DNA of 64,000 nucleotides, from NCBI RefSeq assembly GCF_009913235.1, contig NZ_CP047897.1:124001-188000 (forward strand), given 5' to 3'. The notes under the pieces were generated by a model, which was not told where the DNA came from, searched no databases, and was given only the letters and a program-made list of their open reading frames with translations. Source of the stretch: Nibribacter ruber (lineage in GTDB: Bacteria > Bacteroidota > Bacteroidia > Cytophagales > Hymenobacteraceae). Of the stretch, positions 1-64,000 are shown one piece after another; the stretch's first letter is position 1; each line of letters starts with the position of its first letter. The translations under genes were made by a program, and so were the position numbers.

Positions 1-57
1 GAAAGTGAAACCGGCTAGCAGAACCGCTACAATTGCTATGATGAGAGGTATAGTCAT
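1..57 (-). CDS. N-terminus of an unidentified membrane or exported protein, cut by the window edge
   Basis: An ATG at 57 on the minus strand opens 19 codons that run off the left edge. They read MTIPLIIAIVAVLLAGFTF, a single hydrophobic stretch that would be a membrane anchor or signal sequence. Nothing further can be said about the product. A bidirectional-looking hairpin at 87-126 separates it from the cytoskeletal operon upstream, so it is probably not the fifth gene of that operon, although read-through is possible. Only the start of the gene is visible and no clear ribosome binding site precedes it. Confidence 0.45.
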   Translation of the reverse strand, partial: MTIPLIIAIVAVLLAGFTF

Positions 58-86
58 ACCAAATGTTTTAATGGTTAGATGATACT

Positions 87-126
87 AAAACCGCCGGTGC
101 TTTTCTTGGGCACCAGCGGTTTTTTA
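87..126. terminator. Stem-loop terminator after the actin-like gene
   Basis: The arms AACCGC.GGTGC and GCACC.GCGGTT enclose a short loop and are flanked by A-runs on the left and T-runs on the right. It could stop transcription from either side. It ends a few bases from the stop codon of the gene ending at 131. Confidence 0.75.
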
Positions 127-130
127 CAAT

Positions 131-3100
131 TTATACAATGGCACCTACCTGCTGGTGGTACAGTTCTTTAGACAACAGGTACAGTGACTGCTTCAATGGC
201 ATAAAGAACATGGTCTCTGGGATGAGCTCACGGTCAGAAAGTCCGCGCAAAGTCTCTTCCAAGACCATGGTGTAGCTGTCCTGGATGTTGTTGCGCATGA
301 AGTTGAGTACCCAGTGCGGGTCTACCTCTACGCCCATTGAGCGCATCAATGGAGCCACATCGGCGTCATCCAATAAGAGCGTCAAGCAGTTCATGACGTT
401 GTCCAGTACCTCGGTTCTGAGGGTAGACGAAATCTGGCTCTTGTTCACCGACTTCATGGCATCTTCTCCGGCCACGGCACCGGTTGGGCGCATGATTGGA
501 ATGTCCGTCAAGTCAGAAAGGTTGGCGCCTTCCAGAGCCATGGCACCGCCGTTGGCCGTCACCTGCTTAGGATTGTCTACCAACACCAGCTTGAAGTTGC
601 TAGGCGCTTCTTGCCCGGTCACTTTCTGGAAGATGGTTTTGGCATAGCGCTCCACGTTGGAGAAGTTGGTGCCCGCGGCCAAAAGCTTGATGTACAAACT
701 TCCCTGGCCCGAGAAGCAGATGTAACGCGGAACCTGCGTGCCTAACAATTGGGTAAGCTGTGCCAGGTGGTACATCAAAGACCCGAAGTGCAGGTAGAAC
801 ATCAACCGTAGCTGGCGCGCCTGCAACAACTGCGAGCTGTAGTTCAACTCACGGTCATAGCTAAACAGCAAACTGGTAATATCAGCGGACCCGAAATCTG
901 GGTTGTCCAGCGCCGTCTCCAGGAACTTCTTGTATTCCTTACCTTCCTCAGACAACGGAATTTGCATGATATGCGACACGCCGTACTGCAACAAACCGTT
1001 GTCCTTGCTGGTCTTCACCGAGGCAAAACCATCGCCCCACAGGTCATTCCCGGCAAATCGGAAGGACGCACTGTGCGAAGGCTTGCGGTTGGTAAACAAC
1101 AATACGTCGGTGGTACCACCGCCTATGTCTACGTTAATCAGGTTTTCATCCTGGCTAGGCACTACCACTCCGGTTCTGGATAGGAAGTAGAACGGAGCCA
1201 CAGACTCTGTGATGCAGGCCGTGTTTCTTCCGTTTTTGAAGACGGTTTGGTATACACCGTCCCATACGTTCTGGAACATGTTGCGCGAGTAGTCATCAAA
1301 GCTCAATGGCGCAAACCACACCACTTTGGTGTTGGCCACGTTGCCATGGTTTAAGACCACTTTGTTCTTGATGAGCAACATAATCTCAGTGAAGAAGGCT
1401 TCAATCCGGCGCTTGCCAGTGTTGGATAGCGTCTCACTCCACTTCAGGTCGGTATGGTAGCTCTGCTTGTACTGGTCCTGGTGCGTACCTTCGGTGTTGA
1501 TGGAGAACCCAATGTTAATGTTCCCGAACAGACTCGGAATCTGGTTCTCAAAGTCAATAGACTCACAGGTAGCCGTTCTGGTAGGGAAGGAGTAAAGCGA
1601 CCCACCCGCCCCGATAATCAACGGAATAAACTCACGCTTCAGCAAGGTCTCTACCGCAAACAGACGCCCGAAACCACGCTTATGGAACCGCTGGTAATCT
1701 GTCAAAGATGCATCTTCTGATGGCTTGTTCAGCATCACCAACTGCAAGTCATTGGCCGTGATGGAGAACTCTTTCGGGGCTTGGTTAGAACCGGCCGTGT
1801 AGGCAATATGCGTGTTAGACGTCCCGAAGTCAATGGCGAAGGTGAAGCTCTGAATACCCTGGTGCATCTGCTGGAACTTAGGCACAATCAGCGCCTTGCC
1901 GGTCACGTCTACACCTTGGTGCGTCAGCTCGGCGTAGTCAAAGTGCGTGCCTCTGATTTCATAGTAAGTACTGCCCGCACTGCTGTTGCTTTTCTTGGTG
2001 CGTCTTTGGGACGTAGCAGACATGAAGCCTCCACCCGCGTCCAGTTGGCGTCCGCCAACATAGAAGTTCAAGGTGTGGTTTCTGTTCACCAACAGCGAGT
2101 CAATATCCTCATCAACCAGCATCACTTTGTAGAAGTCATTGTAGGTAGGCGCGTCCACAAACTTGTAGAACGGGAACACCCCAATGCCCACGCGTGATTT
2201 CAAGATGTGGCCTTTTTCTGGGATTATCTGGCCGTGTGCATCTCTGGAATTAAGCGGATTGTCATAGTAACTGCGTTCATATACTACTGGGCCATGCTCG
2301 GTAGGGATGGACAAGGTCACTCGCACGTGGTTCACGTCTACATAGAAGGTAAGGTGGTTGGCCAAATCCTCAGGCGTGAAGTAGTCAAAGTACGTGCTGG
2401 TGATAGGCAACAGGTAGTTAAATACTTTCTCCGTTACACCCGGTTGGTACAAGACGGTTCCGCTGTAAAAACGGTCTGTGTTCACCTCATAAGGCACCTG
2501 TACAATGGTCTCTTGCAAGAGGTCATTGATGGTGAGGTACGGGTAGTTAAACCCAACGCCCGGCAAAGAACGAGCAGGAATTTCTTTTTCGTCTGAGTAG
2601 CCTACCTGCGTATTGGTTGGCCAGGCCAGGTTGTTGACGTACTTCACGTGCGGGGCCAAACGCAAATCTGGCTTGAGCACGATAGGACGGTCTCCCTGGA
2701 ACAGATTGTTGGTTGGGCGCAGGAACAAATCACTGCTGGTCACGGCGGTTTGGTCTTTCTTCACCAGGAAGTTCAAGTGACCCACGTGCACCGGGTTCTG
2801 CTGTAAATCCACCAACGGCAGGTAGTCATTGATGACCGCATTCTGGCCCATCACCCCAGACATAGAAATGCTCTTCAAAACCGCTTCGTCCAAGGCATTG
2901 TACACCGCCGGGAAAGCCTGAATATACGCCGGATTAGACACGAACAGCTTGTGCACGTACTCTTTAAAATCACGCTCGCGGTCATTTAGTGACACGAAGT
3001 TGTTGTCAAAGTACACGCCCACGTTTTGCGCTCTATTGATAGAAAGTGGTTGCACATTTGGAGACACAAACAGGAAGGTGAACGGTGAAGTACCACCCAA

Positions 3101-3586
3101 CAACTGCATGTGCTTGTTGCCACGTCCATCAGTAGATTCCAGATAGAACAGGAACAAATCATCCACGCCTCTGAACTTGGAGTCGTTCATGAACAAGTCC
3201 AGCGTTCTGCCCAAAAGTTGGGTGTTGGGGTTGGATTGCATGGCGTGCAACTGCTGTTGCTTGTTCCAGCGTCTTATGACAATCTTGTTACCGCCCTGGG
3301 CGTAGCTTTGGTGGTTGTAGAGCAGTTCCCACAAGTCCCAGAAGTGGGTGACAAACTTATGGTAGATGCTGTTGGGGGTGCTAGAGACACCTTGCTTGAC
3401 AAAGTCAAAGGCGGTCTCAAACAAGTGCATGCGCGCAAACGGCGTGGGGATGGAGGCCGTGATTTTCTGGGCTCTACCGCCGGCACCGTCGGTGATGTCC
3501 TTAATCTCCGTGCTGGTAATCTGGCTAGTTTTTGCCCAACCTTCTACGTTAGAACCGGTCTTATGAAGTCGAAGTACTTTCGGCAT
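131..3586 (-). CDS. Large protein with a C-terminal actin/Hsp70-like ATPase domain
   Basis: 1151 residues, no signal peptide or obvious membrane segment, so probably cytoplasmic. The C-terminal half carries the phosphate and adenosine signatures of the actin/Hsp70 ATPase fold: FAIDFGTSNT near residues 583-592 (phosphate 1), NVDIGGGTTDVLL near 817-828 (phosphate 2) and a glycine-rich FSGQGS near 957 (adenosine motif). The first 580 or so residues match no family I recognise. It is the last gene of a four-gene operon with a tubulin-like protein, a small membrane protein and a vWA-like lipoprotein, so it may be a nucleotide-dependent scaffold or polymer acting with the tubulin-like partner at the membrane (inference). 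A distant relation to SrfB-type Hsp70-like proteins is possible. It is separated from the preceding gene by about 280 bp of repeat-rich DNA. Confidence 0.8.
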   Translation of the reverse strand: MPKVLRLHKTGSNVEGWAKTSQITSTEIKDITDGAGGRAQKITASIPTPFARMHLFETAFDFVKQGVSSTPNSIYHKFVTHFWDLWELLYNHQSYAQGGNKIVIRRWNKQQQLHAMQSNPNTQLLGRTLDLFMNDSKFRGVDDLFLFYLESTDGRGNKHMQLLGGTSPFTFLFVSPNVQPLSINRAQNVGVYFDNNFVSLNDRERDFKEYVHKLFVSNPAYIQAFPAVYNALDEAVLKSISMSGVMGQNAVINDYLPLVDLQQNPVHVGHLNFLVKKDQTAVTSSDLFLRPTNNLFQGDRPIVLKPDLRLAPHVKYVNNLAWPTNTQVGYSDEKEIPARSLPGVGFNYPYLTINDLLQETIVQVPYEVNTDRFYSGTVLYQPGVTEKVFNYLLPITSTYFDYFTPEDLANHLTFYVDVNHVRVTLSIPTEHGPVVYERSYYDNPLNSRDAHGQIIPEKGHILKSRVGIGVFPFYKFVDAPTYNDFYKVMLVDEDIDSLLVNRNHTLNFYVGGRQLDAGGGFMSATSQRRTKKSNSSAGSTYYEIRGTHFDYAELTHQGVDVTGKALIVPKFQQMHQGIQSFTFAIDFGTSNTHIAYTAGSNQAPKEFSITANDLQLVMLNKPSEDASLTDYQRFHKRGFGRLFAVETLLKREFIPLIIGAGGSLYSFPTRTATCESIDFENQIPSLFGNINIGFSINTEGTHQDQYKQSYHTDLKWSETLSNTGKRRIEAFFTEIMLLIKNKVVLNHGNVANTKVVWFAPLSFDDYSRNMFQNVWDGVYQTVFKNGRNTACITESVAPFYFLSRTGVVVPSQDENLINVDIGGGTTDVLLFTNRKPSHSASFRFAGNDLWGDGFASVKTSKDNGLLQYGVSHIMQIPLSEEGKEYKKFLETALDNPDFGSADITSLLFSYDRELNYSSQLLQARQLRLMFYLHFGSLMYHLAQLTQLLGTQVPRYICFSGQGSLYIKLLAAGTNFSNVERYAKTIFQKVTGQEAPSNFKLVLVDNPKQVTANGGAMALEGANLSDLTDIPIMRPTGAVAGEDAMKSVNKSQISSTLRTEVLDNVMNCLTLLLDDADVAPLMRSMGVEVDPHWVLNFMRNNIQDSYTMVLEETLRGLSDRELIPETMFFMPLKQSLYLLSKELYHQQVGAIV

Positions 3587-3607
3587 AAATCAATCTGTTT
3601 TTAAGGT

Positions 3608-3633
3608 GTTTTCAGAAAAAGAGGCCAAAAACG
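3608..3633. repeat. Half copy of the dispersed palindromic repeat
   Basis: Only the right arm (AGGCCAAAAACG) and part of the loop of the family core are present, just upstream of the actin-like gene. The left arm is lost. Confidence 0.55.
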
Positions 3634-3702
3634 AATTTTGGGGGATGACCTCCTTTTCTTTCCTTTACTTATTTCTTCCTTCAGGAAGTGTTCTTTCTTT
3701 TT

Positions 3703-3850
3703 CGTCCCCCTTTGAAGGGGGTAGGGGGATGATTATTGCAAGGAGATTCTCCCCTTGAGTGGAGCGTAGAGGGGTGTTTACATTGCAAACTTTCTCTCCA
3801 ATGATTACACCCCTAAAGTCCCCCTCAAGGGGACAATCTCTCCCCAAAAA
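3703..3850. repeat. Cluster of G/C-run hairpins between two operon genes
   Basis: Several short hairpins are packed together: CCCCCTTTGAAGGGGG at 3706-3721, an AGGGGTGT/ACACCCCT pair near 3771-3814, and TCCCCCTCAAGGGGA at 3819-3833. Similar CCCCCTTTGAAGGGGG elements are scattered through intergenic DNA of many Bacteroidota. An apparent 60-codon reading frame here is a by-product of the repeat and has no protein-like composition. Confidence 0.6.
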
Positions 3851-3865
3851 GGGAAACTGGATGGC

Positions 3866-5317
3866 TTAAGAATACTTAAGCTTTTCTTCTACCAAATTAT
3901 TGGTGGCAATCTCAAAGGCTTTGATGGTAGCTTTGAAGGCCTCGCGGTCTGAGATGGATTCTGAGGCACGGTTCAACTCTTTCACAAAAGCGCCTTGTGA
4001 GATGCCTTTGTTCAGGAAACCAGTCTCTACTTGCTTGTCAGAGACCATGCGGTTGAAGTCGGTCTCATGTAGGTGGAAGGCAGAGAAGGTGCGCTCCATC
4101 CGGCTGAGTTCTTTCAACCAAGCCTCGTAACCAATGTCTGGGCTGTTCAGGAACTTGTTCAGCTCTTTGAAGATAGGCTCATTGCGCATGGCACTGCTCA
4201 AGTCCACACCTTTGGCGTAGGCCGCTTGTGCGTCATCCGGCACATGGTTGGCGTAGTAGCGCGCGAAGTAATGGAAGCGAATCAATTGCTTGGCAATACG
4301 GTCTCTGGTCTCGGTGTCCAGGTGCGAGAACTGCACATTGTCCACGTCTTCGCGCAAGCCAAACTCATGGTAATGCGAGTTGCCGGTCAACTCATTGTCT
4401 GAGTAGTCCATAAAGTCAATGATGGACAACGCGCTCAAGAGTTCTACCAAGTGGGCGTCGTTTTTCTGACTTGCCCGGCCTGGGTTGTTCTCTAACGGAC
4501 GGTCTGGCGTGTCACCCATATAATAGGTAGCGTTCACCCCAGTCAGGTGGTTCTGGTAGTAAGACAGTGCATCCTTCGCCTTAGTGGTGAAGGTGTTGGA
4601 GTCAATGAAGTCGGCGTCTACGCCAGGGGCTGGTTGCTCCAAAGTAAAGTACGGCAATACTACCATGGCACCCGTCAACGCCGAGTTCAAGCTAGACGCG
4701 TTGGGTAAAGTTGAGTGCTGGTCTTTGAAGTTCTTCAGCAACAGCGGGAAGCCGGCCGCGCCGGTACCGCCAAAGATGGAGCTCACAAAGAAGATGCGGT
4801 CACCGGCCTGAAAGTTAGACGCAAAGAAGCGCATCTCAGGAGATTCAATAATCTCGTTCAAGACCACACTGCCCACGTTCGGACTTCCTCTAAAGCCCAC
4901 ATCAAGACTGTTATTCAAGTTTTCTGGCGTGAACAATAAGTCTACTAGCGCCTGGGAGTCAATGTCCAATTGGTTGTAGCCCACGTGGTCTTTGAACGGC
5001 TTGTTGATGCCCCCAAAGTCATACACAAACGAGTCTCTTACTTTAGAGGAGCCGTCACCGGAGATGCTGGAAAGCGTGCTGATGTTGGTATGGAAAAAAC
5101 CTTCTTCGCGCTTGCCCAATTGGTCATGCAGGTGCTTGTAGGTTTTAAGCAGTTCTACTGTGCGGTTCATGTCCCCGTTCTGCGTGTCTGGGTCAATGAT
5201 GATGGGCACAATCTTGTCACAGTTCTTGATTTTGACACCGGCGGCCATGAGCATCACCAACGAGCGAATCACTCGGGAGCCAGTACCGCCAATTCCGAAT
5301 ACAAAAAGTTTTGCCAT
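3866..5317 (-). CDS. Tubulin/FtsZ-like GTPase-fold protein
   Basis: 483 residues. It opens with a Rossmann-type FGIGGTGSR (residues 7-15) and has the tubulin signature loop FGGTGAAGF at 182-190, preceded by the hydrophobic strand RIFFVSS. This matches the prokaryotic tubulin-like family (Pfam PF13809, 'Tubulin_2') better than cell-division FtsZ, which is shorter and has a different N-terminus. The family is expected to bind GTP and possibly polymerise. No signal peptide; cytoplasmic. The start ATG lies 2 bp after the stop of the membrane protein upstream, so translation is probably coupled. Known FtsZ-like families outside division have been predicted to work in membrane remodelling with vWA proteins, and the neighbouring lipoprotein fits that picture. 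GTP binding is inferred from the motif only. Confidence 0.82.
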   Translation of the reverse strand: MAKLFVFGIGGTGSRVIRSLVMLMAAGVKIKNCDKIVPIIIDPDTQNGDMNRTVELLKTYKHLHDQLGKREEGFFHTNISTLSSISGDGSSKVRDSFVYDFGGINKPFKDHVGYNQLDIDSQALVDLLFTPENLNNSLDVGFRGSPNVGSVVLNEIIESPEMRFFASNFQAGDRIFFVSSIFGGTGAAGFPLLLKNFKDQHSTLPNASSLNSALTGAMVVLPYFTLEQPAPGVDADFIDSNTFTTKAKDALSYYQNHLTGVNATYYMGDTPDRPLENNPGRASQKNDAHLVELLSALSIIDFMDYSDNELTGNSHYHEFGLREDVDNVQFSHLDTETRDRIAKQLIRFHYFARYYANHVPDDAQAAYAKGVDLSSAMRNEPIFKELNKFLNSPDIGYEAWLKELSRMERTFSAFHLHETDFNRMVSDKQVETGFLNKGISQGAFVKELNRASESISDREAFKATIKAFEIATNNLVEEKLKYS

Positions 5318-5319
5318 AG

Positions 5320-5733
5320 TTATCTAGTGTGGGGCCATTTCATGGGAGTAGTCCAAGCCTGGACACTTCCTTTTTTAAGCAATAGGGAGAAAATGAAAAA
5401 CAGGATTAAGCTGAGCACCGCGTTTACAAAGGCAAACGTGTAGGTGTAAGAATGAGTATCAATGCCAGCACCACTTACTTGAGAAATAGGAATGATGAAC
5501 GCGATGATGGCATTGATGGCCAGAAAAATGTACCAGTGTCTTGGCTTGTAGAAACCAGTGCTCAAGGCGCGGTTCAAGACATAATAATAGAGCACTACCA
5601 TGACCAGCGTGATGATGAACAGCATGAGACCGGTGTTGGGGAACACCACCTCGCGGTAATCATTGGTGAAACTGGCTGGCATGGGCCGGCCCAAGAAAAG
5701 CTCATACAGCCCGGAGAAGAAATTCTGAATCAT
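5320..5733 (-). CDS. Small three-helix membrane protein of the cytoskeletal operon
   Basis: 137 residues with three predicted membrane segments at about 34-53, 67-85 and 98-121, short loops and a basic C-terminal tail (KKGSVQAW...). No family recognised. The gene is tightly packed: 2 bp after the lipoprotein gene and 2 bp before the tubulin-like gene. That spacing implies one transcript and a joint function, possibly as the inner-membrane anchor or receptor for the tubulin-like or actin-like protein (inference). Confidence 0.7.
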   Translation of the reverse strand: MIQNFFSGLYELFLGRPMPASFTNDYREVVFPNTGLMLFIITLVMVVLYYYVLNRALSTGFYKPRHWYIFLAINAIIAFIIPISQVSGAGIDTHSYTYTFAFVNAVLSLILFFIFSLLLKKGSVQAWTTPMKWPHTR

Positions 5734-5735
5734 CC

Positions 5736-7124
5736 TTAGTTGGTTTCTTTGTTAAACTTCATTGTTGCACTAAATACAAACTCACTTTTATCTCTATAGA
5801 GCGCCTGCACGCCGTCTATAATCTTATTGAACTGGTACGTTTTTCTGGGCGCCGATGCCGGATTGTTGTCATTGCCTGTAGACCACTGGCTAATCCAGGT
5901 GGGTACCGCTTGTGGTAAATTTAAAGTAATGGAACCGGTCTTGGCCGTCAATTGAGGCACCTTCACCCGCACAAAGTGGGTGAACTGAGACACGCCCGGT
6001 GCTGACTTGGTATCTTCATTGGCTACAAGGATGGTGCCAATAGACGCTTTGCCACCGGTTATGGCCAGCTTGAGGTTCTGCTTTAAGTAGTCTACAGCCT
6101 GCATGGTGGCCGGTAAACTACTCAAATCCAGCCCAATGGTGAACTCAACCGGCTCCTTATTTTCAGGTGCTAAATTTATGGTAGTACATGTTTCAGCGGT
6201 TCTGCTGGTGCAGTACACCACGCCCATGGGCTTGAAGGCATTTGCTTTTAAGACGGCTGAATACGGCACGCTGGCATACGAAAACCCGAAATACGCTTGC
6301 TGGGCCGGCAGGTTGCGCAATACTTTGTTGGTGAACGTCTGCACATCTGCTTGCTTGCCCACAATCCAGATGTAGAACGGAATTTCCTGACCCGATAGTG
6401 TCTGCTTCACTGCCGGCTTTTTAACTGCTGGGTAATAGTTACCATAGAACGGCGAAGCTTCCGCCAATACAGCTACTACCAGGTTTTGATGTTCGGCCTG
6501 TTTTAGACTGCTTCTAATGTCGGCGTCCAAAGACAGAAACTGGCCCGGGTTGTTGGGGTCTGGGCCATGGATGAAGTCAGAAACTACTACGCTCAAGGCT
6601 CCGCGCTTGGTGGAGTTGGTCAAGGCGGCCTGCAACATGTCCGGCAATGGAGTGCCCAATACATTGTCTTTGATACCGCTAACAATGGTCAGTTTTAAGG
6701 TGTTGTAAGAAACGCTGTCCAGCACGGGTGCGCCCTGGGCGTTTTGCTTGGCCAGGTAAAATCGCTTATCATCTACGTGCACGCCGTCCTGTACTTCAGA
6801 AATCAATTTGGTCAACCGGTTCTGGAAGGTAGTGGGCTCTTTGTCGGCGGCGGGAGGGGGCATAAAGCCTTTCATGCCGTTGGACACCTCCAGGTAAATG
6901 TCCACGTCTACTTTGGCGTTGGCCACCGGAGTAGGCGTTGGGGTTGTAGCGGTAGATTCTTTTGAATCACGGGTTGGGGCCTTTTCTGTAGTGGTGGTCT
7001 CCGTTTCTTCGCGGTCACTCTTTTTGGTAAAGCATCCGGAGATCATCAGCGCCAGCCCAAGGCAGAGCAGGGGAAACTTAGTGCCCAGAAGTGGTGCTTT
7101 ATAGTATTTGCTGTTCATTTTCAT
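5736..7124 (-). CDS. Lipoprotein with a degenerate vWA-like domain
   Basis: 462 residues. An N-terminal hydrophobic segment ends in the lipobox ISGC with the lipidated Cys at 31, so it is exported and membrane-anchored. A Thr/Glu/Pro-rich linker spans about 38-70. From residue 71 it resembles a von Willebrand A fold: a strand DIYLEVSNGMKGF (75-87) where DxSxS is expected, a GTPLPDML helix start (157-164) and SVVVSDF (178-184). The first MIDAS aspartate is replaced by Glu79 and the second serine by glycine, so metal binding may be altered or lost. The C-terminal half (200-462) looks beta-rich and unassigned. It is the first gene of the four-gene operon and probably its envelope-facing component. 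The vWA assignment is by pattern only. Confidence 0.7.
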   Translation of the reverse strand: MKMNSKYYKAPLLGTKFPLLCLGLALMISGCFTKKSDREETETTTTEKAPTRDSKESTATTPTPTPVANAKVDVDIYLEVSNGMKGFMPPPAADKEPTTFQNRLTKLISEVQDGVHVDDKRFYLAKQNAQGAPVLDSVSYNTLKLTIVSGIKDNVLGTPLPDMLQAALTNSTKRGALSVVVSDFIHGPDPNNPGQFLSLDADIRSSLKQAEHQNLVVAVLAEASPFYGNYYPAVKKPAVKQTLSGQEIPFYIWIVGKQADVQTFTNKVLRNLPAQQAYFGFSYASVPYSAVLKANAFKPMGVVYCTSRTAETCTTINLAPENKEPVEFTIGLDLSSLPATMQAVDYLKQNLKLAITGGKASIGTILVANEDTKSAPGVSQFTHFVRVKVPQLTAKTGSITLNLPQAVPTWISQWSTGNDNNPASAPRKTYQFNKIIDGVQALYRDKSEFVFSATMKFNKETN

Positions 7125-7582
7125 GTGTACGTACTAAGATTCCTGAAGAAGGTTGACCATAGGTAGAACGCTAGGTTTAGACACTCTATTACCCAAGGTT
7201 TTATTTGTGCGCTTGTACCCTTAATTCTGAGTAGAATTCATTAACCCGCCTGTTCTACCAGATTTCGATTTTGGTCTGTTTTCCAGAAAACAGGCAGAAA
7301 CTAGGTCTTTAACGGAAAATATACCTTAACGGCTATATACGCAGGAAGCTTTAAAAGATTCATGAATTGAAAGCAGGCTTCTGAAAATAACTGAATTGAC
7401 CGTTGGTCACATTTTCTCTGGGATTCGTCACATTTAGTTTAGGATGCTTTCAAAGCTGGCTAACCTTGAACCACTTACCGCACAAACCCTCTGGCTCTTA
7501 CGCCCAAGCCCCACTAAGGCAAGGTCTAGCCACCTGGGAGATTGAAGTGTCATGTTCATTTAACCATCTTAAAAAGTATTCT
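7125..7582. other. Divergent intergenic region, 458 bp
   Basis: This must hold the promoters of both the cytoskeletal operon (leftward) and the receptor gene (rightward). I could not pick a convincing TTTG/TAnnTTTG pair for either. The receptor reading frame stays open back to 7403, but that stretch does not look like protein and precedes a clear signal peptide start. Confidence 0.5.
7266..7301. repeat. Dispersed palindromic repeat copy
   Basis: CGATTTTGGTCTGTTTTCC followed by AGAAAACAGGCAGAAAC. Both arms are decayed at their outer ends, while the central TGTTTTC/GAAAACA is intact. Confidence 0.65.
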
Positions 7583-10075
7583 ATGAAAAAGTTAGTACAC
7601 TTAGCCGTCTCTGGCTTATTGGCCACCCACCAAGTGGTTGCCCAGGCCCCGCCCACCAAATCTGCTCCTACGGTAGTTTCTCCTTTAGCCACTGGCACCG
7701 CTCCCAAAGGAAGCAGTAAAATTGCCGGGTTAGTCTTGGACGAGGCTGGAAAGAAGCCTGTGGAGTTTGCCACTATCTCCTTAATGGATAAAGCCACCGG
7801 CAAAACGGTAGACGGCACCATATCAGATGACAAAGGAAGATTCACCTTGACACGGCTCGCCGCAGGACAGTATAAGCTGTTGGTCAGTTTTTTGGGCTAT
7901 GAGAACAAGGTGATGGAAGACATTTCTTTGGGCAACAAAAACGAAGTAAACGTGGGTGCCATTTCCTTAAAATCAGATTCTAAAGTATTGCAAGAGGTGT
8001 CTGTGGTAGGAGAAAAGGATTTGGTGGAAGACAAAGTGGACCGCCTGGTGTACAACGCCGAAAAAGACATCACCAACGCCGGTACCTCAGCCAGCGAAGT
8101 CCTCAAGAAAGTGCCAGGTCTGACGGTAGACATGGATGGCAACGTGCAACTGCGCGGAAGCTCCAACATACGCGTGCTCATCAACAACAAACCATCGGCT
8201 ATGATGGCTACCAGCGTGGCAGACGCCCTACGCCAGATTCCTGCAGATTTAATTAAGTCGGTGGAAGTGATTACCAGTCCATCGGCTAAGTATGACGCTG
8301 AGGGCACGGCGGGTATCATTAACATTATCACTAAAAAGAACAGCTTGCAGGGCGTGAACGGTGTGGTGAACGCCGGGTTGGGTAACCGCCTCAGCAACAT
8401 GAATGGGATCCTCAATTACCGCAAAGGTAAGTTTGGCGTCAACGCCGCCGCTGGGCGTCAATGGCGCAATAGCCCCATGGCGAACACCAGAGAAACTCAG
8501 TACAAAGGTACCGAAGGCCTAGACCGCCTGACACAGGTCATGGATGGCAATCGCGAAGGCTTGTTCCAACTGTATCAGTTTGGTCTGGATTATGACCTAA
8601 CGCCTAAAAGCAGTATCTCTGGAGGAATCCGGTTTCAAGGTGGGGAATTTACCTACAACACTACTCAAGCCTCAACGCAATACTTGACCAATGGCAATAC
8701 CTTAGCCAATACCAGAATTAACAATACAGACTTTGATAACTCTAATTTTGATATTAACCTGGATTTTACCCAACAATTGGCTAAACCAGGGCAGGAGTTG
8801 AGTTTGCTGGGTTTGTTGAGCAGAAGCAACAGGCAGACCTATAACTTCACAGACATACAAAATGGGGACTGTCAACTGGAACAGCGAGAGCAAAACCTGA
8901 ACGATGCTTACAATGAAGAGAAAACGTTTCAGGCAGATTACATGCATCCGTTCAAAAACAAGCATCTGCTGGAACTAGGGGCCAAGGCCATTCTGCGCTA
9001 CGCCGAAAGTGATTACCAATTCCTGCTCGCCAATCCGGCAGATGCTCCATTTGCCCTAGTCCCAAGCCGCACGGATGTTTTCTCTTACAACCAGAACGTG
9101 GAAGCGGCCTATGCCACCTATGAGTTCAGCCTGAACAAAAAGTATACTTTTAAGATGGGCTCCCGGTATGAGATGACGCAGGTAGACGGGGATTTTGTCT
9201 CAACCAAGACCTCGGTTAAACAGAAATACGGCAACTTCATCCCCAGCTTGGCCATCTCCAGAAAACTCACCGAAAGCCAGACGGTCAAGTTCAACTACAC
9301 CAAGCGCATCCAGCGTCCGCAGTTAGGCTACCTGAACCCGTTTGAGAACCGCACGGACACGTTCAACATTCAGGTAGGAAACCCTAATCTGCAAGCCGAG
9401 ATTACGAATGCCTATGAACTGGGCTACAGTACTTTCTTTAAGAACGGCATCTCAGTGAACGCTTCACTCTACCTGCGCAAAACCGACAACTCTATCCAAG
9501 CCTTTGTAGTGCCTACGGCAGAAGGTGTCAACTACACTCGCTTCGGGAACACAGGGAAGAACAGTAGTTACGGCATGAGCTTTTTTGGCAACGCCAAATT
9601 CCTTAAAAGAGGAAATGTGAGCGGTAACGTCAACGTCTTCTACATTGACTTAGAAAGTACCTCTGCTGAATTGAACGCTTCTAACGCCAGCATGATGTAC
9701 AACCTGAACCTGAACACCTCTTACGCTTTTGAAAATGGATTCAGTGCCCAAATGGCCGGTGAGTTCAACTCAAGGAGAGTGGCCTTGCAAGGAAAAGCCT
9801 CGGCCATGGCCAATTATTCCTTTGCCGTTAGAAAGGAGATTTTAAAGAAAAATGGAAGCATTGGCCTGAGCGTGGACAATCCTTTTAACGAGAAGCTTAC
9901 ACAGCGCAATTCATTTTCTACGCCCACCGTAGACCAAACGGGTACAACTTACCTCTACAACCGACAAGTGCGCGTGCTGGCCAGTTACAAATTCGGGAAG
10001 GCGACAGGCAAGGGTCAGCCTAAGAAAAAGAAGAAAATCAGCAATGATGACGCCAAGAACAGCAGTGACGAATAG
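7583..10075 (+). CDS. TonB-dependent-receptor-like outer-membrane beta-barrel protein
   Basis: 830 residues from the ATG at 7583, chosen because it begins a clear signal peptide (MKKLVHLAVSGLL...QVVAQ). A proline-rich linker is followed by a carboxypeptidase-D regulatory-like beta-sandwich (about 48-130, with GRFTL and FLGYE motifs), then a plug domain (about 140-240, with LKKVPGLTVD, RGSSNIRVLINN and EGTAGIINIITKK) and an outer-membrane barrel up to the C-terminus. This is the architecture of the Bacteroidota 'outer membrane beta-barrel family' of TonB-linked receptors. No TonB box or SusD partner is evident, so the substrate is unknown. The tail is basic (KKKKK) and follows a typical last strand. 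It is a single-gene unit ended by the long palindrome at 10121-10180. Confidence 0.88.
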   Translation: MKKLVHLAVSGLLATHQVVAQAPPTKSAPTVVSPLATGTAPKGSSKIAGLVLDEAGKKPVEFATISLMDKATGKTVDGTISDDKGRFTLTRLAAGQYKLLVSFLGYENKVMEDISLGNKNEVNVGAISLKSDSKVLQEVSVVGEKDLVEDKVDRLVYNAEKDITNAGTSASEVLKKVPGLTVDMDGNVQLRGSSNIRVLINNKPSAMMATSVADALRQIPADLIKSVEVITSPSAKYDAEGTAGIINIITKKNSLQGVNGVVNAGLGNRLSNMNGILNYRKGKFGVNAAAGRQWRNSPMANTRETQYKGTEGLDRLTQVMDGNREGLFQLYQFGLDYDLTPKSSISGGIRFQGGEFTYNTTQASTQYLTNGNTLANTRINNTDFDNSNFDINLDFTQQLAKPGQELSLLGLLSRSNRQTYNFTDIQNGDCQLEQREQNLNDAYNEEKTFQADYMHPFKNKHLLELGAKAILRYAESDYQFLLANPADAPFALVPSRTDVFSYNQNVEAAYATYEFSLNKKYTFKMGSRYEMTQVDGDFVSTKTSVKQKYGNFIPSLAISRKLTESQTVKFNYTKRIQRPQLGYLNPFENRTDTFNIQVGNPNLQAEITNAYELGYSTFFKNGISVNASLYLRKTDNSIQAFVVPTAEGVNYTRFGNTGKNSSYGMSFFGNAKFLKRGNVSGNVNVFYIDLESTSAELNASNASMMYNLNLNTSYAFENGFSAQMAGEFNSRRVALQGKASAMANYSFAVRKEILKKNGSIGLSVDNPFNEKLTQRNSFSTPTVDQTGTTYLYNRQVRVLASYKFGKATGKGQPKKKKKISNDDAKNSSDE

Positions 10076-10120
10076 AATGTCCTATCTAACATATTATCGA
10101 TAGGTATCTTAATATTCCTT

Positions 10121-10180
10121 CTTATGGGATTCGTTTTTGGCCTGTTTTCTTAGAAACAGGCCAAAAACGAATCCCATAAG
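10121..10180. repeat. Palindromic repeat copy, extended to 60 bp
   Basis: The family core is extended by matching flanks CTTATGGGATT and AATCCCATAAG, giving an almost perfect inverted repeat 46 bp after the receptor stop codon. It probably acts as the transcription terminator of that gene. Confidence 0.85.
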
Positions 10181-10330
10181 AATTATTCAAATAAGGAGGG
10201 CATCAGCCCAAAGACATCTCGTTTGAGTCACAATGGTTGATGTGATTACTAAATACATAAGTAGGAGTGCTTTGGCAATTCCTTTACTAGCCTTCAGAAT
10301 TTTGAACTCCCCAGAGGTAAATGTCACTTT

Positions 10331-10367
10331 GTTTTTGGCTTGTTTTCTGTAAAATAGGCTAAAAACG
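10331..10367. repeat. Palindromic repeat copy
   Basis: GTTTTTGGCTTGTTTTCTG paired with TAAAATAGGCTAAAAAC. Here the right arm carries the A-for-C change (AATAGGC), so the copy reads like an inverted member of the family. Confidence 0.75.
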
Positions 10368-10625
10368 AAAATAGGTAGTTTCGCTGTTGCGCTGGCTGTT
10401 GATAATTCCCATGAAGGGCGAAGAAGTTTGCCAGAACTCTACAAGATGAGATTGATGGGGAGTGTAATTAGGTATTTAGCCTTCCTTTTCCAGCTTTATT
10501 TGAAAGCTCATATTTCTTTTGCTCCCCATCCGTCACATAATTCAAGGGGTTCATCACTTTTAGTTTCAGGGCCGGTAAAAGGCGCTTATTCTTGTATAGG
10601 CTTATCTCAGAATTCTAAACCCTAG

Positions 10626-12182
10626 ATGACCATGGCAGAAAATATATACCTTTCCATCCTTTCAAATAACACATCCGTGAAAGAAATCCTCAACGACAAA
10701 GAGCAGTTCAAAAAAATAGAGTTCTGGCTTATCACCATCTTGTTTGTGTTTGCCGGCTTTTCGCTGGCCACAGATTCTGGGCAGTATAACCAGGAGCTGT
10801 TTTTAAGGCACCTTACGCCCTTTGATTATTATGACAACTACTTCTTTCCCAACCTGATTGAGTACGCTTTGGTATATGTGACCTTTGTGTTCCTGAACTT
10901 TAAAGTGTTCCCCATTTTGGTGGGGGAAGAGAACAAGAAACAGCCTGTCCTTTACCTGGTGTTGGTGTTTCTGGCGCTGGGCTTTTGCTTGGGTGTTCTA
11001 GACACATATGCCCAGAATTACCTGTTCCATGCCTTTAAAACCGAAGACGAAGCCCTTGACAATTTCTTCCAGAAAAGTTACCTGCAAGCGGGTTGGTACA
11101 TCTTTGTCTTTGCCTTGTATTACGCAATCAAACTGGCTGTTTTCTACCTGCTCAACAACTCAGAGGCCATCCAGTCAAAGTACCGCATTGTCACAAGAGA
11201 CGGCCTGATTGGCATTGTGATTTGGATGGTGACCATGTTCCTGCTCATCATTGGACGCGCCGAAGGCGAGGCAATCATTGGCTGGGCCATTGTGGGACCT
11301 ATCAGCGTGGTCTTGTTCTGCTATGCCTTCTACAAATTGATACCTGAGGCCTTAACCAAGAAAAGGAGATTTTTGAGTTACCTCATGGTAGCCGCCTTGT
11401 TTTCTTTTCTGTCCTTCTTTCCGGCCACAATCATAGGCATCGCCTTTAGCAATGGCGGCGACTTTGGATTGGCCGTGGGTCTGGTGTGTGGCTTTTTCCA
11501 GTTTTTGATTACGTTTCCGGTGGCGTATTTTCTGTACATGCGTCACTTGAAAAGCCAGGAGGAGGTGCATGGTTTGAAACGAGAATTAGGCAACTCTACC
11601 GCCAACCTTGACTTCCTTCGGTCACAAATCAACCCGCACTTCCTGTTCAATACCTTGAATACCTTGTACGGCACCGCCTTGCAGGAGAACAGCGACCGCA
11701 CGGCACAGGGTATCCAGATGCTAGGCGACATGATGCGCTTTATGTTGCATGAAAACCACCAGCAGAAAATTCTCCTAGCCCGCGAAATGGAGTACCTGAA
11801 CAACTACATTGCCCTGCAATCTTTGCGCACTTCTACCTCACCTGATATTACCATTCAGACCAACATTGAGGACGTGCTTTCTGAAAAATTCATAGCACCC
11901 ATGCTGTTGATTCCTTTCGTGGAGAATGCTTTTAAGCACGGCATCAGTCTGCAAAACAAATCCTGGATACGGGTGAGCCTGCACTGTGACCAGAAGAAAC
12001 TCTACTTTGACGTGTACAACAGCATTCACGCAAAGAGCGAGGTAGATCCAGAGAGAGACAAGTCGGGGGTGGGCCTGGAGAACGTAAGACAGCGGTTGAA
12101 TTTGCTGTACCCTAAACGCCATGAACTCATCATCAGAGAAACGGCCAAAGAGTTTTTTGTGCACTTGACCCTGGACTTGTAA
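10626..12182 (+). CDS. Membrane sensor histidine kinase, LytS/His_kinase type
   Basis: 518 residues. About eight membrane helices fill the first 300 residues. A short coiled segment then leads to the His_kinase domain (PF06580 type), with the phospho-acceptor in NPHFLFNTLN (His338). A GHKL-type ATP-binding domain follows, with an N-box PFVENAFKHG (about 426-437) and a glycine box GVGLENVRQRL. It should autophosphorylate and pass phosphate to the LytTR regulator encoded 54 bp downstream. The signal is unknown, since the sensor portion is entirely membrane-embedded with no periplasmic domain. ATGs at 10626 and 10632 are both possible starts; no strong Shine-Dalgarno separates them. Confidence 0.9.
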   Translation: MTMAENIYLSILSNNTSVKEILNDKEQFKKIEFWLITILFVFAGFSLATDSGQYNQELFLRHLTPFDYYDNYFFPNLIEYALVYVTFVFLNFKVFPILVGEENKKQPVLYLVLVFLALGFCLGVLDTYAQNYLFHAFKTEDEALDNFFQKSYLQAGWYIFVFALYYAIKLAVFYLLNNSEAIQSKYRIVTRDGLIGIVIWMVTMFLLIIGRAEGEAIIGWAIVGPISVVLFCYAFYKLIPEALTKKRRFLSYLMVAALFSFLSFFPATIIGIAFSNGGDFGLAVGLVCGFFQFLITFPVAYFLYMRHLKSQEEVHGLKRELGNSTANLDFLRSQINPHFLFNTLNTLYGTALQENSDRTAQGIQMLGDMMRFMLHENHQQKILLAREMEYLNNYIALQSLRTSTSPDITIQTNIEDVLSEKFIAPMLLIPFVENAFKHGISLQNKSWIRVSLHCDQKKLYFDVYNSIHAKSEVDPERDKSGVGLENVRQRLNLLYPKRHELIIRETAKEFFVHLTLDL

Positions 12183-12236
12183 TCTGGTGGTGCCTTGCGT
12201 AGCTTTAAGAAACAGATAGATCAGTAGCAGAAGAGC

Positions 12237-12920
12237 ATGAGAGCAATTGCGGTAGATGATGAACCGATGGCCTTGGAAGTGGTAAGGTCTTTGGCCTCCA
12301 AAGTGCCGTACCTGGAGCTAGTGGCCACGTTCACAGACGCAATTAAGGCATTGGAATTCTTGCAAAAAGAGCCCATTGACCTGGTGTTTCTGGATATTAA
12401 AATGCCCGACATCACGGGCCTTGAGTTTGTGGCCAGCCTCCAGAAAAAGCCTTTAATCATCTTCACCACCGCCTACTCAGAGCACGCTGTCACCAGCTTT
12501 GAATTAGATGCGGTGGATTATCTCTTGAAGCCATTTTCCTTGTCCAGGTTTATCAAAGGCTGTAACAAGGCCTATGAACTGTACAACTTCCGGAATGCGC
12601 CAGAAGCCGCTGACCATGTATACATCAAGACGGGTTATGAGCAGGTAAAGGTGAGTTTTGACGAAATCCTGTATCTGGAGGCTACGGGTAATTACGTGAC
12701 CTTCGCCATGGAAAAAGGAGCCAAGCACCTTTCCAGGAGTACCTTCGCGGAAGCCATTAATCTGCTGCCGCAAGAAAAGTTTGCCCGCGTGCATAGATCC
12801 TTTCTGGTAGCCTTAGACAAGATTGACAAAGTAGAGCGGCACCAAGTGACCATCCAGAACAAAGAAATACCATTGAGCGATGCCTACCGGCATGACCTGG
12901 CTGCGATTTTAGGGAGATAA
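12237..12920 (+). CDS. LytTR-family response regulator
   Basis: 227 residues. A receiver domain (1-120) shows the acidic pair DDE (7-9), phospho-acceptor Asp53 in FLDIKMPD and conserved Lys98 in LLKPF. A LytTR DNA-binding domain (about 128-226) follows, with the usual ILYLEATGNYV and FARVHRSFLVAL segments. It binds DNA as the output partner of the sensor kinase directly upstream. In Bacteroidota such pairs commonly regulate nearby envelope genes, but no target site was identified here. Confidence 0.92.
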   Translation: MRAIAVDDEPMALEVVRSLASKVPYLELVATFTDAIKALEFLQKEPIDLVFLDIKMPDITGLEFVASLQKKPLIIFTTAYSEHAVTSFELDAVDYLLKPFSLSRFIKGCNKAYELYNFRNAPEAADHVYIKTGYEQVKVSFDEILYLEATGNYVTFAMEKGAKHLSRSTFAEAINLLPQEKFARVHRSFLVALDKIDKVERHQVTIQNKEIPLSDAYRHDLAAILGR

Positions 12921-12934
12921 ACTTGCTTTTAAAC

Positions 12935-12987
12935 AAGAATGCTGTTTTTAGCCTCTTTACTAGAAAGAGGCTAAAAACAGCATTCTT
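12935..12987. repeat. Palindromic repeat copy with compensatory arm changes
   Basis: AAGAATGCTGTTTTTAGCCT on the left pairs fully with the right arm, around a 5-base loop, although the core is TAGCCTCTTT instead of TGGCCTGTTTT. Both arms carry the matching changes. It lies 15 bp after the response regulator and 21 bp from the end of the converging lipoprotein gene, so it fits a shared terminator. Confidence 0.88.
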
Positions 12988-13007
12988 CATATTAACCGTT
13001 TGTTGGG

Positions 13008-13850
13008 CTATTTTATAGTGTATTCTAAAATATGGGTCACATTTCCGTAAGTAACCTTAGTAGGTAAATTCCTATCATTGTATTCATACTGCAAATCAAT
13101 AGTCTTGCTACTTTGGTTTCCTCCTCCATATAAGTGGATTACTGCCTTTGTCATGTTGTTTGGACTAATGGGTTCACTAAAACTTACAAAACCTATTATA
13201 GTGTAACCATATAGAAAATTGATTGCCCCAAGTTTATAATATGGGTTCTTTTTATTATCATAGGTGAACGCAATATCAGAGGTCATCTCTTTTAATTCTC
13301 CGGTGTTAGTGATGGTGTAGCGTTCCTGTCTACTCACATTGCCCGCCTTGTCATAGGTAAGAAGATAGGCGGCGGCAGATCCATTCGTGCCAGAAGTCTC
13401 TGAAGTGTTTATGCGTGAAATCTGACCTTGAGCATTGTATTCAAACGTATAAAAGAGTGGCTCTGTGGGTCTGGTTGGATCGCTAATCAATACGTACTTG
13501 TGCTCTATACTAGTTAGTCTTGTATTGGCATCATAAGTGAAGCTATCTTTGTAATGGGCCCCATAGCCTTTCCCTTCTAATGCATTTGAAGTAAGAAGAC
13601 CATTATTGTTGTAAATATGGGTGGTGGTATTGTCATAGTAGCCATTGGTGCTCTTTTCAGTGAACTGATAGAGAGCTCCCTTGTCATTGTAAGTAAAGTT
13701 GTAAGTAAAGGTGCCGTGTTGTGAATCTGTGTCCGTGACGGTGAGTTTGCTTAATTTGATTGTTTGGGTAGTTGCCTCGTCTTTATCATCTGAACAACCA
13801 GTAACTAAAACAAATGCGCTCAGACAAAGTAGTTTAAAGAGTTTTTTCAT
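13008..13850 (-). CDS. YD-repeat-like lipoprotein
   Basis: 280 residues. Signal peptide with lipobox VTGC (Cys19) and an acidic start of the mature protein (SDDKDE). The rest consists of beta-strand repeats of the form YDxxGxLxxI/YNxNGxL (FTYNDKGALYQF, TYDKAGNVSRQ, FEYNAQGQISRI), which resemble RHS/YD repeats and the Bacteroidota family of short lipoproteins with this pattern. The function is unknown; it is probably outer-membrane anchored. Base composition is visibly more AT-rich than the neighbours, consistent with a fast-evolving or recently acquired gene. It stands alone and converges on the response regulator gene. Confidence 0.7.
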   Translation of the reverse strand: MKKLFKLLCLSAFVLVTGCSDDKDEATTQTIKLSKLTVTDTDSQHGTFTYNFTYNDKGALYQFTEKSTNGYYDNTTTHIYNNNGLLTSNALEGKGYGAHYKDSFTYDANTRLTSIEHKYVLISDPTRPTEPLFYTFEYNAQGQISRINTSETSGTNGSAAAYLLTYDKAGNVSRQERYTITNTGELKEMTSDIAFTYDNKKNPYYKLGAINFLYGYTIIGFVSFSEPISPNNMTKAVIHLYGGGNQSSKTIDLQYEYNDRNLPTKVTYGNVTHILEYTIK

Positions 13851-13973
13851 AAAGAAGCTTTAATAGATAAAGAAGAATAGACTTTAAATGGTATAAGCGT
13901 GCAAATAAAGCATAATGCTGGAATATGTCGTAATTCAGATGTTTAGGAATAGCTTATGGAAGGTCTATTGCCT

Positions 13974-14011
13974 CGTTTTTAGGCTATTTCCTAGAAAACA
14001 GGCCAAAAACG
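13974..14011. repeat. Palindromic repeat copy
   Basis: CGTTTTTAGGCTATTTCC followed by TAGAAAACAGGCCAAAAACG. The right arm is perfect consensus and the left arm is decayed. It is directly followed by the terminator at 14025. Confidence 0.78.
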
Positions 14012-14024
14012 GCTGGGTAAAAAT

Positions 14025-14059
14025 AAAAAGGCCGGCAAGAATTTCTTGCCGGCCTTTTT
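14025..14059. terminator. Strong hairpin terminator
   Basis: AAAAAGGCCGGCAAGAA pairs with TTCTTGCCGGCCTTTTT, ending 24 bp from the end of the first DUF2382 gene. It is symmetrical and would work on both strands. Confidence 0.88.
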
Positions 14060-14083
14060 GCACTAGGAACAGTTTTGAATGAC

Positions 14084-15088
14084 CTAGATTCTGGTGCTGT
14101 TGTCATTGTCCAGACCACCGTCTCTGTTACGGTTAGGGCTTAGTCTGTCGCGGTCCGCGTCCAGGCGGTCACGATCTGAGGTGTCATCCAATCTGTCCAC
14201 GTCTACCTCAGTAGAGCGCACGGTTTCTTTGATGACTTCATCACGTTCTTCCACGTCTTTTTCCAGGGACACTTCCTCCACCACTCGGGCTTCTTTGTTG
14301 ACTACGGGCACCTCGGCGTGCTCGGTCAGTTCAATTTCTCCTTCTTTAAACGAGTTGAGGTCGGCATCAGTGGCGGGGCGGTTCACAGGATTGCGTTCTA
14401 CCACCACGCGTTCTTCGCGCAGGCGCACGTGCTCCTCAACGGGTTGCTCTACAATTCTGCTGCTCACATGCACACCGCCTTTTTCTACCTCGCGCTTTTC
14501 AATTTCCAGGTTCTCCTCAATGATGGGAATGGTCTTGTCGCCTTCTGCGCTAGGCGTACGGCGCTGTCTGAAAGCCTGGTCAGAATACAAGTCATTGTTG
14601 TAGTAGTCACGGTCACGGTCGTGGTCATGGTCTCCAGTGACGGCATCTGCCACGTTGTGGGCGGCACCTGTAACAGCGGCAGCGGCACCTGCGGCGGCGG
14701 CGCCAAGGCTGCCAAACACGTTTCTAACCGAGTCTTCCACCTCGCGGCCAAAGTGTCCCTTCTCATACGTAGGCAAGGCTCTGAACTGCTCCACAGTCAC
14801 AGATGGAAGAATCACGTCATCGTCAGAATCATGCAACTGCGCCATGCCAATGGGCACTAACACGTCACGCGGTTCCAGGTCCAGTACGCTTCCTTCCAGG
14901 TCCACTACCATGTAGCGCACTTTGCGGGAGTTAGTGTCAAAAATGAGTTCTTCCACTTCCCCAATGGTTTGGCCTTGCTGGTTCTTAACGGTCCATCCTT
15001 TGATGTTGGGCTGTCCGTCTACAATTTCATAGTCACTGCCGCCTAACTCTTGTAGGTGGCTTTGTGGGTTAAAATAATCTCTTTCCAT
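14084..15088 (-). CDS. PRC-barrel plus DUF2382 (YsnF-type) stress protein
   Basis: 334 residues from the ATG at 15088 (METRDY-like start MERDYFNPQ, preferred over an upstream start nine codons earlier). A PRC-barrel domain occupies about 20-110 (GEVEELIFD, VRYMVVDLEG, VLVPIG). A small Ala/Gly helix follows, then DUF2382 (about 165-285) with the hallmark IPIIEENLEIEKREVEKGG and VPVVNKEARVVEEVSL. The tail is an unusual Asp/Arg-rich run (DRDRLDADRDRL). DUF2382 proteins are general-stress related in other bacteria; biochemical activity is unknown. It is the last of four DUF2382 genes in the region and closely resembles the protein encoded at 15913-16821. Confidence 0.85.
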   Translation of the reverse strand: MERDYFNPQSHLQELGGSDYEIVDGQPNIKGWTVKNQQGQTIGEVEELIFDTNSRKVRYMVVDLEGSVLDLEPRDVLVPIGMAQLHDSDDDVILPSVTVEQFRALPTYEKGHFGREVEDSVRNVFGSLGAAAAGAAAAVTGAAHNVADAVTGDHDHDRDRDYYNNDLYSDQAFRQRRTPSAEGDKTIPIIEENLEIEKREVEKGGVHVSSRIVEQPVEEHVRLREERVVVERNPVNRPATDADLNSFKEGEIELTEHAEVPVVNKEARVVEEVSLEKDVEERDEVIKETVRSTEVDVDRLDDTSDRDRLDADRDRLSPNRNRDGGLDNDNSTRI

Positions 15089-15162
15089 AGTAGTATAGGT
15101 TGAAGTACTGCGCACAGTACCGGTTTGAATTGATTGAAAAATGATAATGCTTGGGCAAGCCG

Positions 15163-15795
15163 CTACGACTTACGTACCACAATTTGCACCCGACGATTCT
15201 GCTGGCGTCCTTCGGCGGTAGCGTTGGTGGCTACCGGGTTAGCCTCACCCACGGGGTGCAAAGATACATGGTCTTTGGAAACGTTGCCGTTGTCCACCAA
15301 CCAGGACTGCACGGCCTGGGTGCGCTCTTCGGCTAGTTCTTTGTTGTAACCGGCGCTTCCCTGGGCATCTGTGTAGCCATAGACACGCACATTGCCACCG
15401 CTAAAGCGTTTATTGATGGAAGCTGCCACCTGTTTCAGTTTATCAGCGGCCTGCGGTTGAATAGTGGCCTTGTCATTGTCAAAAAGAATGGTCTCATCCA
15501 TGGTATACACGGCATAGTCATCATTGCCACGCACCTCAATGTCCTTGTCTGTGATTTCATCATAGGCGGCCACAGGGGCGTTCAGATCAAGACTGTTCCA
15601 GTCATCATCAGTGTCCATATCTGAGTCTGTGGTGGTGGCAGTGGTAGACTCTGTGGTGGTAGTGGTGGTTTCTACTTCATCCTCACGGTCACAGCCGCGC
15701 AGCAAGAAGAACAATAAGGCAATTCCTAGTAAGGCAAGTAGCAGCCAAAGCCACCAGGGCTTACTGCTTTTGGGTTGAACATCTAAATCAGCCAT
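15163..15795 (-). CDS. Membrane-anchored OmpA-family protein
   Basis: 210 residues. A short cytoplasmic start is followed by one membrane helix (about 14-32, PWWLWLLLALLGIALLFFLL), a Thr/Asp-rich linker and an OmpA-like peptidoglycan-binding domain (about 95-208, with VRVYGYTDAQG and AEERTQAVQSWL, ending NRRVQIVV). It probably links the envelope to the cell wall. It sits between two DUF2382 genes on the same strand, suggesting a shared envelope-stress role. The hairpin at 15861 separates it from the gene upstream. Confidence 0.85.
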   Translation of the reverse strand: MADLDVQPKSSKPWWLWLLLALLGIALLFFLLRGCDREDEVETTTTTTESTTATTTDSDMDTDDDWNSLDLNAPVAAYDEITDKDIEVRGNDDYAVYTMDETILFDNDKATIQPQAADKLKQVAASINKRFSGGNVRVYGYTDAQGSAGYNKELAEERTQAVQSWLVDNGNVSKDHVSLHPVGEANPVATNATAEGRQQNRRVQIVVRKS

Positions 15796-15860
15796 AGTTT
15801 TATTTTGTTTGGGTTAGGTTGGGAATTCCTGCCAAAACCCGTCTGACAGGAGGGGATAAT

Positions 15861-15893
15861 AAAGGCGGCTACCGCTGGGCAGTAGCCGCCTTT
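15861..15893. terminator. Hairpin terminator
   Basis: AAAGGCGGCTAC and GTAGCCGCCTTT form a perfect 12-bp stem around a 9-base loop. It lies between the YflT/DUF2382 gene and the OmpA-like gene. Confidence 0.8.
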
Positions 15894-15912
15894 CATAATC
15901 TATTGTGGTAGG

Positions 15913-16821
15913 TTAGATTTTAGTGGAACGGTCATTGTCCAAACCGCCGGTTCTGTTGCGGTCAGCATCCAGACGATCATTGTTCAAACGGTCTTTGTCC
16001 AAGCGGTCCCGGTCAGTGGTGTTCAGTTTGTCCACGTCTACCTCAGTAGAACGCACGGTGTCTCTGATGACCTCGTCGCGTTCTTCTACCTCTTTGCCTA
16101 AGGAGACTTCCTCCACCACGCGGGCGTTTTTGTTCACTACCGGAACTTCTTCACGTTCGCGCATCTCAATGTCGCCTTCCTTAAAGGAGTTGAAGTCTGC
16201 CTCGGTGGCTGGGCGGTCTACTGCATGGCGTTCTACGCGCACGTGCTCAGAGCGCAGACGCAGGTTTTCCTCTACCGGACGCTCTACAATTCTACTGCGC
16301 AAGCGGGCTCCGCCGGTTTCTACTTCGCGTTTGCCAACTTCCAGGTTTTCTTCAATGATGGGAATGGACGTGTTGCCGGTACGGGCATTGTCTGTCCAAC
16401 CGCTTGACTTGAAGCCATACTCAGAGGCGCGCTGATCCATGTCCACTGATCCATACTGGTCCAGGATGCGGGCGGCGCTTTGTGCTTCCATGGGGTTCTG
16501 GGCATGCACGGTAACTACGCACTCACTGGTGCGGGCTACGCTAGAATATGCTCTGGCGGTGGTGTCATCATCTGAGAACAAGGACTTGAAGAAGCCAGAA
16601 ATGCCGTCATTGTCTGTGGCGTCATGGGCCAGAGACTCATTGCGGGTATCTCCTAAATGGGAGTTAGAGGGCCCGGTGGTGCCTCTGCTGGTGCCCGTGG
16701 CGCCTTGTGTGCCATTGGATACATCTATGCGGTCATTGGAAATGCCTGAAGATTTCAACTCTTGTACTGCTCTTTGTGCTTCTGATGAGCTATCGAATAC
16801 TCCTATTACTGTCTGTGCCAT
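15913..16821 (-). CDS. YflT/GsiB-like N-domain plus DUF2382 stress protein
   Basis: 302 residues. The N-terminus (MAQTVIGVFDSSSEAQRAV...) is the general stress protein 17M/YflT-like fold, with the second half of that domain near 85-125 (VVTVHAQNPMEAQSAARIL). DUF2382 spans about 150-265 (IPIIEENLEVGKREVETGG, VPVVNKNARVVEEVSL). The C-terminus is an Asp/Arg/Leu-rich repeat (DRLDKDRLNNDRLDADR). Domain and tail are strikingly close to those of the protein at 14084-15088, so one arose from the other by duplication or gene conversion. Likely role: stress-related cytoplasmic protein of unknown activity. Confidence 0.85.
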   Translation of the reverse strand: MAQTVIGVFDSSSEAQRAVQELKSSGISNDRIDVSNGTQGATGTSRGTTGPSNSHLGDTRNESLAHDATDNDGISGFFKSLFSDDDTTARAYSSVARTSECVVTVHAQNPMEAQSAARILDQYGSVDMDQRASEYGFKSSGWTDNARTGNTSIPIIEENLEVGKREVETGGARLRSRIVERPVEENLRLRSEHVRVERHAVDRPATEADFNSFKEGDIEMREREEVPVVNKNARVVEEVSLGKEVEERDEVIRDTVRSTEVDVDKLNTTDRDRLDKDRLNNDRLDADRNRTGGLDNDRSTKI

Positions 16822-16886
16822 AGTTTTAAATTGAATTGACTGGTTAAAAATGAAACAAATAAAAAATTAGGAGCAGAAACCCGGGC

Positions 16887-17357
16887 TTACAAAGGCTCAT
16901 TAGCCGAGTCTGGAGCGTCAGGGGAGATGCGCTCCACTCTGATCTCTTCCTTGCGCAGGTTCACCTGTTGTACATCATGGGTCTGCGTTATATTTTTAGT
17001 GATGTGTAGTTCTTCTACTACCATCAGGCGCTTCTGTACCACCATCACTTCTTGCACTATTGGAATAATCATGGTGTCGCCTTCATACCTGATGGGTGGC
17101 GGCGGCGTGTCTACATACTCATTCACGGGGACGCGCTGGATATCATGTTCTTCCTGCAGCAGGGGAATGTTAATGGGCACTTCTTGCTCGCTCACCACCT
17201 TGGTGATTCTCACGGCGCCTTTCTCCACCATTCTTTTCTCTACCTGCACCCGCTCCTCAATAACCGGAATGGTCATTGATTCTGGTCGGTGTTGGTGGGC
17301 CTGTGCATTCTGAAGGTTGTCTCGTTCCTGGAGAGATTCATTCTCATGATTTTCCAT
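16887..17357 (-). CDS. Short DUF2382-type protein
   Basis: 156 residues made almost entirely of the DUF2382 pattern: MTIPVIEERVQVEKRMVEKG near 28-47, a second similar segment MIIPIVQEVMVVQKRLM near 100-116, and ITKNITQTHDVQQVNL after it. It contains two successive copies of the V(I)-E-E-hydrophobic motif, and lacks the PRC or YflT domain seen in its paralogues. First transcribed of the three downstream genes at 14084-16821; only 65 bp separate it from the next. Activity unknown. Confidence 0.78.
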   Translation of the reverse strand: MENHENESLQERDNLQNAQAHQHRPESMTIPVIEERVQVEKRMVEKGAVRITKVVSEQEVPINIPLLQEEHDIQRVPVNEYVDTPPPPIRYEGDTMIIPIVQEVMVVQKRLMVVEELHITKNITQTHDVQQVNLRKEEIRVERISPDAPDSANEPL

Positions 17358-17699
17358 TTGATTCTATTTTTCTGTCCCTGTGGTAAACTAAACGACGGAG
17401 AAGCAAGGAGGTTGGTTAAAGAATGAAAAATAATTGTACTTTTTGGTTTTAGGCCAAAGTGGAGGATTCGCTTTCAGGCAAGATGGTTCTAAATAAAAAC
17501 TAGGTTTACTTCTTATAGAATAAGAAATATGTGCGAAGGATTAAACGAATGGAAATAGGTATACGGGAAGATGAATATTAAAATATGTAGGTGGTGGTAT
17601 ATACTGATTTACCGGTGTAAGTGGAGATAAAATAAAAAAAACCTGCCTACCCATTGGGGACGGGTAGGCAGGTTTCAGAGGAGGGAAGGAATAATATAC
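17358..17699. other. Intergenic region, 342 bp
   Basis: AT-rich DNA upstream of the short DUF2382 gene, with the terminator of the fourth DUF2382 gene at its far end. Any stress promoter for the cluster should be here, but I could not identify one. Confidence 0.5.
17639..17675. terminator. Hairpin terminator
   Basis: AAACCTGCCTACCC and GGGTAGGCAGGTTT form a perfect 14-bp stem, 24 bp beyond the stop of the leftward DUF2382 gene. Confidence 0.85.
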
Positions 17700-18440
17700 T
17701 TAAGAAGAACGATCAGAATCTTGGTCTAGGTGCTGGGGTGGAATGCTGACATCGCTTAGGTGTACCTCCGTTTTTTTGACGGTTTCATAGATGGTTTCTT
17801 CGTGCAATTCTACCTCTTTACCAATGACAATTTCTTCCACCACAAATGGCGTTTTATGAAGCGTTGGTACTTCTATGCGCTCCTTCAATTCAATGGTGCC
17901 TTCCTGAAAACTTGCCAGATCTTTCTCTGAGAAGGTAGTGTCAAATGCAATCTGTTTAGGATACGCCTGACCGGTCTTCGTCTGACTATTTTCCTGGTTA
18001 AAAGAAGCCGTAGATGCCTGGAGGTTTTGTTCCTGTTCTATTTGGATAGAGGGCTCTCCCGCGAAAACCCGTAGCACTTTTGTCTCCAGCTCTTGGTTCA
18101 ATCTGCCTTTTTGATAGGAGGGTAGCGCCATCAGTTGGGAGGTGCTTACTTTAGAGAGCACTACCACTTTGGCGTTTTCCTGTACCTCTGTCATGCCCAC
18201 CGGCACCAGCACCTGCCTTGGCTCCAGATGGCTTTGGTTGTCCTGCAAATCTAAGACGGCATAGCGCACTTTCCCAGCTGAGGCATCATAAAGCAATTCT
18301 TTCACCCGGCCCATGAACTGGTTTTGCAGGTCTATCACCTCCCAGCCCCTGATGTCGGGTGTGCCTTTGGCTACTTCATAATTGGATTCGCCCAGTTCCT
18401 GCAAATGATATTTTGAGTTTGAATATCCGCTGTTTTCCAT
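17700..18440 (-). CDS. PRC-barrel plus C-terminal DUF2382-like protein
   Basis: 246 residues from the ATG at 18440 (MENSGYSNS); the longer frame adds only three codons. A PRC-barrel (about 15-100: DIRGWEVIDLQ, VRYAVLDLQD, VLVPVGM) is followed by a linker and half of the DUF2382 domain (about 165-238: FQEGTIELKERIEVPTLHK, FVVEEIVIGKEVELHEETI). It resembles the protein at 14084-15088 in order of domains, but the first DUF2382 half is missing and there is no Asp/Arg tail. It appears to be the most diverged of the four paralogues and has its own terminator. Confidence 0.8.
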   Translation of the reverse strand: MENSGYSNSKYHLQELGESNYEVAKGTPDIRGWEVIDLQNQFMGRVKELLYDASAGKVRYAVLDLQDNQSHLEPRQVLVPVGMTEVQENAKVVVLSKVSTSQLMALPSYQKGRLNQELETKVLRVFAGEPSIQIEQEQNLQASTASFNQENSQTKTGQAYPKQIAFDTTFSEKDLASFQEGTIELKERIEVPTLHKTPFVVEEIVIGKEVELHEETIYETVKKTEVHLSDVSIPPQHLDQDSDRSS

Positions 18441-18546
18441 ACTGCACACGCTTAGGTCAATGAATGTCTAGGATTTGGTGTACGCGCCGGCGGTGGGTAT
18501 GTTGATGATCAAAATGGATGGTGGGTAGAATTTAGGAAGAGCAAGG

Positions 18547-18584
18547 CGTTTTTGGGCTGTCTTCATTAAAATAGCCTAAAATCG
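18547..18584. repeat. Decayed palindromic repeat copy
   Basis: CGTTTTTGGGCTGTCTTC with AAAATAGCCTAAAATCG. Several mismatches weaken the stem. Confidence 0.6.
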
Positions 18585-18678
18585 ACAAATGGACTTTTCT
18601 CAAGGGCAGGTAAGGAAAGATGAAATCAAACAAAGTCATTTAGTGTTATCTTCATGCAAAGAAATAGAGCGTTGATAG

Positions 18679-18876
18679 ATGGATATGACTCAGGATGAAT
18701 TTGATGTAAACTATGCAGATGCACTGGAGAATATTCTGGTAGGCTTGGCGCAACACTCAGACATTGACCCTCAAAAGTTCTTCCACCTGGCCTGCGTAAT
18801 AGAAAACCTTCGGTTTTTTAGCCCGGTGCTGTACGGAGCTATCCAGCAGGCCAAGGAAGAAAGCCCATCTGAGTAG
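18679..18876 (+). CDS. Small acidic protein of unknown function
   Basis: 65 residues (MDMTQDEFDVNYADALENIL...), predicted helical and soluble, with two alternative starts at 18679 and 18685. The composition is protein-like, the frame is free of stops, and it fills the gap between two leftward genes. No family recognised. It ends 26 bp before the converging 2H phosphoesterase gene. Confidence 0.55.
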   Translation: MDMTQDEFDVNYADALENILVGLAQHSDIDPQKFFHLACVIENLRFFSPVLYGAIQQAKEESPSE

Positions 18877-18902
18877 CGAATGGTCTTTTCCATTAAAGGC
18901 TG

Positions 18903-19427
18903 TTAGGAGGCCAGGCTTTCTGCTTGGTTAAAATCAAATTGTTGCAAAAACTGCCAGGGACCGTTTAGGTATTTGAAAAGCATTACACCGGTGGCCTTGG
19001 TGGTAAAGGGTTTGAACTCACCGTTTAGTTTGTGCAGAAGGGCCTTGGCTGCTTCAGGTGTTACCTTGTTTTGAACAGTGACATGCGGCCTTAGCTTTTG
19101 TTGGTCTTGCGCCGTCAACGCAGGGAGCCAGCGCTGCCGAAGTTGAGCGTGAAATGTTAGCAGAGTTTCACTTTCCAGTTTAAACGCCACGCCCCGGCCT
19201 AAGGGCAGTAATCCTGTCACTTCCAGTAAGAAAGGTTTCTGGCTTAGGCAAACCTCACGTACCGTTTCCATTATTTCTTTCTCTGGAATTGTAAGGTGGT
19301 GAAACAAGGTGAGGTGCGCGTGTAGGTAATTGCGTTCAGGTGGGAAATGCAGGGTTCTTAGCGCATTAAAATACGCCTGGGCCGCTGGGTCCAGGGAGAG
19401 GGTTAAAATGAGGGGCGTTTGTTCCAT
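18903..19427 (-). CDS. 2H phosphoesterase (2'-5' RNA ligase superfamily)
   Basis: 174 residues with the two HxT/S motifs that define the superfamily: HAHLTL (about 36-41) and RPHVTV (about 130-135), placed symmetrically on two related lobes. Members act on 2',3'-cyclic or 2'-5' phosphodiester bonds in RNA or small nucleotides; the substrate here cannot be told. It has its own hairpin terminator region upstream at 19448-19496, shared with the converging end of the neighbouring operon. Confidence 0.85.
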   Translation of the reverse strand: MEQTPLILTLSLDPAAQAYFNALRTLHFPPERNYLHAHLTLFHHLTIPEKEIMETVREVCLSQKPFLLEVTGLLPLGRGVAFKLESETLLTFHAQLRQRWLPALTAQDQQKLRPHVTVQNKVTPEAAKALLHKLNGEFKPFTTKATGVMLFKYLNGPWQFLQQFDFNQAESLAS

Positions 19428-19447
19428 ATACGTGTACTGGATTTCAT

Positions 19448-19496
19448 CTATAAACGAAAAAGCCGCTCTAAGTTGGAGCGGCTTTTTCGTTTATAG
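19448..19496. terminator. Perfect 20-bp-stem hairpin upstream of the 2H gene
   Basis: TATAAACGAAAAAGCCGCTC pairs with the mirrored right arm around TAAGTTG. It ends 44 bp from the stop of the leftward gamma-glutamyltransferase gene and would stop that transcript. Confidence 0.85.
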
Positions 19497-19539
19497 ATTT
19501 TTAATTGATGCGGAGGATGAGGGCGGTTGGGAATTTGAT

Positions 19540-21420
19540 TTACCAACCTATGCCGTAGTCTTCGCCGTGGTTGCTGGAGCCTCCCCAGAAACTGCCGTGC
19601 GTCCAGTCAAAATAGATGGCGTTGATAGGGCCGCTGGTACGGTCGTCAAAGCTTAGGATGTAGCCCATCTTCTTGAGTTGTGCGCGTACCTCCTCTGGCG
19701 TAGTGTCATTCAATAAGATTTGGCCTGGCTTGGGTTTGCGGTCATCGGTTTTGGTGCCGCCCAGAGAAAGCCATAACTGGTTGGTGTTGAAGTTAGCTGC
19801 CTCAGAAGCCTGTTGCACCGTCATGCCAAACTCTGCCATGTTCAGGAAAAATTGCAGTAGGTTCTGATCCTGGGTATCGCCGCCCTGCACCGCGAAGGAA
19901 AGGAACGGCTTGCCGTCTTTTAGGGCCATGGAAGGGGTGAGGGTCACTCTGGGACGCTTGCCGGGTGCTACCACGTTGAAGGGGTTCAAAGAGGCATCCA
20001 ATACAAAGCTTTGCATGCGTTGGCTCATGCCCACGCCAGTGTTGCCGGCAATGGTGGCCGGCAGCCAGCCGCCGCTGGGTGTAATGGACACCACCCAGCC
20101 TTCCTTGTCGGCGGCTTCTACGGTGGTGGTGCCCAGCCAGAGACGTTCCTGGTACTCGGCCAGCGAAGACTCGTTTCTGGTGTCATGCTTGGGCGCGAAG
20201 TTGCGTTTGGTGGTATCCATCTCATAGCCTCGTTCTTTCAGCAGCTTCAGATAGGGATTGGTCTTGCCTTCAAACGGATAAGGGTCTCCGGGACCGATGT
20301 TGGGATTGTTCTGGTCCATTTTGATGAGACTGGCGCGCTGTCTGGCATAGGCCTCGCTCAGCAATCCCTTCATGGGTTCTTCCGGGGCAAACCTGGAGTC
20401 GCCGTAGTAGAAATCGCGGTCCGCGAAGGAGAGGTTCATGGCCTGGTACAGCGTATGGATGTAGGGAGCGCTGTTGTAACCCATCTTTTTCAGGTCGAAA
20501 TTCTCCAGGATGTTCAACGCTTGCAACAACACCGGGCCCTGTGTCCACTGCTGCAGTTTGTACACGTCAATGCCTTTGTAGTTGACAGAAAGCGGTTCCT
20601 CTTCCAGAGGTTTCCATCTGGCCAGATCCTGCAGGGTAATCAAGCCGCCCTGTTCCTGGGCGCCGCGCACAAATTCCTTCGCAATGTCTCCGGTATAAAA
20701 GCGGTCATAGGCGGCCATGATGGCGTCCTTGCGGCTCTTGCCTTTTTTAAGGGCGGCGCGCTCAGCCTCTACTAGTTTAGTGAGTGTTTGCAACAGGTCT
20801 TTCTGAACAAAGATTTCGCCGGCCTCTGGGGCTTCGCGCTTTTCACCTGGGTGAGTTAAAAACACCTTTTTGCTGTAGGGCCACTGCTTGATTTGTTCCT
20901 TGCCGCGCTCCATGCTGTTGGCAGTCTGCGCGTCTATGGGATAGCCGGCGGCCAGGTCCATGGCCGGGGCCAGCACCTGTTCCAAACTCATGGTACCGTA
21001 GTTAGCCAGCATGTGCATGAGGCCACCCGGCGTGCCGGGCGTAGTGGCGGCCAGCGGACCGTACTCCGGCGGAAAGTTATAGCCTTTGCTCTTGAAGAAC
21101 TCAGGAGTGGCACCGGTTGGAGCCACGCCCATGGCATTCAAGGCAATGACTTTTTTAGTCTTGGGATTATAAATCAAGGCCTGCGTTTCGCCGCCCCAGC
21201 TCAGGACGTCCCACATGGTGCAGGTGGCTGCCAGCATGGCGCAGGCCGCATCTACCGCGTTTCCGCCTTTCTGGAAGGTCATGGCCCCAGCAGTGGCCGC
21301 AAGCGGTTTACCCGTAATGGCCATCCAGTTCTTGCCATGCAAAGGTGGTTTCTGGGTTTGTTGCGCCAAGACGCTTCCGGTAAGCAGCAGGCCTACCGCG
21401 AAGGAGAGAATATGTTTCAT
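19540..21420 (-). CDS. Gamma-glutamyltransferase family protein, exported
   Basis: 626 residues with a signal peptide (MKHILSFAVGLLLTGSVLAQ). The large-subunit half has PLAATAGAMTFQKGGNAVDAA and the conserved PGTPGG; the small subunit would begin at the autoprocessing threonine in LGTTTVEAADKEG (about 432-434), followed by SGG, NTGVGMSQRM and GGDTQDQNLLQF. These are the Ntn-hydrolase features of gamma-glutamyltransferases and cephalosporin-acylase-like relatives. It should cleave gamma-glutamyl bonds (for example of glutathione) in the periplasm. The catalytic thr is followed by TV rather than the commonest THF, so substrate preference may differ. Single-gene unit. Confidence 0.88.
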   Translation of the reverse strand: MKHILSFAVGLLLTGSVLAQQTQKPPLHGKNWMAITGKPLAATAGAMTFQKGGNAVDAACAMLAATCTMWDVLSWGGETQALIYNPKTKKVIALNAMGVAPTGATPEFFKSKGYNFPPEYGPLAATTPGTPGGLMHMLANYGTMSLEQVLAPAMDLAAGYPIDAQTANSMERGKEQIKQWPYSKKVFLTHPGEKREAPEAGEIFVQKDLLQTLTKLVEAERAALKKGKSRKDAIMAAYDRFYTGDIAKEFVRGAQEQGGLITLQDLARWKPLEEEPLSVNYKGIDVYKLQQWTQGPVLLQALNILENFDLKKMGYNSAPYIHTLYQAMNLSFADRDFYYGDSRFAPEEPMKGLLSEAYARQRASLIKMDQNNPNIGPGDPYPFEGKTNPYLKLLKERGYEMDTTKRNFAPKHDTRNESSLAEYQERLWLGTTTVEAADKEGWVVSITPSGGWLPATIAGNTGVGMSQRMQSFVLDASLNPFNVVAPGKRPRVTLTPSMALKDGKPFLSFAVQGGDTQDQNLLQFFLNMAEFGMTVQQASEAANFNTNQLWLSLGGTKTDDRKPKPGQILLNDTTPEEVRAQLKKMGYILSFDDRTSGPINAIYFDWTHGSFWGGSSNHGEDYGIGW

Positions 21421-21524
21421 GGTTTTGTTAGGTAGAGAGTAGAGGGAGTGAGTCTGTTTTTAGACGAGGAAGATACAAAGCGTGCGGTTAGGAATTTCTA
21501 CTTCGGGCAAAAGAAGATCCGGTT

Positions 21525-22010
21525 TCATTGTGTCTCCGACAAGTATGCTTCTGCCTTGCCAGACTCGGCGTATTCTTTGATAATCTGGTTTCTTTCCAGT
21601 AGCAGCCGTTTCATATACTTGGTGAGTACCAGATGATTGGCCAGAGTGCCTAAAATGCCCAGCGGAGAGGCAAAGGTGAATACATCTTTTACCAGGGTCC
21701 CGCCGCCTGGCCTGGGCGTGAAATGATGCTCATGCCTGAAACTCTTAAACGCGCCCTGCACCATTTCATCTACAAAAAAATGAGGTCTTTCAAAGGCGGT
21801 GATTTTACTGGTTAGGGTTTGCCAAAAGCCAAAATGTTGGGCGCGCCAGGTCACGGTTTCGCCTAATTGAAGAAGCCCAGAGGTTCTGCCGGCAATGGCG
21901 CGTTCACCCGTTTTCTGGGTGGAGAGTATATGCAGGTCAATACTTCGGGACAAATCAAAACAGACATCTGGCGGGGCTTCCATAAACGTCTCTAACTGTA
22001 GCGTAGGCAT
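21525..22010 (-). CDS. SRPBCC/START-fold ligand-binding protein
   Basis: 161 residues from the ATG at 22010, chosen because family members begin close to the first strand (MPTLQLETFMEAPPDVCFDL). A longer frame reaching 22106 would run through a palindromic repeat. The fold pattern is a beta-strand, then CFDLSRSIDLH, a middle section with WRAQHFGFWQTLTSKI, and a C-terminal helix with KRLLLERNQII. Homologues are annotated as SRPBCC or cell-division-inhibitor-like proteins. Ligand unknown. The alternative ATG at 22046 would add 12 residues. Confidence 0.75.
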   Translation of the reverse strand: MPTLQLETFMEAPPDVCFDLSRSIDLHILSTQKTGERAIAGRTSGLLQLGETVTWRAQHFGFWQTLTSKITAFERPHFFVDEMVQGAFKSFRHEHHFTPRPGGGTLVKDVFTFASPLGILGTLANHLVLTKYMKRLLLERNQIIKEYAESGKAEAYLSETQ

Positions 22011-22373
22011 ATGTATGGTGAAGTTGGTGAAGGTTCTGCCGTTCATCTGTAAAAGCAGATGAGTTCCTGCTGCCGTTTTTGGGCTATTTTCTGGAAAACA
22101 AGCCAAAAACGAAGTCCATGGTACGGCTGTGGTGTTTTAAATATACGCGCCTTTGTTGCCAATTTCTCGAGAGGATAGAGGGTTTATTTGACCGGGCAGT
22201 ATGTGAGGTATTTGTACAAGATTGAAATAATTGCCACCTTTTACCTTTGGTAGAAATTCGCACTAAGTAGGAGCTTCCATTCTGGGTGGTGTGAAGTAGA
22301 TTGTTCCTATTGAGAGCCATCACCATTCTTATAGTGTTTAGTGCCGGCCTTACGCTTCAAACAGACTCATCTT
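22011..22373. other. Divergent intergenic region, 363 bp
   Basis: Contains a palindromic repeat copy and the upstream regions of the leftward SRPBCC and rightward acylase genes. No promoter pair stands out and no other gene is seen. Confidence 0.5.
22074..22111. repeat. Palindromic repeat copy
   Basis: CGTTTTTGGGCTATTTTCTG with GAAAACAAGCCAAAAACG, 64 bp upstream of the SRPBCC start and inside its 5' leader. Confidence 0.8.
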
Positions 22374-24581
22374 ATGAACCTTTTGTCTAGAAAGATTGCC
22401 GTTTACCTGCTGTTTCTTTCCTGTTTTCTTTCTTGTACCTCCAGTGAGCAGGGCGTCTCCACCAAAGACCAGCAGATATGGAAAGAACAGGCCGCCAGAG
22501 TCACCATCATCAGAGATGATTTCGGGGTGCCGCACGTATATGGGAAATCTGACGCAGACGCCGTCTTTGGGTTGTTGTATGCTCAGTGCGAGGATGATTT
22601 TAACCGCGTGGAGCGCAACTACCTCTGGGCCATTGGCCGCTTAGCCGAAGTAGAGGGTGAGGAAATGCTCTACAGTGATCTGCGCGCGCGCCTGTACATG
22701 ACCCAGGAAGAAGCCATGCAGCACTATGAGAAAAGCCCGGAATGGTTAAAAACGCTTTGCCGCGCCTTTGCAGATGGTGTCAACTACTACCTGTACACGC
22801 ACCCCGAGGTGAAGCCCAAACTCCTGACTCACTTTGAGCCCTGGATGCCCATGTACTTCACCGAAGGCTCTATTGGCGGCGATATTGAAAGCATTTCAAC
22901 GGCCCGGGTGAAAGCCTTTTATGAATCCAGGCAATCTCTGGGGTACAATCGCTCCGGCAACGGGTTGGTACAGCCGGGCCTGCTGGAAGAGCCCAAAGGC
23001 TCCAACGGTTTCGCTATTGCGGGTAAGCACACCGCCTCTGGTAATGCCATGCTGCTGATCAATCCGCATACGTCCTTTTTCTTCAGGGGAGAAGTGCACG
23101 CCGTGAGCGAGGAAGGCTTGAATGCCTACGGTGCCGTAACCTGGGGACAGTTTTTCATCTACCAGGGCTTTAATGAAAAAACCGGCTGGATGCACACCTC
23201 GGCGTACACAGACGTGATTGATGAATTTGAGGAAACCATTGTCAAAGAGAAAGACCAATACTTTTACAAATACGGCTCAGAGAAACGCCCTGTGGCCACG
23301 TCTAGCGTCACGCTTTCTTACAAAGTTGGGGATGAGATCAAGCAAAAGACGTTTCCCACCTACAGAACCCACCACGGCCCCATCACCCACCAGAACGGTG
23401 ACAAATGGGTGGCCACCGCCCTCATGTGGAAACCAGTGCAGGCCCTCACGCAGTCTTTCATTAGAACCAAGCAAAGCAACTTAAAGGAGTTCAACCAGAT
23501 GATGCAGATGCGCACCAACTCTTCTAACGGCACGGTGTACGCAGACGCAGACGGCAACATTGCCTATTACCACGGCAACTTCTTCCCGCGCCGAGACACC
23601 TCTTTTGATTACTCCAGACCTGTAGACGGCAGCAACCCCAAAACCGACTGGAACGGCCTGCATTCCCTGGAGGAAACCATCATTGTCACCAACCCGCCCA
23701 ACGGCTGGATTCAGAACTGTAACTCCACGCCCTTCACCAGCGCCGGCGAGTACAGTCCTAAAAGAGAAAACTATCCCGCCTACATGGCCCCGTCGCCAGA
23801 GAACTACCGGGGCATCCACGCCATTAGGTTGTTGAAAAAAGCCGATGACCTGACTCTGGAAAAACTAATCAAATTGGCGTATGACCCGTACCTGCCGGCT
23901 TTTGAGGTATTGATACCGGGTCTGGTGAAAGCCTATGACGCGCAGAAGCCAACCGATCCCAACCTGAAAGAAGCCATTGAGGTTCTGCGCAACTGGGACT
24001 ATGCCGTGTCCAAGGAATCTGTGCCCATGTCACTGGCTCATTTCTATGCCACCAATTCGTTTAAAAACGGCAGCGCCCCCAAAGCACTGACCGGCCTGAT
24101 AGACAGAATAGAATTTTACGCCAAAGCATCTTCTGAGAAAGAGCGCCTGGAGATTTTCAAGCAGACAATTGCGCGACTGGAACTGGACTTTGGCTCCTGG
24201 AAAACCCCTTGGGGCGAGATCAACCGATACCAACGCCTGACCGGAGAAATCAAGCAACCGTTCAATGACCAGAAACCCAGCCTGCCCATTGGCATGGCCT
24301 CGGGCAACTGGGGAGCGCTGGCTTCTTTTGGCGCCAATTCATACAACACCAAGCGCTTGTACGGCACCTCGGGCAACAGCTTTGTGGCGGTGGTAGAGTT
24401 CGGGGACAGGGTAAAGGCGAAGTCTATGCTGGCAGGCGGCCAGAGCGGCGATCCCAATTCCCCGCATTTTGACGACCAAGCCCAGCGCTACGCAAACGTT
24501 AAATTCAAAGACGTGGCCTATTACCGCGAGGACGTAGAGAAGCGCGCCAAAGCCACCTACCACCCCGGCGAAAAGCATTAA
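22374..24581 (+). CDS. Penicillin/AHL acylase family lipoprotein
   Basis: 735 residues from the ATG at 22374, which opens a lipoprotein signal (LLFLSCFLSC). The upstream GTG at 22341 is less likely. The A-chain has the family start TIIRDDFGVPHVYGKS and then the spacer region. The B-chain begins with the N-terminal nucleophile serine of GSNGFAIAGKHTASG (Ser210), followed by LINPHTSF and the conserved VTWGQF-type motifs. It is an Ntn-hydrolase made as an inactive precursor and autocleaved before Ser. Possible substrates are N-acyl-homoserine lactones, beta-lactams or other amides. As a lipoprotein it should act at the outer face of a membrane. Confidence 0.9.
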   Translation: MNLLSRKIAVYLLFLSCFLSCTSSEQGVSTKDQQIWKEQAARVTIIRDDFGVPHVYGKSDADAVFGLLYAQCEDDFNRVERNYLWAIGRLAEVEGEEMLYSDLRARLYMTQEEAMQHYEKSPEWLKTLCRAFADGVNYYLYTHPEVKPKLLTHFEPWMPMYFTEGSIGGDIESISTARVKAFYESRQSLGYNRSGNGLVQPGLLEEPKGSNGFAIAGKHTASGNAMLLINPHTSFFFRGEVHAVSEEGLNAYGAVTWGQFFIYQGFNEKTGWMHTSAYTDVIDEFEETIVKEKDQYFYKYGSEKRPVATSSVTLSYKVGDEIKQKTFPTYRTHHGPITHQNGDKWVATALMWKPVQALTQSFIRTKQSNLKEFNQMMQMRTNSSNGTVYADADGNIAYYHGNFFPRRDTSFDYSRPVDGSNPKTDWNGLHSLEETIIVTNPPNGWIQNCNSTPFTSAGEYSPKRENYPAYMAPSPENYRGIHAIRLLKKADDLTLEKLIKLAYDPYLPAFEVLIPGLVKAYDAQKPTDPNLKEAIEVLRNWDYAVSKESVPMSLAHFYATNSFKNGSAPKALTGLIDRIEFYAKASSEKERLEIFKQTIARLELDFGSWKTPWGEINRYQRLTGEIKQPFNDQKPSLPIGMASGNWGALASFGANSYNTKRLYGTSGNSFVAVVEFGDRVKAKSMLAGGQSGDPNSPHFDDQAQRYANVKFKDVAYYREDVEKRAKATYHPGEKH

Positions 24582-24689
24582 AGTACCATAGACCTTCGGG
24601 CGCTTATTGCTGAGCAGAGGCGAAATTATAATGAGTCCTGGTTTCAGACAACATATGTCATCTGAAGCCAGGATTCATTTTCTATACAC

Positions 24690-24727
24690 CGTTTTTGGCT
24701 TGTTTTCCAGAAAACAGGCCAAAAACG
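24690..24727. repeat. Near-consensus palindromic repeat copy
   Basis: CGTTTTTGGCTTGTTTTCC with AGAAAACAGGCCAAAAACG. One G-T mismatch in the stem. Confidence 0.88.
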
Positions 24728-24889
24728 ACAATTACCCATTATGGTAACCATGGTGCAGGCGTCGGCATGATATGGGATATTCAACCTGAAAAATCATTTT
24801 ATGAATTGAGTCAACGTTCCTGCTCACTACAGAAATAATTGACGCAGGATGGGCGCTTGCAGTAAGGTGGCCTACCGGTAACCGAAAAC

Positions 24890-24927
24890 CGTTTTTGGCT
24901 TGTTTCCCAGAAAATGGCCCAAAAACG
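24890..24927. repeat. Palindromic repeat copy
   Basis: CGTTTTTGGCTTGTTTCCC with AGAAAATGGCCCAAAAACG. Second copy in the same gap; slightly decayed. Confidence 0.82.
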
Positions 24928-25130
24928 ACCTTTGTCCCAATGCCTGAGGCAAGGGGAAATTACGGTAAAATGTGATGGGCGCATGCGGGTTATACGTATA
25001 TGATAAGGATCCCTCTTTCAGGTGCTGCCGGTCATATTTACCTGTGGTTACCTGTGTCATCTTTGCGGGAGCACTTGTGGTACACCCACTGCGCGCCTTT
25101 TCATTGTTCACCTCCTTTTATGCTACTACT

Positions 25131-25988
25131 ATGAAAGCCATCCTGGTACCCACAGACTTCTCAGACAATGCCCGCAACGCCATCCAGTTTGCAGCGGCCA
25201 TTGCCCGTAAAACGCAGGCCAAACTGATCATGGCCCACATCATTCATCTGCCGGTGGCCCCCATTGAGAGCGGGCTGGTCATGCCCCCAGACATGCAACT
25301 GGAGGAGGAGTTTTCAAAAGAGCTGGAGATGGCTGCCCAAAACCTGCGGGCCGAATACCAGGATCAGTTTGCCATAGAGACCATTTGCCAATATGGCTAT
25401 CTCACCGGCGACCTGAATGAACTGGTCAAAACCCACGGCGTGGACTTAGTGGTGATGGGCACCAAAGGCGCCACCAACTTTCTGGATAGCCTGATAGGGA
25501 CCAACGCGGCAGAGTTCAGCAAGTCTGCCCATTGTCCGGTGCTGATGATTCCGGGAGTGGCCCAGTACCAGGACATTCAGCACATAGCCTACGCCTCTGA
25601 TTTTGTGAGTGATGAGCACGTGTTTCTGCCCCAGCTGAGCCAACTGGCCCAGGCCTTTGGCGCGCGGGTCTCTATTGTGAACGTAGTGGGCGAGGGGGAG
25701 GAAACATCTGGCAAAGACGGGCATCAGTTACAAGAACTTTTGGGGCAGTTCCCGCAACTGTCTTGCTGCGTGGCTCAGATACGAGATAAGGATATAGTGC
25801 ACGGCCTGCATGACTTTGTAGAGCAAAACCAAGCCGATGTACTGGCCGTGTCCATGCACAAGCGGGGCTTTTTTGATGACCTTTTCCATAGCAGTGTCAC
25901 CAAGCAACTCATGCACCATACCACCGTGCCGCTGCTCACCCTCCCTGAAAAACCTTATCGCCTAGCCCCGTCTTCTTCTCAGGCCTGA
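25131..25988 (+). CDS. Tandem universal stress protein (UspA) domains
   Basis: 285 residues from the ATG at 25131 (MKAILVPTDFSDNARNAI), the typical family start. Domain 1 (about 1-145) ends with the nucleotide-binding pattern GTKGATNFLDSLIGTNAAEF and CPVLMIPG. Domain 2 (about 150-275) ends with SMHKRGFFDD and VPLLTLP. Tandem Usp proteins bind ATP or act as stress responders in the cytoplasm. A second tandem-Usp gene lies at 38178. Single-gene unit. Confidence 0.88.
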   Translation: MKAILVPTDFSDNARNAIQFAAAIARKTQAKLIMAHIIHLPVAPIESGLVMPPDMQLEEEFSKELEMAAQNLRAEYQDQFAIETICQYGYLTGDLNELVKTHGVDLVVMGTKGATNFLDSLIGTNAAEFSKSAHCPVLMIPGVAQYQDIQHIAYASDFVSDEHVFLPQLSQLAQAFGARVSIVNVVGEGEETSGKDGHQLQELLGQFPQLSCCVAQIRDKDIVHGLHDFVEQNQADVLAVSMHKRGFFDDLFHSSVTKQLMHHTTVPLLTLPEKPYRLAPSSSQA

Positions 25989-26096
25989 GAGCCGTTTACT
26001 ACTTAGGCAAGTTTTAGGCAGGCTGGATGGGCAATTGGTACGATGATAACTTGGCTTCTTTCTGCCGGGCTTTCGCGGCCCATAATGTTGAGTGAT

Positions 26097-27266
26097 ATGT
26101 TCAGATGGTGTTTTCTTCTGCTGTTTCTGGTCACGTTGGCGCTTTCTTTTCCCTTGCAGGCGCAACAGGTGGCCTTTGTGCCGTCGGCGCAGCAAGAGCA
26201 CTTGTTGGCAGCTATGCAGCAGTACCAGAAAATAGTGGAGAGCCAGGAGTGGGTTTCATTCCCCGGGGATGTCTGCGTGAAGCCTGGCACGGTAGACAAA
26301 TTGGTGCCCCGTCTCAGAAAGATGCTGTGCCTCACCCAGGACCTTGCTCAATGCTCTGCGGCAGATAGTAGTCTTTTTGATGAACCCCTAACGGCGGCGG
26401 TCAAGCGGTTTCAGAAACGGCACGGCCTGGCTCCAGACGGCGTAGTGGGCTGCCAGACCTTGACCGCCATGAATGTGTCACCCGCCCAGCGCCTGCGCCA
26501 AATTCAACTGAACCTGGCCCGCTGGCAGGATACCACTTATATGCAGCCAGCGGGCACTCCGTTGGTGGTGGTCAACATTCCAGACTTCCTTCTTCAGGTA
26601 ATCAATCAACATGGGCAAACCGTTTGGAGCACTCCCGTGATTGTGGGGCAACCCCAGAAGATGTACCAGACGGTGCCTCTGCACAGCAAAATAAGCTACC
26701 TGGTGGTACGCCCCACCTGGAACCTGCCCAAGAGTATCATCCAGCGGGAAATTATACCAGCAATTAGACGAGACGCAACCTATCTGGCTAAGAACAACAT
26801 GAGGTTGTACACAGAGGTGAAAGGCCACCTGGTGCCCATAGGAGTAAAGCAGGTGAACTGGAAGACCGTCGATGGCAGAAAGCTCACCATTATTCAAAGC
26901 CCAGGCCCTAAGAACGCGCTGGGGCAGCTCAAATTCATTTTCGCCAACCCGCATGACATTTATTTGCATGACACGCCGGTCAGGTCTTTGTTCAAGCATC
27001 CGGTGCGTACGTACAGTCATGGCTGCGTTCGCGTGCAGAATCCAGAAAAGCTGGCTTCGTTTCTGCTAAGTCCAGACTGGAACAAACCCCGTCCTTTTTC
27101 CTTGGCCCATGATACACGGGTGAATGAAAATGTATTCTTACCTAAGCCGGTGTCCATCCAGATCAGGTACTTTACCTGTTGGGTAGACGGACAGGGGATT
27201 TTGCAGTTCAGGGAGGATGTGTACGGGTTGGATCAAAGCGTGCTTGACCTGGCTACTCTGGAGTAG
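26097..27266 (+). CDS. L,D-transpeptidase with peptidoglycan-binding domain
   Basis: 389 residues from the ATG at 26097 (MFRWCFLLLF), which starts a signal peptide (ending LQAQ); an ATG at 26043 would add 18 residues. A peptidoglycan-binding helix bundle sits near 95-135 (DEPLTAAVKRFQKRHGL, PDGVVG). The YkuD catalytic domain follows, with IYLHDTP and the catalytic SHGCVRV (Cys310). The long spacing and size match YcbB-type enzymes, which form 3-3 cross-links between meso-DAP residues in peptidoglycan or attach proteins. Its 3' end overlaps the converging pseudouridine synthase gene by 14 bp. Confidence 0.9.
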   Translation: MFRWCFLLLFLVTLALSFPLQAQQVAFVPSAQQEHLLAAMQQYQKIVESQEWVSFPGDVCVKPGTVDKLVPRLRKMLCLTQDLAQCSAADSSLFDEPLTAAVKRFQKRHGLAPDGVVGCQTLTAMNVSPAQRLRQIQLNLARWQDTTYMQPAGTPLVVVNIPDFLLQVINQHGQTVWSTPVIVGQPQKMYQTVPLHSKISYLVVRPTWNLPKSIIQREIIPAIRRDATYLAKNNMRLYTEVKGHLVPIGVKQVNWKTVDGRKLTIIQSPGPKNALGQLKFIFANPHDIYLHDTPVRSLFKHPVRTYSHGCVRVQNPEKLASFLLSPDWNKPRPFSLAHDTRVNENVFLPKPVSIQIRYFTCWVDGQGILQFREDVYGLDQSVLDLATLE

Positions 27267-27996
27267 AAGGGGCAGCTCTTAGTTCTTCTTGCTCCTCCAT
27301 TACAGCCTCCCAACCGAACTCCCGGCACAGGCGGGCCATGTTATTTGGGAGCGGAGTTTTGATAGTAACTATCTGCCCCGTAAACGGATGCTCAAACGTG
27401 AGGGAGGCAGCATGCAGCAAGAGACTGGGACTGTTTAGCCTCTCCAGAAACATGAGGTTGTGGCGCCAGTCTCCGTGTTTTTTGTCTCCTATGATGTAGT
27501 GGCGGGCATGTGCGAAGTGCTTGCGGATCTGGTGCATTCTGCCGGTTTCTGGCTTTATTTTGACCAGGCTATACCGCGCCGTCTGGTACCGTCCAACGGG
27601 GATGGGAAGTTCTACCGTGGCCAGGCGCGTAAAATGGGTGACGGCCTCTTGCGCCTCCTTGTGCTGGTGGTCTTTGTCTGGCCTGATAGGGCTGTCAATG
27701 GTGCCGCTCTCAGGTGCGTACCCGCGTACTATGGCATAATAAGTTTTGTCTGGCTGGCGTTCTGCAAAAGCCTTGACCAGGGGAGCCGTGGCCTCGGGGC
27801 TTTTGGCGAATAACAGTACGCCAGAGGTGCCCCTGTCCAGCCGGTGCACCGCGTGCAGCCTATACCCTAACTGGTCCCGAAGCATCTGCAAGGCAAACTC
27901 CTTTTTCTCCTCTGCAATTCGGGTTCTGTGCACCAATAATCCGTTTGGTTTATGGATGGCCACGTAGTGCGCGTCTTCGTAAATTATCTCCAGCAA
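27253..27996 (-). CDS. truC: RluA-family pseudouridine synthase, TruC-like
   Basis: 247 residues. The catalytic motif HRLDRGTSGVLLFAKS holds the conserved Asp. The N-terminus IYEDAHYVAIHKPNGLLVHR and the RMHQIRKHFAHARHYIIGD segment match TruC, which makes pseudouridine 65 in tRNA. The closest codon is a TTG at 27996, and no ATG near the start fits the family, so the start is unusual but best. The 3' end overlaps the L,D-transpeptidase gene. Distinguishing TruC from other small RluA-type enzymes needs comparison; the symbol is moderately sure. Confidence 0.8.
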   Translation of the reverse strand: MLEIIYEDAHYVAIHKPNGLLVHRTRIAEEKKEFALQMLRDQLGYRLHAVHRLDRGTSGVLLFAKSPEATAPLVKAFAERQPDKTYYAIVRGYAPESGTIDSPIRPDKDHQHKEAQEAVTHFTRLATVELPIPVGRYQTARYSLVKIKPETGRMHQIRKHFAHARHYIIGDKKHGDWRHNLMFLERLNSPSLLLHAASLTFEHPFTGQIVTIKTPLPNNMARLCREFGWEAVMEEQEELRAAPSTPE

Positions 27997-28555
27997 AATT
28001 CAGTTTTTGAATGAGGAAAATTACTGAAAATATGCCAGACCAACGGTAGAATGGCCATGACCTCAGGACAATCTCTTTTGGCATAATTCATTCCCGATTT
28101 AGTGTAACCTTGCTTCTGGCTAGTCTTGAATGGGTTTATTGCTGAATGAAAAGGGTATGCCCTCTCCATAATCAACGGTTAGGTGGCAATGCCTTTAAGG
28201 TAAATAATTGTTATCAACCTTATCTCTGCCGGTGATTGTGACGGTGCCCGAATACTTACTAGCATGTGGGTGATGTTGGCAAGCATGCTAAACACCTAAT
28301 TGTTACTTCAGGCTATTATCAATATAGACTCTCAGTTGATGCCGTGGAGGAAGAATAAAGTTAGTTTTCTCTCCTTAATGAACGCCAATGGGTATTCAGA
28401 ACTGGAGGCTACCGTAAATTCATGGTAAAGTCAGATTGAGTAAAGCATAAAAAGAGGCGTCTCTTTGAAAAGACGCCTCTTTTAAGGTGTTCATGGTAAA
28501 TTCTATTTCCTCACAAAGTATACCCAATAACGGGAATCGCTTTTTAGAGAAGTAC
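27997..28555. other. Intergenic region, 559 bp
   Basis: No recognisable gene. Contains the upstream region of the TruC gene and, near the right, the terminator at 28450. A short leftward frame around 27984-28175 is without protein-like composition. Confidence 0.5.
28450..28483. terminator. Hairpin terminator
   Basis: AAAAGAGGCGTCT and AGACGCCTCTTTT form a perfect 13-bp stem, about 70 bp past the stop of the T9SS protein gene. Confidence 0.85.
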
Positions 28556-30052
28556 CTAATGTATGGAATGTACCATTCTGGTGGTTACGGTGCCAGACTC
28601 TGTGGTCAATCTTATGAAATACAGACCGGGAGAAAGGCTAGCTCCATCAATTGGAAGGGTTATCTCTGTTCCTTTGGTTGCCCGGCCGTTTCCTAAAGGT
28701 CTAATTTTAACTCCTCTGCTGTCATATAGGCTGGCAGCGTAGTGAGAGTTTTGCAGAAGCGAGAACCTAAGGGTGGCGGTGGAGGAGAAAGGATTTGGAA
28801 ATGCCTGGAGACCGGTTAAGTGCGTATTCTTTCCTGAGTTCCAGTCTAAATTTCCGGTCACTACAGACGCAGGATCGGTTACCAATACACCCGCTGCCTT
28901 CCAATCAGTTGTGCTCACATCAGTGGCAATGATGACTGATTCTGTGCCGTGGTTGGCTTTGGTGCTGCTGGCGTAGTTGTACATTCCCTTGAGCAGGGTG
29001 TTGGCAGGACCAAAAGAGATAGTACCAATTGCCGACTCTTTATACAAGATGTCTCCGCCGCTCTCATGCGAGGTATACACCACTCTGATTCTGCCTATGG
29101 TTTCATTGAGAAGCACAATGGGCCGAGTGCCCTCCAATTCTGTGACTTGATAGGGACTGTCCCAGGTTCCGTTCGGACGGCGCACTAACAAGGCTAGCTT
29201 GTCATACCCAGGAGTGTCATATCCGGTCTTCACGGCGCAGTACAGGGTGCCATCACTGGCCACTGCCATGTTGATGTGATCATCCGCGAAGCCAGCACCT
29301 ACGTGCTGGGCATACTGAGAAGCGGGTAACTCATCCTCAGACCAGGTAGTAGGACTTGCCCCGGTAATGTGCGTTTTCATACCGAACGATTCTGTTCTCT
29401 GGTTACTCCAGAAGACCGCTATTTTGTTTTGCGTGGGCAACGCGATAATGCCGCAGATGTCATCTTCGGCTATGCGGGAAGCAACCACTATGGGATCGCT
29501 CCAAGTGCTGTATGGACTGTCACTCCAGCGTACGTTCATTTCGCCGGGGGTGTCATAGGCAATCCACATCCTTCCGGCGTTGTCAATGTCCAGCGTGGCT
29601 GTTTCGCCGCCCTGGCCTAAGGTGAAGGCGGCTCTGGCGGTCCGCTGGCTCCAGAGTTTGTAATTTGAGGCAGCGGCATCATATTCCAGAGAATAAAGAT
29701 AGGATTCATTGTCGCCTCTGTATAAAAGTACATGGACTACCTCTCCCACCACCTTGCAGTCTACCCGTGCCAGGGCACCCGCAGAAACGGTCAGCATTTT
29801 GGACCAGGTGGTGCCGTCCAATTTCCAGAGAAAGGTGCCTTCCTCGTTGGCCAAGATTGTCCAGAACTTGCCCGCATGGGACCATATTTTAGATTGAGGC
29901 TTGTCGGCCGTGTTGGTAGATATTGGCAAAGGAGTCAGGCTGGTCACCGATTTGTATTCCCCATCACCTAAGGGGAGTGTGGTAATTTGGGCGACTGCCT
30001 TAAAACCAATAAGCACTGAAAGTACTAAAATAAAAAGTAGATTTTTCTTCAT
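28556..30052 (-). CDS. Secreted beta-rich protein with T9SS C-terminal sorting domain
   Basis: 498 residues. Signal peptide (MKKNLLFILVLSVLIGFKAVAQ). The middle (about 30-385) is beta-strand repeats of sialidase/BNR-like type with Trp and Asp-box-like turns (WTILANEEGTFLW, VRWSDSPYSTWSDPI, AVFWSNQ), suggesting a propeller. The last 80 residues form a type IX sorting domain (LQAFPNPFSSTATLRFSL ... LYDSRGVKIRPL ... SPGLYFIRL). It is therefore probably exported across the outer membrane by T9SS and either released or anchored. Substrate or binding partner unknown; no catalytic residues recognised. Confidence 0.85.
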   Translation of the reverse strand: MKKNLLFILVLSVLIGFKAVAQITTLPLGDGEYKSVTSLTPLPISTNTADKPQSKIWSHAGKFWTILANEEGTFLWKLDGTTWSKMLTVSAGALARVDCKVVGEVVHVLLYRGDNESYLYSLEYDAAASNYKLWSQRTARAAFTLGQGGETATLDIDNAGRMWIAYDTPGEMNVRWSDSPYSTWSDPIVVASRIAEDDICGIIALPTQNKIAVFWSNQRTESFGMKTHITGASPTTWSEDELPASQYAQHVGAGFADDHINMAVASDGTLYCAVKTGYDTPGYDKLALLVRRPNGTWDSPYQVTELEGTRPIVLLNETIGRIRVVYTSHESGGDILYKESAIGTISFGPANTLLKGMYNYASSTKANHGTESVIIATDVSTTDWKAAGVLVTDPASVVTGNLDWNSGKNTHLTGLQAFPNPFSSTATLRFSLLQNSHYAASLYDSRGVKIRPLGNGRATKGTEITLPIDGASLSPGLYFIRLTTESGTVTTRMVHSIH

Positions 30053-31003
30053 TCCACATGCGTTGAGTAGTCAAACACCGGTCTCGCTTCCATCTGCTGG
30101 TGCAAAGTCCTTCGGGTGGAGGCTATGGCACACAGTAATCAGGTGGACGCCTTTTCACAATTCCATGAAGCCGTACGCAAGCAGATTTGCAAGCCATAGG
30201 CGCTGTAGGGCGGTAACTGGTAATAAGAAGGTGGTAAGCAGAATAAAGGGTACTGAGAACAGAGGGTATTCTCACTTTCGTGCAAGGAGTATACGTGTTG
30301 TAAGCCAGCCGGTTTAATTTAGAAGAGCTCCATTTTCCTTACACTTGTGGGGTAATGTAGGCAGCTGTCTGTCAGATTTACGGCTGGGTTACTTTAAGTG
30401 TGAGCTGGTAAAAGTGGGGAAAAGTAGGTTTGCTGATTTTCTGCCATCTACACGTTTTGGAACCCAATTGTCTTGGGTAACTTTTCATGGGAGTCTTGTA
30501 ACCGCTTAAGAAATCAAACCACTATAAGATATGGGGATTCCCGAATGAGATACATAGGATGAAGTTAGGACTTTAATAGGAGAGTGCAGCGAAAGCATAG
30601 ATATTACAAAGCGCTTAGAAAGATTTAAACCCGCTCAAACATCAGCTCAAGCGGGTTTTGAAAGTTAGTTTGCCTTCTAGGGAATTGAAATTTAGAACCT
30701 TATCTCCAGAATTTTAGGCACTTTGAAAGTCCATTGGAATGAGAAGCGGCCTTCCTGTAAGAGAGTCGCCATTTGATGAACCTTGTAAACAAACCTTAAT
30801 CAGGGCGCTGTAAGGGGTAATGTTTGGTTCCAATTAAAACAATGGACAGTAAAACCCTTTAGCAAGAAGAATCCTTAGTTGTAAAATTATACTGTCTACG
30901 CTAAGAATGAACAATCAAAGGTCATTAGGCAACGTCAACTATTAACGTGAATGAGAGCAATCATCCGCCTTTTAGGAGGAGCAGTTTCTCTATAATTTTA
31001 TTG
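30053..31003. other. Intergenic region, 951 bp, apparently non-coding
   Basis: The longest gap in the window. No frame here looks like a protein and no RNA gene was recognised. It contains one hairpin at 30627-30658. A small RNA cannot be excluded, since the hairpin could be its terminator. Confidence 0.45.
30627..30658. terminator. Hairpin terminator without an obvious gene
   Basis: AAACCCGCT and AGCGGGTTT form a stem with a 14-base loop in the middle of the long gap, more than 340 bp from the nearest gene end. No upstream open frame explains it on either strand. Confidence 0.5.
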
Positions 31004-32377
31004 CTACAGGGAGATTTCTATTGTTTGGTTTCTGGTAGGAATGACACAATCCCAACCCAAAGTTTCCTTTAGTTTTTTCTGAAATGCCAGTGTGGCGGTT
31101 GGTTCTCCATGTACCAGAAAAACCTGGTCGGGTGTCTCTTTTAACTCACTTAGCCAGTCTATCAGTTCTGCTTGGTCTGCATGCCCAGAGAGGCCTTCCA
31201 AGGAGAAAACCTCGGCACGTACAGGGTAGTGGTTGCCGTAGATTTTAATCTCTTTGGCGCCTTCTTCCAATTGCCGGCCCCGGGTGCCTTCTGCCTGGTA
31301 CCCCGTCAAGAGAATGGTGGTAGCCGGGTCCTCGGCGTATTTTGTGAGATAGGTAAGAATACGCCCGCCGGTGACCATGCCGCTGCCAGCAATAACAATC
31401 TTGGGCTCTTTTTTGTCAATGATTTCCCAGGTTTCGCGGTAAGAGGTGACAATCCTGAAATCCTCACACATTTGCAGGCAGTCTTCTGGAGATAACTTGT
31501 GCCAGGGCTGGGCCTGGTAGAAAACCTTTAACACATCTGCCCCCATGGGCGTGTCTAGAATAATAGGCACGCGGTCTATTTTATTTTCTTTTTTAAGCTG
31601 CCAAAGCAGGTGCATTAAGGATTGCGCCCGCTCTACGGCAAAGCTGGGAATGAGCAAGGTGCCTTTTTTTTGCAGGGTGTGACGTACAAGGTCAGCCAAC
31701 CGTTGTTTGGTGTATTCTTTTGGGTGCAGGCGGTCTCCGTAGGTGCTTTCCAGTAGTAGTATATCAGACTTTTCAGGTTTTTGAGGAGGATGTAACAATA
31801 GGTCATTGGGTCTGCCAATGTCACCGGAAAAGACAATGCGCTTGCCGGCTACCTCCAATTCAATGAAGGTGGCACCCAGTAGGTGCCCATTGTACCTGAA
31901 CCGGCACTGCACGTTGTCGGCTAGGGGAATCCAATGATCCAAAGGTTTCATCCGGAACCACTTTAGCGTCTTCTCTACGTCTTTTAAATCATAGAAGGCC
32001 AAGGCAGGATGGTGCTTGGAGTAACCGTTCTCATTGGCCTGCTTGGCTTCCTCCTCCTGTATTTTGGCAGTGTCTTTTAAGATGATGGTGGCAATGTCAA
32101 GAGTAGGGTCTGTGCCCCAAATTTCTCCTCTAAATCCCCGTTTCACTAGCCTGGGCAAGTAGCCAGTATGGTCAAGATGGGCGTGGGTGAGCAACACCAG
32201 GTCAATTTCTTCTGGAGGGAAGGCAGGTGGTTCCCAGTTTAGCAGTCTTAGCTCCTTTAACCCTTGAAAAAGGCCACAGTCAATTAAAATGTTCTTGCCA
32301 GGTACCCTAAGCAGGTACTTGGACCCGGTAACGGTGCCGGCGGCCCCTAGAAATTGAAGAGAGATGGCAGTTTCCAT
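31004..32377 (-). CDS. Beta-CASP metallo-beta-lactamase-fold nuclease
   Basis: 457 residues. The metal-binding THAHLDHTGYL holds His65, His67, Asp69 and His70; further ligands lie in YNGHLLGATF and FSGDIGRP. The beta-CASP insert shows LESTYGDRLH, TLLIPSFAVERAQ and the C-terminal SGSGMVTGGRILTYL and SGHADQAEL. The length and motifs fit the bacterial 'MBL-fold RNA specificity' proteins related to CPSF-73/YSH1, which cut RNA. It is the last gene of an operon with a P-type ATPase and an ATP-cone nuclease (spacings 8-10 bp). The specific RNA target is unknown. Confidence 0.88.
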   Translation of the reverse strand: METAISLQFLGAAGTVTGSKYLLRVPGKNILIDCGLFQGLKELRLLNWEPPAFPPEEIDLVLLTHAHLDHTGYLPRLVKRGFRGEIWGTDPTLDIATIILKDTAKIQEEEAKQANENGYSKHHPALAFYDLKDVEKTLKWFRMKPLDHWIPLADNVQCRFRYNGHLLGATFIELEVAGKRIVFSGDIGRPNDLLLHPPQKPEKSDILLLESTYGDRLHPKEYTKQRLADLVRHTLQKKGTLLIPSFAVERAQSLMHLLWQLKKENKIDRVPIILDTPMGADVLKVFYQAQPWHKLSPEDCLQMCEDFRIVTSYRETWEIIDKKEPKIVIAGSGMVTGGRILTYLTKYAEDPATTILLTGYQAEGTRGRQLEEGAKEIKIYGNHYPVRAEVFSLEGLSGHADQAELIDWLSELKETPDQVFLVHGEPTATLAFQKKLKETLGWDCVIPTRNQTIEISL

Positions 32378-32387
32378 GGTGTTGGTT

Positions 32388-33251
32388 TTATTTGTTAACG
32401 AGGGTTGTGTGCTGTAGGCTAAAAGCCTCTAGCATGATGCGTTTCAGCCTTTCCGGGCCAATTCCTAAGTCTTCCAGAATGCCCGGGTTATCGCATAGTT
32501 CGCGGCTGAGCACCAGTTTTTCTTCTAGCAGGCGTTGTTTCTCTGCGTGGGTAAGCGTGGTGAGGCTGGTAAGCGGATGGATGCCGCTGTGTTCCACCAG
32601 CTCCTTGAGGCCCTTCCCGTTTGGGTAGTTCCAGCCAAGCAGATGGAGTCCGGCACAGCGCCCGTACGTAATGGCGTCTTGTGAGAAGCGGGTGTTGGTG
32701 ACAATCCAGCCTTGGTAAAACATCTTTTTGTTGCCAGCCTTCTTTAGAAGTTCAGCTTCCACGTCTTTGAACCTAGAATTGATGTACAGCGGAATTTTTA
32801 CATTACATTGGTAGCTAGGCAGGTTATGGAATTTGCATTCAATGAAAAACTGCTGGTTTCCCTTGGTGGCGATCACATCAATTTCATGGGTAACGCAATG
32901 GCCTCTCATAATCTGGCTCACCACCACGTCAAATCCCTGGTAACGCATTAAGGCGCCTACAAACCGCTCAAAGGCGAAGCCGGTGGGCCCCAACTCCATG
33001 ATAGCCGATTTAAGTTTGTAGCGGGCCGCCAAAGCACCGGGCTTTGTTTTAAGAAGTGAGAACGCTTTCTTGTAAATTCTTTTGGTGGACATGCCCGGGT
33101 AAAGTTCGCTCTCTACCTGACTTATGATGTCTTCAATAACCGCCTCGCTGGCACCGGCCCCGTGGAGGGACTTCTTTAACTTTTGGTACGAGAAGGGCGC
33201 TGTCTCTCCAGAGGACTTTGTGATGAAAATTTCTGATCTGGGTGTAGCCAT
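32388..33251 (-). CDS. ATP-cone fused to a Mrr-like restriction-endonuclease domain
   Basis: 287 residues from the ATG at 33251, which starts 8 bp after the ATPase stop; the longer frame overlaps the ATPase gene. The N-terminus (about 1-90) is an ATP-cone, as in ribonucleotide reductase regulators (IFITKSSGETAPFSYQKLKK, GMSTKRIYKKAF, LKSAIMELGPTGFAFE). It continues into a PD-(D/E)xK nuclease domain with HEIDVIA and FFIECKFH, giving catalytic Asp125 and Glu138/Lys140. An ATP-sensing nuclease is implied, with DNA or RNA as target. Similar ATP-cone/REase proteins occur next to MBL-fold and stress genes in other bacteria. Part of the ATPase/nuclease operon. Confidence 0.82.
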   Translation of the reverse strand: MATPRSEIFITKSSGETAPFSYQKLKKSLHGAGASEAVIEDIISQVESELYPGMSTKRIYKKAFSLLKTKPGALAARYKLKSAIMELGPTGFAFERFVGALMRYQGFDVVVSQIMRGHCVTHEIDVIATKGNQQFFIECKFHNLPSYQCNVKIPLYINSRFKDVEAELLKKAGNKKMFYQGWIVTNTRFSQDAITYGRCAGLHLLGWNYPNGKGLKELVEHSGIHPLTSLTTLTHAEKQRLLEEKLVLSRELCDNPGILEDLGIGPERLKRIMLEAFSLQHTTLVNK

Positions 33252-33259
33252 TGGGTAAT

Positions 33260-36016
33260 CTACAAAATAATGTGGAGCTTTCTTACCAGATAAATAAGGA
33301 AGAAGGAAAGCAGACTGAACCCTCCCATGACGGCCACTTGCGGTAGGCTGACGGGCAGCAGAGCCAAGGCCTGCGCTACTGTAGGTACCAGGTAAACAGC
33401 CCCTAAAACCGCGAAGCACAGTAGGAGTGCATACCAGATGTAAGCGTTGGTGAATACTTCATTTTTAAAGAAGTTGCCTTTGGTGTTGCCCATATTAAAG
33501 ACATGCCACAGCTGGCATAAAATTAAAGTGAGAAACAGGATATTGTTAGCGTACCCTTCTGCTGGAATTTGGCCCCGGCCCACCAACCACAGACTTAAGA
33601 ACACCGCCCCCAGCACGCAGCCCGCAATAACCACGGCATACACCACCAAAGCCACCCAATGTGAATTTTGAAGGATAGGCTCGCCAAGGGCACGAGGTTG
33701 TTGTTGCATGATAGCCGGGTGGCCGGGGCTGGCACCCAAGGCAAGGGCCGGCAGCACGTCTGTAATCAGATTGATGAATAGAATCTGGATGGGGAGCAGC
33801 TGAAAAGACCAGCCCAGCAGGGAAACAAGCGTGACCACCAGAAGCTCGCTTAAATTGCAGGAGAGCATGAAAACCACAAACTTTCTGATGTTGTCAAAGA
33901 TTATGCGCCCTTGCCACAAAGCCACTACAATGGACGGGAAGGCGTCATCCTGTAAAATCATATCTGCTGCCTCCTGTGCTACTTGCGTGCCCCGTATCCC
34001 CATGGCGATGCCTATGTCTGCCTTTTTGAGGGCGGGGGCGTCATTGACACCGTCACCGGTCATGCCCACCACCAGCTGGTTTTCCTGCAAAAGGGATACA
34101 AGATCCAATTTCTGTTTGGGGCTTACCCGGGCAAAGATGGAGGCGCTAAGCCAGTCTTTTTTCTGCCAGTCGGTTAGCCGGGCGTAGTCTGGCATTTGAG
34201 CGCCTAACACTACTTGTACCGCTTGGCCTGGTGCCACAATCCCTACGCGCCCGGCAATATTGCGGGCAGTGGCTGGATGGTCTCCTGTAATCATTTTCAC
34301 TGAAATACCAGCAGACCGGCACTCCTCTAGCGCTTGCTTTACATCCTCGCGCGGCGGATCCAGAAGACCTGCTAAGCCTAGAAATACCAGATTCTCCATA
34401 AAAAGGTCTTTGGTATTGGAGGTTTCCTTATACGCGAAGGCCAGAATTTTCAACCCCTCATTGGCTACCTGCTCTTCTTTTTCTTGCCAGCTTTCACGGT
34501 CTGAGGAGGTGAGCAAAACTAGTTGCCCGTCTAGTAATTGGTAGGTGCATCGGGCCAGCAACTCCTCCAGGGCCCCCTTCGCATAGATAATTCCCTTGCC
34601 CTCTTGTTGGTGTAGCGTGCCCATGATTTTTGTTTCTGAGGTGAAGGATTCTTCCGCTACCTTGGGGAAGGTTCTTCTCAGGCTGTCCGCATCCTGACCA
34701 GCAGCATAAACCAGTTTCAAGAGGCCAACTTCTACGGGGTCTCCAATTTCCTTTTCCTCTCCGTTGAGGATATGGTAGCTAGCGGTATTGCACAGGGCGC
34801 AACAATGCAACAGATGTTGAAAATTAAGGCTGTTTTGCAGTTGGTTTGGGCTAGACAAGAACTGAAGGCTAGCGTGCAGCGCGTCTACTTTCACAGTGGC
34901 CTGCGCACCGGGCATCAGTATGGAATCTACTTCAATTTTATTTTTGGTAAGGGTGCCTGTTTTGTCTGTGCAGATTACATTGGTGCCGCCCAGCGTCTCC
35001 ACCGCCGACAGCTTCTTGACAATGACGTTGTGCCTGGTCATTCTAAGCATTCCCTGCGCCAGGGCCAAGGTCACCACAATGCTTAAGCCTTCTGGGATGG
35101 CGGCCACGGCCAAGGCAATGGCTGTGGCGAGGCTCTCCATCCAAGGGCGGTCTTGCAGGAGGCCAGCTACCATCACAAGAACGCACAAGGCCAGGGTGAT
35201 TTTTATGAGTTTGTGGCTGAAGGTTTCCAGCTTCTTTTCCAGCGGGGTGGCGGCCTGCTCAGCTTGCTGGACCATGCTGGCAATCTGGCCCAACTCAGTT
35301 TGCATGCCGGTGCCGGTCACTAGCGCGCGGGCGTTGCCTTTGGTGACAAAGCTACCTTTATACGCCATGTTGCTTCTTTCTGCCAGAGGTTGCTCTGCCG
35401 GCAGATTTGCTGGTTGTTTGGGCGTGGGCAGAGACTCGCCCGTCAACGCAGACTCATTGACCTCTAACTGTACGCAAAGGAAAAGGCGCGCGTCGGCTGA
35501 GACCATGTCACCCGCCTCCAGAAACAGGATATCGCCGGGTACCAGATGCTCTGAGGATATTTCCTGCAACCGACCGCTGCGCATTACTTTGGCTGGCACC
35601 AATGCCATTTTGCGCAAGGATTCCATGGACTTTTCTGCGTTGTATTCCATGAAGAAGCCAATGGCCGCGTTGATTACTGTGACAATGAGAATGGCCGACC
35701 CGTCCAGCCATTCCCCTAGGAAAAAGGACAGCGCCGCCGCCGCCAGTGACAGGTAGGTGATAGGGCTGGTAAATTGGTGGAGAATAAGGAGGAGGACGCT
35801 TTTGGGTTTCTGGCTTTTTACCTGGTTGATGCCCCATTTTTGTTGGCGGTCTGCAATTTCCTCTGACCGCAACCCTGTCTCCAAATCGGTTGCCAAGGAT
35901 TGCACTAACTGTTCTACGGACACCGCATGCGGAAGAGAAAGGTCCGACTCTGCAACTTGGTCCTTCATTGGGTTTGTTTCTCCATAAGTGCCGTCAAAGC
36001 GTTGTAACTCATTCAT
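33260..36016 (-). CDS. Ca2+-type cation P-type ATPase
   Basis: 918 residues, the usual length. N-terminal cation ATPase domain, then TM helices, actuator motif LTGESLPTPK, TM4 motif IPEGLSIVVT (as in Ca2+ pumps), the phosphorylated Asp351 in CTDKTGTLTKN, nucleotide domain, hinge MTGDGVNDAPALKKADIG and six C-terminal helices. The PEGL motif favours Ca2+ (or Mn2+) export across the inner membrane. First gene of an operon: the ATP-cone nuclease starts 8 bp after it and the beta-CASP nuclease follows. There is no metal-binding N-terminal CxxC, unlike copper or zinc pumps. Confidence 0.92.
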   Translation of the reverse strand: MNELQRFDGTYGETNPMKDQVAESDLSLPHAVSVEQLVQSLATDLETGLRSEEIADRQQKWGINQVKSQKPKSVLLLILHQFTSPITYLSLAAAALSFFLGEWLDGSAILIVTVINAAIGFFMEYNAEKSMESLRKMALVPAKVMRSGRLQEISSEHLVPGDILFLEAGDMVSADARLFLCVQLEVNESALTGESLPTPKQPANLPAEQPLAERSNMAYKGSFVTKGNARALVTGTGMQTELGQIASMVQQAEQAATPLEKKLETFSHKLIKITLALCVLVMVAGLLQDRPWMESLATAIALAVAAIPEGLSIVVTLALAQGMLRMTRHNVIVKKLSAVETLGGTNVICTDKTGTLTKNKIEVDSILMPGAQATVKVDALHASLQFLSSPNQLQNSLNFQHLLHCCALCNTASYHILNGEEKEIGDPVEVGLLKLVYAAGQDADSLRRTFPKVAEESFTSETKIMGTLHQQEGKGIIYAKGALEELLARCTYQLLDGQLVLLTSSDRESWQEKEEQVANEGLKILAFAYKETSNTKDLFMENLVFLGLAGLLDPPREDVKQALEECRSAGISVKMITGDHPATARNIAGRVGIVAPGQAVQVVLGAQMPDYARLTDWQKKDWLSASIFARVSPKQKLDLVSLLQENQLVVGMTGDGVNDAPALKKADIGIAMGIRGTQVAQEAADMILQDDAFPSIVVALWQGRIIFDNIRKFVVFMLSCNLSELLVVTLVSLLGWSFQLLPIQILFINLITDVLPALALGASPGHPAIMQQQPRALGEPILQNSHWVALVVYAVVIAGCVLGAVFLSLWLVGRGQIPAEGYANNILFLTLILCQLWHVFNMGNTKGNFFKNEVFTNAYIWYALLLCFAVLGAVYLVPTVAQALALLPVSLPQVAVMGGFSLLSFFLIYLVRKLHIIL

Positions 36017-36138
36017 TTCAGAAGCCTTCCATTTTACCGGGGCCAGAGTAGGCTGGCAAGGGCAGAAGCATGAATCTTTTCAGGTTGTTCTATTGCCCTT
36101 TTTTCTGATCATCGGAGTTTGTACTTTTTCTTTGTCTT

Positions 36139-36176
36139 CGTTTTTGGCCTATTTCCCAGAAAAGTGGCCAAAAACG
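36139..36176. repeat. Palindromic repeat copy
   Basis: CGTTTTTGGCCTATTTCCC with AGAAAAGTGGCCAAAAACG, between the ATPase start and the converging end of the next gene. Confidence 0.8.
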
Positions 36177-36218
36177 GGGATTTTACATCGGCTTGCCGGC
36201 GGTATTTCTATCCAGGGC

Positions 36219-36635
36219 TTACATGTATTTCTCCGCTAAATGGTACAGACTAAGCCTGAACTGTTTAAAGTCTGCCTCAAAGGCTCTTATCTGATTTTGA
36301 AAACCTTGGTGGACCTCTCGGTAGTGCTCTTCTTCTATCTGAGCCCGGTTCTGGATTAAGTGCATCAAGTAACGCTCGTGGTCTCTAAGGTCATGGCGGT
36401 ACTGGTCTAAGAGTTCTCCCTTAAAGTAAAGGAGAAGGCTCTGAAAATGATCTATCCGCTTTTTGTCTTCCAAGTCATGTACCCGAATGTTTACCTGCTC
36501 TAATAGTTTCTGGAAGAAGGAAATCTCTGTTTTCCAGAAGGCTATGTCCTGGAGCCAGCCAACGCTTTCTTGGTGCAGGTCCTGCAGGCCTATGGATAAT
36601 AGTAAATGACCGGAAGTGGAAGTGAGTGTATCCAT
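36219..36635 (-). CDS. Small helical protein of unknown function
   Basis: 138 residues from the ATG at 36635 (MDTLTSTSGHLLL), chosen because the longer frame to 36827 has low-quality composition and crosses a repeat. All alpha-helical and charged (HQESVGWLQDIAFWKTEISFF, DHERYLMHLIQNRAQIEEEHY). No signal peptide or metal motif is evident, apart from a few scattered His/Glu pairs. Possibly stress related, as the neighbourhood suggests; family not recognised. Confidence 0.65.
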   Translation of the reverse strand: MDTLTSTSGHLLLSIGLQDLHQESVGWLQDIAFWKTEISFFQKLLEQVNIRVHDLEDKKRIDHFQSLLLYFKGELLDQYRHDLRDHERYLMHLIQNRAQIEEEHYREVHQGFQNQIRAFEADFKQFRLSLYHLAEKYM

Positions 36636-36766
36636 GGTTTTTGAATGAAGTAGTGGAGGAAAGTCATGACCGTTAAGGAAACTCAATACGCAAGCCAGGG
36701 AAGGGAAGAAAGAATTAGATGGCCCTAAGCGGAGGCCTTTCTTTAACTGAACAAGAAGCAGAAAAC

Positions 36767-36804
36767 CGTTTTTCGGCTCTTTTATGGAAATTAGCCTAAA
36801 AACA
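36767..36804. repeat. Decayed palindromic repeat copy
   Basis: CGTTTTTCGGCTCTTTTAT with GGAAATTAGCCTAAAAACAG, inside the upstream region of the helical protein gene. Confidence 0.55.
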
Positions 36805-36922
36805 GACTGGCGCGCACACCAATTCAACAGGGGTAGGCCCGGAGAGCGGACGTAGTGTAGGTAACCCTAATGAGTATCCACCTAAACGTATCTTACTGTA
36901 TACTAGTGGAAGAAAAAAAGGG

Positions 36923-37681
36923 TTAAATGCCTTTGAGTAGAACCCCCACCAGATAGGATACGCAGGCGGCGGCGCTGCCCAACAGCATCGTCTCCATGCC
37001 CGAGGTGTACCAAGGCTTGCTTATAAACCGGCTTTTGAGCGCGCCTATGCTAAAGAAGGCAATCCCGGTACAGGTACTGCTCCACCAGAATGGATTGTCA
37101 ATGCCTGGCAGCGACCTGTAATTCCAGAGGTAAGGGGCAATGGGTATGATGCCCACCAGCAGAAATGCGGTAAAAGTAGCCAAGGCAGCCTTCCATTCAG
37201 AGACCGGAGAAAGGCTGAGGCCGTGCTCTTCTTGTAACATGGTGTGCGCCCAAATGCGCTTGTCTGAAGTAATGGTGCGGACCACCTGTTCCAGCAGGTC
37301 TCCTGTGAAGCCCTTCTTGGCGTATATCTGGCGTATCTCCTCCTGCTCCCCAGCTGGGTCGTTCTCAATCTCCTGTTGTTCCTCCAGCAGGGTTTTCTCT
37401 AATTGTTGCTTTTCTGTTCTGGTGCCCAAGTAATTGCTGACCGCCATACTGAATCCGTCTGCCAGCAGGTTGGCCATGCCCAGAATAATAACCACTTGCG
37501 GCGCCAGGTTTGCGCCCGCCACCCCAGACACTACGGCAAAAGTGGTTACGGCCCCGTCCACCGCCCCATAGATAAAGTCTTTCAGGTAGCTGTGGTTCTC
37601 CATCTGGCTCAGCCTGAATCTAACCTGTTCTGGGGTGTGTGATTTTTCCTGGTGTTGTTGCCTTTGGAAAAGTGAAAGCAT
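36923..37681 (-). CDS. VIT1/CCC1-family transporter
   Basis: 252 residues. The signature DFIYGAVDGAVTTFAVVSG near residues 35-53 and ILGMANLLADGFSMAVSNYLG near 71-91 identify the VIT1/CCC1 family of iron/manganese transporters. Between them and the C-terminal helices lies a cytoplasmic helical segment with many Glu residues (EEQQEIENDPAGEQEE), typical of the metal-binding domain. Five membrane segments. Expected to move Fe2+ or Mn2+ out of the cytosol. Located among stress genes, but separately transcribed. Confidence 0.88.
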   Translation of the reverse strand: MLSLFQRQQHQEKSHTPEQVRFRLSQMENHSYLKDFIYGAVDGAVTTFAVVSGVAGANLAPQVVIILGMANLLADGFSMAVSNYLGTRTEKQQLEKTLLEEQQEIENDPAGEQEEIRQIYAKKGFTGDLLEQVVRTITSDKRIWAHTMLQEEHGLSLSPVSEWKAALATFTAFLLVGIIPIAPYLWNYRSLPGIDNPFWWSSTCTGIAFFSIGALKSRFISKPWYTSGMETMLLGSAAACVSYLVGVLLKGI

Positions 37682-38177
37682 AAACTAAATATGGGTAAAA
37701 AGACCAAAATGAGCGGCTGGGCAAGCTAGGCAGGAGAGCAAAGCGTCAAAGAAGGGCGTACATTGCTATAACGCGTAGGCAGGATTTCTTGTTAGTACTT
37801 TTATAAAAGTATCTAACTCTAATGTTTACAAGCAATTGATGTAAGGCTTGACTTGGCAGGTTTCGTTAGGCCTTATACAAAGGAATCCTTGTGATCAAAA
37901 GGCCTTGCACTTCTTGGGTTCAATACTTTGCTGAGGGTGTCTGGTTTATGCTCAATATTAGAAAGGGAAATGTGGGGTGTATTGGAGCGGTATTTAAAAT
38001 TCTGCGTAAAGAATACACAAGGGCGCTATGGCCCTGTTCGCTTGCCAGTTCTTTCTTGACCCTTGTCGGCTCTGCCTCTGGTTGCTCCTTCTTCTTTTCT
38101 TGGGTGGTTTTAACCATACTCTCATTGATGTAGGCTTCATGGATTGATAAAGTGCTCAGCCTCTTTCAAAGAAAATT
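37682..38177. other. Intergenic region, 496 bp
   Basis: No confident gene. A leftward frame from 38117 to 37920 (65 codons, starting MVKTTQEKKKEQPEAEP) has a plausible charged N-terminus but then loses character, so I do not call it. No repeat or terminator seen. Confidence 0.45.
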
Positions 38178-39038
38178 ATGGAGCCTATAGTTTGTGGTAC
38201 TGATTTTACCGAAAGCTCAATCAATGCGGCGTTTTATGCCAATGAACTGGCGCATTGGCTAGACGCCAAACTGGTGCTTTTCCATGCCACTAAAAGCGCA
38301 GGCTTCCCCATGTTGGTGCCAGAACAAAATGGCGGAGATAACGGGCAGGAGATGAGCCCTGGCACAGAAGAGATAAGAATGAAGCTGCTGGATGATTTGC
38401 TTCATAGTCTTCAGAATAAAGACTGGGCGAAATCAATTCCCTATGAAAAAAGGCTACAGAAAGCTTCTTTAACAGACATGGCCCAAGCCTTGGTGCAGGA
38501 AGTACGGGCCGGACTCCTGGTGCTGGGCAATGAAGGCGCTCAAAACCTTCAAGAGGTTCTTTACTATACTACTGCCGCCAACGTTATTAGGGCTTCTCCC
38601 TGCCCCATACTCATTGTGCCTCCCAAAGTCACGTTTCAGCCACTTCATAAAATAGTTTTCGCCATAGATCTAGGAGACAAGCCCTTGCTGGATACGGAGT
38701 TCTTAACCACGCTGGCTTCCCTTTTTAAAGCAGAGATTATATTTCTATATGTGTTGCCCAATCTGGTAGAGGAAGGATTGGAAAGTTTAAAATCAAGTTT
38801 TGTTGCTGAAACAAAAAGCCTCCTTTATAAGAACGTCTCCTTTCATATTGAATTCAACCCGCGCATTGAAGAGGGTATAAGCCAGTATTGTCGCAGAAAG
38901 CGGGCAAATCTTCTGGTGATGGTCTCCCAACTGAATGACTACACCCACCATCTCATAGATGAATTTTACCACCAAGACCAATCCTTCCATACCTACCTGC
39001 CTATTCTCCTTCTCCCAGACCATAGAAAGCTGGATTGA
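38178..39038 (+). CDS. Tandem universal stress protein (UspA) domains
   Basis: 286 residues. Domain 1 (1-155) starts MEPIVCGTDFTESSINAAFY and ends with LVLGNEGAQNLQEVLYYTTAANV and CPILIVPP. Domain 2 (160-280) starts KIVFAIDLGDKPL and ends with TYLPILLLP. The second domain lacks the full Gly-rich nucleotide motif, so ATP binding there is doubtful. Probably a cytoplasmic stress protein; only distantly like the Usp at 25131. Last gene of the stress-linked stretch. Confidence 0.85.
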   Translation: MEPIVCGTDFTESSINAAFYANELAHWLDAKLVLFHATKSAGFPMLVPEQNGGDNGQEMSPGTEEIRMKLLDDLLHSLQNKDWAKSIPYEKRLQKASLTDMAQALVQEVRAGLLVLGNEGAQNLQEVLYYTTAANVIRASPCPILIVPPKVTFQPLHKIVFAIDLGDKPLLDTEFLTTLASLFKAEIIFLYVLPNLVEEGLESLKSSFVAETKSLLYKNVSFHIEFNPRIEEGISQYCRRKRANLLVMVSQLNDYTHHLIDEFYHQDQSFHTYLPILLLPDHRKLD

Positions 39039-39527
39039 GGCCCGTCAGAATACACCCTGTCTTTATATTTTTTAGTGTCCGGTTATGAAATAGTATGTTC
39101 TTCCTTTCTCAGAAATAACCTTAAATCAACTGCTCCAAGTGGGAAGTAAAAAACTCCTTAACCAGCAACTTAAGTAGCCAGGAAAGAAAAATGAAACGCT
39201 CGAAGGGAGGTACGCCAACGGTGAGATTGAGCGGGGATTTATGTAAAGTTCAACGAGAGGCTGAGTGCGGATAGGCGGAAAATTGAGAAAATCCAGGGGC
39301 CTTATCGAACCAAGGTATTCTGCTTGATAAGTGAGTTGAAAATGATAATAAGAGTCTCATCCATATAGGGCAATCTAGACATGTTAAATCTGAAAAGGTT
39401 GCAAATGCTGGTGTTCCCGGAAGGAGTGCAGTATAACCGTGAAAAGAAGTTTTATCGAACCAATATGGTTAATTCCTTTGCCAACCTTACAAATGTGATT
39501 TTGAGAGAACTGGCAGAAAAAGAAAAA
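39039..39527. other. Intergenic region, about 490 bp
   Basis: No gene recognised. A 73-codon rightward frame starting at 39381 reads into the tRNA gene and is not believable. Confidence 0.45.
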
Positions 39528-39559
39528 GGGGAAAAGCTGGATATTTCCTGCTTTTCCCC
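39528..39559. terminator. Hairpin terminator of the first tRNA-Glu gene
   Basis: GGGGAAAAGC and GCTTTTCCCC form a 10-bp stem just past the tRNA 3' end on the minus strand. Confidence 0.75.
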
Positions 39560-39564
39560 TCTGG

Positions 39565-39636
39565 TAGTCCGTAGGGGAATCGAACCCCTGTTACCAGAAT
39601 GAAAATCTGGTGTCCTAACCCCTAGACGAACGGACC
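39565..39636 (-). tRNA. tRNA-Glu (anticodon UUC), copy 1
   Basis: A 72-nt cloverleaf on the minus strand: acceptor GGTCCGT with ACGGACT, anticodon stem CCAGA/TCTGG around loop TTTTCAT (anticodon TTC), and T-arm AGGGG/CCCCT with loop TTCGATT. No CCA is genuinely encoded; the bases after the discriminator happen to spell CCA but the second copy differs there. The same tRNA occurs at 43609. Confidence 0.95.
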
Positions 39637-39656
39637 ATCTGTCGGTTTTGATGGTG

Positions 39657-39687
39657 CAAATATAGCGGGCTGGTTTTGATTTGCAAA
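39657..39687 (-). promoter_or_regulatory. Bacteroidota promoter of tRNA-Glu copy 1
   Basis: On the minus strand, TTTG (39684-39687) is followed after exactly 19 bp by TATATTTG (39657-39664), the TTTG-N19-TAnnTTTG consensus. The tRNA begins 20 bp downstream of the -7 box. Confidence 0.85.
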
Positions 39688-39834
39688 AGGGGCTGGAGAA
39701 AAAAATGATAAAAATTAAGGGCTTCCGCAGGTTAGGAGCAAGGTATGCATTCCCTTTGATGGGTAAGTGAAAGCAAGCCAGGCAGTTGTTGCAACACAGA
39801 CTCATTGGAAATATTTGACATATTATTTACAAAA

Positions 39835-39862
39835 AGCCCCACCTGATAGGTCAGGTGGGGCT
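39835..39862. terminator. Hairpin terminator of the DUF808 gene
   Basis: AGCCCCACCTGA and TCAGGTGGGGCT form a perfect stem with a 4-base loop, 53 bp past the stop of the leftward DUF808 gene. The upstream A-run is the T-run on the minus strand. Confidence 0.85.
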
Positions 39863-39914
39863 CAAAAGACTGGTTTTTATTTTGAAGCCTTCTTCCATCG
39901 CTCAGAATCAAACA

Positions 39915-40850
39915 CTATGCTTTTTCTTTTTTGCCAGATGGAAGCATTTTGCGCACCAAGGTCACAATTTTATCAATCAGAAAACCTAGGATAATTCCGG
40001 CCAATGCAGAAATAAGTACCTTGATAAACCACTGAAGAGCAGGAATCTCAGGCAGAGAGTGGAGGAAGTTTTCCAGGAGGTGGTGCAAGAAAGGTATGCC
40101 ATGAATAACAATCTCGGCGCCCACCCAGAGCATGGCAGCTGTCCCTACGTACGCTAAGACCTTCAAAAAAGTAGGCATGCCTTTCACCAGGCCTCTTCCG
40201 AACTTCTGGACAGCTGGATGAAATTTTTCTTTGGCCATGTGCACACCCATGTCATCTGCCTTTACAATAAGGCCCACAAACCCATAGACCGCCACGGTAA
40301 TAAAAATGCCTACCGCCAGCATGACAATGATTTGGTTCATCAAAGGGGTGTCTGCCACGGTAGAGTAGGTGATGGCTACAATTTCAGACGAAAGAATCAA
40401 GTCGGTTCTGACGGCCCCATCTACGCGTTCCTTTTCTAATTCTTCAGGGGTGATGGTAGTCGCATTGTCAGCATCCTCTTCCTGATCTGAATGTGTGCTG
40501 AACATGGAATGTACTTTCTCATAGCCTTCATAACACAAAAAACAGCCGCCTAACATCAGGATAGGAGTAATGGCCCACGGTGCGAAGAACCCTAAGAGCA
40601 GGGCCGCCGGACTAATGAATAGAAGCTTATTGATTAGGGATTTTTTAGCGATCTGGTAAATGATGGCTAACTCTCTGGACGGGTCCAGGCCCACTACATA
40701 TTTAGGCGTAACGGCAGTATCATCAATCACAATTCCAGAAACCTTACCGGTGGTTTTAGCCACTTGCGCCGGTACGTCATCTAAACTGGCGGCACTTACT
40801 TTTACAAGCGCCGCTACATCATCTAATAAGGCAAGAAGACCTGAAGCCAT
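39915..40850 (-). CDS. DUF808 (YedI-type) membrane protein
   Basis: 311 residues. The start MASGLLALLDDVAALVKV and the next VSGIVIDDTAVTPKYVVG are the conserved N-terminal part of DUF808. Several membrane helices follow (KLLFISPAALLLGFFAPW, QIIVMLAVGIFITVAVYG, ILGFLIDKI). The function of this family is unknown; the basic C-terminus (KKEKA) is cytoplasmic. It lies between the two tRNA-Glu copies. Confidence 0.88.
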   Translation of the reverse strand: MASGLLALLDDVAALVKVSAASLDDVPAQVAKTTGKVSGIVIDDTAVTPKYVVGLDPSRELAIIYQIAKKSLINKLLFISPAALLLGFFAPWAITPILMLGGCFLCYEGYEKVHSMFSTHSDQEEDADNATTITPEELEKERVDGAVRTDLILSSEIVAITYSTVADTPLMNQIIVMLAVGIFITVAVYGFVGLIVKADDMGVHMAKEKFHPAVQKFGRGLVKGMPTFLKVLAYVGTAAMLWVGAEIVIHGIPFLHHLLENFLHSLPEIPALQWFIKVLISALAGIILGFLIDKIVTLVRKMLPSGKKEKA

Positions 40851-41162
40851 TTGTATATCCTCTGTTGGGTTGGGTTAAAATTTATTAGAGCATCCACATT
40901 TTAAAGAAAAGTAGTAAATGAGTCTGCCCAGGTGCCAGCTGTGCCCAGCCGGAAAGTAATATTACGACATTTTAACTTTTCGTTTGAGGTAGGCGAGGCT
41001 ATCAGGCAAAGAAATGTCTGAAAATAATGAGAACTAAAAAGTATGCCATCCTCCGTTTTTGGGCTGTTTTCCAGAAAACAGCCCAAAAACGGAGGCGAAG
41101 CAATGGGCTTGAAGGTAAGCTTTAGAAGGGCCTATTACTTTTTATCTACCGGAGTTAAAACC
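40851..41162. other. Intergenic region, 312 bp
   Basis: Contains only the perfect palindrome at 41051 and the upstream region of the DUF808 gene. No gene found. Confidence 0.5.
41051..41094. repeat. Perfect palindromic repeat copy
   Basis: A 44-bp element: two exactly complementary 21-base arms around CA, with core TTTTTGGGCTGTTTTC. GGGCTG and CAGCCC replace GGCCTG and CAGGCC together. It is 69 bp from the end of the TspO-like gene. Confidence 0.92.
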
Positions 41163-41975
41163 TTAGACTTGATGAAGCACGCCCTCAGAGCTTCTGCCAT
41201 TTTTAAAGAAGGCAAAGCCTGCGGCAAGTACTACCAGAGCCAGGGAAACCCAGGCCGCCGTGATTATTCCCTGGCTTTCTGGCGCATCCAGGGTCTGATG
41301 CTTAAGTACTATACCATAAAGCGCCCAAATTCCTACCAAGCCTATGATTGAGTTGCTTCTGCTGATGACCACATACATGACGATGAAGGAGGCCGCACCA
41401 ATCATAACAACAGTCCAGAGCCCGGCACTTACTCCAAAGCCATCCCATCCCAGTCCTACCAAGGCAGAGCTTATGTTTGCTACCGTGGCAATTATAATCC
41501 ACCCGAAATAAAGGCTCAGCGGCACTTGGGTAAACCATTTAGAAGCCGTAGATCTGTTCCTGCTGTAAATGCCTAATCGTACATGAATGGCCAGCAAGGT
41601 GATTAGTTGGATTACAATGAGAACAACGGAAACCAACAACCATTCCTGCACCCAGGCAATGGTCCAAAAGCCCGTGGCCAGGTTATTTAGCATGAACAGG
41701 TAGCCTATGCGTAGCAGGTCTTGGTTGGCTTCATGGTCCTGTGGTGCTTTGTAGGCCTTCACTAAATGATAGATGCAAAATGCCAGCAAGGCCAAATAAA
41801 TCAAGCCCCAGATAGAGAACGTTAAGCCGGCGGGTGTAAACAGGGCCGGGTATTTATCTGAGACATCGCCAATGGTCTGGTTATTGAAGAGTTTGAATTG
41901 GGTGAGCTGGGACGGCACTAAATGCAGCAGGAAGAACAGGAAATTCAGGACGGCCAAGGCCTTTATATTTTTCAT
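41163..41975 (-). CDS. Multipass membrane protein, TspO/tryptophan-rich sensory-like
   Basis: 270 residues from the ATG at 41975 (MKNIKALAVLNFLFF), which starts the first membrane segment; upstream frame to 42029 is poorly composed. About nine to ten hydrophobic segments, including PALFTPAGLTFSIWGLIY and FGWIIIATVANISSALVGLGW, patterns of the larger tryptophan-rich sensory protein/TspO-related family. Possible roles in tetrapyrrole or stress signalling are known only for true TspO and are not certain here. Alternative: an unassigned multi-helix membrane protein. Confidence 0.7.
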   Translation of the reverse strand: MKNIKALAVLNFLFFLLHLVPSQLTQFKLFNNQTIGDVSDKYPALFTPAGLTFSIWGLIYLALLAFCIYHLVKAYKAPQDHEANQDLLRIGYLFMLNNLATGFWTIAWVQEWLLVSVVLIVIQLITLLAIHVRLGIYSRNRSTASKWFTQVPLSLYFGWIIIATVANISSALVGLGWDGFGVSAGLWTVVMIGAASFIVMYVVISRSNSIIGLVGIWALYGIVLKHQTLDAPESQGIITAAWVSLALVVLAAGFAFFKNGRSSEGVLHQV

Positions 41976-42524
41976 AGTAAGGGGAAAAGAAGTAGCTAAA
42001 CAAGTAGTGTACGCTGGCAAGCAGCTCAAGGTGTTAAACCTGTATGTGCCCTCATTGTTATTTTCCTATGAATCCATATAGGAATGACCTTATCGGTGTA
42101 GCAAGATTCAATTAGTTCTAATGATTAGGGATTCTACTACAATTAATAGATTGGCTGCCTAAATTCTGATGTAATATCGAGTGAGTTGATAGTGCCACAG
42201 ATATATGCTCTAGTCATCCCAGGATGGTTCACAAAAACGATAAAAGTAAAATGCATAGTCTTAGAGGGAATGCTTACTAAATCATAATACAGCAGCCGCA
42301 TTCCTGAGTTTTTAATAGATGAATAGTGGCCATTATCAGCAAATCAGCTTTAAATCAAACAGCCACCCATATGTCAATCATAGCTCCATTATATAGTCTT
42401 TGAAAAATGCTGCATCTAATGCGAGGTGCCTACCGTTATAGTGGGCAAGAAGGGTTAGGTAATACCCTTGCTAAATATGGCATTATTCCAGTAGACCTTC
42501 AATCACCTTTTTAAATACATTCTT
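41976..42524. other. Divergent intergenic region, 549 bp
   Basis: A small inverted repeat TTCCTAT/ATAGGAA near 42063-42083. Otherwise nothing recognisable. Confidence 0.45.
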
Positions 42525-43424
42525 ATGAAATGGCAAGGCAGAAGAAAAAGCAGCAACGTAGAAGATCTTAGAGGACAAACAGGAGGTGGTTTAGGCGGTG
42601 GAAGGGGCATTAGTCCCATGTTGATTTTGCCCCTCATCCGGATGCTTTTCTCGAAGGCAGGATTGGTAATAGTGGCCATCTTGGCGCTGGTTTTCTTTTT
42701 AACAGGCACTAATCCTCTAGACCTACTTCAGAGGTTTGTAGGCGGTGATCCGCAATATGCCCAGACCTCTTCCGGGCAGGTAAGCCAGGAGGAGCAAGCA
42801 CTGGCAGACCAGACTACCACCGTACTAGCTGATACCGAGGACGTTTGGAACAAGCTCCTTCAAGGATATAGGGAGCCAACGCTGGTGCTATTTTCAGACC
42901 AGGTAAGCTCAGCGTGTGGGACTACTTCTTCCGCCTCTGGACCGTTCTATTGTCCCGGAGATGAAAAACTATACATAGACCTAAGCTTTTTTGAAGAGAT
43001 GGATAACAAGCTAGGTGCCGAGGGAGACTTTGCCCAGGCCTATGTAGTGGGCCATGAAGTGGGGCACCATGTGCAGAAACTAACGGGCACCATGGATCAG
43101 GTAAATGCCATGCGAGGCAAACTATCTGATACTGAGTTCAACAAGCTCATGGTCATGGTGGAGCTTCAGGCTGATTTTTATGCCGGTGTCTGGGCGCACC
43201 ATACCCAACGATCTACCGGATTCATGGAGCCTGGTGACTTGGAAGAAGCCCTAAATGCAGCTAGCGCTATTGGCGACGACCGCCTCCAGAAACGATCCAC
43301 CGGAAGGGTTGTACCAGACTCCTTTACCCACGGTACCTCTGCCCAACGTGTAAGATGGTTTAAAAAGGGTTTTGAGACCGGTGATGTGGCACAAGGAGAT
43401 ACCTTTAACGCTGCAGTTTTATAA
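42525..43424 (+). CDS. YpfJ-family neutral zinc metallopeptidase
   Basis: 299 residues starting MKWQGRRKSSNVEDLRGQ, the hallmark of the YpfJ/neutral zinc metallopeptidase family (PF04228). One membrane helix at about 44-61 (AGLVIVAILALVFFL) leaves the rest outside the cytoplasm. The zinc motif HEVGH (177-181, from VVGHEVGHHVQKL) is intact, with a downstream ELQADFYAGVWAHH (third ligand region). Also contains FYCPGDEKLYIDLSFF. Function of the family is not established. Confidence 0.92.
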   Translation: MKWQGRRKSSNVEDLRGQTGGGLGGGRGISPMLILPLIRMLFSKAGLVIVAILALVFFLTGTNPLDLLQRFVGGDPQYAQTSSGQVSQEEQALADQTTTVLADTEDVWNKLLQGYREPTLVLFSDQVSSACGTTSSASGPFYCPGDEKLYIDLSFFEEMDNKLGAEGDFAQAYVVGHEVGHHVQKLTGTMDQVNAMRGKLSDTEFNKLMVMVELQADFYAGVWAHHTQRSTGFMEPGDLEEALNAASAIGDDRLQKRSTGRVVPDSFTHGTSAQRVRWFKKGFETGDVAQGDTFNAAVL

Positions 43425-43562
43425 TCCACCACCATTTACTTAGAATTGGCCCAGTTATAAAGGGGAGGTGAAATAGTGGAATTAGCTATGCGCTAGGTGA
43501 ACAAGGTCTTATTAATAAGGAAATCCAAATATGCCAAACGGCTATAGGACCCAGAATAAAAA

Positions 43563-43597
43563 TAAAGGCCTGTAAGATTTTTTCTTACAGGCCTTTA
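43563..43597. terminator. Hairpin terminator between the metallopeptidase and tRNA-Glu copy 2
   Basis: TAAAGGCCTGTAAGA and TCTTACAGGCCTTTA form a 15-bp stem. It faces the 3' ends of both genes, so it may serve both. Confidence 0.85.
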
Positions 43598-43608
43598 TGA
43601 TTTTCAAG

Positions 43609-43680
43609 TAGTCCGTAGGGGAATCGAACCCCTGTTACCAGAATGAAAATCTGGTGTCCTAACCCCTAGACGAACGGACC
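43609..43680 (-). tRNA. tRNA-Glu (anticodon UUC), copy 2
   Basis: Identical in its 72 nt to the copy at 39565, with the same anticodon TTC in loop TTTTCAT. The bases after the discriminator read CTT, so no CCA is encoded and it must be added post-transcriptionally. Confidence 0.95.
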
Positions 43681-43700
43681 ATCTGTCGGTTTTGATGGTG

Positions 43701-43731
43701 CAAATATAGCGGGACGGTTTTGATTTGCAAA
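43701..43731 (-). promoter_or_regulatory. Bacteroidota promoter of tRNA-Glu copy 2
   Basis: TTTG (43728-43731) and TATATTTG (43701-43708) are separated by 19 bp on the minus strand, as in copy 1. Both elements lie inside the repeated segment. Confidence 0.85.
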
Positions 43732-43794
43732 AGGTGACCACAAAAAAAAGTGCCTAAAATGGTAAGCCTCTCAAAATGAGACCCAAAATTTTAG

Positions 43795-43825
43795 TTTGTT
43801 TTGCTATCCAAGAGGCGTAACTTCG
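43795..43825 (+). promoter_or_regulatory. Probable promoter of the gap gene
   Basis: TTTG (43795-43798), 19 bp, then TAACTTCG (43818-43825), close to the TAnnTTTG box. The start codon lies 40 bp after the box. Confidence 0.65.
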
Positions 43826-43832
43826 CCGGTAG

Positions 43833-44861
<1,029 letters not shown>

Positions 44862-44890
44862 TTAGCGTAATAGCTTTTATACCTTTTAAG

Positions 44891-44925
44891 AAGTGGTGTT
44901 GCTGTACAGTAGCACCACTTTTTTT
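44891..44925 (+). terminator. Terminator of gap
   Basis: AAGTGGTG and CACCACTT form a stem followed by seven or more T residues, 30 bp past the stop codon. It is classical for the plus strand. Confidence 0.85.
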
Positions 44926-44955
44926 GTCTATTTTTACCAAAACAGGCCAAAAACG
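44925..44955. repeat. Half copy of the dispersed palindromic repeat
   Basis: Right arm AACAGGCCAAAAACG only, directly after the gap terminator and 15 bp before the start codon of the kinase gene. Confidence 0.6.
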
Positions 44956-44970
44956 ACGTACACCCAGCGA

Positions 44971-45867
44971 ATGAGCCAGACACTAGCCCGCCAGAAAGTT
45001 TGCTTTATTCTGAATCCTAAATCGGGGACCCGGAGCGGAGTAGACGTGCCTTCTTTGATTGAACAAGGCCTTGACACGCAGCACTGGGAGCCTTGCCTGC
45101 TCAAGACGGAATACGCCGGGCACGCCACCGAATTGGCCAGACAAGCCGCTGAAGACGGTACAAGACTGGTAGTGGCCGTGGGCGGAGACGGAACGGTAAA
45201 TGAGGTAGCTCGTGGTCTACTCCATACCAACACCGCCTTGGGTATTCTGCCCAAAGGATCAGGAAACGGCTTGGCTCGTCACTTGAAAATTCCCCTGAAA
45301 CTTCCGCAGGCCTTGGAATTGATCAATAAGGCCACCTTTCATCATATAGATTCCTGCTCCATCAACAGTCACCCGTTTTTCTGTACGGCCGGCATCGGGT
45401 TTGACGGCTTGGTAAGTTCAGCGTTTGCCAAAAGCGTGAAGCGCGGGCTGGCCAGTTACGTGCAGTTGATTATCAAGGAGTTTAGAACGTATCTGGCCCA
45501 GGAGGCCACCATTCAAATAAATGACCGCGAGCTGAGTTCAGAGTTTTTCGTGATCGCCTTCGCCAATGCCTCCCAATACGGCAATGATGCGTTCATCGCG
45601 CCCATGGCCGACATTCAGGACGGGCTTTTGGACGTTTGCCTGATCAGGCATGTAGGTTTGACCGAGGCCCTGCAACTGGGATATGGCTTGATGACCAAAA
45701 CCATTTCTACCTCGTCGCTGGCCGAGTTTCATACCTGCGCCACCGTGCAGGTCCATAGCCAAATTCCTCAGCATTTTCACGCAGACGGCGAGTACATTGG
45801 CCAGGCCACCCAATTTGAAGTAACATTATTCCCTAAATCGCTGGAAATAGTAGCTGCTTTAGGATAA
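44971..45867 (+). CDS. Lipid/diacylglycerol kinase family protein (YegS/LCB5-like)
   Basis: 298 residues from the ATG at 44971 ([19 protein letters not shown]). The upstream frame to 44893 lies in a terminator and repeat. Motifs: NPKSGTRSG, the nucleotide loop [16 protein letters not shown], and [13 protein letters not shown], followed by FHADGEYIG. These are the DAGK catalytic domain (PF00781) features. It phosphorylates a lipid hydroxyl with ATP. The substrate may be diacylglycerol or a sphingolipid-like base; Bacteroidota make sphingolipids. It is followed by the SUI1-like gene after 10 bp, so the two are probably co-transcribed. Confidence 0.9.
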
Positions 45868-45877
45868 AGAAAAGAAG

Positions 45878-46222
45878 ATGAGCAAGAACAAGAAAAACCG
45901 GGACGGCGTGGTGTTTTCCACCAACCCAGACTTTGAATACGATTACCAGCAGGACGAAACCATTGCCACCCTGCCGCCCCAACAACAGGACCTGCGCGTG
46001 CAACTAGACAAGAAAGCGCGCGGCGGTAAGAAAGTAACCTTGATCACGGGCTTCGTGGGTCAGGACGAGGACCTGCAAACCTTAGGCAAGACTCTAAAAA
46101 ACAAGTGCGGCGTAGGCGGAAGCGCCAAAGACAACGAAATCATGATCCAAGGCGACTTTAGAGACAAAGTCATGCAGGTTCTCCTGGACCTGGGCTACAA
46201 AGCCAAAAAGGCGGGAGGATAA
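45878..46222 (+). CDS. SUI1/YciH-type translation factor
   Basis: 114 residues. The C-terminal half carries the SUI1 pattern [27 protein letters not shown] and [20 protein letters not shown]. It resembles eukaryotic eIF1 and bacterial YciH, which affect start-codon selection or ribosome fidelity. The N-terminal 45 residues are polar and disordered-looking. Second gene of a likely operon with the lipid kinase. Confidence 0.9.
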
Positions 46223-46270
46223 AGTGTAGTCCTGAGTCGCGAGTCCTGAGCCAGCAGAAATCTTAAGGTC

Positions 46271-46306
46271 ATTTTTAGCCCGTTTTCTGAAAATCAGGTC
46301 AAAAAC
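46271..46306. repeat. Palindromic repeat copy (decayed)
   Basis: ATTTTTAGCCCGTTTTCTG with AAAATCAGGTCAAAAACG, downstream of the SUI1 gene. Confidence 0.6.
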
Positions 46307-46428
46307 GAAGCAAAGCAATCCAATCATTCTCAGGGAGAACGTTAGGGAAAGCCGTTTGCATTTAAGAATCTGTAGACACCAGATGCAGTTTTGTCTCCCA
46401 GCCTTTAATTCCCAAATAAGTCAATAGA

Positions 46429-46482
46429 GCAAAAGCCGTTTTTGGCTTGGTTTCCGAGAAACAGGCCAAAAACGGCTTTTGC
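46429..46482. repeat. Extended palindromic repeat copy
   Basis: The core is extended outward by GCAAAAGC and GCTTTTGC, giving a 54-bp inverted repeat, 27 bp from the end of the kdsB gene. Confidence 0.88.
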
Positions 46483-46509
46483 TTTTCCTCCATAAGGAAC
46501 GGGATTAAA

Positions 46510-47247
46510 TTATCTCAAATAGGCCAAGGCTTTTTCAACATCCTCAGGCGTGTCTATCCCGATGGTCTCAAATTCGGTAATGGCGGTGACAATTCGGTAA
46601 CCATGCTCCAGCCAACGTAGTTGTTCCAAGGACTCGGCTTTCTCCAAGGCTGAAGGTGCCAGTTTAGTCAATTCCGCCAGCACCGCACTGCGGTATCCGT
46701 AGATGCCTATGTGCTTGTAATACGCATGCTTTTCCATCCACTGGTCTTGTTCAACACCTCTCAAATAGGGGATAGGATGCCGGCTGAAATACAAGGCTTG
46801 GTGCTGGGCGCCAATGACTACTTTCGGGCTGTTCGGGTTAAAGAGTTCTTCCTGGTTCTTCACCCGTTTGATCAAGGTGGCAATCTGCGAGGCTTCCTGT
46901 TCAAAGCAGGAAAGTACCTTTTCTATCTGCTCCGGCTGAATGAAAGGCTCGTCTCCTTGTATGTTCACCACCACGTCAAATTCCTGCCCCATTAAAGTGT
47001 ACGCCTCGTAACACCGGTCGGTACCACTTTGGTGGTGTTCACCCGTCATTACTGCCTTTCCGCCAAATCCTGTAACATGGTCCAGAATGCGCTCATCATC
47101 CGTAGCCACCACCACGGCATCTAGGTTAGACTTCTGCGCCTGCTCATACACCCGCTGAATCATAGATTTTCCATCTAAGTCAACTAAGGGTTTGCCCGGG
47201 AAACGGGTAGAGGCGTAACGGGCAGGGATGATTCCTAAGGTTTTCAT
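46510..47247 (-). CDS. kdsB: 3-deoxy-manno-octulosonate cytidylyltransferase
   Basis: 245 residues. The N-terminal nucleotide-binding IIPARYASTRFPGKPL (6-21), the metal/base motif VVNIQGDEPFI and GTDRCYEA are characteristic of KdsB. It activates Kdo with CTP to CMP-Kdo for lipopolysaccharide core assembly, in the cytoplasm, which implies an outer membrane with Kdo. Leftward single gene. Starts with ATG at 47247; a TATCTTTG box lies upstream. Confidence 0.95.
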   Translation of the reverse strand: MKTLGIIPARYASTRFPGKPLVDLDGKSMIQRVYEQAQKSNLDAVVVATDDERILDHVTGFGGKAVMTGEHHQSGTDRCYEAYTLMGQEFDVVVNIQGDEPFIQPEQIEKVLSCFEQEASQIATLIKRVKNQEELFNPNSPKVVIGAQHQALYFSRHPIPYLRGVEQDQWMEKHAYYKHIGIYGYRSAVLAELTKLAPSALEKAESLEQLRWLEHGYRIVTAITEFETIGIDTPEDVEKALAYLR

Positions 47248-47268
47248 ATGGCATTTACTTTACAGATT

Positions 47269-47295
47269 CAAAGATAGTATTCTTCCAGCCAGCAA
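47269..47295 (-). promoter_or_regulatory. Possible promoter of kdsB
   Basis: TATCTTTG (47269-47276 on the minus strand) matches TAnnTTTG, 21 bp before the start codon. A TTG at 47293-47295 has 16 bp spacing, shorter than the 19 bp seen at the tRNA promoters, so the -33 part is uncertain. Confidence 0.4.
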
Positions 47296-47324
47296 TAGTG
47301 GCCTTTACCAAGCTTTGTAATTTC

Positions 47325-47362
47325 CGTTTTTGGCCTATTTTTACAGAAACAGGCCAAAAACG
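47325..47362. repeat. Palindromic repeat copy touching a start codon
   Basis: CGTTTTTGGCCTATTTTTA with CAGAAACAGGCCAAAAACG. The next gene's ATG (47364) is 1 base after its end, so the whole leader would be hairpin. Confidence 0.82.
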
Positions 47363-47363
47363 C

Positions 47364-48200
47364 ATGCCATCTTCCCCAGAAATCCTCCAGTATCAGTTCA
47401 AAGGCAAGGTTTGGCGGCTGTTGCCCAATGAGCAGACCGGATGTTTTGGCGTAGAGGTGCGGGACACGCAGTCGTTGCAAGTCTATTTTTGTCTGCTCCA
47501 GCCGGGCTGTCCTCAGCTGCTGTTAGACCATTTCCAGGTAGAAGAAAAGTGGTGGGCCGGGCTGGCTGGTTTCAGTGAAGAGATTCTGTATTTGCACGGG
47601 TTTGACCGGCAGGGAACCGTGGGGCAGCCAATGGGGGTTACGGCGGTCCAGATGGCTTCGCAGAAGGTGCTGTTCATTCAGCCAACCGTTCTTTTTGAGG
47701 CACAGCATGGCCAAAATCTCTACTGTTCAGAAGCAGGGGAGCGGCCAAAAAAAGTACAGGTTTATGAAGCGAATACTGGGCAGTTTCTGCAAGCGTTGAC
47801 AGAGCAGGAAGCTGTCCGGTTGCTGGAAGATGGCAAGAAGGAATTGGCTTTTAAGGTAGACCACTCAGAGATATTTACTTCTTCCAGTAGCCATTACACA
47901 GATTTGACGGCATTTATAGCTGGCCACAAGGGGCATGTGCCGGTGCAAGAGGTGGAGTATTTGGAAACAGATACCTGCTTTATTCTCAGCTACTATGTAG
48001 CCCAAGAGGTCGGATTGTTTGACAAATTTTTGGTAACTTACAGCCTCAATGGTGAAGCCTTAAACGAGTTTTGCCTTGTGAAGGATGCAGAAAGGATAGG
48101 AGGGCCCGCGTTTTTTGTACAGTCTGGTTTCCTTTTTCTGTTGCAGCATGAGTCTGTGCTTGTGTCTGTTCCCCTCCCGGTGAATGTAAATTTTGATTAA
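47364..48200 (+). CDS. Protein of unknown function, possibly DUF4905
   Basis: 278 residues from ATG 47364, chosen over a start at 47298 that would translate a palindromic repeat. It is beta-rich with many Gln/Phe/Leu residues (GKVWRLLPNEQTGCFGVEV, ILYLHGFDRQGTVGQ, FLQALTEQEAVRLL). No signal peptide or membrane helix. The pattern and neighbours suggest the Bacteroidota DUF4905 group, but I could not confirm this. It is followed after 13 bp by the LysM gene, so the two are probably one operon. Confidence 0.65.
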   Translation: MPSSPEILQYQFKGKVWRLLPNEQTGCFGVEVRDTQSLQVYFCLLQPGCPQLLLDHFQVEEKWWAGLAGFSEEILYLHGFDRQGTVGQPMGVTAVQMASQKVLFIQPTVLFEAQHGQNLYCSEAGERPKKVQVYEANTGQFLQALTEQEAVRLLEDGKKELAFKVDHSEIFTSSSSHYTDLTAFIAGHKGHVPVQEVEYLETDTCFILSYYVAQEVGLFDKFLVTYSLNGEALNEFCLVKDAERIGGPAFFVQSGFLFLLQHESVLVSVPLPVNVNFD

Positions 48201-48213
48201 GAAATAGAGTCCA

Positions 48214-49356
48214 ATGTTGAAGAAATTTGTGTTTGTTTTAGGATGCGCCCTGGTGAGCTACGGTGCTGCCCAGGCGGGCACGTTGGCGGTACGTGATTCA
48301 GTAGGAACTCAGACCGTAAACGGGAAAATATTCATCACCCACAAAGTAGAGCCCAAAGAGACGCTGTACGCCCTTTCACGCAAATACGGTGTAGCCGTTG
48401 GACAGATTGTGGCGGCCAACAAGAACATTGACAAAGCCATTCATGTAGGGCAATTGGTGCTCATTCCAATGAAAGGCGCCACGGCCGCCGCACCAGCCAA
48501 AACAGCCACCCCTGCGGCCAAATCTGCGCCTACTGGTGCCAAGCCAGCGGCAGTTCCGGCGGCTGCTCCGGCTGCCAGCAGAACCTACGTGGTAGATGCC
48601 AAAGGCAACAGACTGCATACCGTACAGCCAAAGCAGACGCTATTTGCCATTTCCAGACTACACAAAGTAACCATTGACGATCTTAAGAAATGGAACAAGC
48701 TGACGGATAACACCGTGGAGATTGGCCAGGAGCTGATTGTGGGAGTAGGTGACAAACCTAATTTACAGGCCACTGCCCAGAAGCCCATTTACGTGCCTGA
48801 GAAGGATGACGAGGTAGCCATGCCGAAGCAAGCCGGTAACTCTGCTGCAGTAGCCAAGACCGAAGAAGTAAAACCAGCCCCAGCCGCTGCTAAGCAACCT
48901 ACTCCGGTTAGACCAGTGACGGCCAAGCCCGCCATTCCTACCACGTTGGCCAAGGCCGGCGCCCCTAAAACCGAAACTGCCACTACCGCAACAAGTCCTG
49001 CTCCGGCCCCGGCGCCCGTTTCTACTCCTACCAAATCAGCTGAAGAAAAAGATTCAAAGTCTTTGACGGTGACCACTGAGTACACCCCGCGCGTGTCTGA
49101 AAGTGGCATGGCCGAAGCCATTGACCAAAAAGTAGATGCCAACAAGTTCCTGGCCCTGCACAAAACGGCTCCGGTGGGTACCATCATGGCGGTGAAAAAC
49201 CCCATGAACAACCAAACGGTATACGTACGCGTGATTGGGAAACTACCAGAAACCGGCGAAAACGAGAAAGTAGTCATTAAGCTATCCAAGAAGGCCTGCC
49301 AGCAGATTGGCGCCAACGACGGCCGCTTCAGAGTAGAACTTTCTTACATGCCATAA
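48214..49356 (+). CDS. Exported protein with two LysM domains and a C-terminal double-psi barrel
   Basis: 380 residues with a signal peptide (MLKKFVFVLGCALVSYGAAQA). LysM 1 (about 42-90: HKVEPKETLYALSRKYGV and GQLVLIPM) and LysM 2 (about 132-178: HTVQPKQTLFAISRLHKV and GQELIVGV) bind peptidoglycan. A long Ala/Pro/Lys-rich linker follows each. The last 90 residues (ESGMAEAIDQKVDANKF, GTIMAVKNPMNNQTVYVRVI, NDGRFRVEL) resemble the RlpA-like double-psi beta-barrel. RlpA proteins are lytic transglycosylases or septal peptidoglycan binders in other species; the catalytic residue is not confirmed here. It sits downstream of a possibly co-transcribed unknown gene. Confidence 0.87.
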   Translation: MLKKFVFVLGCALVSYGAAQAGTLAVRDSVGTQTVNGKIFITHKVEPKETLYALSRKYGVAVGQIVAANKNIDKAIHVGQLVLIPMKGATAAAPAKTATPAAKSAPTGAKPAAVPAAAPAASRTYVVDAKGNRLHTVQPKQTLFAISRLHKVTIDDLKKWNKLTDNTVEIGQELIVGVGDKPNLQATAQKPIYVPEKDDEVAMPKQAGNSAAVAKTEEVKPAPAAAKQPTPVRPVTAKPAIPTTLAKAGAPKTETATTATSPAPAPAPVSTPTKSAEEKDSKSLTVTTEYTPRVSESGMAEAIDQKVDANKFLALHKTAPVGTIMAVKNPMNNQTVYVRVIGKLPETGENEKVVIKLSKKACQQIGANDGRFRVELSYMP

Positions 49357-49358
49357 GG

Positions 49359-49396
49359 CGTTTTTGACCTATTTTCACCAAAAGAGGCGAAAAACG
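49359..49396. repeat. Palindromic repeat copy
   Basis: CGTTTTTGACCTATTTTCACC with AAAAGAGGCGAAAAACG, 2 bp after the LysM stop codon. Confidence 0.7.
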
Positions 49397-49432
49397 GAAA
49401 CCCCAAAGGAATCCGCTTTTCGCCTCTTTTTT
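49381..49432. terminator. Second hairpin downstream of the LysM gene
   Basis: AAAGAGGCGAAAAACGGA pairs with TCCGCTTTTCGCCTCTTT, followed by T-runs. It shares one arm with the adjacent repeat, so alternative foldings exist. Confidence 0.8.
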
Positions 49433-49636
49433 TATGAATAATGAATAATATGATTTTTAAATGTGAAGAATAGCTTTAGCCAGAACTGTGGGGAGGCTTT
49501 GTGTTAAAAAAAATTGCGAATCATTGAGGCTGTCTTTCCACCTTTCTTTCACCTGCGTAATAGAAGCCATTACCTGTAGTTACTTACTCATTGAGAAATT
49601 AATCACTAATCATTATTCATTAATCATTAAAAAGAG

Positions 49637-50407
49637 ATGTCTTCCCAGATCAAGGCTTTGTTAGAGGATAGATACCAGCGTTACAATACCTTGGAGTTCA
49701 TTCCGCATGATCCCATTTCTATCCCGCATAGGTTTACAGAGAAAAGAGATATTGAGATAGCAGGGTTCTTCGCGTCTATTTTGGCGTGGGGACAACGGAA
49801 GACCATCATCAACAAGTGCACTGAGCTCATGGCCCGCATGGACAATGCTCCCTACCAGTTCATCCGGCATCACCACGAAGATGATTTAAAAAGCTTGCTG
49901 GGGTTCAAGCACCGTACCTTCAATGACACAGACTTGCTGTACCTGGTCCATTTTTTTCGTTGGTTTTACGAGCAGCATAACTCCCTGGAAGTGGCATTCT
50001 TAGGAACTGGTCCTGTGCCGTTGCTTACTCAGAAAGCCAGACTGGAGCACTTTTATAACCTGGTTTTTTCTTTGCCAGAAGCCCCGCACCGAACCAGAAA
50101 ACACATTTCCACCCCTGCCAAGAAATCTGCCTGCAAACGCATTAATATGTACCTGCGCTGGATGGTAAGAAAAGACGAGTCCGGCGTGGACTTCGGGATT
50201 TGGAAAAGCATCTCTCCCAAAGACTTAATCTGCCCCTGCGACGTACATGTCCAGCGCGTGGCCCGCAAACTCAAACTCATTGAACGCACCCAATCAGACT
50301 GGGCCATGGCCGAAGAACTCACCAAAAACCTCCGCGCCTATGATCCCCAAGACCCGGTAAAGTATGACTTCGCGTTGTTTGGCCTGGGGATTGAAGAGAA
50401 GTTTTAG
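49637..50407 (+). CDS. TIGR02757 family protein
   Basis: 256 residues (MSSQIKALLEDRYQRYNTLEF...). Motifs FASILAWGQRKTIINKC, FRWFYEQHNSLE, PAKKSACKRINMYLRWMVRKD and CPCDVHVQRVARKLKLI match the TIGR02757 family. This family has Cys and His residues and is related to DNA glycosylase-type helix-hairpin-helix folds; biochemical activity is unknown. The leader holds A/T-rich short direct repeats (TAATCATT). Confidence 0.85.
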   Translation: MSSQIKALLEDRYQRYNTLEFIPHDPISIPHRFTEKRDIEIAGFFASILAWGQRKTIINKCTELMARMDNAPYQFIRHHHEDDLKSLLGFKHRTFNDTDLLYLVHFFRWFYEQHNSLEVAFLGTGPVPLLTQKARLEHFYNLVFSLPEAPHRTRKHISTPAKKSACKRINMYLRWMVRKDESGVDFGIWKSISPKDLICPCDVHVQRVARKLKLIERTQSDWAMAEELTKNLRAYDPQDPVKYDFALFGLGIEEKF

Positions 50408-50496
50408 TTGGGTTAACAATTAGTTCGCCTTGACAGTTAAGCCTTTTCAAACCTTCATTCTCTCAATAATTCAATCACTCAATCATTCACTCACTA

Positions 50497-50640
50497 TTTT
50501 GTCATCCTGAAAAGATCTTGTGGGCATACTAGACAGGCTTGGTCATTGGAACAAGTACTTCTTGTTTTTTAATAATGAAGTCATCACAATGAAAAGGCGC
50601 TACTGCAGTTTGCCACCAAGATCCTTACAGGATGACAAAA
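50497..50640. repeat. 144-bp element with inverted termini GTCATCCTG...
   Basis: About 30 bp at each end are imperfect mirror images: TTTTGTCATCCTG and ATCTTG segments at the left recur reversed at the right as CAAGAT and CAGGATGACAAAA. GTCATCCTG-type elements are frequent in Bacteroidota intergenic DNA. The interior does not encode anything recognisable. Confidence 0.65.
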
Positions 50641-50700
50641 GCGAAGGTTTTGCGGTTACTTATAGTTGTAGGTGTAAGTAAATAGCAATTTTTTGTATGG

Positions 50701-50737
50701 CGTTTTTGGCTTCTTTTCCTGAAAACAGGCCAAAAAT
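50701..50737. repeat. Palindromic repeat copy
   Basis: CGTTTTTGGCTTCTTTTCC with TGAAAACAGGCCAAAAATG. Confidence 0.8.
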
Positions 50738-50850
50738 GAGTGTTTACCTCAACTTTCACCTGTTGAGTCCTTGCACCAGCGCATCCAAATAATTCGCCCC
50801 GAAAAGGAACATCCCATTACCTCTATCTGTTATCCAATGCTTGGCAATGC

Positions 50851-50888
50851 TGTTTTTAACCTACTTTTGTAAAAACAGCCAAAAAACG
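50851..50888. repeat. Decayed palindromic repeat copy
   Basis: TGTTTTTAACCTACTTTTGT with AAAAACAGCCAAAAAACG, in the mutS2 leader, 32 bp before the start codon. Confidence 0.55.
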
Positions 50889-50920
50889 AATAACGGTTAA
50901 CCAATAACAACCAACGATAC

Positions 50921-53332
50921 TTGATATACCCATCAAATTTTGAACAAAAGATTGGCTTCGGGCAGATTAGGGAAATGCTCTCTGATTCCTGCTTGAGTCC
51001 GCTGGGACGCCGTTTTGTGGAGCGGGTCCAATTCCTGAACCGTTTTGACCTGGTGGAACGACTGCTGCAACAGGCAGATGAGTTTGCCCAGATTCTTCGC
51101 TCCGGCGAGGACTTTCCATCACAGTATTACTTTGACGTAACCGAGCACCTGAACCGGGCCGCTTTAGAAGGAGCGTTTCTGGAAGTGCGCGGCGTCTTCG
51201 AGATAAAAATGTCATTGCGGGCCATCCGGCAGGCACTGGGCTTCTTTTTTGAGGCGGAGGAAGAGGCTTTTCCTGCCCTCAAAGCGCTCACGCAGGGCGT
51301 AGAGGTAGACCGCGCGCTGGTGGCTGCCTTAGACAAACTGGTAGATGATGCCGGCAATGTGCGGGATGATGCCTCACCGGAGTTGCAGCGCGTAAAGCGC
51401 GACCTCATTGGTCAGCAGACGCAGTTGCGCAAGACCATCAGCAGTATTCTGCGCCACGCCAAGCAGGAAGGCTGGACGCCCGGCGATGCCGAGCCTACCA
51501 TCAGAGGCGGCCGCCTGGTGATTCCTGTTATTGCCGAATACAAGCGCCGCATCAAAGGCTTGATTCATGATGAGTCTACCACCGGCCAAACCGTTTACCT
51601 GGAACCTGAAAGCGTCTTTGAACTCAACAATGACATCAAAGACCTGGAGAACGCCTATCATAGAGAGATGATTAGGTTACTGACGGCGGTCACCAACCAG
51701 GTGCGCCACCATCTTCCTAACCTGAAGAAGGCGTACCAGTTCCTGTCCTTGCTGGATTTCATTAGAGCCAAGGCGGTGCTGGCCAACAGAATTGGCGGCA
51801 TCATGCCCACTCTGCACAAACAACAGCTGATTAAATGGAAAGACGCCCGCCATCCCATTCTGCATTTAACCATGCAGGCACACGGTAAAAAAGCAGTGCC
51901 ACTTTCACTGGAGTTGAACCCTACGCAGCGCATCCTCTTGATTTCGGGACCTAACGCCGGGGGTAAATCGGTGGCCATGAAGACGGTGGGCCTGCTGCAG
52001 TACATGTTGCAGTGCGGACTCTTGATTCCGGTGGGAGAGGGCTCAGAGGCTGGTATGTTTGACGATGTTTTCTTGGATATGGGCGATGAGCAATCCATTG
52101 AAAATGACTTGAGTACGTACAGCTCGCACTTGCAAAACATGAAGCAGTTTGTGCTGTTCGCGGGTAAGAAATCTTTGGTTTTGGTAGATGAGTTCGGGAC
52201 GGGTACGGAGCCGGTTCTGGGTGGAGCCATTGCTGAGGCAGTCTTGGGGCAGCTGCACCAACAGAAGGTTTACGGCGTCATCACCACCCACTATACCAAC
52301 CTCAAGAACTTCGCGGAAAAGACCCCTGAAATTGTGAACGGGGCCATGCGCTACAACCCCTCAGAACTGCAGCCTCTCTACCAGCTGGAGATTGGCAAGC
52401 CGGGCAGTTCCTTCGCCCTGGAGATTGCCCGCAAGATTGGTTTGCCCAAAAACATTCTGGACAAAGCCGGCACTTTGGTGGGTAAAGAGAAAATACGCTA
52501 TGACCGCCTGCTGGAGCAATTAGAACAAGAAAAGACCGACTTTGAACAACGCAACGCCAGCGTAGCCAAGCAGGAACGCAAACTGCAGAAAGCGGTGCAG
52601 GAATACACTGAGCTCAAGCAGCACCTGGAGGAAAGCAAGACAGACGTTCTCCGGAACGCCAAGGCCCAGGCCAAACTCCTGCTCAAAGACGCCAATCAGC
52701 AGATTGAAAGCACCATTGAGCAGATAAGAAAAAGTCAGGCAGAGAAGGAACAGACCAAGGCTGCGCGTCAGGAACTGGAAACTTTCAAGGCAAAGCTGCT
52801 ACCAGAACCTAAGCCTGCCATCCGGAACGGAAACGCGAAAAGTGGTCCGTTGCAGGTAGGTGAACGCGTGGTACTACAGGGGCAGGATTCAGTAGGCGAG
52901 TTACTGGCCGTCAAAGGTAAAACCGCCGAGGTGAGTTTTGGTGGCCTCAAAACCATTGTCAAGCTGGACAAACTGGAACGCCCAGACCACAACGCCGCCT
53001 GGATGAAGGAGAAGAAAGCCAAGGACAAGGAAGCCGCCACCGCCACAGGCCCTTCTAAAGGCTTGGACGTGACCCAGCGCATGGCAGATTTTCAGCACAC
53101 CTTAGACGTGCGCGGCAAGTACGCCGAGGACGCCCTGACCACCGTGATGAATTTCATGGACGACGCCATCATGCTGGGCATTCCAGAGGTAAAAATCATC
53201 CATGGCCGCGGCAATGGCGTGCTCAAGCAAGTGGTGCGGGATTACGTGCGCACCTTGAAAGAAGTAGCCAGCGTAGGCAATGAGCACATAGAACGCGGCG
53301 GGGACGGTGCTTCAGTTATTGTTTTGAAGTAG
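50921..53332 (+). CDS. mutS2: Endonuclease MutS2
   Basis: 803 residues, normal length. The start MIYPSNFEQKIGFGQIR matches the family, so the TTG at 50921 is taken as start. ATPase domain with Walker A SGPNAGGKSVAMKT and VLVDEFGTGTEPVLGG, core helical domains before it, a coiled-coil region after it (LEQEKTDFEQRNASVAKQE), and a C-terminal Smr domain with LDVRGKYAEDA and IIHGRGNGVLKQVV. MutS2 suppresses recombination; in other bacteria it also acts on stalled ribosomes. The Smr histidine in HGRG fits nuclease activity. Single gene with repeats in its leader. Confidence 0.95.
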   Translation: MIYPSNFEQKIGFGQIREMLSDSCLSPLGRRFVERVQFLNRFDLVERLLQQADEFAQILRSGEDFPSQYYFDVTEHLNRAALEGAFLEVRGVFEIKMSLRAIRQALGFFFEAEEEAFPALKALTQGVEVDRALVAALDKLVDDAGNVRDDASPELQRVKRDLIGQQTQLRKTISSILRHAKQEGWTPGDAEPTIRGGRLVIPVIAEYKRRIKGLIHDESTTGQTVYLEPESVFELNNDIKDLENAYHREMIRLLTAVTNQVRHHLPNLKKAYQFLSLLDFIRAKAVLANRIGGIMPTLHKQQLIKWKDARHPILHLTMQAHGKKAVPLSLELNPTQRILLISGPNAGGKSVAMKTVGLLQYMLQCGLLIPVGEGSEAGMFDDVFLDMGDEQSIENDLSTYSSHLQNMKQFVLFAGKKSLVLVDEFGTGTEPVLGGAIAEAVLGQLHQQKVYGVITTHYTNLKNFAEKTPEIVNGAMRYNPSELQPLYQLEIGKPGSSFALEIARKIGLPKNILDKAGTLVGKEKIRYDRLLEQLEQEKTDFEQRNASVAKQERKLQKAVQEYTELKQHLEESKTDVLRNAKAQAKLLLKDANQQIESTIEQIRKSQAEKEQTKAARQELETFKAKLLPEPKPAIRNGNAKSGPLQVGERVVLQGQDSVGELLAVKGKTAEVSFGGLKTIVKLDKLERPDHNAAWMKEKKAKDKEAATATGPSKGLDVTQRMADFQHTLDVRGKYAEDALTTVMNFMDDAIMLGIPEVKIIHGRGNGVLKQVVRDYVRTLKEVASVGNEHIERGGDGASVIVLK

Positions 53333-53388
53333 TTGATATAAAATCTTATTGGATAGAAGTATAAATTAGTCCAAGCAATTTGATAATC

Positions 53389-53844
53389 ATGATTTTGATT
53401 AATATCCTTTATTCGGCTTATTTTCTTTTCTTGAATTTTATAGTTTTTTTAACCTTAGCAAGAGCAAATAAGGTAAGTAGATTGAATATATGGTAGCTAG
53501 CTAGCTTTGTGGCGCTAGTTACCATATTGCATAATGACTTTCTAGACACTAATTACTTTATGACTTCTGAAGCATACTGGCGAATATTATGGTTTAGCTT
53601 CAGTTTAGTTTTATTACATTATGGTGACGGCTTACAAAAGTTAGTGATAGAGAAAGCTGTCCCGTCACAGGGTGTTGGAAATCAAAATATTGCCGGAGCA
53701 ACTTTGAAAATATTTGATTTTTTGCGGTACAAGGTTATTTATGTTATGATTTCTTGCTACCAACTAGTTGCTATCTGGGTTCCAGTAGTAAGGGAGAGCT
53801 TAGTATCAATAAAAGAAAATGGGTTGATTCTACTTTTTAGTTGA
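53389..53844 (+). pseudogene. AT-rich membrane-protein reading frame split by an in-frame stop
   Basis: ATG 53389 opens 35 codons (MILINILYSAYFLFLNFIVF..., one membrane helix), stopped by TAG at 53494. The same frame then runs for another 115 codons without stop (from CTA at 53497), with a GTG at 53509 as possible restart, giving two more hydrophobic helices (LWFSFSLVLLHY and VIYVMISCYQLVAIW). The combined product would be a three-to-four-helix membrane protein of about 150 residues. Base composition is much more AT-rich than the flanking genes. The stop may be a sequencing error, a real inactivating mutation, or the upstream part may be non-coding. Family unknown. Confidence 0.4.
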
Positions 53845-53858
53845 GATTATAAACTTTC

Positions 53859-53896
53859 CGTTTTTTGCCTACTTTACAGAAAACAAGCCAAAATCG
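53859..53896. repeat. Palindromic repeat copy
   Basis: CGTTTTTTGCCTACTTTAC with AGAAAACAAGCCAAAATCG. It overlaps by a few bases the long terminator that follows. Confidence 0.7.
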
Positions 53897-53950
53897 CCTA
53901 TAAATGAAAAAGACCAGCCGAAAGCGCTGGCCTTTTTCATTTATAGGCGA
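53894..53950. terminator. Very long hairpin between converging genes
   Basis: TCGCCTATAAATGAAAAAG.CCAG on the left pairs with the right arm, one mismatch, short loop CGAAA-type. It is 41 bp from the murB stop and should terminate from both sides. Confidence 0.88.
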
Positions 53951-53990
53951 TTAAATTTCCTTCGTTCAAGGCAATTAAGTTATAGAGTCT

Positions 53991-55010
53991 TTAGATGATA
54001 TTCACCTCGGGCGAAAGACTGATGCCGAATTTCTCTTCCACGGACTTTATGATTTCATAGGCCAGGGCTTTTACCTCATTGCCGGTGGCGCCGCCGTAGT
54101 TTACCAGCACTAAGGCTTGGTCTTTGTGCACGCCGTGTTTGCCCAGAACCTTTCCTTTCCAGCCACACTGCTCAATCAGCCAGCCGGCCGGCACTTTCAC
54201 GGTATGCTCGCTCACGGGGTAACCAGGCATGGTGGGGTATTGCTCCTTCAGGATGTCAAACTGCGCGAGGCCGATCTCAGGGTTTTTGAAAAAAGAGCCG
54301 GCGTTGCCAATCTTGGCCGGATCTGGAAGCTTGGTTCTTCTAATGTGAATTACGGCATCACTAATGGCTTTCAGGCTCAATTCTTTCACCTGCATTTCTT
54401 CCAGGGTGTTGCTGATGGCCCCGTATGACGTGTTGAAGGTAGGATTACGGGTGAGTTGTAAGGTAACCGAGGTGACAATGTATCTGCCTTTGGCTTCTTT
54501 CTTGAAAATGCTTTCACGGTAGCCAAAGTTGCACTCCTCTTTCCCGAAGGTGATGGTCTGGCCCGTCTCCATTTCCACGGCCTCTAAGGAGTAGAAGGTG
54601 TCTTTCAGCTCAACGCCATAAGCACCAATGTTCTGCAGTGGGGCCGCGCCCACCGTCCCAGGTATCAGGGAAAGGTTTTCAATGCCGCCCAAGCCTTGTT
54701 CAATAGTATACAGCACCAGGTCATGCCAGGTCTCGCCGCTACCCGCCGTCACCAGCACGTGCTCCTGGTCTTCCTGGGGTGCTTGGGTAATGCCTTTGAT
54801 GCGGTTGAGCAAAACGGCTGCTTCCACATCCTGGGTGAACAAGACGTTGCTGCCACCGCCCAGAATCAGTTTGGGGAGCGCCTTCACCTGAGGGTGCTGC
54901 AATAATTCCTGCAGCTCTTCCTTAGAAGTGAATTCAGCTAGCAGGGTGGCTTTGGCGTCTATCCCGAAGGTATTGTACGGTTGCAGGGAGGCGGCTCTCT
55001 GGAGTTCCAT
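53991..55010 (-). CDS. murB: UDP-N-acetylenolpyruvoylglucosamine reductase
   Basis: 339 residues from the ATG at 55010 (MELQRAASLQ). A TTG two codons earlier is less likely. FAD-binding features: YNTFGIDAKA, LGGGSNVLF and NIGAYGVEL. The catalytic serine is in IGNAGSFFKNP and a Glu near the end completes the active site. The type (C-terminal QALVLVNYGGATG) corresponds to type I MurB. It catalyses the NADPH-dependent second step of UDP-MurNAc synthesis in the cytoplasm. Transcribed leftward and ended by the long hairpin. Confidence 0.95.
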   Translation of the reverse strand: MELQRAASLQPYNTFGIDAKATLLAEFTSKEELQELLQHPQVKALPKLILGGGSNVLFTQDVEAAVLLNRIKGITQAPQEDQEHVLVTAGSGETWHDLVLYTIEQGLGGIENLSLIPGTVGAAPLQNIGAYGVELKDTFYSLEAVEMETGQTITFGKEECNFGYRESIFKKEAKGRYIVTSVTLQLTRNPTFNTSYGAISNTLEEMQVKELSLKAISDAVIHIRRTKLPDPAKIGNAGSFFKNPEIGLAQFDILKEQYPTMPGYPVSEHTVKVPAGWLIEQCGWKGKVLGKHGVHKDQALVLVNYGGATGNEVKALAYEIIKSVEEKFGISLSPEVNII

Positions 55011-55206
55011 AGGCAAGGTGAAAGGTTCTGTAAGGGAACAAAGTTACAGAAACCCGGTAAGATTGAGGAAACCCGACGCGTAAACCTGTGATTATCTTTC
55101 CCCAACGGCAATGGCTGCCATGGAGAAGGCGGCAGAATGGGCTTTTTTTCTGAACTTGCAGGCTGTAAACCGTAAATTCCTTTCACCTTCATTTAACAAA
55201 TCCACT

Positions 55207-56382
55207 ATGGCCGCACCTACCAAACCCGTCAACTTTAACATGACTGCCACCACACTGGCCGGCCTGGAGGAAGTGCTGGCGCAGGAACTAACAGACCTGG
55301 GGGCCAAGTTTGTGAAAGTGGGAGTGCGGGCCGTGACCTTTTCCGGTGACCAGCGCCTGTTGTACAACGCCAACCTATGGTGCCGCACCGCCATCAGAAT
55401 CTTAAAGCCGTTTGCGCAATTCAAGGCCAGGGATGAGAAGGAGCTATACATGAAAGTGCGGGAGCAAGACTGGAGCCGTCACCTTACCGTGAACAGTACC
55501 TTCGCCATCAACGCAGTGGTGTCCAGGTCAACGTTTGAGCACTCCTTGTTTGTGTCTCAGTTGACCAAAGACGCCATTGTGGACCAGTTCAGGGATAAGA
55601 CAGGCAAGCGGCCCAGCGTAGACGTGACCACCCCAGACGTGCGCATTAACCTGCACATGCATGAGAACATCGTTTCCTTGGCCCTGGATGCCTCCGGCGA
55701 TTCTCTGCACCGCCGCGGGTACCGTCAGCAGACCAACGTAGCGCCATTGAATGAAGTGTTGGCCGCCGGCATTCTCATGCTGTCTGGCTGGGATAGAAAG
55801 TCGCCGTTGTATGACCCCATGTGCGGTTCTGGCACCATTCTAGCCGAAGCCGCCATGATGGCCCATAACATTGCCCCTGGCGTCTACCGCCGCGATTACG
55901 GTTTTATGCGTTGGCCAGACTATAATGCTGAGCTGTATAAAGAAGTCTACCAAGCCGCCCTGGCCCAGGAAGACCGGGACGCGGAAGTGGAAATTTTTGG
56001 CTCAGACATTGACCCAGACTTCGTGGAAGCAGCTTTCCAGAACCTGGAGTTCGCAGAATTGGATGAATACGTGCGTATTAAAGAGCTCAACTTCGCCCAG
56101 GCCACCAAGCCCGTAGACAAAGGCATTCTTGTCTTGAACCCTCCGTACGGGGAACGCATTGGCGACGACCGCGAAATGAACGACCTCTACAAAATGATAG
56201 GAGACACGCTCAAAAGCAATTTCCAGGATTGGGATGCCGCCATCTTCACTGGCAATTTGGAGGCAGCCAAGCACATCGGCTTAAAACCTTCCAGAAGAAT
56301 ACCCTTGTACAATGGCCCCATTGAGTGCCGTCTGTTCAAATATGAATTGTACCAAGGCAGCAGGAGAGAAGTAGCAGAGTAA
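55207..56382 (+). CDS. THUMP-domain class I rRNA methyltransferase (RlmL-like)
   Basis: 391 residues from the ATG at 55207 (MAAPTKPVNFNMTATTLAGL). A start at 55111 is possible but adds unconserved residues. N-terminal THUMP region (about 40-160) precedes a Rossmann methyltransferase domain with the SAM loop YDPMCGSGTILAEAAM and the catalytic NPPYGERIGDD. This corresponds to the N-terminal half of E. coli RlmL (m2G2445 of 23S rRNA). The RlmK half is absent, the usual arrangement in Bacteroidota. Single gene, ended by the hairpin at 56405. Confidence 0.9.
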   Translation: MAAPTKPVNFNMTATTLAGLEEVLAQELTDLGAKFVKVGVRAVTFSGDQRLLYNANLWCRTAIRILKPFAQFKARDEKELYMKVREQDWSRHLTVNSTFAINAVVSRSTFEHSLFVSQLTKDAIVDQFRDKTGKRPSVDVTTPDVRINLHMHENIVSLALDASGDSLHRRGYRQQTNVAPLNEVLAAGILMLSGWDRKSPLYDPMCGSGTILAEAAMMAHNIAPGVYRRDYGFMRWPDYNAELYKEVYQAALAQEDRDAEVEIFGSDIDPDFVEAAFQNLEFAELDEYVRIKELNFAQATKPVDKGILVLNPPYGERIGDDREMNDLYKMIGDTLKSNFQDWDAAIFTGNLEAAKHIGLKPSRRIPLYNGPIECRLFKYELYQGSRREVAE

Positions 56383-56404
56383 ACCCAGACACATGCCCTA
56401 CATT

Positions 56405-56440
56405 AAAAGAGCCCAAAGACGGTCGTTTTTGGGCTCTTTT
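56405..56440. terminator. Hairpin terminator after the RNA methyltransferase gene
   Basis: AAAAGAGCCC pairs with GGGCTCTTTT around a 16-base loop and overlaps the adjacent palindromic repeat. Confidence 0.8.
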
Positions 56441-56461
56441 GGTGAAAACAGGCTAAAAACG
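56424..56461. repeat. Palindromic repeat copy
   Basis: CGTTTTTGGGCTCTTTTGG with TGAAAACAGGCTAAAAACG. Its left arm is shared with the terminator hairpin. Confidence 0.72.
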
Positions 56462-56489
56462 GGCTGCCACTTTTCAATCCAAAGATTTG

Positions 56490-57365
56490 CTAAAAGGTAA
56501 GGGAGGCAACAAACGAGGCCGAAGACAGACCAGCCTGCGGGGCTAGCAAGAGGCGGCTTTTGCGAGCCTTCAGCTTTTGCTCCGTTAAATTATACAGAAA
56601 CACTGCGCCCTTGGCGGATAGATAGCCCACGGCAGCACCGGCCATGACGTCTGTGGCCCAGTGGGCGTTGTCATTGATGCGGGAAAGTCCCACCAAGGTG
56701 GCCGTACCATAGGCCACCGGAGAAACCCAGCCATGCTCTTGGCCATACACAGAAGCTACGGAAGTGGCCATCGCAAAAGCCACCGTTGTATGCGAGGAGG
56801 GGAAGGAGGTATTGTCAGAGACTTCTTCGCCCCAGTCATAAAAATGATTCTCCCCAGTAACGCTAGGCCGATAGCGGTGCACCTGGTTTTTGACCAAGCC
56901 GGTAAAACCTCCGCTTATGAGCAAACTTCCCAGAGACACCATGCCTACCTTTTTCAAGTTAGGGTTGTTGATGGCAAAGCCAGCCAGTGCCACGGTTCCT
57001 GTAACCGGCAGTAGAAGGCTGTGCCTGCCCATTGGTTCAACGGCTTGAGCCAACATATCCATAGGCGCTGTTCTATGTTGCTGCGTAAATTTTTGCAGCG
57101 GTTCGTCTACCCATGCGTAGGTGGCCGTCCAGAGGGCCGCACTGCCCAGCACTAATCCCGTTATTTTCAGGGCAGGAGAGAACCTGGGTTGGTGAGCAAA
57201 CTTTTGCGCAGCGGCCGTGTCTTGTTGTAGCCCTATAATAGGCAACGTGTCTTGAACATGCCTAGGCCCTGGATCCTGCTGTCTGGGCTGCGCATATGCC
57301 GGCAAAGCCCCACCCGAAAAAAAGGGCAGGCACATACAAAGGCAGAGCAGTTTCAGGTACTTCAT
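56490..57365 (-). CDS. PAP2-family phosphatase, exported
   Basis: 291 residues with a signal peptide (ending YAQ). The three acid-phosphatase motifs are complete: KNQVHRYRP (KX6RP), SFPSSHTT (PSGH-type) and SRINDNAHWATD (SRX5HX3D). Membrane segments lie near the middle and C-terminus. Likely role: dephosphorylation of undecaprenyl pyrophosphate, lipid A or phosphatidate in the periplasm. Transcribed leftward. Confidence 0.9.
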   Translation of the reverse strand: MKYLKLLCLCMCLPFFSGGALPAYAQPRQQDPGPRHVQDTLPIIGLQQDTAAAQKFAHQPRFSPALKITGLVLGSAALWTATYAWVDEPLQKFTQQHRTAPMDMLAQAVEPMGRHSLLLPVTGTVALAGFAINNPNLKKVGMVSLGSLLISGGFTGLVKNQVHRYRPSVTGENHFYDWGEEVSDNTSFPSSHTTVAFAMATSVASVYGQEHGWVSPVAYGTATLVGLSRINDNAHWATDVMAGAAVGYLSAKGAVFLYNLTEQKLKARKSRLLLAPQAGLSSASFVASLTF

Positions 57366-57391
57366 GGCGGGGCACTCAAAAAGAGAATACG

Positions 57392-58603
57392 CTATTTAAG
57401 AGTCACGGCCAAAGAAACGGCATCTGCCACCAAGCCGGTGTCTCGGTTATAATGGTCATAGCGCAACTCCAGCGTATTGAGCTTACTGATGCCCAGAATG
57501 CCAGCCGCGGAATTGTACCGTAGGTTCACCCCGAACAGGTGGCTCACAAACTCAGACAAGTCATAGTCGCTGGTGTAGAACTCCTCTTGGGCGGTATGGG
57601 CCCGGTAGGGAGCAAAGTAGTCTGCGGCGCTCTGGCTGTAAAAACGGTAAAACGGACTTACAGACAGGAACGGCGTAAGCTTGAAGGGTAGTTCCACCTC
57701 AGCGGAGTGGCCCATGATGCCCCAGTCATCTGTGTAAAACCGATAGAACGTCTTCACCAAAATTCGGTCCGTAGCGAAGTAGTTGAGGCGCAGGCCCAGC
57801 GGTACTTTCACGCGGGTGTCTGGTAGGCGCTCTACATGCACCGAATTGTCTGTAAAGTACACGCGCTGGTAGGGCGTAGCCAGCTGCCCCGTCTGGTAGG
57901 CTAGGTCCAGTATGAGGGAGGCCTGCAGGCGTTTGTTGATGACCTGAGCAAGAGAGGCCGAGGCATTGTACGAGTTTCTGGGATTGGTTCCCTCGGCATC
58001 TGGGTTGTCCACCGGCCCCGACGGCGTCTGCAGCGTTCTCAACTCAATGGGATAAATCATGCTCCAAGAATCCAGAAAGGCGCTCAAGGACAGGCCAATT
58101 TCGCGGTTACGGTCTTTAGAGTATTTGGCAAAGTTCACGTTCACGCCCTTAGAGAAGTAGTCATACTCTGTAGAGACAGACAAGCCGGCACCTATGGAAT
58201 ATCCCTTCACGTCATCTTGCATGGCCCAAGAAAGAGAGGGGTAGATGCGGTTGTCTGCCGCCGAGGCCGAGGAGATGGTGGTAGGATCAATCAAGTCTGA
58301 AGAGGCCGAGCTGTAATGGTCAAAACCTACTTCTAGCCGGAAGGAGTGCAAACGATTTTTGGCGTCTCCCTTGGCCATGGTAATGTCAAAGGTGGTGGCC
58401 ACGTCGGTCAGTTCCTCAGTGCCTATGCCGCCCGTCACGGCAGAATTGTTGCCGTCCTGCCGGTAATAGCTAGTGACAAAATTGATTTCCTGGGTTTTAA
58501 GCTTGCGGCTCTTGAACGTGGTGCTGTCTGGCTGGGTAGTCTGCCCGAAGGAACTGAGAATGGTTAAAAAGAACAGCGAGGCGTGAAGGTAGATTTTCTG
58601 CAT
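57392..58603 (-). CDS. DUF3570 outer-membrane protein
   Basis: 403 residues with a signal peptide (MQKIYLHASLFFLTILSSFGQ). Long amphipathic strands throughout (FRLEVGFDHYSSASS, SYNASASLAQVINKRL, VNLRYNSAAGILGI) suggest a beta-barrel. It matches the DUF3570 family by order and neighbours. Function not known. Last gene of the operon thioredoxin-ApbE-DUF4266-DUF3570; 12 bp separate it from the DUF4266 gene. Confidence 0.85.
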   Translation of the reverse strand: MQKIYLHASLFFLTILSSFGQTTQPDSTTFKSRKLKTQEINFVTSYYRQDGNNSAVTGGIGTEELTDVATTFDITMAKGDAKNRLHSFRLEVGFDHYSSASSDLIDPTTISSASAADNRIYPSLSWAMQDDVKGYSIGAGLSVSTEYDYFSKGVNVNFAKYSKDRNREIGLSLSAFLDSWSMIYPIELRTLQTPSGPVDNPDAEGTNPRNSYNASASLAQVINKRLQASLILDLAYQTGQLATPYQRVYFTDNSVHVERLPDTRVKVPLGLRLNYFATDRILVKTFYRFYTDDWGIMGHSAEVELPFKLTPFLSVSPFYRFYSQSAADYFAPYRAHTAQEEFYTSDYDLSEFVSHLFGVNLRYNSAAGILGISKLNTLELRYDHYNRDTGLVADAVSLAVTLK

Positions 58604-58615
58604 ATTCTTAATTGG

Positions 58616-58843
58616 TTAGTTGCAGCCGCAGCCGCCACCTGTTTTGCCGCCATTGGCCCCAGAGGCTCCTTCGCGGTACAGAAGAAAATTGAGCTCCGTT
58701 TTCTGGACTTTGCGCGCGTTCAAGACCATCTCGGCATCATTGAGGTACATCTTGTTGTATTCCTGCACGGTCTGGCAAGAAAAAAGGCTCCCTGCCATAA
58801 AAAGCAAAAAGAGCCTGGTAAAATTCTGAGCAGTTAGGTTCAT
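58616..58843 (-). CDS. DUF4266 small lipoprotein
   Basis: 75 residues from the ATG at 58843, which overlaps the ApbE stop as ATGA. Lipobox SLFSC (Cys23), then a conserved helix YNKMYLNDAEMVLNARKVQ and a C-terminal Gly/Cys end GGGCGCN. The family always sits beside DUF3570 and ApbE genes. The two C-terminal cysteines could bind a metal or form a thioether link to a flavin or heme (inference). A start at 58870 (TTG) would add 9 residues. Confidence 0.85.
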   Translation of the reverse strand: MNLTAQNFTRLFLLFMAGSLFSCQTVQEYNKMYLNDAEMVLNARKVQKTELNFLLYREGASGANGGKTGGGCGCN

Positions 58844-59799
58844 GTGGTCAGGTGTATGTTTTTGGAGCAATGGATTTGGTCAAAGTCGTCAATAATCAGA
58901 CAGGCAATGTCGCGCATTTGGTTAATAAGGTCAAGCCCTACCTGTACCCCCATCACCATCACGGGGGTGGCCATCGCATCGGCCAACTCGGCATTGGGGC
59001 AAAGAACAGTCACGCTCTTTATTCCTGTAACGGGCAAACCGGTTTTTGGATTGATGGTGTGGCTGTATTTTTTTCCGTCTATGATGGCAAACTTTTCATA
59101 GTTGCCTGAGGTGGCCACGGCCATGTTGGAGATGTTGAACCGGGAGAAGGCGTGGAGGGCAGCGTTGGGATCTGCAATGCCAATGGTCCAGGGCTGGCCG
59201 TTGGGCTGCAGGCCCCAGGCGCTCAGGTCGCCGGCGGCGTTGACTATTCCGCTCTGCACGCCCAGCTGGAGCAGGACTTGTTTGGCTTTTTCGGCGGCGT
59301 AGCCTTTGCCAATGCCCCCAAACCCGATCCGCATGCCCTTGTGGCGCAGGAAAACGCTCTTGTCTTTGGGGTTTAATACCACGTTCTGGTAATTGACCAA
59401 ACGCACCGAAGCCTTGGCCACGGCCGCGCTGGGCAGGGCCGACATGTGGGGGTCAAAGTTCCAAAGGCTTTTGTCTACCCCGCCGTAGGTGATGTCAAAG
59501 GCGCCCTGGGTGAGTTCAGAGATGCGTAGGGAACGCTCAATGAGGGCATATACCTCTTCTGACGGAGTGACCGGGGCAATGCCGGCCATGGCGTTGATCT
59601 GATTGGTCTCGCTGGAATCTGCGAAGGTGGTTAAGAGGCGCTCAATGCGCTGGATCTCAGCAACGGCGGCCTCAAGCAAGGTATCTGCCTCCTGCTGAGA
59701 GGCGGCTGCTACCGTCAATTCAAACCGATTCCCCATCAGCTTCTGCACCTTCCTGTAAAGGATGGGAGCATGTACCAATGGGGAATCTGTTGAAATCAC
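58840..59799 (-). CDS. apbE: FAD:protein FMN transferase
   Basis: 319 residues starting with GTG, directly after the TAA of the thioredoxin gene. Motifs MGNRFELTVAA, the FAD-binding IGFGGIGKGYAAEKA and NAAGDLSAWG, and YSHTINPKTGLPVTG are conserved in ApbE. It attaches FMN to a threonine in a target protein. No signal peptide is evident from this start, although most ApbE act in the periplasm; the start or location is therefore uncertain. The flavin acceptor is not obvious among the operon genes. Confidence 0.9.
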   Translation of the reverse strand: MISTDSPLVHAPILYRKVQKLMGNRFELTVAAASQQEADTLLEAAVAEIQRIERLLTTFADSSETNQINAMAGIAPVTPSEEVYALIERSLRISELTQGAFDITYGGVDKSLWNFDPHMSALPSAAVAKASVRLVNYQNVVLNPKDKSVFLRHKGMRIGFGGIGKGYAAEKAKQVLLQLGVQSGIVNAAGDLSAWGLQPNGQPWTIGIADPNAALHAFSRFNISNMAVATSGNYEKFAIIDGKKYSHTINPKTGLPVTGIKSVTVLCPNAELADAMATPVMVMGVQVGLDLINQMRDIACLIIDDFDQIHCSKNIHLTT

Positions 59800-60228
59800 T
59801 TAGTGGATGCTTTTGAGTTGGGTTAGAAAGGCCTGGGCGTCTTTGGCTGGGAAACCTTCCCATCTTTTGAGCACCTTGCCGTCTTCATTCACTAATAACG
59901 TTAAAGGGAACACGCCGGTTTTATTGTATTGCTCGGCCAGTTTCTCGTTCAGGGCAATCTGGTCTTTGGGCAGCTGGTTTTTCTTAAGTCTTGGGAAGTC
60001 GGCGTTCACCAAAACCAGATTCTGGGCGGCGTATTCCTGAAACTCGGGGTTCTCAAAAATCTGCTTTTCCATCTTGATGCAAGGTCCGCACCAGTCAGAG
60101 CCGGAGAAATTTATCAGAATAGGAGTGTGCTTCTCATGCGACACCTTTTTGGCTTGGTCCATGCTGTGCAACCAGGCGGGTGCAGTAAAGGAAAACCAGG
60201 CGCTGACCATCATTACTAACAAGTTCAT
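59800..60228 (-). CDS. Thioredoxin-family protein, exported
   Basis: 142 residues with an N-terminal hydrophobic export sequence (MNLLVMMVSAWFSFTAPAW). The thioredoxin active site WCGPC holds Cys47 and Cys50 (in FSGSDWCGPCIKM), with the cis-proline in VFPLTLLV. It should reduce or exchange disulfides in the periplasm. First gene of the four-gene operon ending in DUF3570, so it may keep the cysteines of the DUF4266 protein reduced (inference). Confidence 0.9.
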   Translation of the reverse strand: MNLLVMMVSAWFSFTAPAWLHSMDQAKKVSHEKHTPILINFSGSDWCGPCIKMEKQIFENPEFQEYAAQNLVLVNADFPRLKKNQLPKDQIALNEKLAEQYNKTGVFPLTLLVNEDGKVLKRWEGFPAKDAQAFLTQLKSIH

Positions 60229-60338
60229 AGGAGTACGTTTGAAAGGTGGAAACTAAAGTAAAAGAATTTTATGGTTCTTTCAGTGATAAGACAAGATACA
60301 TGCCAAACTGGTTCCAGGTACCTAGGGCGCCTAAATTT

Positions 60339-60375
60339 TGTTTTTAGCCTCTTTCCTGGAAAACAGCCCAAAAAC
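60339..60375. repeat. Decayed palindromic repeat copy
   Basis: TGTTTTTAGCCTCTTTCCT with GGAAAACAGCCCAAAAACA, 8 bp from the end of the DUF4349 gene. Confidence 0.7.
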
Positions 60376-60383
60376 AACCGGCC

Positions 60384-61205
60384 CTACACCAGCCCTTTCC
60401 TGCGCAAAAGCCAGAAACCACCCAGTATCAACCAAGCCGGCCAAAGGTAGCACATGCCTACCAGCAAGGTCAGGAACAACTGCCAACCCGTACCGAAGGC
60501 ATTGTAAAAACGGGTGCCTAACCCCAGACGCTCCGTAAAGCTCATAGGTACCACCTGGTACATGTTCAGCTTAATGGTACTGTAGGCGGTCTGGTCTTTC
60601 AAGAACCTGAATCTGGCCTCTGCGCTCTCAATTTCTTCCTGTACCTGGGTGAGATGCTGCTCCACCTCCAAAATATCTGGAATGTTTTTGGCCTGGTCCA
60701 GCAGGGTTCTATATCTGGCTTCTACGGCTCGTTTGGCCTTGATTCTGGCCTGCACGTCTACATAGGCGGCAGCTACGTCCTCAGCGCCCAGGTTCCGGAA
60801 GTCCAGGTTCACGCTTTCTTTCTGCAACTGCTCCAACAGCGGCAAAAAATGCTCAGGTTGCACCCTGATGACCAAGTCTGTAGACACTTCGTCTTCCTGG
60901 CTGTTTTGCGTGGTGTTGGAGATAAGGCCATTGGCTTTCTTAACGGCTTCTTCTATGCGCAGCATGCTGGCGGCAAGGTCTTTTACCTGAAACTTTATCT
61001 CTGCTTCTTTGATGAGCATTTGCGCTGGAGATTTCTCTGTAGATGGCTCAACTACTTTGTCTTCGCTAGAAGAAGTGGCATCTTCTGCAGGAGCCATCTC
61101 CGCCTCTGGGGCAAATGAAGATTCCTTGGAAGGTTCACAGCTGTTCATCAAGAAGGCGGTGCCGCAAACTTGTAGAAAGAGCAAAGGGTTTTTCAGGGTT
61201 TTCAT
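60384..61205 (-). CDS. DUF4349 lipoprotein with coiled coil
   Basis: 273 residues. Lipobox-like LMNSC (Cys23), an acidic Ser/Glu linker, a DUF4349 domain (about 60-215) with a helical coiled section (TLLDQAKNIPDILEVEQHL, EIESAEARFRFLKDQ) and one C-terminal membrane helix (about 240-262, LFLTLLVGMCYLWPAWLIL) followed by a basic end. Predicted to be anchored at both ends, in the inner membrane and by lipid. Function of the family unknown. Single gene. Confidence 0.85.
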   Translation of the reverse strand: MKTLKNPLLFLQVCGTAFLMNSCEPSKESSFAPEAEMAPAEDATSSSEDKVVEPSTEKSPAQMLIKEAEIKFQVKDLAASMLRIEEAVKKANGLISNTTQNSQEDEVSTDLVIRVQPEHFLPLLEQLQKESVNLDFRNLGAEDVAAAYVDVQARIKAKRAVEARYRTLLDQAKNIPDILEVEQHLTQVQEEIESAEARFRFLKDQTAYSTIKLNMYQVVPMSFTERLGLGTRFYNAFGTGWQLFLTLLVGMCYLWPAWLILGGFWLLRRKGLV

Positions 61206-61286
61206 AGCTGTCAGGTTTTGCCCTTAATCCTTTCAGCCCCAGGAAGGTAACCCAATAGGCAAGAACAATAAACAGAAGCACTTCTT

Positions 61287-61324
61287 CGTTTTAGGGCTCT
61301 TTTCCAGAAAACACTCTAAAAACG
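61287..61324. repeat. Decayed palindromic repeat copy
   Basis: CGTTTTAGGGCTCTTTTCC with AGAAAACACTCTAAAAACG, between the DUF4349 start and the murA terminator. Confidence 0.65.
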
Positions 61325-61341
61325 GTTGTGATTGAATGTCA

Positions 61342-61400
61342 ATGGTATGTAAATAAAAAGAGGAAGCTTGTAGGGCTTCCTCTTTTTATTTACATACCAT
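61342..61400. terminator. Perfect 26-bp-stem terminator of murA
   Basis: Arms of 26 bases, exactly complementary, around the 7-base loop TTGTAGG. It lies 12 bp beyond the murA stop. Confidence 0.92.
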
Positions 61401-61411
61401 AGAATGACTGG

Positions 61412-62716
61412 TTAAATACGCGTGATGGAAGCACCAATGGCGTTCAGGCGGCCGTCAATGTTCTGGTAGCCACGGTCAATCTGCTCAATGTTATGGATGA
61501 CGCTGCGGCCTTCGGCAGACAGGGCAGCCAATAGCAAGGCAACCCCCGCTCTGATGTCTGGCGATGTCATGTCAATGCCACGCAACGGCACTTGCTTGTT
61601 CTGGCCAATCACGGTGGCACGGTGCGGATCACAAAGAATAATTTGCGCGCCCATGTCAATGAGTTTGTCCACGAAGAACAAGCGGCTCTCAAACATCTTC
61701 TGATGGATCAAAACCGTTCCTTTAGCCTGGGTGGCTACTACCAGCGCCACGCTCAACAAGTCTGGCGTGAAGCCTGGCCAGGTATGGTCAGAAACGGTAA
61801 GGATGGAGCCGTCAATGTAGGTGTCAATTTCATAGCTGTCCTGCGCCGGAATAAAGATATCATCGCCCCGGAACTCCATGTTGATGCCCAATCTGCGGAA
61901 CGTGTCTGGTATCAAACCAAGTTCTCTGATCTGCGCGTCTTTGATGGTAATCTCAGAACCAGTCATGCCTGCCAGGCCAATGAAAGAGCCAATCTCAATC
62001 ATGTCTGGGAGCATGCGGTGCTCGGTGCCTCCCAGTTTCTCCACGCCCTCAATGATGAGCATGTTAGAACCAATGCCGGAGATTTTAGCGCCCATACGGT
62101 TGAGCATCTTGCAGAGTTGCTGCAGATACGGCTCACAGGCGGCGTTGTAGATGGTGGTAATGCCTTCGGCTAACACGGCGGCCATGGCCAGGTTGGCGGT
62201 TCCAGTCACGGAAGCCTCATCCAAAAGCATGTACGTGCCTTTCAGGTGCTTACCCTCCAGATGGTAGAAGCTGTCCTGCGCGTCATACTTGAAGGTGGCG
62301 CCCAGTTTCTCGAACCCGATGAAGTGGGTATCCAGTCTTCTTCTTCCAATCTTGTCACCGCCGGGTTTGGGCAGCTTGGCCATGCCAAAACGGGCCAACA
62401 AAGGTCCCATGATCATGACAGAACCTCTAATGGCGCGTGCCTGCTCTATGAAAGACTGCGTGGAAAGGTAATCCAGGTTTACATCCTGGGCTTTAAACGT
62501 GTAGGTATCTGGCGCATTCTGCTCCACCTGTACGCCCATGTCGCGCAACAGCTCAATGAGTTTGTTGACGTCCCGGATGTTGGGAATATTAGAAATAACC
62601 ACAGGCTCAGACGTTAAGAGCACTGCGCAAAGAATCTGTAAGGCCTCGTTCTTCGCCCCTTGCGGGATAATCTCGCCGTTTAATGGGCGGCCACCCAATA
62701 CTTCAAAAGAAGCCAT
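61412..62716 (-). CDS. murA: UDP-N-acetylglucosamine 1-carboxyvinyltransferase
   Basis: 434 residues. GGRPLNGEIIPQGAKNEAL at the start and the C-terminal inverted lobe are typical of MurA/EPSP synthase fold. The catalytic loop reads KPGGDKIGRRRLDTH, with Asp121 at the position of the usual catalytic cysteine (Cys115 in E. coli). Enzymes with Asp there are functional but insensitive to fosfomycin. It performs the first committed step of peptidoglycan synthesis. The DUF4290 gene precedes it by 6 bp, so they form an operon. Confidence 0.97.
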   Translation of the reverse strand: MASFEVLGGRPLNGEIIPQGAKNEALQILCAVLLTSEPVVISNIPNIRDVNKLIELLRDMGVQVEQNAPDTYTFKAQDVNLDYLSTQSFIEQARAIRGSVMIMGPLLARFGMAKLPKPGGDKIGRRRLDTHFIGFEKLGATFKYDAQDSFYHLEGKHLKGTYMLLDEASVTGTANLAMAAVLAEGITTIYNAACEPYLQQLCKMLNRMGAKISGIGSNMLIIEGVEKLGGTEHRMLPDMIEIGSFIGLAGMTGSEITIKDAQIRELGLIPDTFRRLGINMEFRGDDIFIPAQDSYEIDTYIDGSILTVSDHTWPGFTPDLLSVALVVATQAKGTVLIHQKMFESRLFFVDKLIDMGAQIILCDPHRATVIGQNKQVPLRGIDMTSPDIRAGVALLLAALSAEGRSVIHNIEQIDRGYQNIDGRLNAIGASITRI

Positions 62717-62722
62717 GCGTAC

Positions 62723-63379
62723 TTATTTATTCTTGTGTCTGTTGTTCTGATACTTGTTCTGCTGCCCGCCTTTGTTCTTCTGGTTGCTGCTGCTGCTGTT
62801 GCTAGGTCCCTGCGGGGTTTTGATGGTGCTGTCAAACAGGCCTCCTTTTTCCACCAGGGCCGTGTCCAGGTCCAGCTGTCCTTTGGACAGGTCTCTCATG
62901 TTCTCCAGAATGACCATGTCAGACACGCTGTCTTTGTTGTAGGTGCGGTACAACACCTTCATGAGCTTGCCCACTGAGATGATGGCGGCCTCTTTCTCTA
63001 CCGGGTCTTGAATCTGGGTGGCCTTTTCAATGAGGCTTTCCAGGTTAGAACCATAGTGCATGTACTTGGGCGTGTTCTTAGGGTAGTCTACGCGCTGGGG
63101 TTTATCATTGAGATACTCCATGGCGCTCAAGGTGAACGGTGCGTCTACATCCAGTTGCCCGTCGGCCATCACGTACAAATGGTTCCAGAGGGTCTGCTGC
63201 GCATCCTGAATGTCTTTCACGTTCGGGTTGAGCCTGCCCATGAGGTTGACCAACAGCTGTGCCAACTGCGTGCGCTTGGTACGGTCTTCTACGGTTAAGA
63301 TGTACTGCACAATGTTCTGGACGTTGCGGCCGTACTCTCTCAATAAAAGCTCTTGTTTAAATGTAGAACTGGCTACCAT
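62723..63379 (-). CDS. DUF4290 protein
   Basis: 218 residues. Helical N-terminal part (LLLREYGRNVQNIVQYIL, RTKRTQLAQLLVNLMGRL) with the family motif YDDxxR-like WNHLYVMADGQLDVDAPF, then a Ser/Asn/Gln/Lys-rich disordered tail ending HKNK. Family restricted to Bacteroidota; function unknown. Encoded directly upstream of murA, so probably connected with cell envelope growth by context only. Confidence 0.85.
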   Translation of the reverse strand: MVASSTFKQELLLREYGRNVQNIVQYILTVEDRTKRTQLAQLLVNLMGRLNPNVKDIQDAQQTLWNHLYVMADGQLDVDAPFTLSAMEYLNDKPQRVDYPKNTPKYMHYGSNLESLIEKATQIQDPVEKEAAIISVGKLMKVLYRTYNKDSVSDMVILENMRDLSKGQLDLDTALVEKGGLFDSTIKTPQGPSNSSSSNQKNKGGQQNKYQNNRHKNK

Positions 63380-63420
63380 ATAGATGGGATGAATTGCTTA
63401 GTCAAAATTAGGAATTAATA

Positions 63421-63560
63421 TTAGATGCTAGACACTAGATGCTAGACTTTAGACTTCAATGTTGAAGGAATAACAATATAATTTTGTTTTTGGCTTGTTT
63501 TCTAGAAAACAAGCCAAAAACAAAATTGAGAATCTAGCTACTAACGTCTAGAATCTAATA
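63421..63560. repeat. TAGATGCTAGAC-type short repeats flanking a palindrome
   Basis: GATGCTAGACACTAGATGC-like tags on the left and mirrored GTCTAGAATCTAATATC on the right enclose the palindrome at 63480. It is a mixed tandem and inverted short-repeat region. Confidence 0.6.
63480..63527. repeat. Perfect 48-bp palindromic repeat copy
   Basis: Two exactly complementary 24-base arms with no loop, core TTTTTGGCTTGTTTTCT and its mirror. The family T and C changes in GGCTTG are matched by CAAGCC. Confidence 0.92.
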
Positions 63561-63561
63561 T

Positions 63562-64000
63562 CTAAGAAGCGTGCACCTTGAGCTTGGCGAAACTCAAAAG
63601 CAGGGTTTTCTCACCCACGCCCTCAAATTCAATGATGGCCTTGGTAGAGTTGCCCTGGGTGTCCATTTTGGTGACCGTGCCAAACCCGAATTTAGGGTGC
63701 TCTACGCGCATACCGGCCTGCAGGTTAGAAGTATCGCTGGGCGTGAAGTCAGCCGAAGGCGTATAATTGGGCGCAACGGTAGGTTTTTTGGCCGGCGTGA
63801 TGAGCTGACTTACCGGGGTTTTGCGCTGCAACACCTTCTCAAACGGGCCACGCTCATCGCCGAACTTGAAGTTAAGGTAGGTAGGATCAATCTCGTCCAC
63901 AAAACGGCTTTTTTCAGCGCTGCGCAGGTTGCCCCACTGGTAGCGGCTGGTAGCGTAGGAGAGGGTCAGCTTCTTTTCGGCGCGGGTGATGGCCACGTAG
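63562..64000 (-). CDS. C-terminus of UvrD/PcrA-type DNA helicase, cut by the window edge
   Basis: The visible 146 residues begin with VAITRAEKKLTLSYA, helicase motif VI of superfamily 1, preceded by sequence beyond the window. A low-complexity linker leads to a C-terminal tail (GMRVEHPKFGFGTVTKMD and FEGVGEKTLLLSFAKL), a Tudor/KOW-like PcrA C-terminal module. The gene is an ATP-dependent 3'-5' DNA helicase involved in repair and replication. Only the end is present; the start is outside. Confidence 0.9.
   Translation of the reverse strand, partial: YVAITRAEKKLTLSYATSRYQWGNLRSAEKSRFVDEIDPTYLNFKFGDERGPFEKVLQRKTPVSQLITPAKKPTVAPNYTPSADFTPSDTSNLQAGMRVEHPKFGFGTVTKMDTQGNSTKAIIEFEGVGEKTLLLSFAKLKVHAS

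What the first reader, a model, noticed from the sequence alone, without database searches (positions are those of the whole stretch)
131..7124. Operon combining a tubulin-like protein, an actin-like ATPase, a membrane protein and a vWA-like lipoprotein
Seen: four same-strand genes, three of them 2 bp apart; GGTGAAG at residues 183-189 of one protein, actin-type phosphate motifs in another, a lipobox in the third. Known: FtsZ-like families outside cell division were predicted to work with vWA proteins in membrane remodelling. Inferred: a cytoskeletal envelope machine where tubulin and actin folds act together. Such pairing on one operon is unusual for bacteria and I know no described function for this exact set.
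Basis: partly seen in the sequence, partly recalled or inferred. Interest (0 to 1): 0.85.

Follow-up and report, generated by a model that had tools for sequence, protein, structure and literature searches.

The report
Actin–tubulin operon with rotary motor genes
A set of seven neighbouring bacterial genes joins relatives of tubulin and actin, normally cell-skeleton proteins, to relatives of a motor that takes part in a phage-defence system, which suggests a machine spanning the cell envelope whose job is not yet known.

Summary
The four genes are real, all on the minus strand, but are the first part of a seven-gene operon cut by the window edge. Beyond it follow E (membrane protein, Pro/Gln linker), F (ExbB/ZorA-like, three helices, ~300-residue tail) and G (ZorB-like, transmembrane Asp). 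C has a tubulin/FtsZ fold; D carries actin/Hsp70 motifs; the vWA call for lipoprotein A is weak.

All seven occur together in 29 of 29 related loci. Among 204 family genomes, C is in 176 and G in 174, the same genomes bar two. Selection is strongly purifying. Elsewhere the core recurs with the motor or with other modules.

Best reading: an ion-driven, peptidoglycan-tethered motor whose tail acts on a cytoplasmic actin–tubulin assembly. It resembles Zorya's ZorAB but lacks Zorya effectors. Contacts, rotation and role (upkeep or defence) are inferred. My searches of the held library found no description of this set.

The parts
5736..7124 (-). Gene A: lipoprotein with lipobox Cys31 and a vWA-like region (LEVSNGM, GTPLPDMLQAAL, SVVVSDF)
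   Evidence: ORF; present in 29 of 29 loci; vWA profile comparison with controls
5320..5733 (-). Gene B: small membrane protein, about 3 transmembrane helices
3866..5317 (-). Gene C: tubulin/FtsZ-fold GTPase-like protein with conserved GGTG (T1) and GGTGAAG (T4) loops
3587..3865 (-). 279-bp gap between C and D with a GC-rich palindromic stretch
131..3586 (-). Gene D: 1151-residue protein; ~575-residue N-terminal part of unassigned fold, actin/Hsp70-type ATPase region ~578-1010
1..57 (-). Start of gene E (349 aa, genome 124057-123008): N-terminal membrane helix, Pro/Gln-rich linker, C-terminal conserved domain; the rest lies outside the window. Genes F (ExbB/ZorA-like, genome 122717-120960) and G (ZorB-like, genome 120953-120294) lie wholly outside.

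Best explanation
A seven-part machine across the cell envelope. F and G form an ion-driven 5:2 rotary motor of the ExbB/ZorA-ZorB type: G's transmembrane Asp15 sits in the ion path and its periplasmic OmpA-like domain holds peptidoglycan, while F's ~300-residue helical tail projects into the cytoplasm. There the tail acts on an assembly built by the tubulin-like C and the large actin/Hsp70-like D, whose nucleotide cycles set its assembly state. E (membrane helix, long flexible linker, cytoplasmic C-terminal domain) and B tether that assembly to the inner membrane, and lipoprotein A (vWA-like) senses or binds a partner on the periplasmic side. Most likely job: sensing and answering mechanical or chemical damage to the envelope, as upkeep rather than arms-race defence. 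Shown: gene set, conserved linkage and joint presence or absence, tubulin fold, actin-type motifs, ZorB homology with the Asp, strong purifying selection. Inferred: complex formation, ion flow, rotation, peptidoglycan binding, tail-to-cytoskeleton coupling, topology of E, biological role.
For: C: AF2 model, best VIA Z 15.4 over 193 residues; all 50 listed rows are FtsZ, tubulin or CetZ. D: profile hits MreB 1.3e-5 and mitochondrial Hsp70 8.6e-4 at two motifs in the right order. G: PADLOC ZorB1 1.2e-10; its family profile finds ZorB twice among solved structures, 8vvn_B 8.2e-6 and 8qyd_F 6.7e-4; the matched ranges place G Asp15 at ZorB position 24 (inferred from offsets, no alignment printed), the residue reported as critical. 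F: ZorA3 1e-4; ExbB profile P 0.0011 against 18 weaker off-target pairs; distant relative L060 hits MotA_ExbB 1.1e-4, 22.3 bits vs cut-off 22.9. Linkage: 29 of 29 loci have A-G, while the most shared flanking gene is in 7 of 30 loci; C in 176 and G in 174 of 204 genomes, same set bar two. F-G also beside C in distant loci L058, L060, L117, L118. dN/dS 0.009-0.092.
Against: No physical interaction was tested. In 5 of the 13 phylum-sample genomes with C, F-G are absent from the stretch read and other modules follow, so the core can apparently do without this motor; a sixth is cut by a contig end. F of the window genome has no Pfam motor hit, the MotA_ExbB model does not ring at F in its own genome, and the F profile finds no motor among solved structures. 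The PADLOC scan also gave unrelated hits at similar strength: LeoC 3.3e-4 for F, PtuA 4.3e-4 for G. hhalign probabilities were low (20.6% for F, 16.0% for A). The D model is poor (pLDDT 47, pTM 0.37). G's OmpA hit is below Pfam's cut-off. Distribution outside the family is patchy, which also fits a defence system.
Confidence: 0.45

Rival explanations
1. An anti-phage system built like Zorya: the ZorAB-like motor senses cell-wall puncture and its tail recruits C and D, which act as effectors, for instance by filament formation that stops the cell.
For: ZorB and ZorA homology; patchy presence across the phylum (13 of 395); absent as a block from 25 of 50 genomes of one genus; relatives of C in 6 of 72,556 plasmid records; tubulin and HSP70 gene sets were proposed as conflict systems (PMC7159879) and one paralogous locus carries HSP70.
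Against: No ZorC, ZorD or ZorE hit among the seven products. dN/dS of B-G is below that of FtsZ (one pair) and a C match is in all 120 genomes of one genus, unlike typical arms-race genes. No match in 50,697 phage records. Flanking genes were not scanned with defence models, so a defence-island context is untested.
Confidence: 0.25
2. A membrane-remodelling or vesicle system as proposed for FtsZl1 operons (tubulin-like, vWA and OmpA proteins), with F-G only a peptidoglycan tether and not a working motor.
For: Published prediction for tubulin-like/vWA/OmpA neighbourhoods (PMC2875224); other loci have OmpA-TM, L,D-transpeptidase or aspartyl-protease genes in place of F-G.
Against: Presumed ion-path residues are kept: G Asp15 invariant in 16 of 16, F Thr214 in GLLGT invariant in 18 of 18.
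Confidence: 0.15
3. A signalling or chaperone-like platform: D works as an Hsp70-like ATPase and C as a GTP switch; neither forms filaments.
For: D matches Hsp70 as well as MreB; some distant loci carry TerD or HSP70.
Against: The 2010 authors state that all tubulin-superfamily proteins characterised by then form filaments (PMC2875224); no J-domain or GrpE hit among A-G.
Confidence: 0.15

Closest known systems
Zorya ZorA-ZorB motor (PMC11890865; passages and the Discussion read)
   Same: ZorB homology over nearly the whole of G including the presumed critical Asp; three-helix ExbB/ZorA-like protein with long cytoplasmic tail; adjacent genes
   Different: No ZorC/D/E hit; partners are tubulin-like, actin-like, lipoprotein and two membrane proteins; low dN/dS, present in most genomes of the family
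FtsZl1 (Tubulin_2)-vWA-OmpA operons (PMC2875224; parts 1-3 of 5 plus passages read, supplements not seen)
   Same: Tubulin-like protein outside cell division, vWA-like and OmpA-like partners, patchy distribution; a Bacteroides and cyanobacteria are among its listed members
   Different: C is 483 aa, whereas FtsZl1 is described with an extended coiled coil and helical C-terminal domain; 'MotA' and 'ExbB' do not occur in the main text and actin is mentioned only in general; no kinase or TRAFAC GTPase seen here
GAP1-N2 GTPase-centric conflict systems with tubulin or HSP70 (PMC7159879; section 29 and passages read)
   Same: Tubulin with vWA; HSP70-type ATPase in some; membrane association
   Different: Those with tubulin are described for Firmicutes and Actinobacteria and centre on TRAFAC GTPases with GAP1; none seen here, and no rotary motor in the passages read ('MotA' and 'MotB' 0 occurrences)
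TolQR/ExbBD/MotAB stators
   Same: A5B2 architecture expected from sequence; GLLGT-type motif aligned with ExbB-type proteins
   Different: Long tail; tubulin-like and actin-like neighbours; no flagellar, Tol or Ton genes recognised among A-G
SrfB (Pfam PF07520)
   Same: Large actin-like protein (recalled); one of 15 D members gives a weak hit (0.074)
   Different: Hit not significant; SrfA/SrfC partners not searched for

Membership tests
Tubulin/FtsZ superfamily (C) | Tubulin/FtsZ nucleotide-binding fold | tested here: met
   VIA: 50 of 50 listed rows FtsZ/tubulin/CetZ, best Z 15.4, 193 aligned, rmsd 3.9; Foldseek top CetZ and FtsZ, prob 1.0, E 0.008, with unrelated Rossmann-type enzymes among lower ranks
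Tubulin/FtsZ superfamily (C) | Glycine-rich GTP loop GGGTG(S/T)G or variant | tested here: met
   GGTG in both loops invariant in 16 of 16; T4 loop reads GGTGAAG, one Gly fewer than the published motif; the cyanobacterial L122 copy has GGSG in the first loop
Tubulin/FtsZ superfamily (C) | T7 catalytic acid | tested here: inconclusive
   A D-Y-S-D stretch (residues 304-307) after the presumed H7 resembles NVDFADV, but no residue-level superposition was available; it varies in relatives; hhalign with FtsZ aligned only the T4 region, P 0.027
FtsZl1 / Pfam Tubulin_2 | Pfam Tubulin_2 above curated cut-off | tested here: not met
   Window copy 22.5 bits vs 27; 11 of 16 family members hit at E<=0.01, best 3.2e-9
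FtsZl1 / Pfam Tubulin_2 | Extended coiled coil plus helical C-terminal domain | not tested
   No coiled-coil programme run; C is 483 aa and its model is helical at the C-terminus at low confidence
FtsZl1 / Pfam Tubulin_2 | vWA gene in operon | tested here: inconclusive
   A vs vWA profile P 0.0016, probability 16%, above 18 off-target pairs; no Pfam vWA hit
Actin/Hsp70 (ASKHA) superfamily (D) | Phosphate-1, phosphate-2 and adenosine motifs in order | tested here: met
   D586/G588, D820/G822/G823/T825/D827 and G960/G962 invariant in 15 of 15; MreB 1.3e-5, Hsp70 8.6e-4
Actin/Hsp70 (ASKHA) superfamily (D) | ASKHA fold | tested here: inconclusive
   Model poor (pLDDT 47); 49 of 50 VIA rows are ASKHA proteins over model 573-1011, but best Z only 8.0
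Zorya | ZorB-like protein with Asp in the membrane helix | tested here: met
   ZorB1 1.2e-10; 8vvn_B 8.2e-6; Asp15 invariant in 16 of 16
Zorya | Peptidoglycan binding by ZorB | not testable with these tools
   Only an OmpA hit of 4.4e-4 below cut-off
Zorya | ZorA with tail | tested here: inconclusive
   ZorA3 hit 1e-4 mostly in the tail; ExbB profile P 0.0011; 3 helices plus ~300-aa tail
Zorya | ZorC/ZorD or ZorE effector | tested here: not met
   No such PADLOC hit at E<=1 for the seven gene products
GAP1-N2 tubulin/HSP70 systems | TRAFAC GTPase gene | tested here: not met
   No such hit in Pfam, NCBIfam or PADLOC scans of A-D, nor in Pfam and PADLOC scans of E-G; GAP1 itself not tested
von Willebrand A domain (A) | MIDAS DxSxS, Thr and Asp | tested here: inconclusive
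   Window copy has ExSxG; ExSxS in L042-L044, DxSxS in L060; Ser81 and Asp183 invariant in 20 of 20

The most novel reading that the evidence does not exclude
An ion-powered rotary motor physically drives or gates an actin–tubulin co-assembly in bacteria: one machine that couples membrane ion flow and peptidoglycan to a two-component cytoskeleton, kept in most members of one bacterial family and recurring across the phylum.
Probability: 0.4. Interest if true: 0.93.

Novelty: new variant of a known kind. Interest (0 to 1): 0.74.

Why it matters
Tubulin-like proteins outside cell division have had predicted partners since 2010 (PMC2875224), and I found no established function for them in the library searched; Zorya shows that a stator-type motor can pass envelope signals inward. 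A conserved operon that joins both with an actin-like ATPase gives a defined gene set in culturable environmental bacteria where the question 'what are these tubulins for?' can be tested by deletion, microscopy and point mutation. If the coupling is real, it would be a bacterial case of a rotary motor acting on a cytoskeleton.

Tried and rejected
Single-sequence searches of solved structures with C and D gave nothing significant; profiles were needed. The F profile found no motor structure and A's found no vWA structure. hhalign of C against FtsZ aligned only the T4 loop, P 0.027, so the tubulin claim rests on fold and motifs. phmmer with G alone missed ZorB; only the family profile found it. 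The models for MotA_ExbB and vWA do not ring at F or A in the window's own genome. Gene H (184 aa, after G) was dropped: no homologue in any of the 29 loci. The promoter scan of L003 1500-9700 gave no more than shuffles (6 vs mean 5.8); terminator-like sites were 20 vs 9.6, not interpreted. A defence-first reading was demoted for low dN/dS and missing effectors. A mobile-element reading: no phage hit, but distant relatives in 6 plasmid records, of which I looked at 3. L062 (100 bases) was a useless fetch. L116-L118 come from a viral-contig collection; whether those contigs are viral was not decided. In one search the matches of L043, L058 and L060 are partly circular because some of their proteins were in the models; those of L083, L116-L118 and L120-L122 are not. 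A missing-file slip stopped after one locus; the rest was done.
Full report
WHAT IS THERE. The window is bases 124001-188000 of a 4.35-Mb, one-contig genome; the nearest named relatives in the genome collection are Rufibacter. The four genes of the finding are on the minus strand: A lipoprotein 7124-5736, B membrane protein 5733-5320, C tubulin-like 5317-3866, D actin-like 3586-131. A-B and B-C gaps are 2 bp; C-D is 279 bp. The window ends inside the operon. Fetching the genome beyond it shows three more genes on the same strand: E (349 aa), F (585 aa), G (219 aa). A 184-aa gene H follows but has no homologue in the 29 related loci.

C IS A TUBULIN-FOLD PROTEIN. Pfam gives Tubulin 2.6e-5 and Tubulin_2 8.1e-5, both below curated cut-offs; of 16 family members, 14 and 11 hit these families at E<=0.01. 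These 16, down to 23% identity, keep GGTG in both loops. An AF2 model from 24 sequences (mean pLDDT 58.5, pTM 0.68) matches CetZ and FtsZ first in Foldseek (E 0.008, no match at 0.001; unrelated Rossmann-type enzymes at lower ranks). The VIA second look lists only FtsZ, tubulin and CetZ in 50 of 50 rows, best Z 15.4 over 193 residues. A canonical FtsZ lies elsewhere in the genome, so C is an additional protein.

D IS AN ACTIN/HSP70-TYPE ATPASE WITH A LARGE N-TERMINAL PART. In 15 of 15 members the key residues of the phosphate-1, phosphate-2 and adenosine motifs are invariant. The profile hits MreB (1.3e-5, phosphate-2) and mitochondrial Hsp70 (8.6e-4, phosphate-1) among solved structures; 8 of 15 members hit Pfam FtsA at E<=0.1, best 6.3e-5. 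The AF2 model is poor. Foldseek's first three hits are Hsp70, DnaK and actin, mixed with immunoglobulin folds further down, and 49 of 50 VIA rows belong to the actin/Hsp70/sugar-kinase superfamily, but at Z 8.0 or less. The first ~575 residues were not assigned a fold.

F AND G LOOK LIKE A ZOR/EXB MOTOR. G: ZorB1 in PADLOC at 1.2e-10; the profile against solved structures finds 8vvn_B (8.2e-6, residues 5-206) and 8qyd_F (6.7e-4). 8VVN is the Shewanella type I ZorAB structure, and ZorB Asp24 is reported as critical; the matched ranges put G Asp15 at that position, and Asp15 is invariant in 16 of 16. Its OmpA hit is 4.4e-4, below cut-off. F: helices at 1-19, 208-226 and 249-267 by hydropathy, then a ~300-residue tail; ZorA3 hit 1e-4, though LeoC also scores 3.3e-4. 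A profile of 11 F proteins against 16 ExbB/TolQ-type proteins gave score 34.9, P 0.0011 (probability 20.6%) and aligned GLLGTFSGVI with GFLGTVIGMI; A against 16 vWA proteins gave 33.6, P 0.0016 (16.0%); the 18 other pairs in the same script scored 13.4-22.1, P 0.032 or more. One of 18 F members hits MotA_ExbB (2.6e-4), as does the distant L060 relative (1.1e-4, just under cut-off); the window genome's F does not.

A, B, E. A has a lipobox and motifs arranged as in vWA domains (ExSxG, GTPLPDML, VVSDF), with DxSxS in L060, but no Pfam vWA hit. B has about three helices. E has one N-terminal helix, a long Pro/Gln-rich linker and a C-terminal domain shared with relatives; the cytoplasmic placement of that domain is inference.

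LINKAGE. In 29 of 29 genome-collection loci (Rufibacter, Pontibacter, Sabulibacter, Botryobacter, Hymenobacter) all seven genes are present in order. Flanking genes are not conserved: the most shared one occurs in 7 of 30 loci, own included. In 204 genomes of the family C is found in 176 and G in 174; comparing the two lists, the only genomes with C but without G are G397 and G413, where the C hit is weak (1.7e-40 and 2.1e-41). In the genus labelled g143, 25 of 50 genomes have C; in g2 all 120 have a C match (counted). So the set is present or absent as a block, as far as C and G show; the other five genes were not searched in all 204.

WIDER DISTRIBUTION. A profile search of 395 genomes of the phylum found C in 13. 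I read the neighbourhoods of 13 of 13. D follows C in 12 of 13; in L059 C is truncated and joined to F with D missing (an assembly fault is possible). F-G are present in 7 of 13 (own, L040, L041, L061, L058, L060, L059; four of these are from the window's family). In 5 of 13 they are absent from the stretch read; genes seen instead include an L,D-transpeptidase (L044, 9.4e-22), an aspartyl protease (L042, 3.4e-17), TerD (L046, 1.4e-70) and an OmpA-TM protein (L045, 6e-17). L043 is cut by a contig end. Loci not used for the models show A-B-C-D-F-G (L117, L118), A-B-C-D-E (L116; Prevotella L120) and A, C and D on cyanobacterial plasmids (L121, where A is on the other strand, and L122). A second locus in one Rufibacter-like genome pairs A-C-D relatives with HSP70 (L083, 2.2e-77). 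No phage record matched.

SELECTION. Against the closest genome (G307), dN/dS is 0.009 (D), 0.015 (C), 0.022 (B), 0.024 (F), 0.028 (G), 0.049 (E), 0.092 (A); FtsZ with its variable linker gives 0.052. This is one genome pair only.

HOW IT LIKELY WORKS. Taking the pieces together: F5G2 motor in the inner membrane, G on peptidoglycan, F tail in the cytoplasm; C and D as a nucleotide-driven assembly beside the tail; E and B as tethers; A on the far side of the membrane. For Zorya the authors propose that peptidoglycan binding opens the channel and the turning tail recruits effectors (Discussion of PMC11890865). Here the tail would act on C-D. Rotation, contacts and role are inference.

KNOWN OR NEW. 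Tubulin-like/vWA/OmpA operons were predicted in 2010 to remodel membranes (PMC2875224, parts 1-3 of 5 and passages read; supplements not seen, so this operon could be among its unnamed gene families); 'MotA' and 'ExbB' do not occur in its main text. Tubulin or HSP70 conflict systems with GTPases were described in 2020 (PMC7159879, section 29 and passages). Searches of the held open-access library for this combination (listings) showed no description; preprints and most subscription papers are not held. I therefore file it as a new variant: known superfamilies and a partly predicted neighbourhood, with a motor and an actin-like partner that I did not find described.

Noticed in passing
L083 3664-12177 (second locus in G302): Paralogous set: lipoprotein, membrane protein, tubulin-like, D-like and an HSP70 (Pfam 2.2e-77); no F or G match in the stretch.
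   Followed up: partly
L044 12209-14112; L042 12896-13471: Where F-G are missing, an L,D-transpeptidase or an aspartyl-protease lipoprotein follows the core, suggesting exchangeable envelope modules.
   Followed up: partly
L045 7016-8455; L046 1986-5062: Distant relatives of C-D sit beside TerD-family and OmpA-TM proteins.
   Followed up: partly
L059 5249-8066: C is cut short and joined to F with D and E missing; natural deletion or assembly fault in a genome bin with 13% contamination.
   Followed up: no
L120 8002-15630: Prevotella sp. oral taxon 299 carries A-B-C-D-E without annotation in the plasmid table; C 37.7% identical.
   Followed up: partly
L121, L122: Cyanobacterial plasmids carry A, C and D relatives, annotated as hypothetical or tubulin-like.
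   Followed up: partly
window 3587-3865: GC-rich palindromic stretch between C and D; the 15-mer CCCCTTGAGGGGGAC occurs once in the window (up to 1 mismatch).
   Followed up: partly
window 14084-16821: Two similar proteins (343 and 302 aa) with a shared acidic C-terminal region flank an OmpA-like protein (15163-15795); read by eye from the ORF list.
   Followed up: no
window 39562-39636 and 43608-43680: Two tRNA-Glu genes with the same anticodon about 4 kb apart.
   Followed up: no
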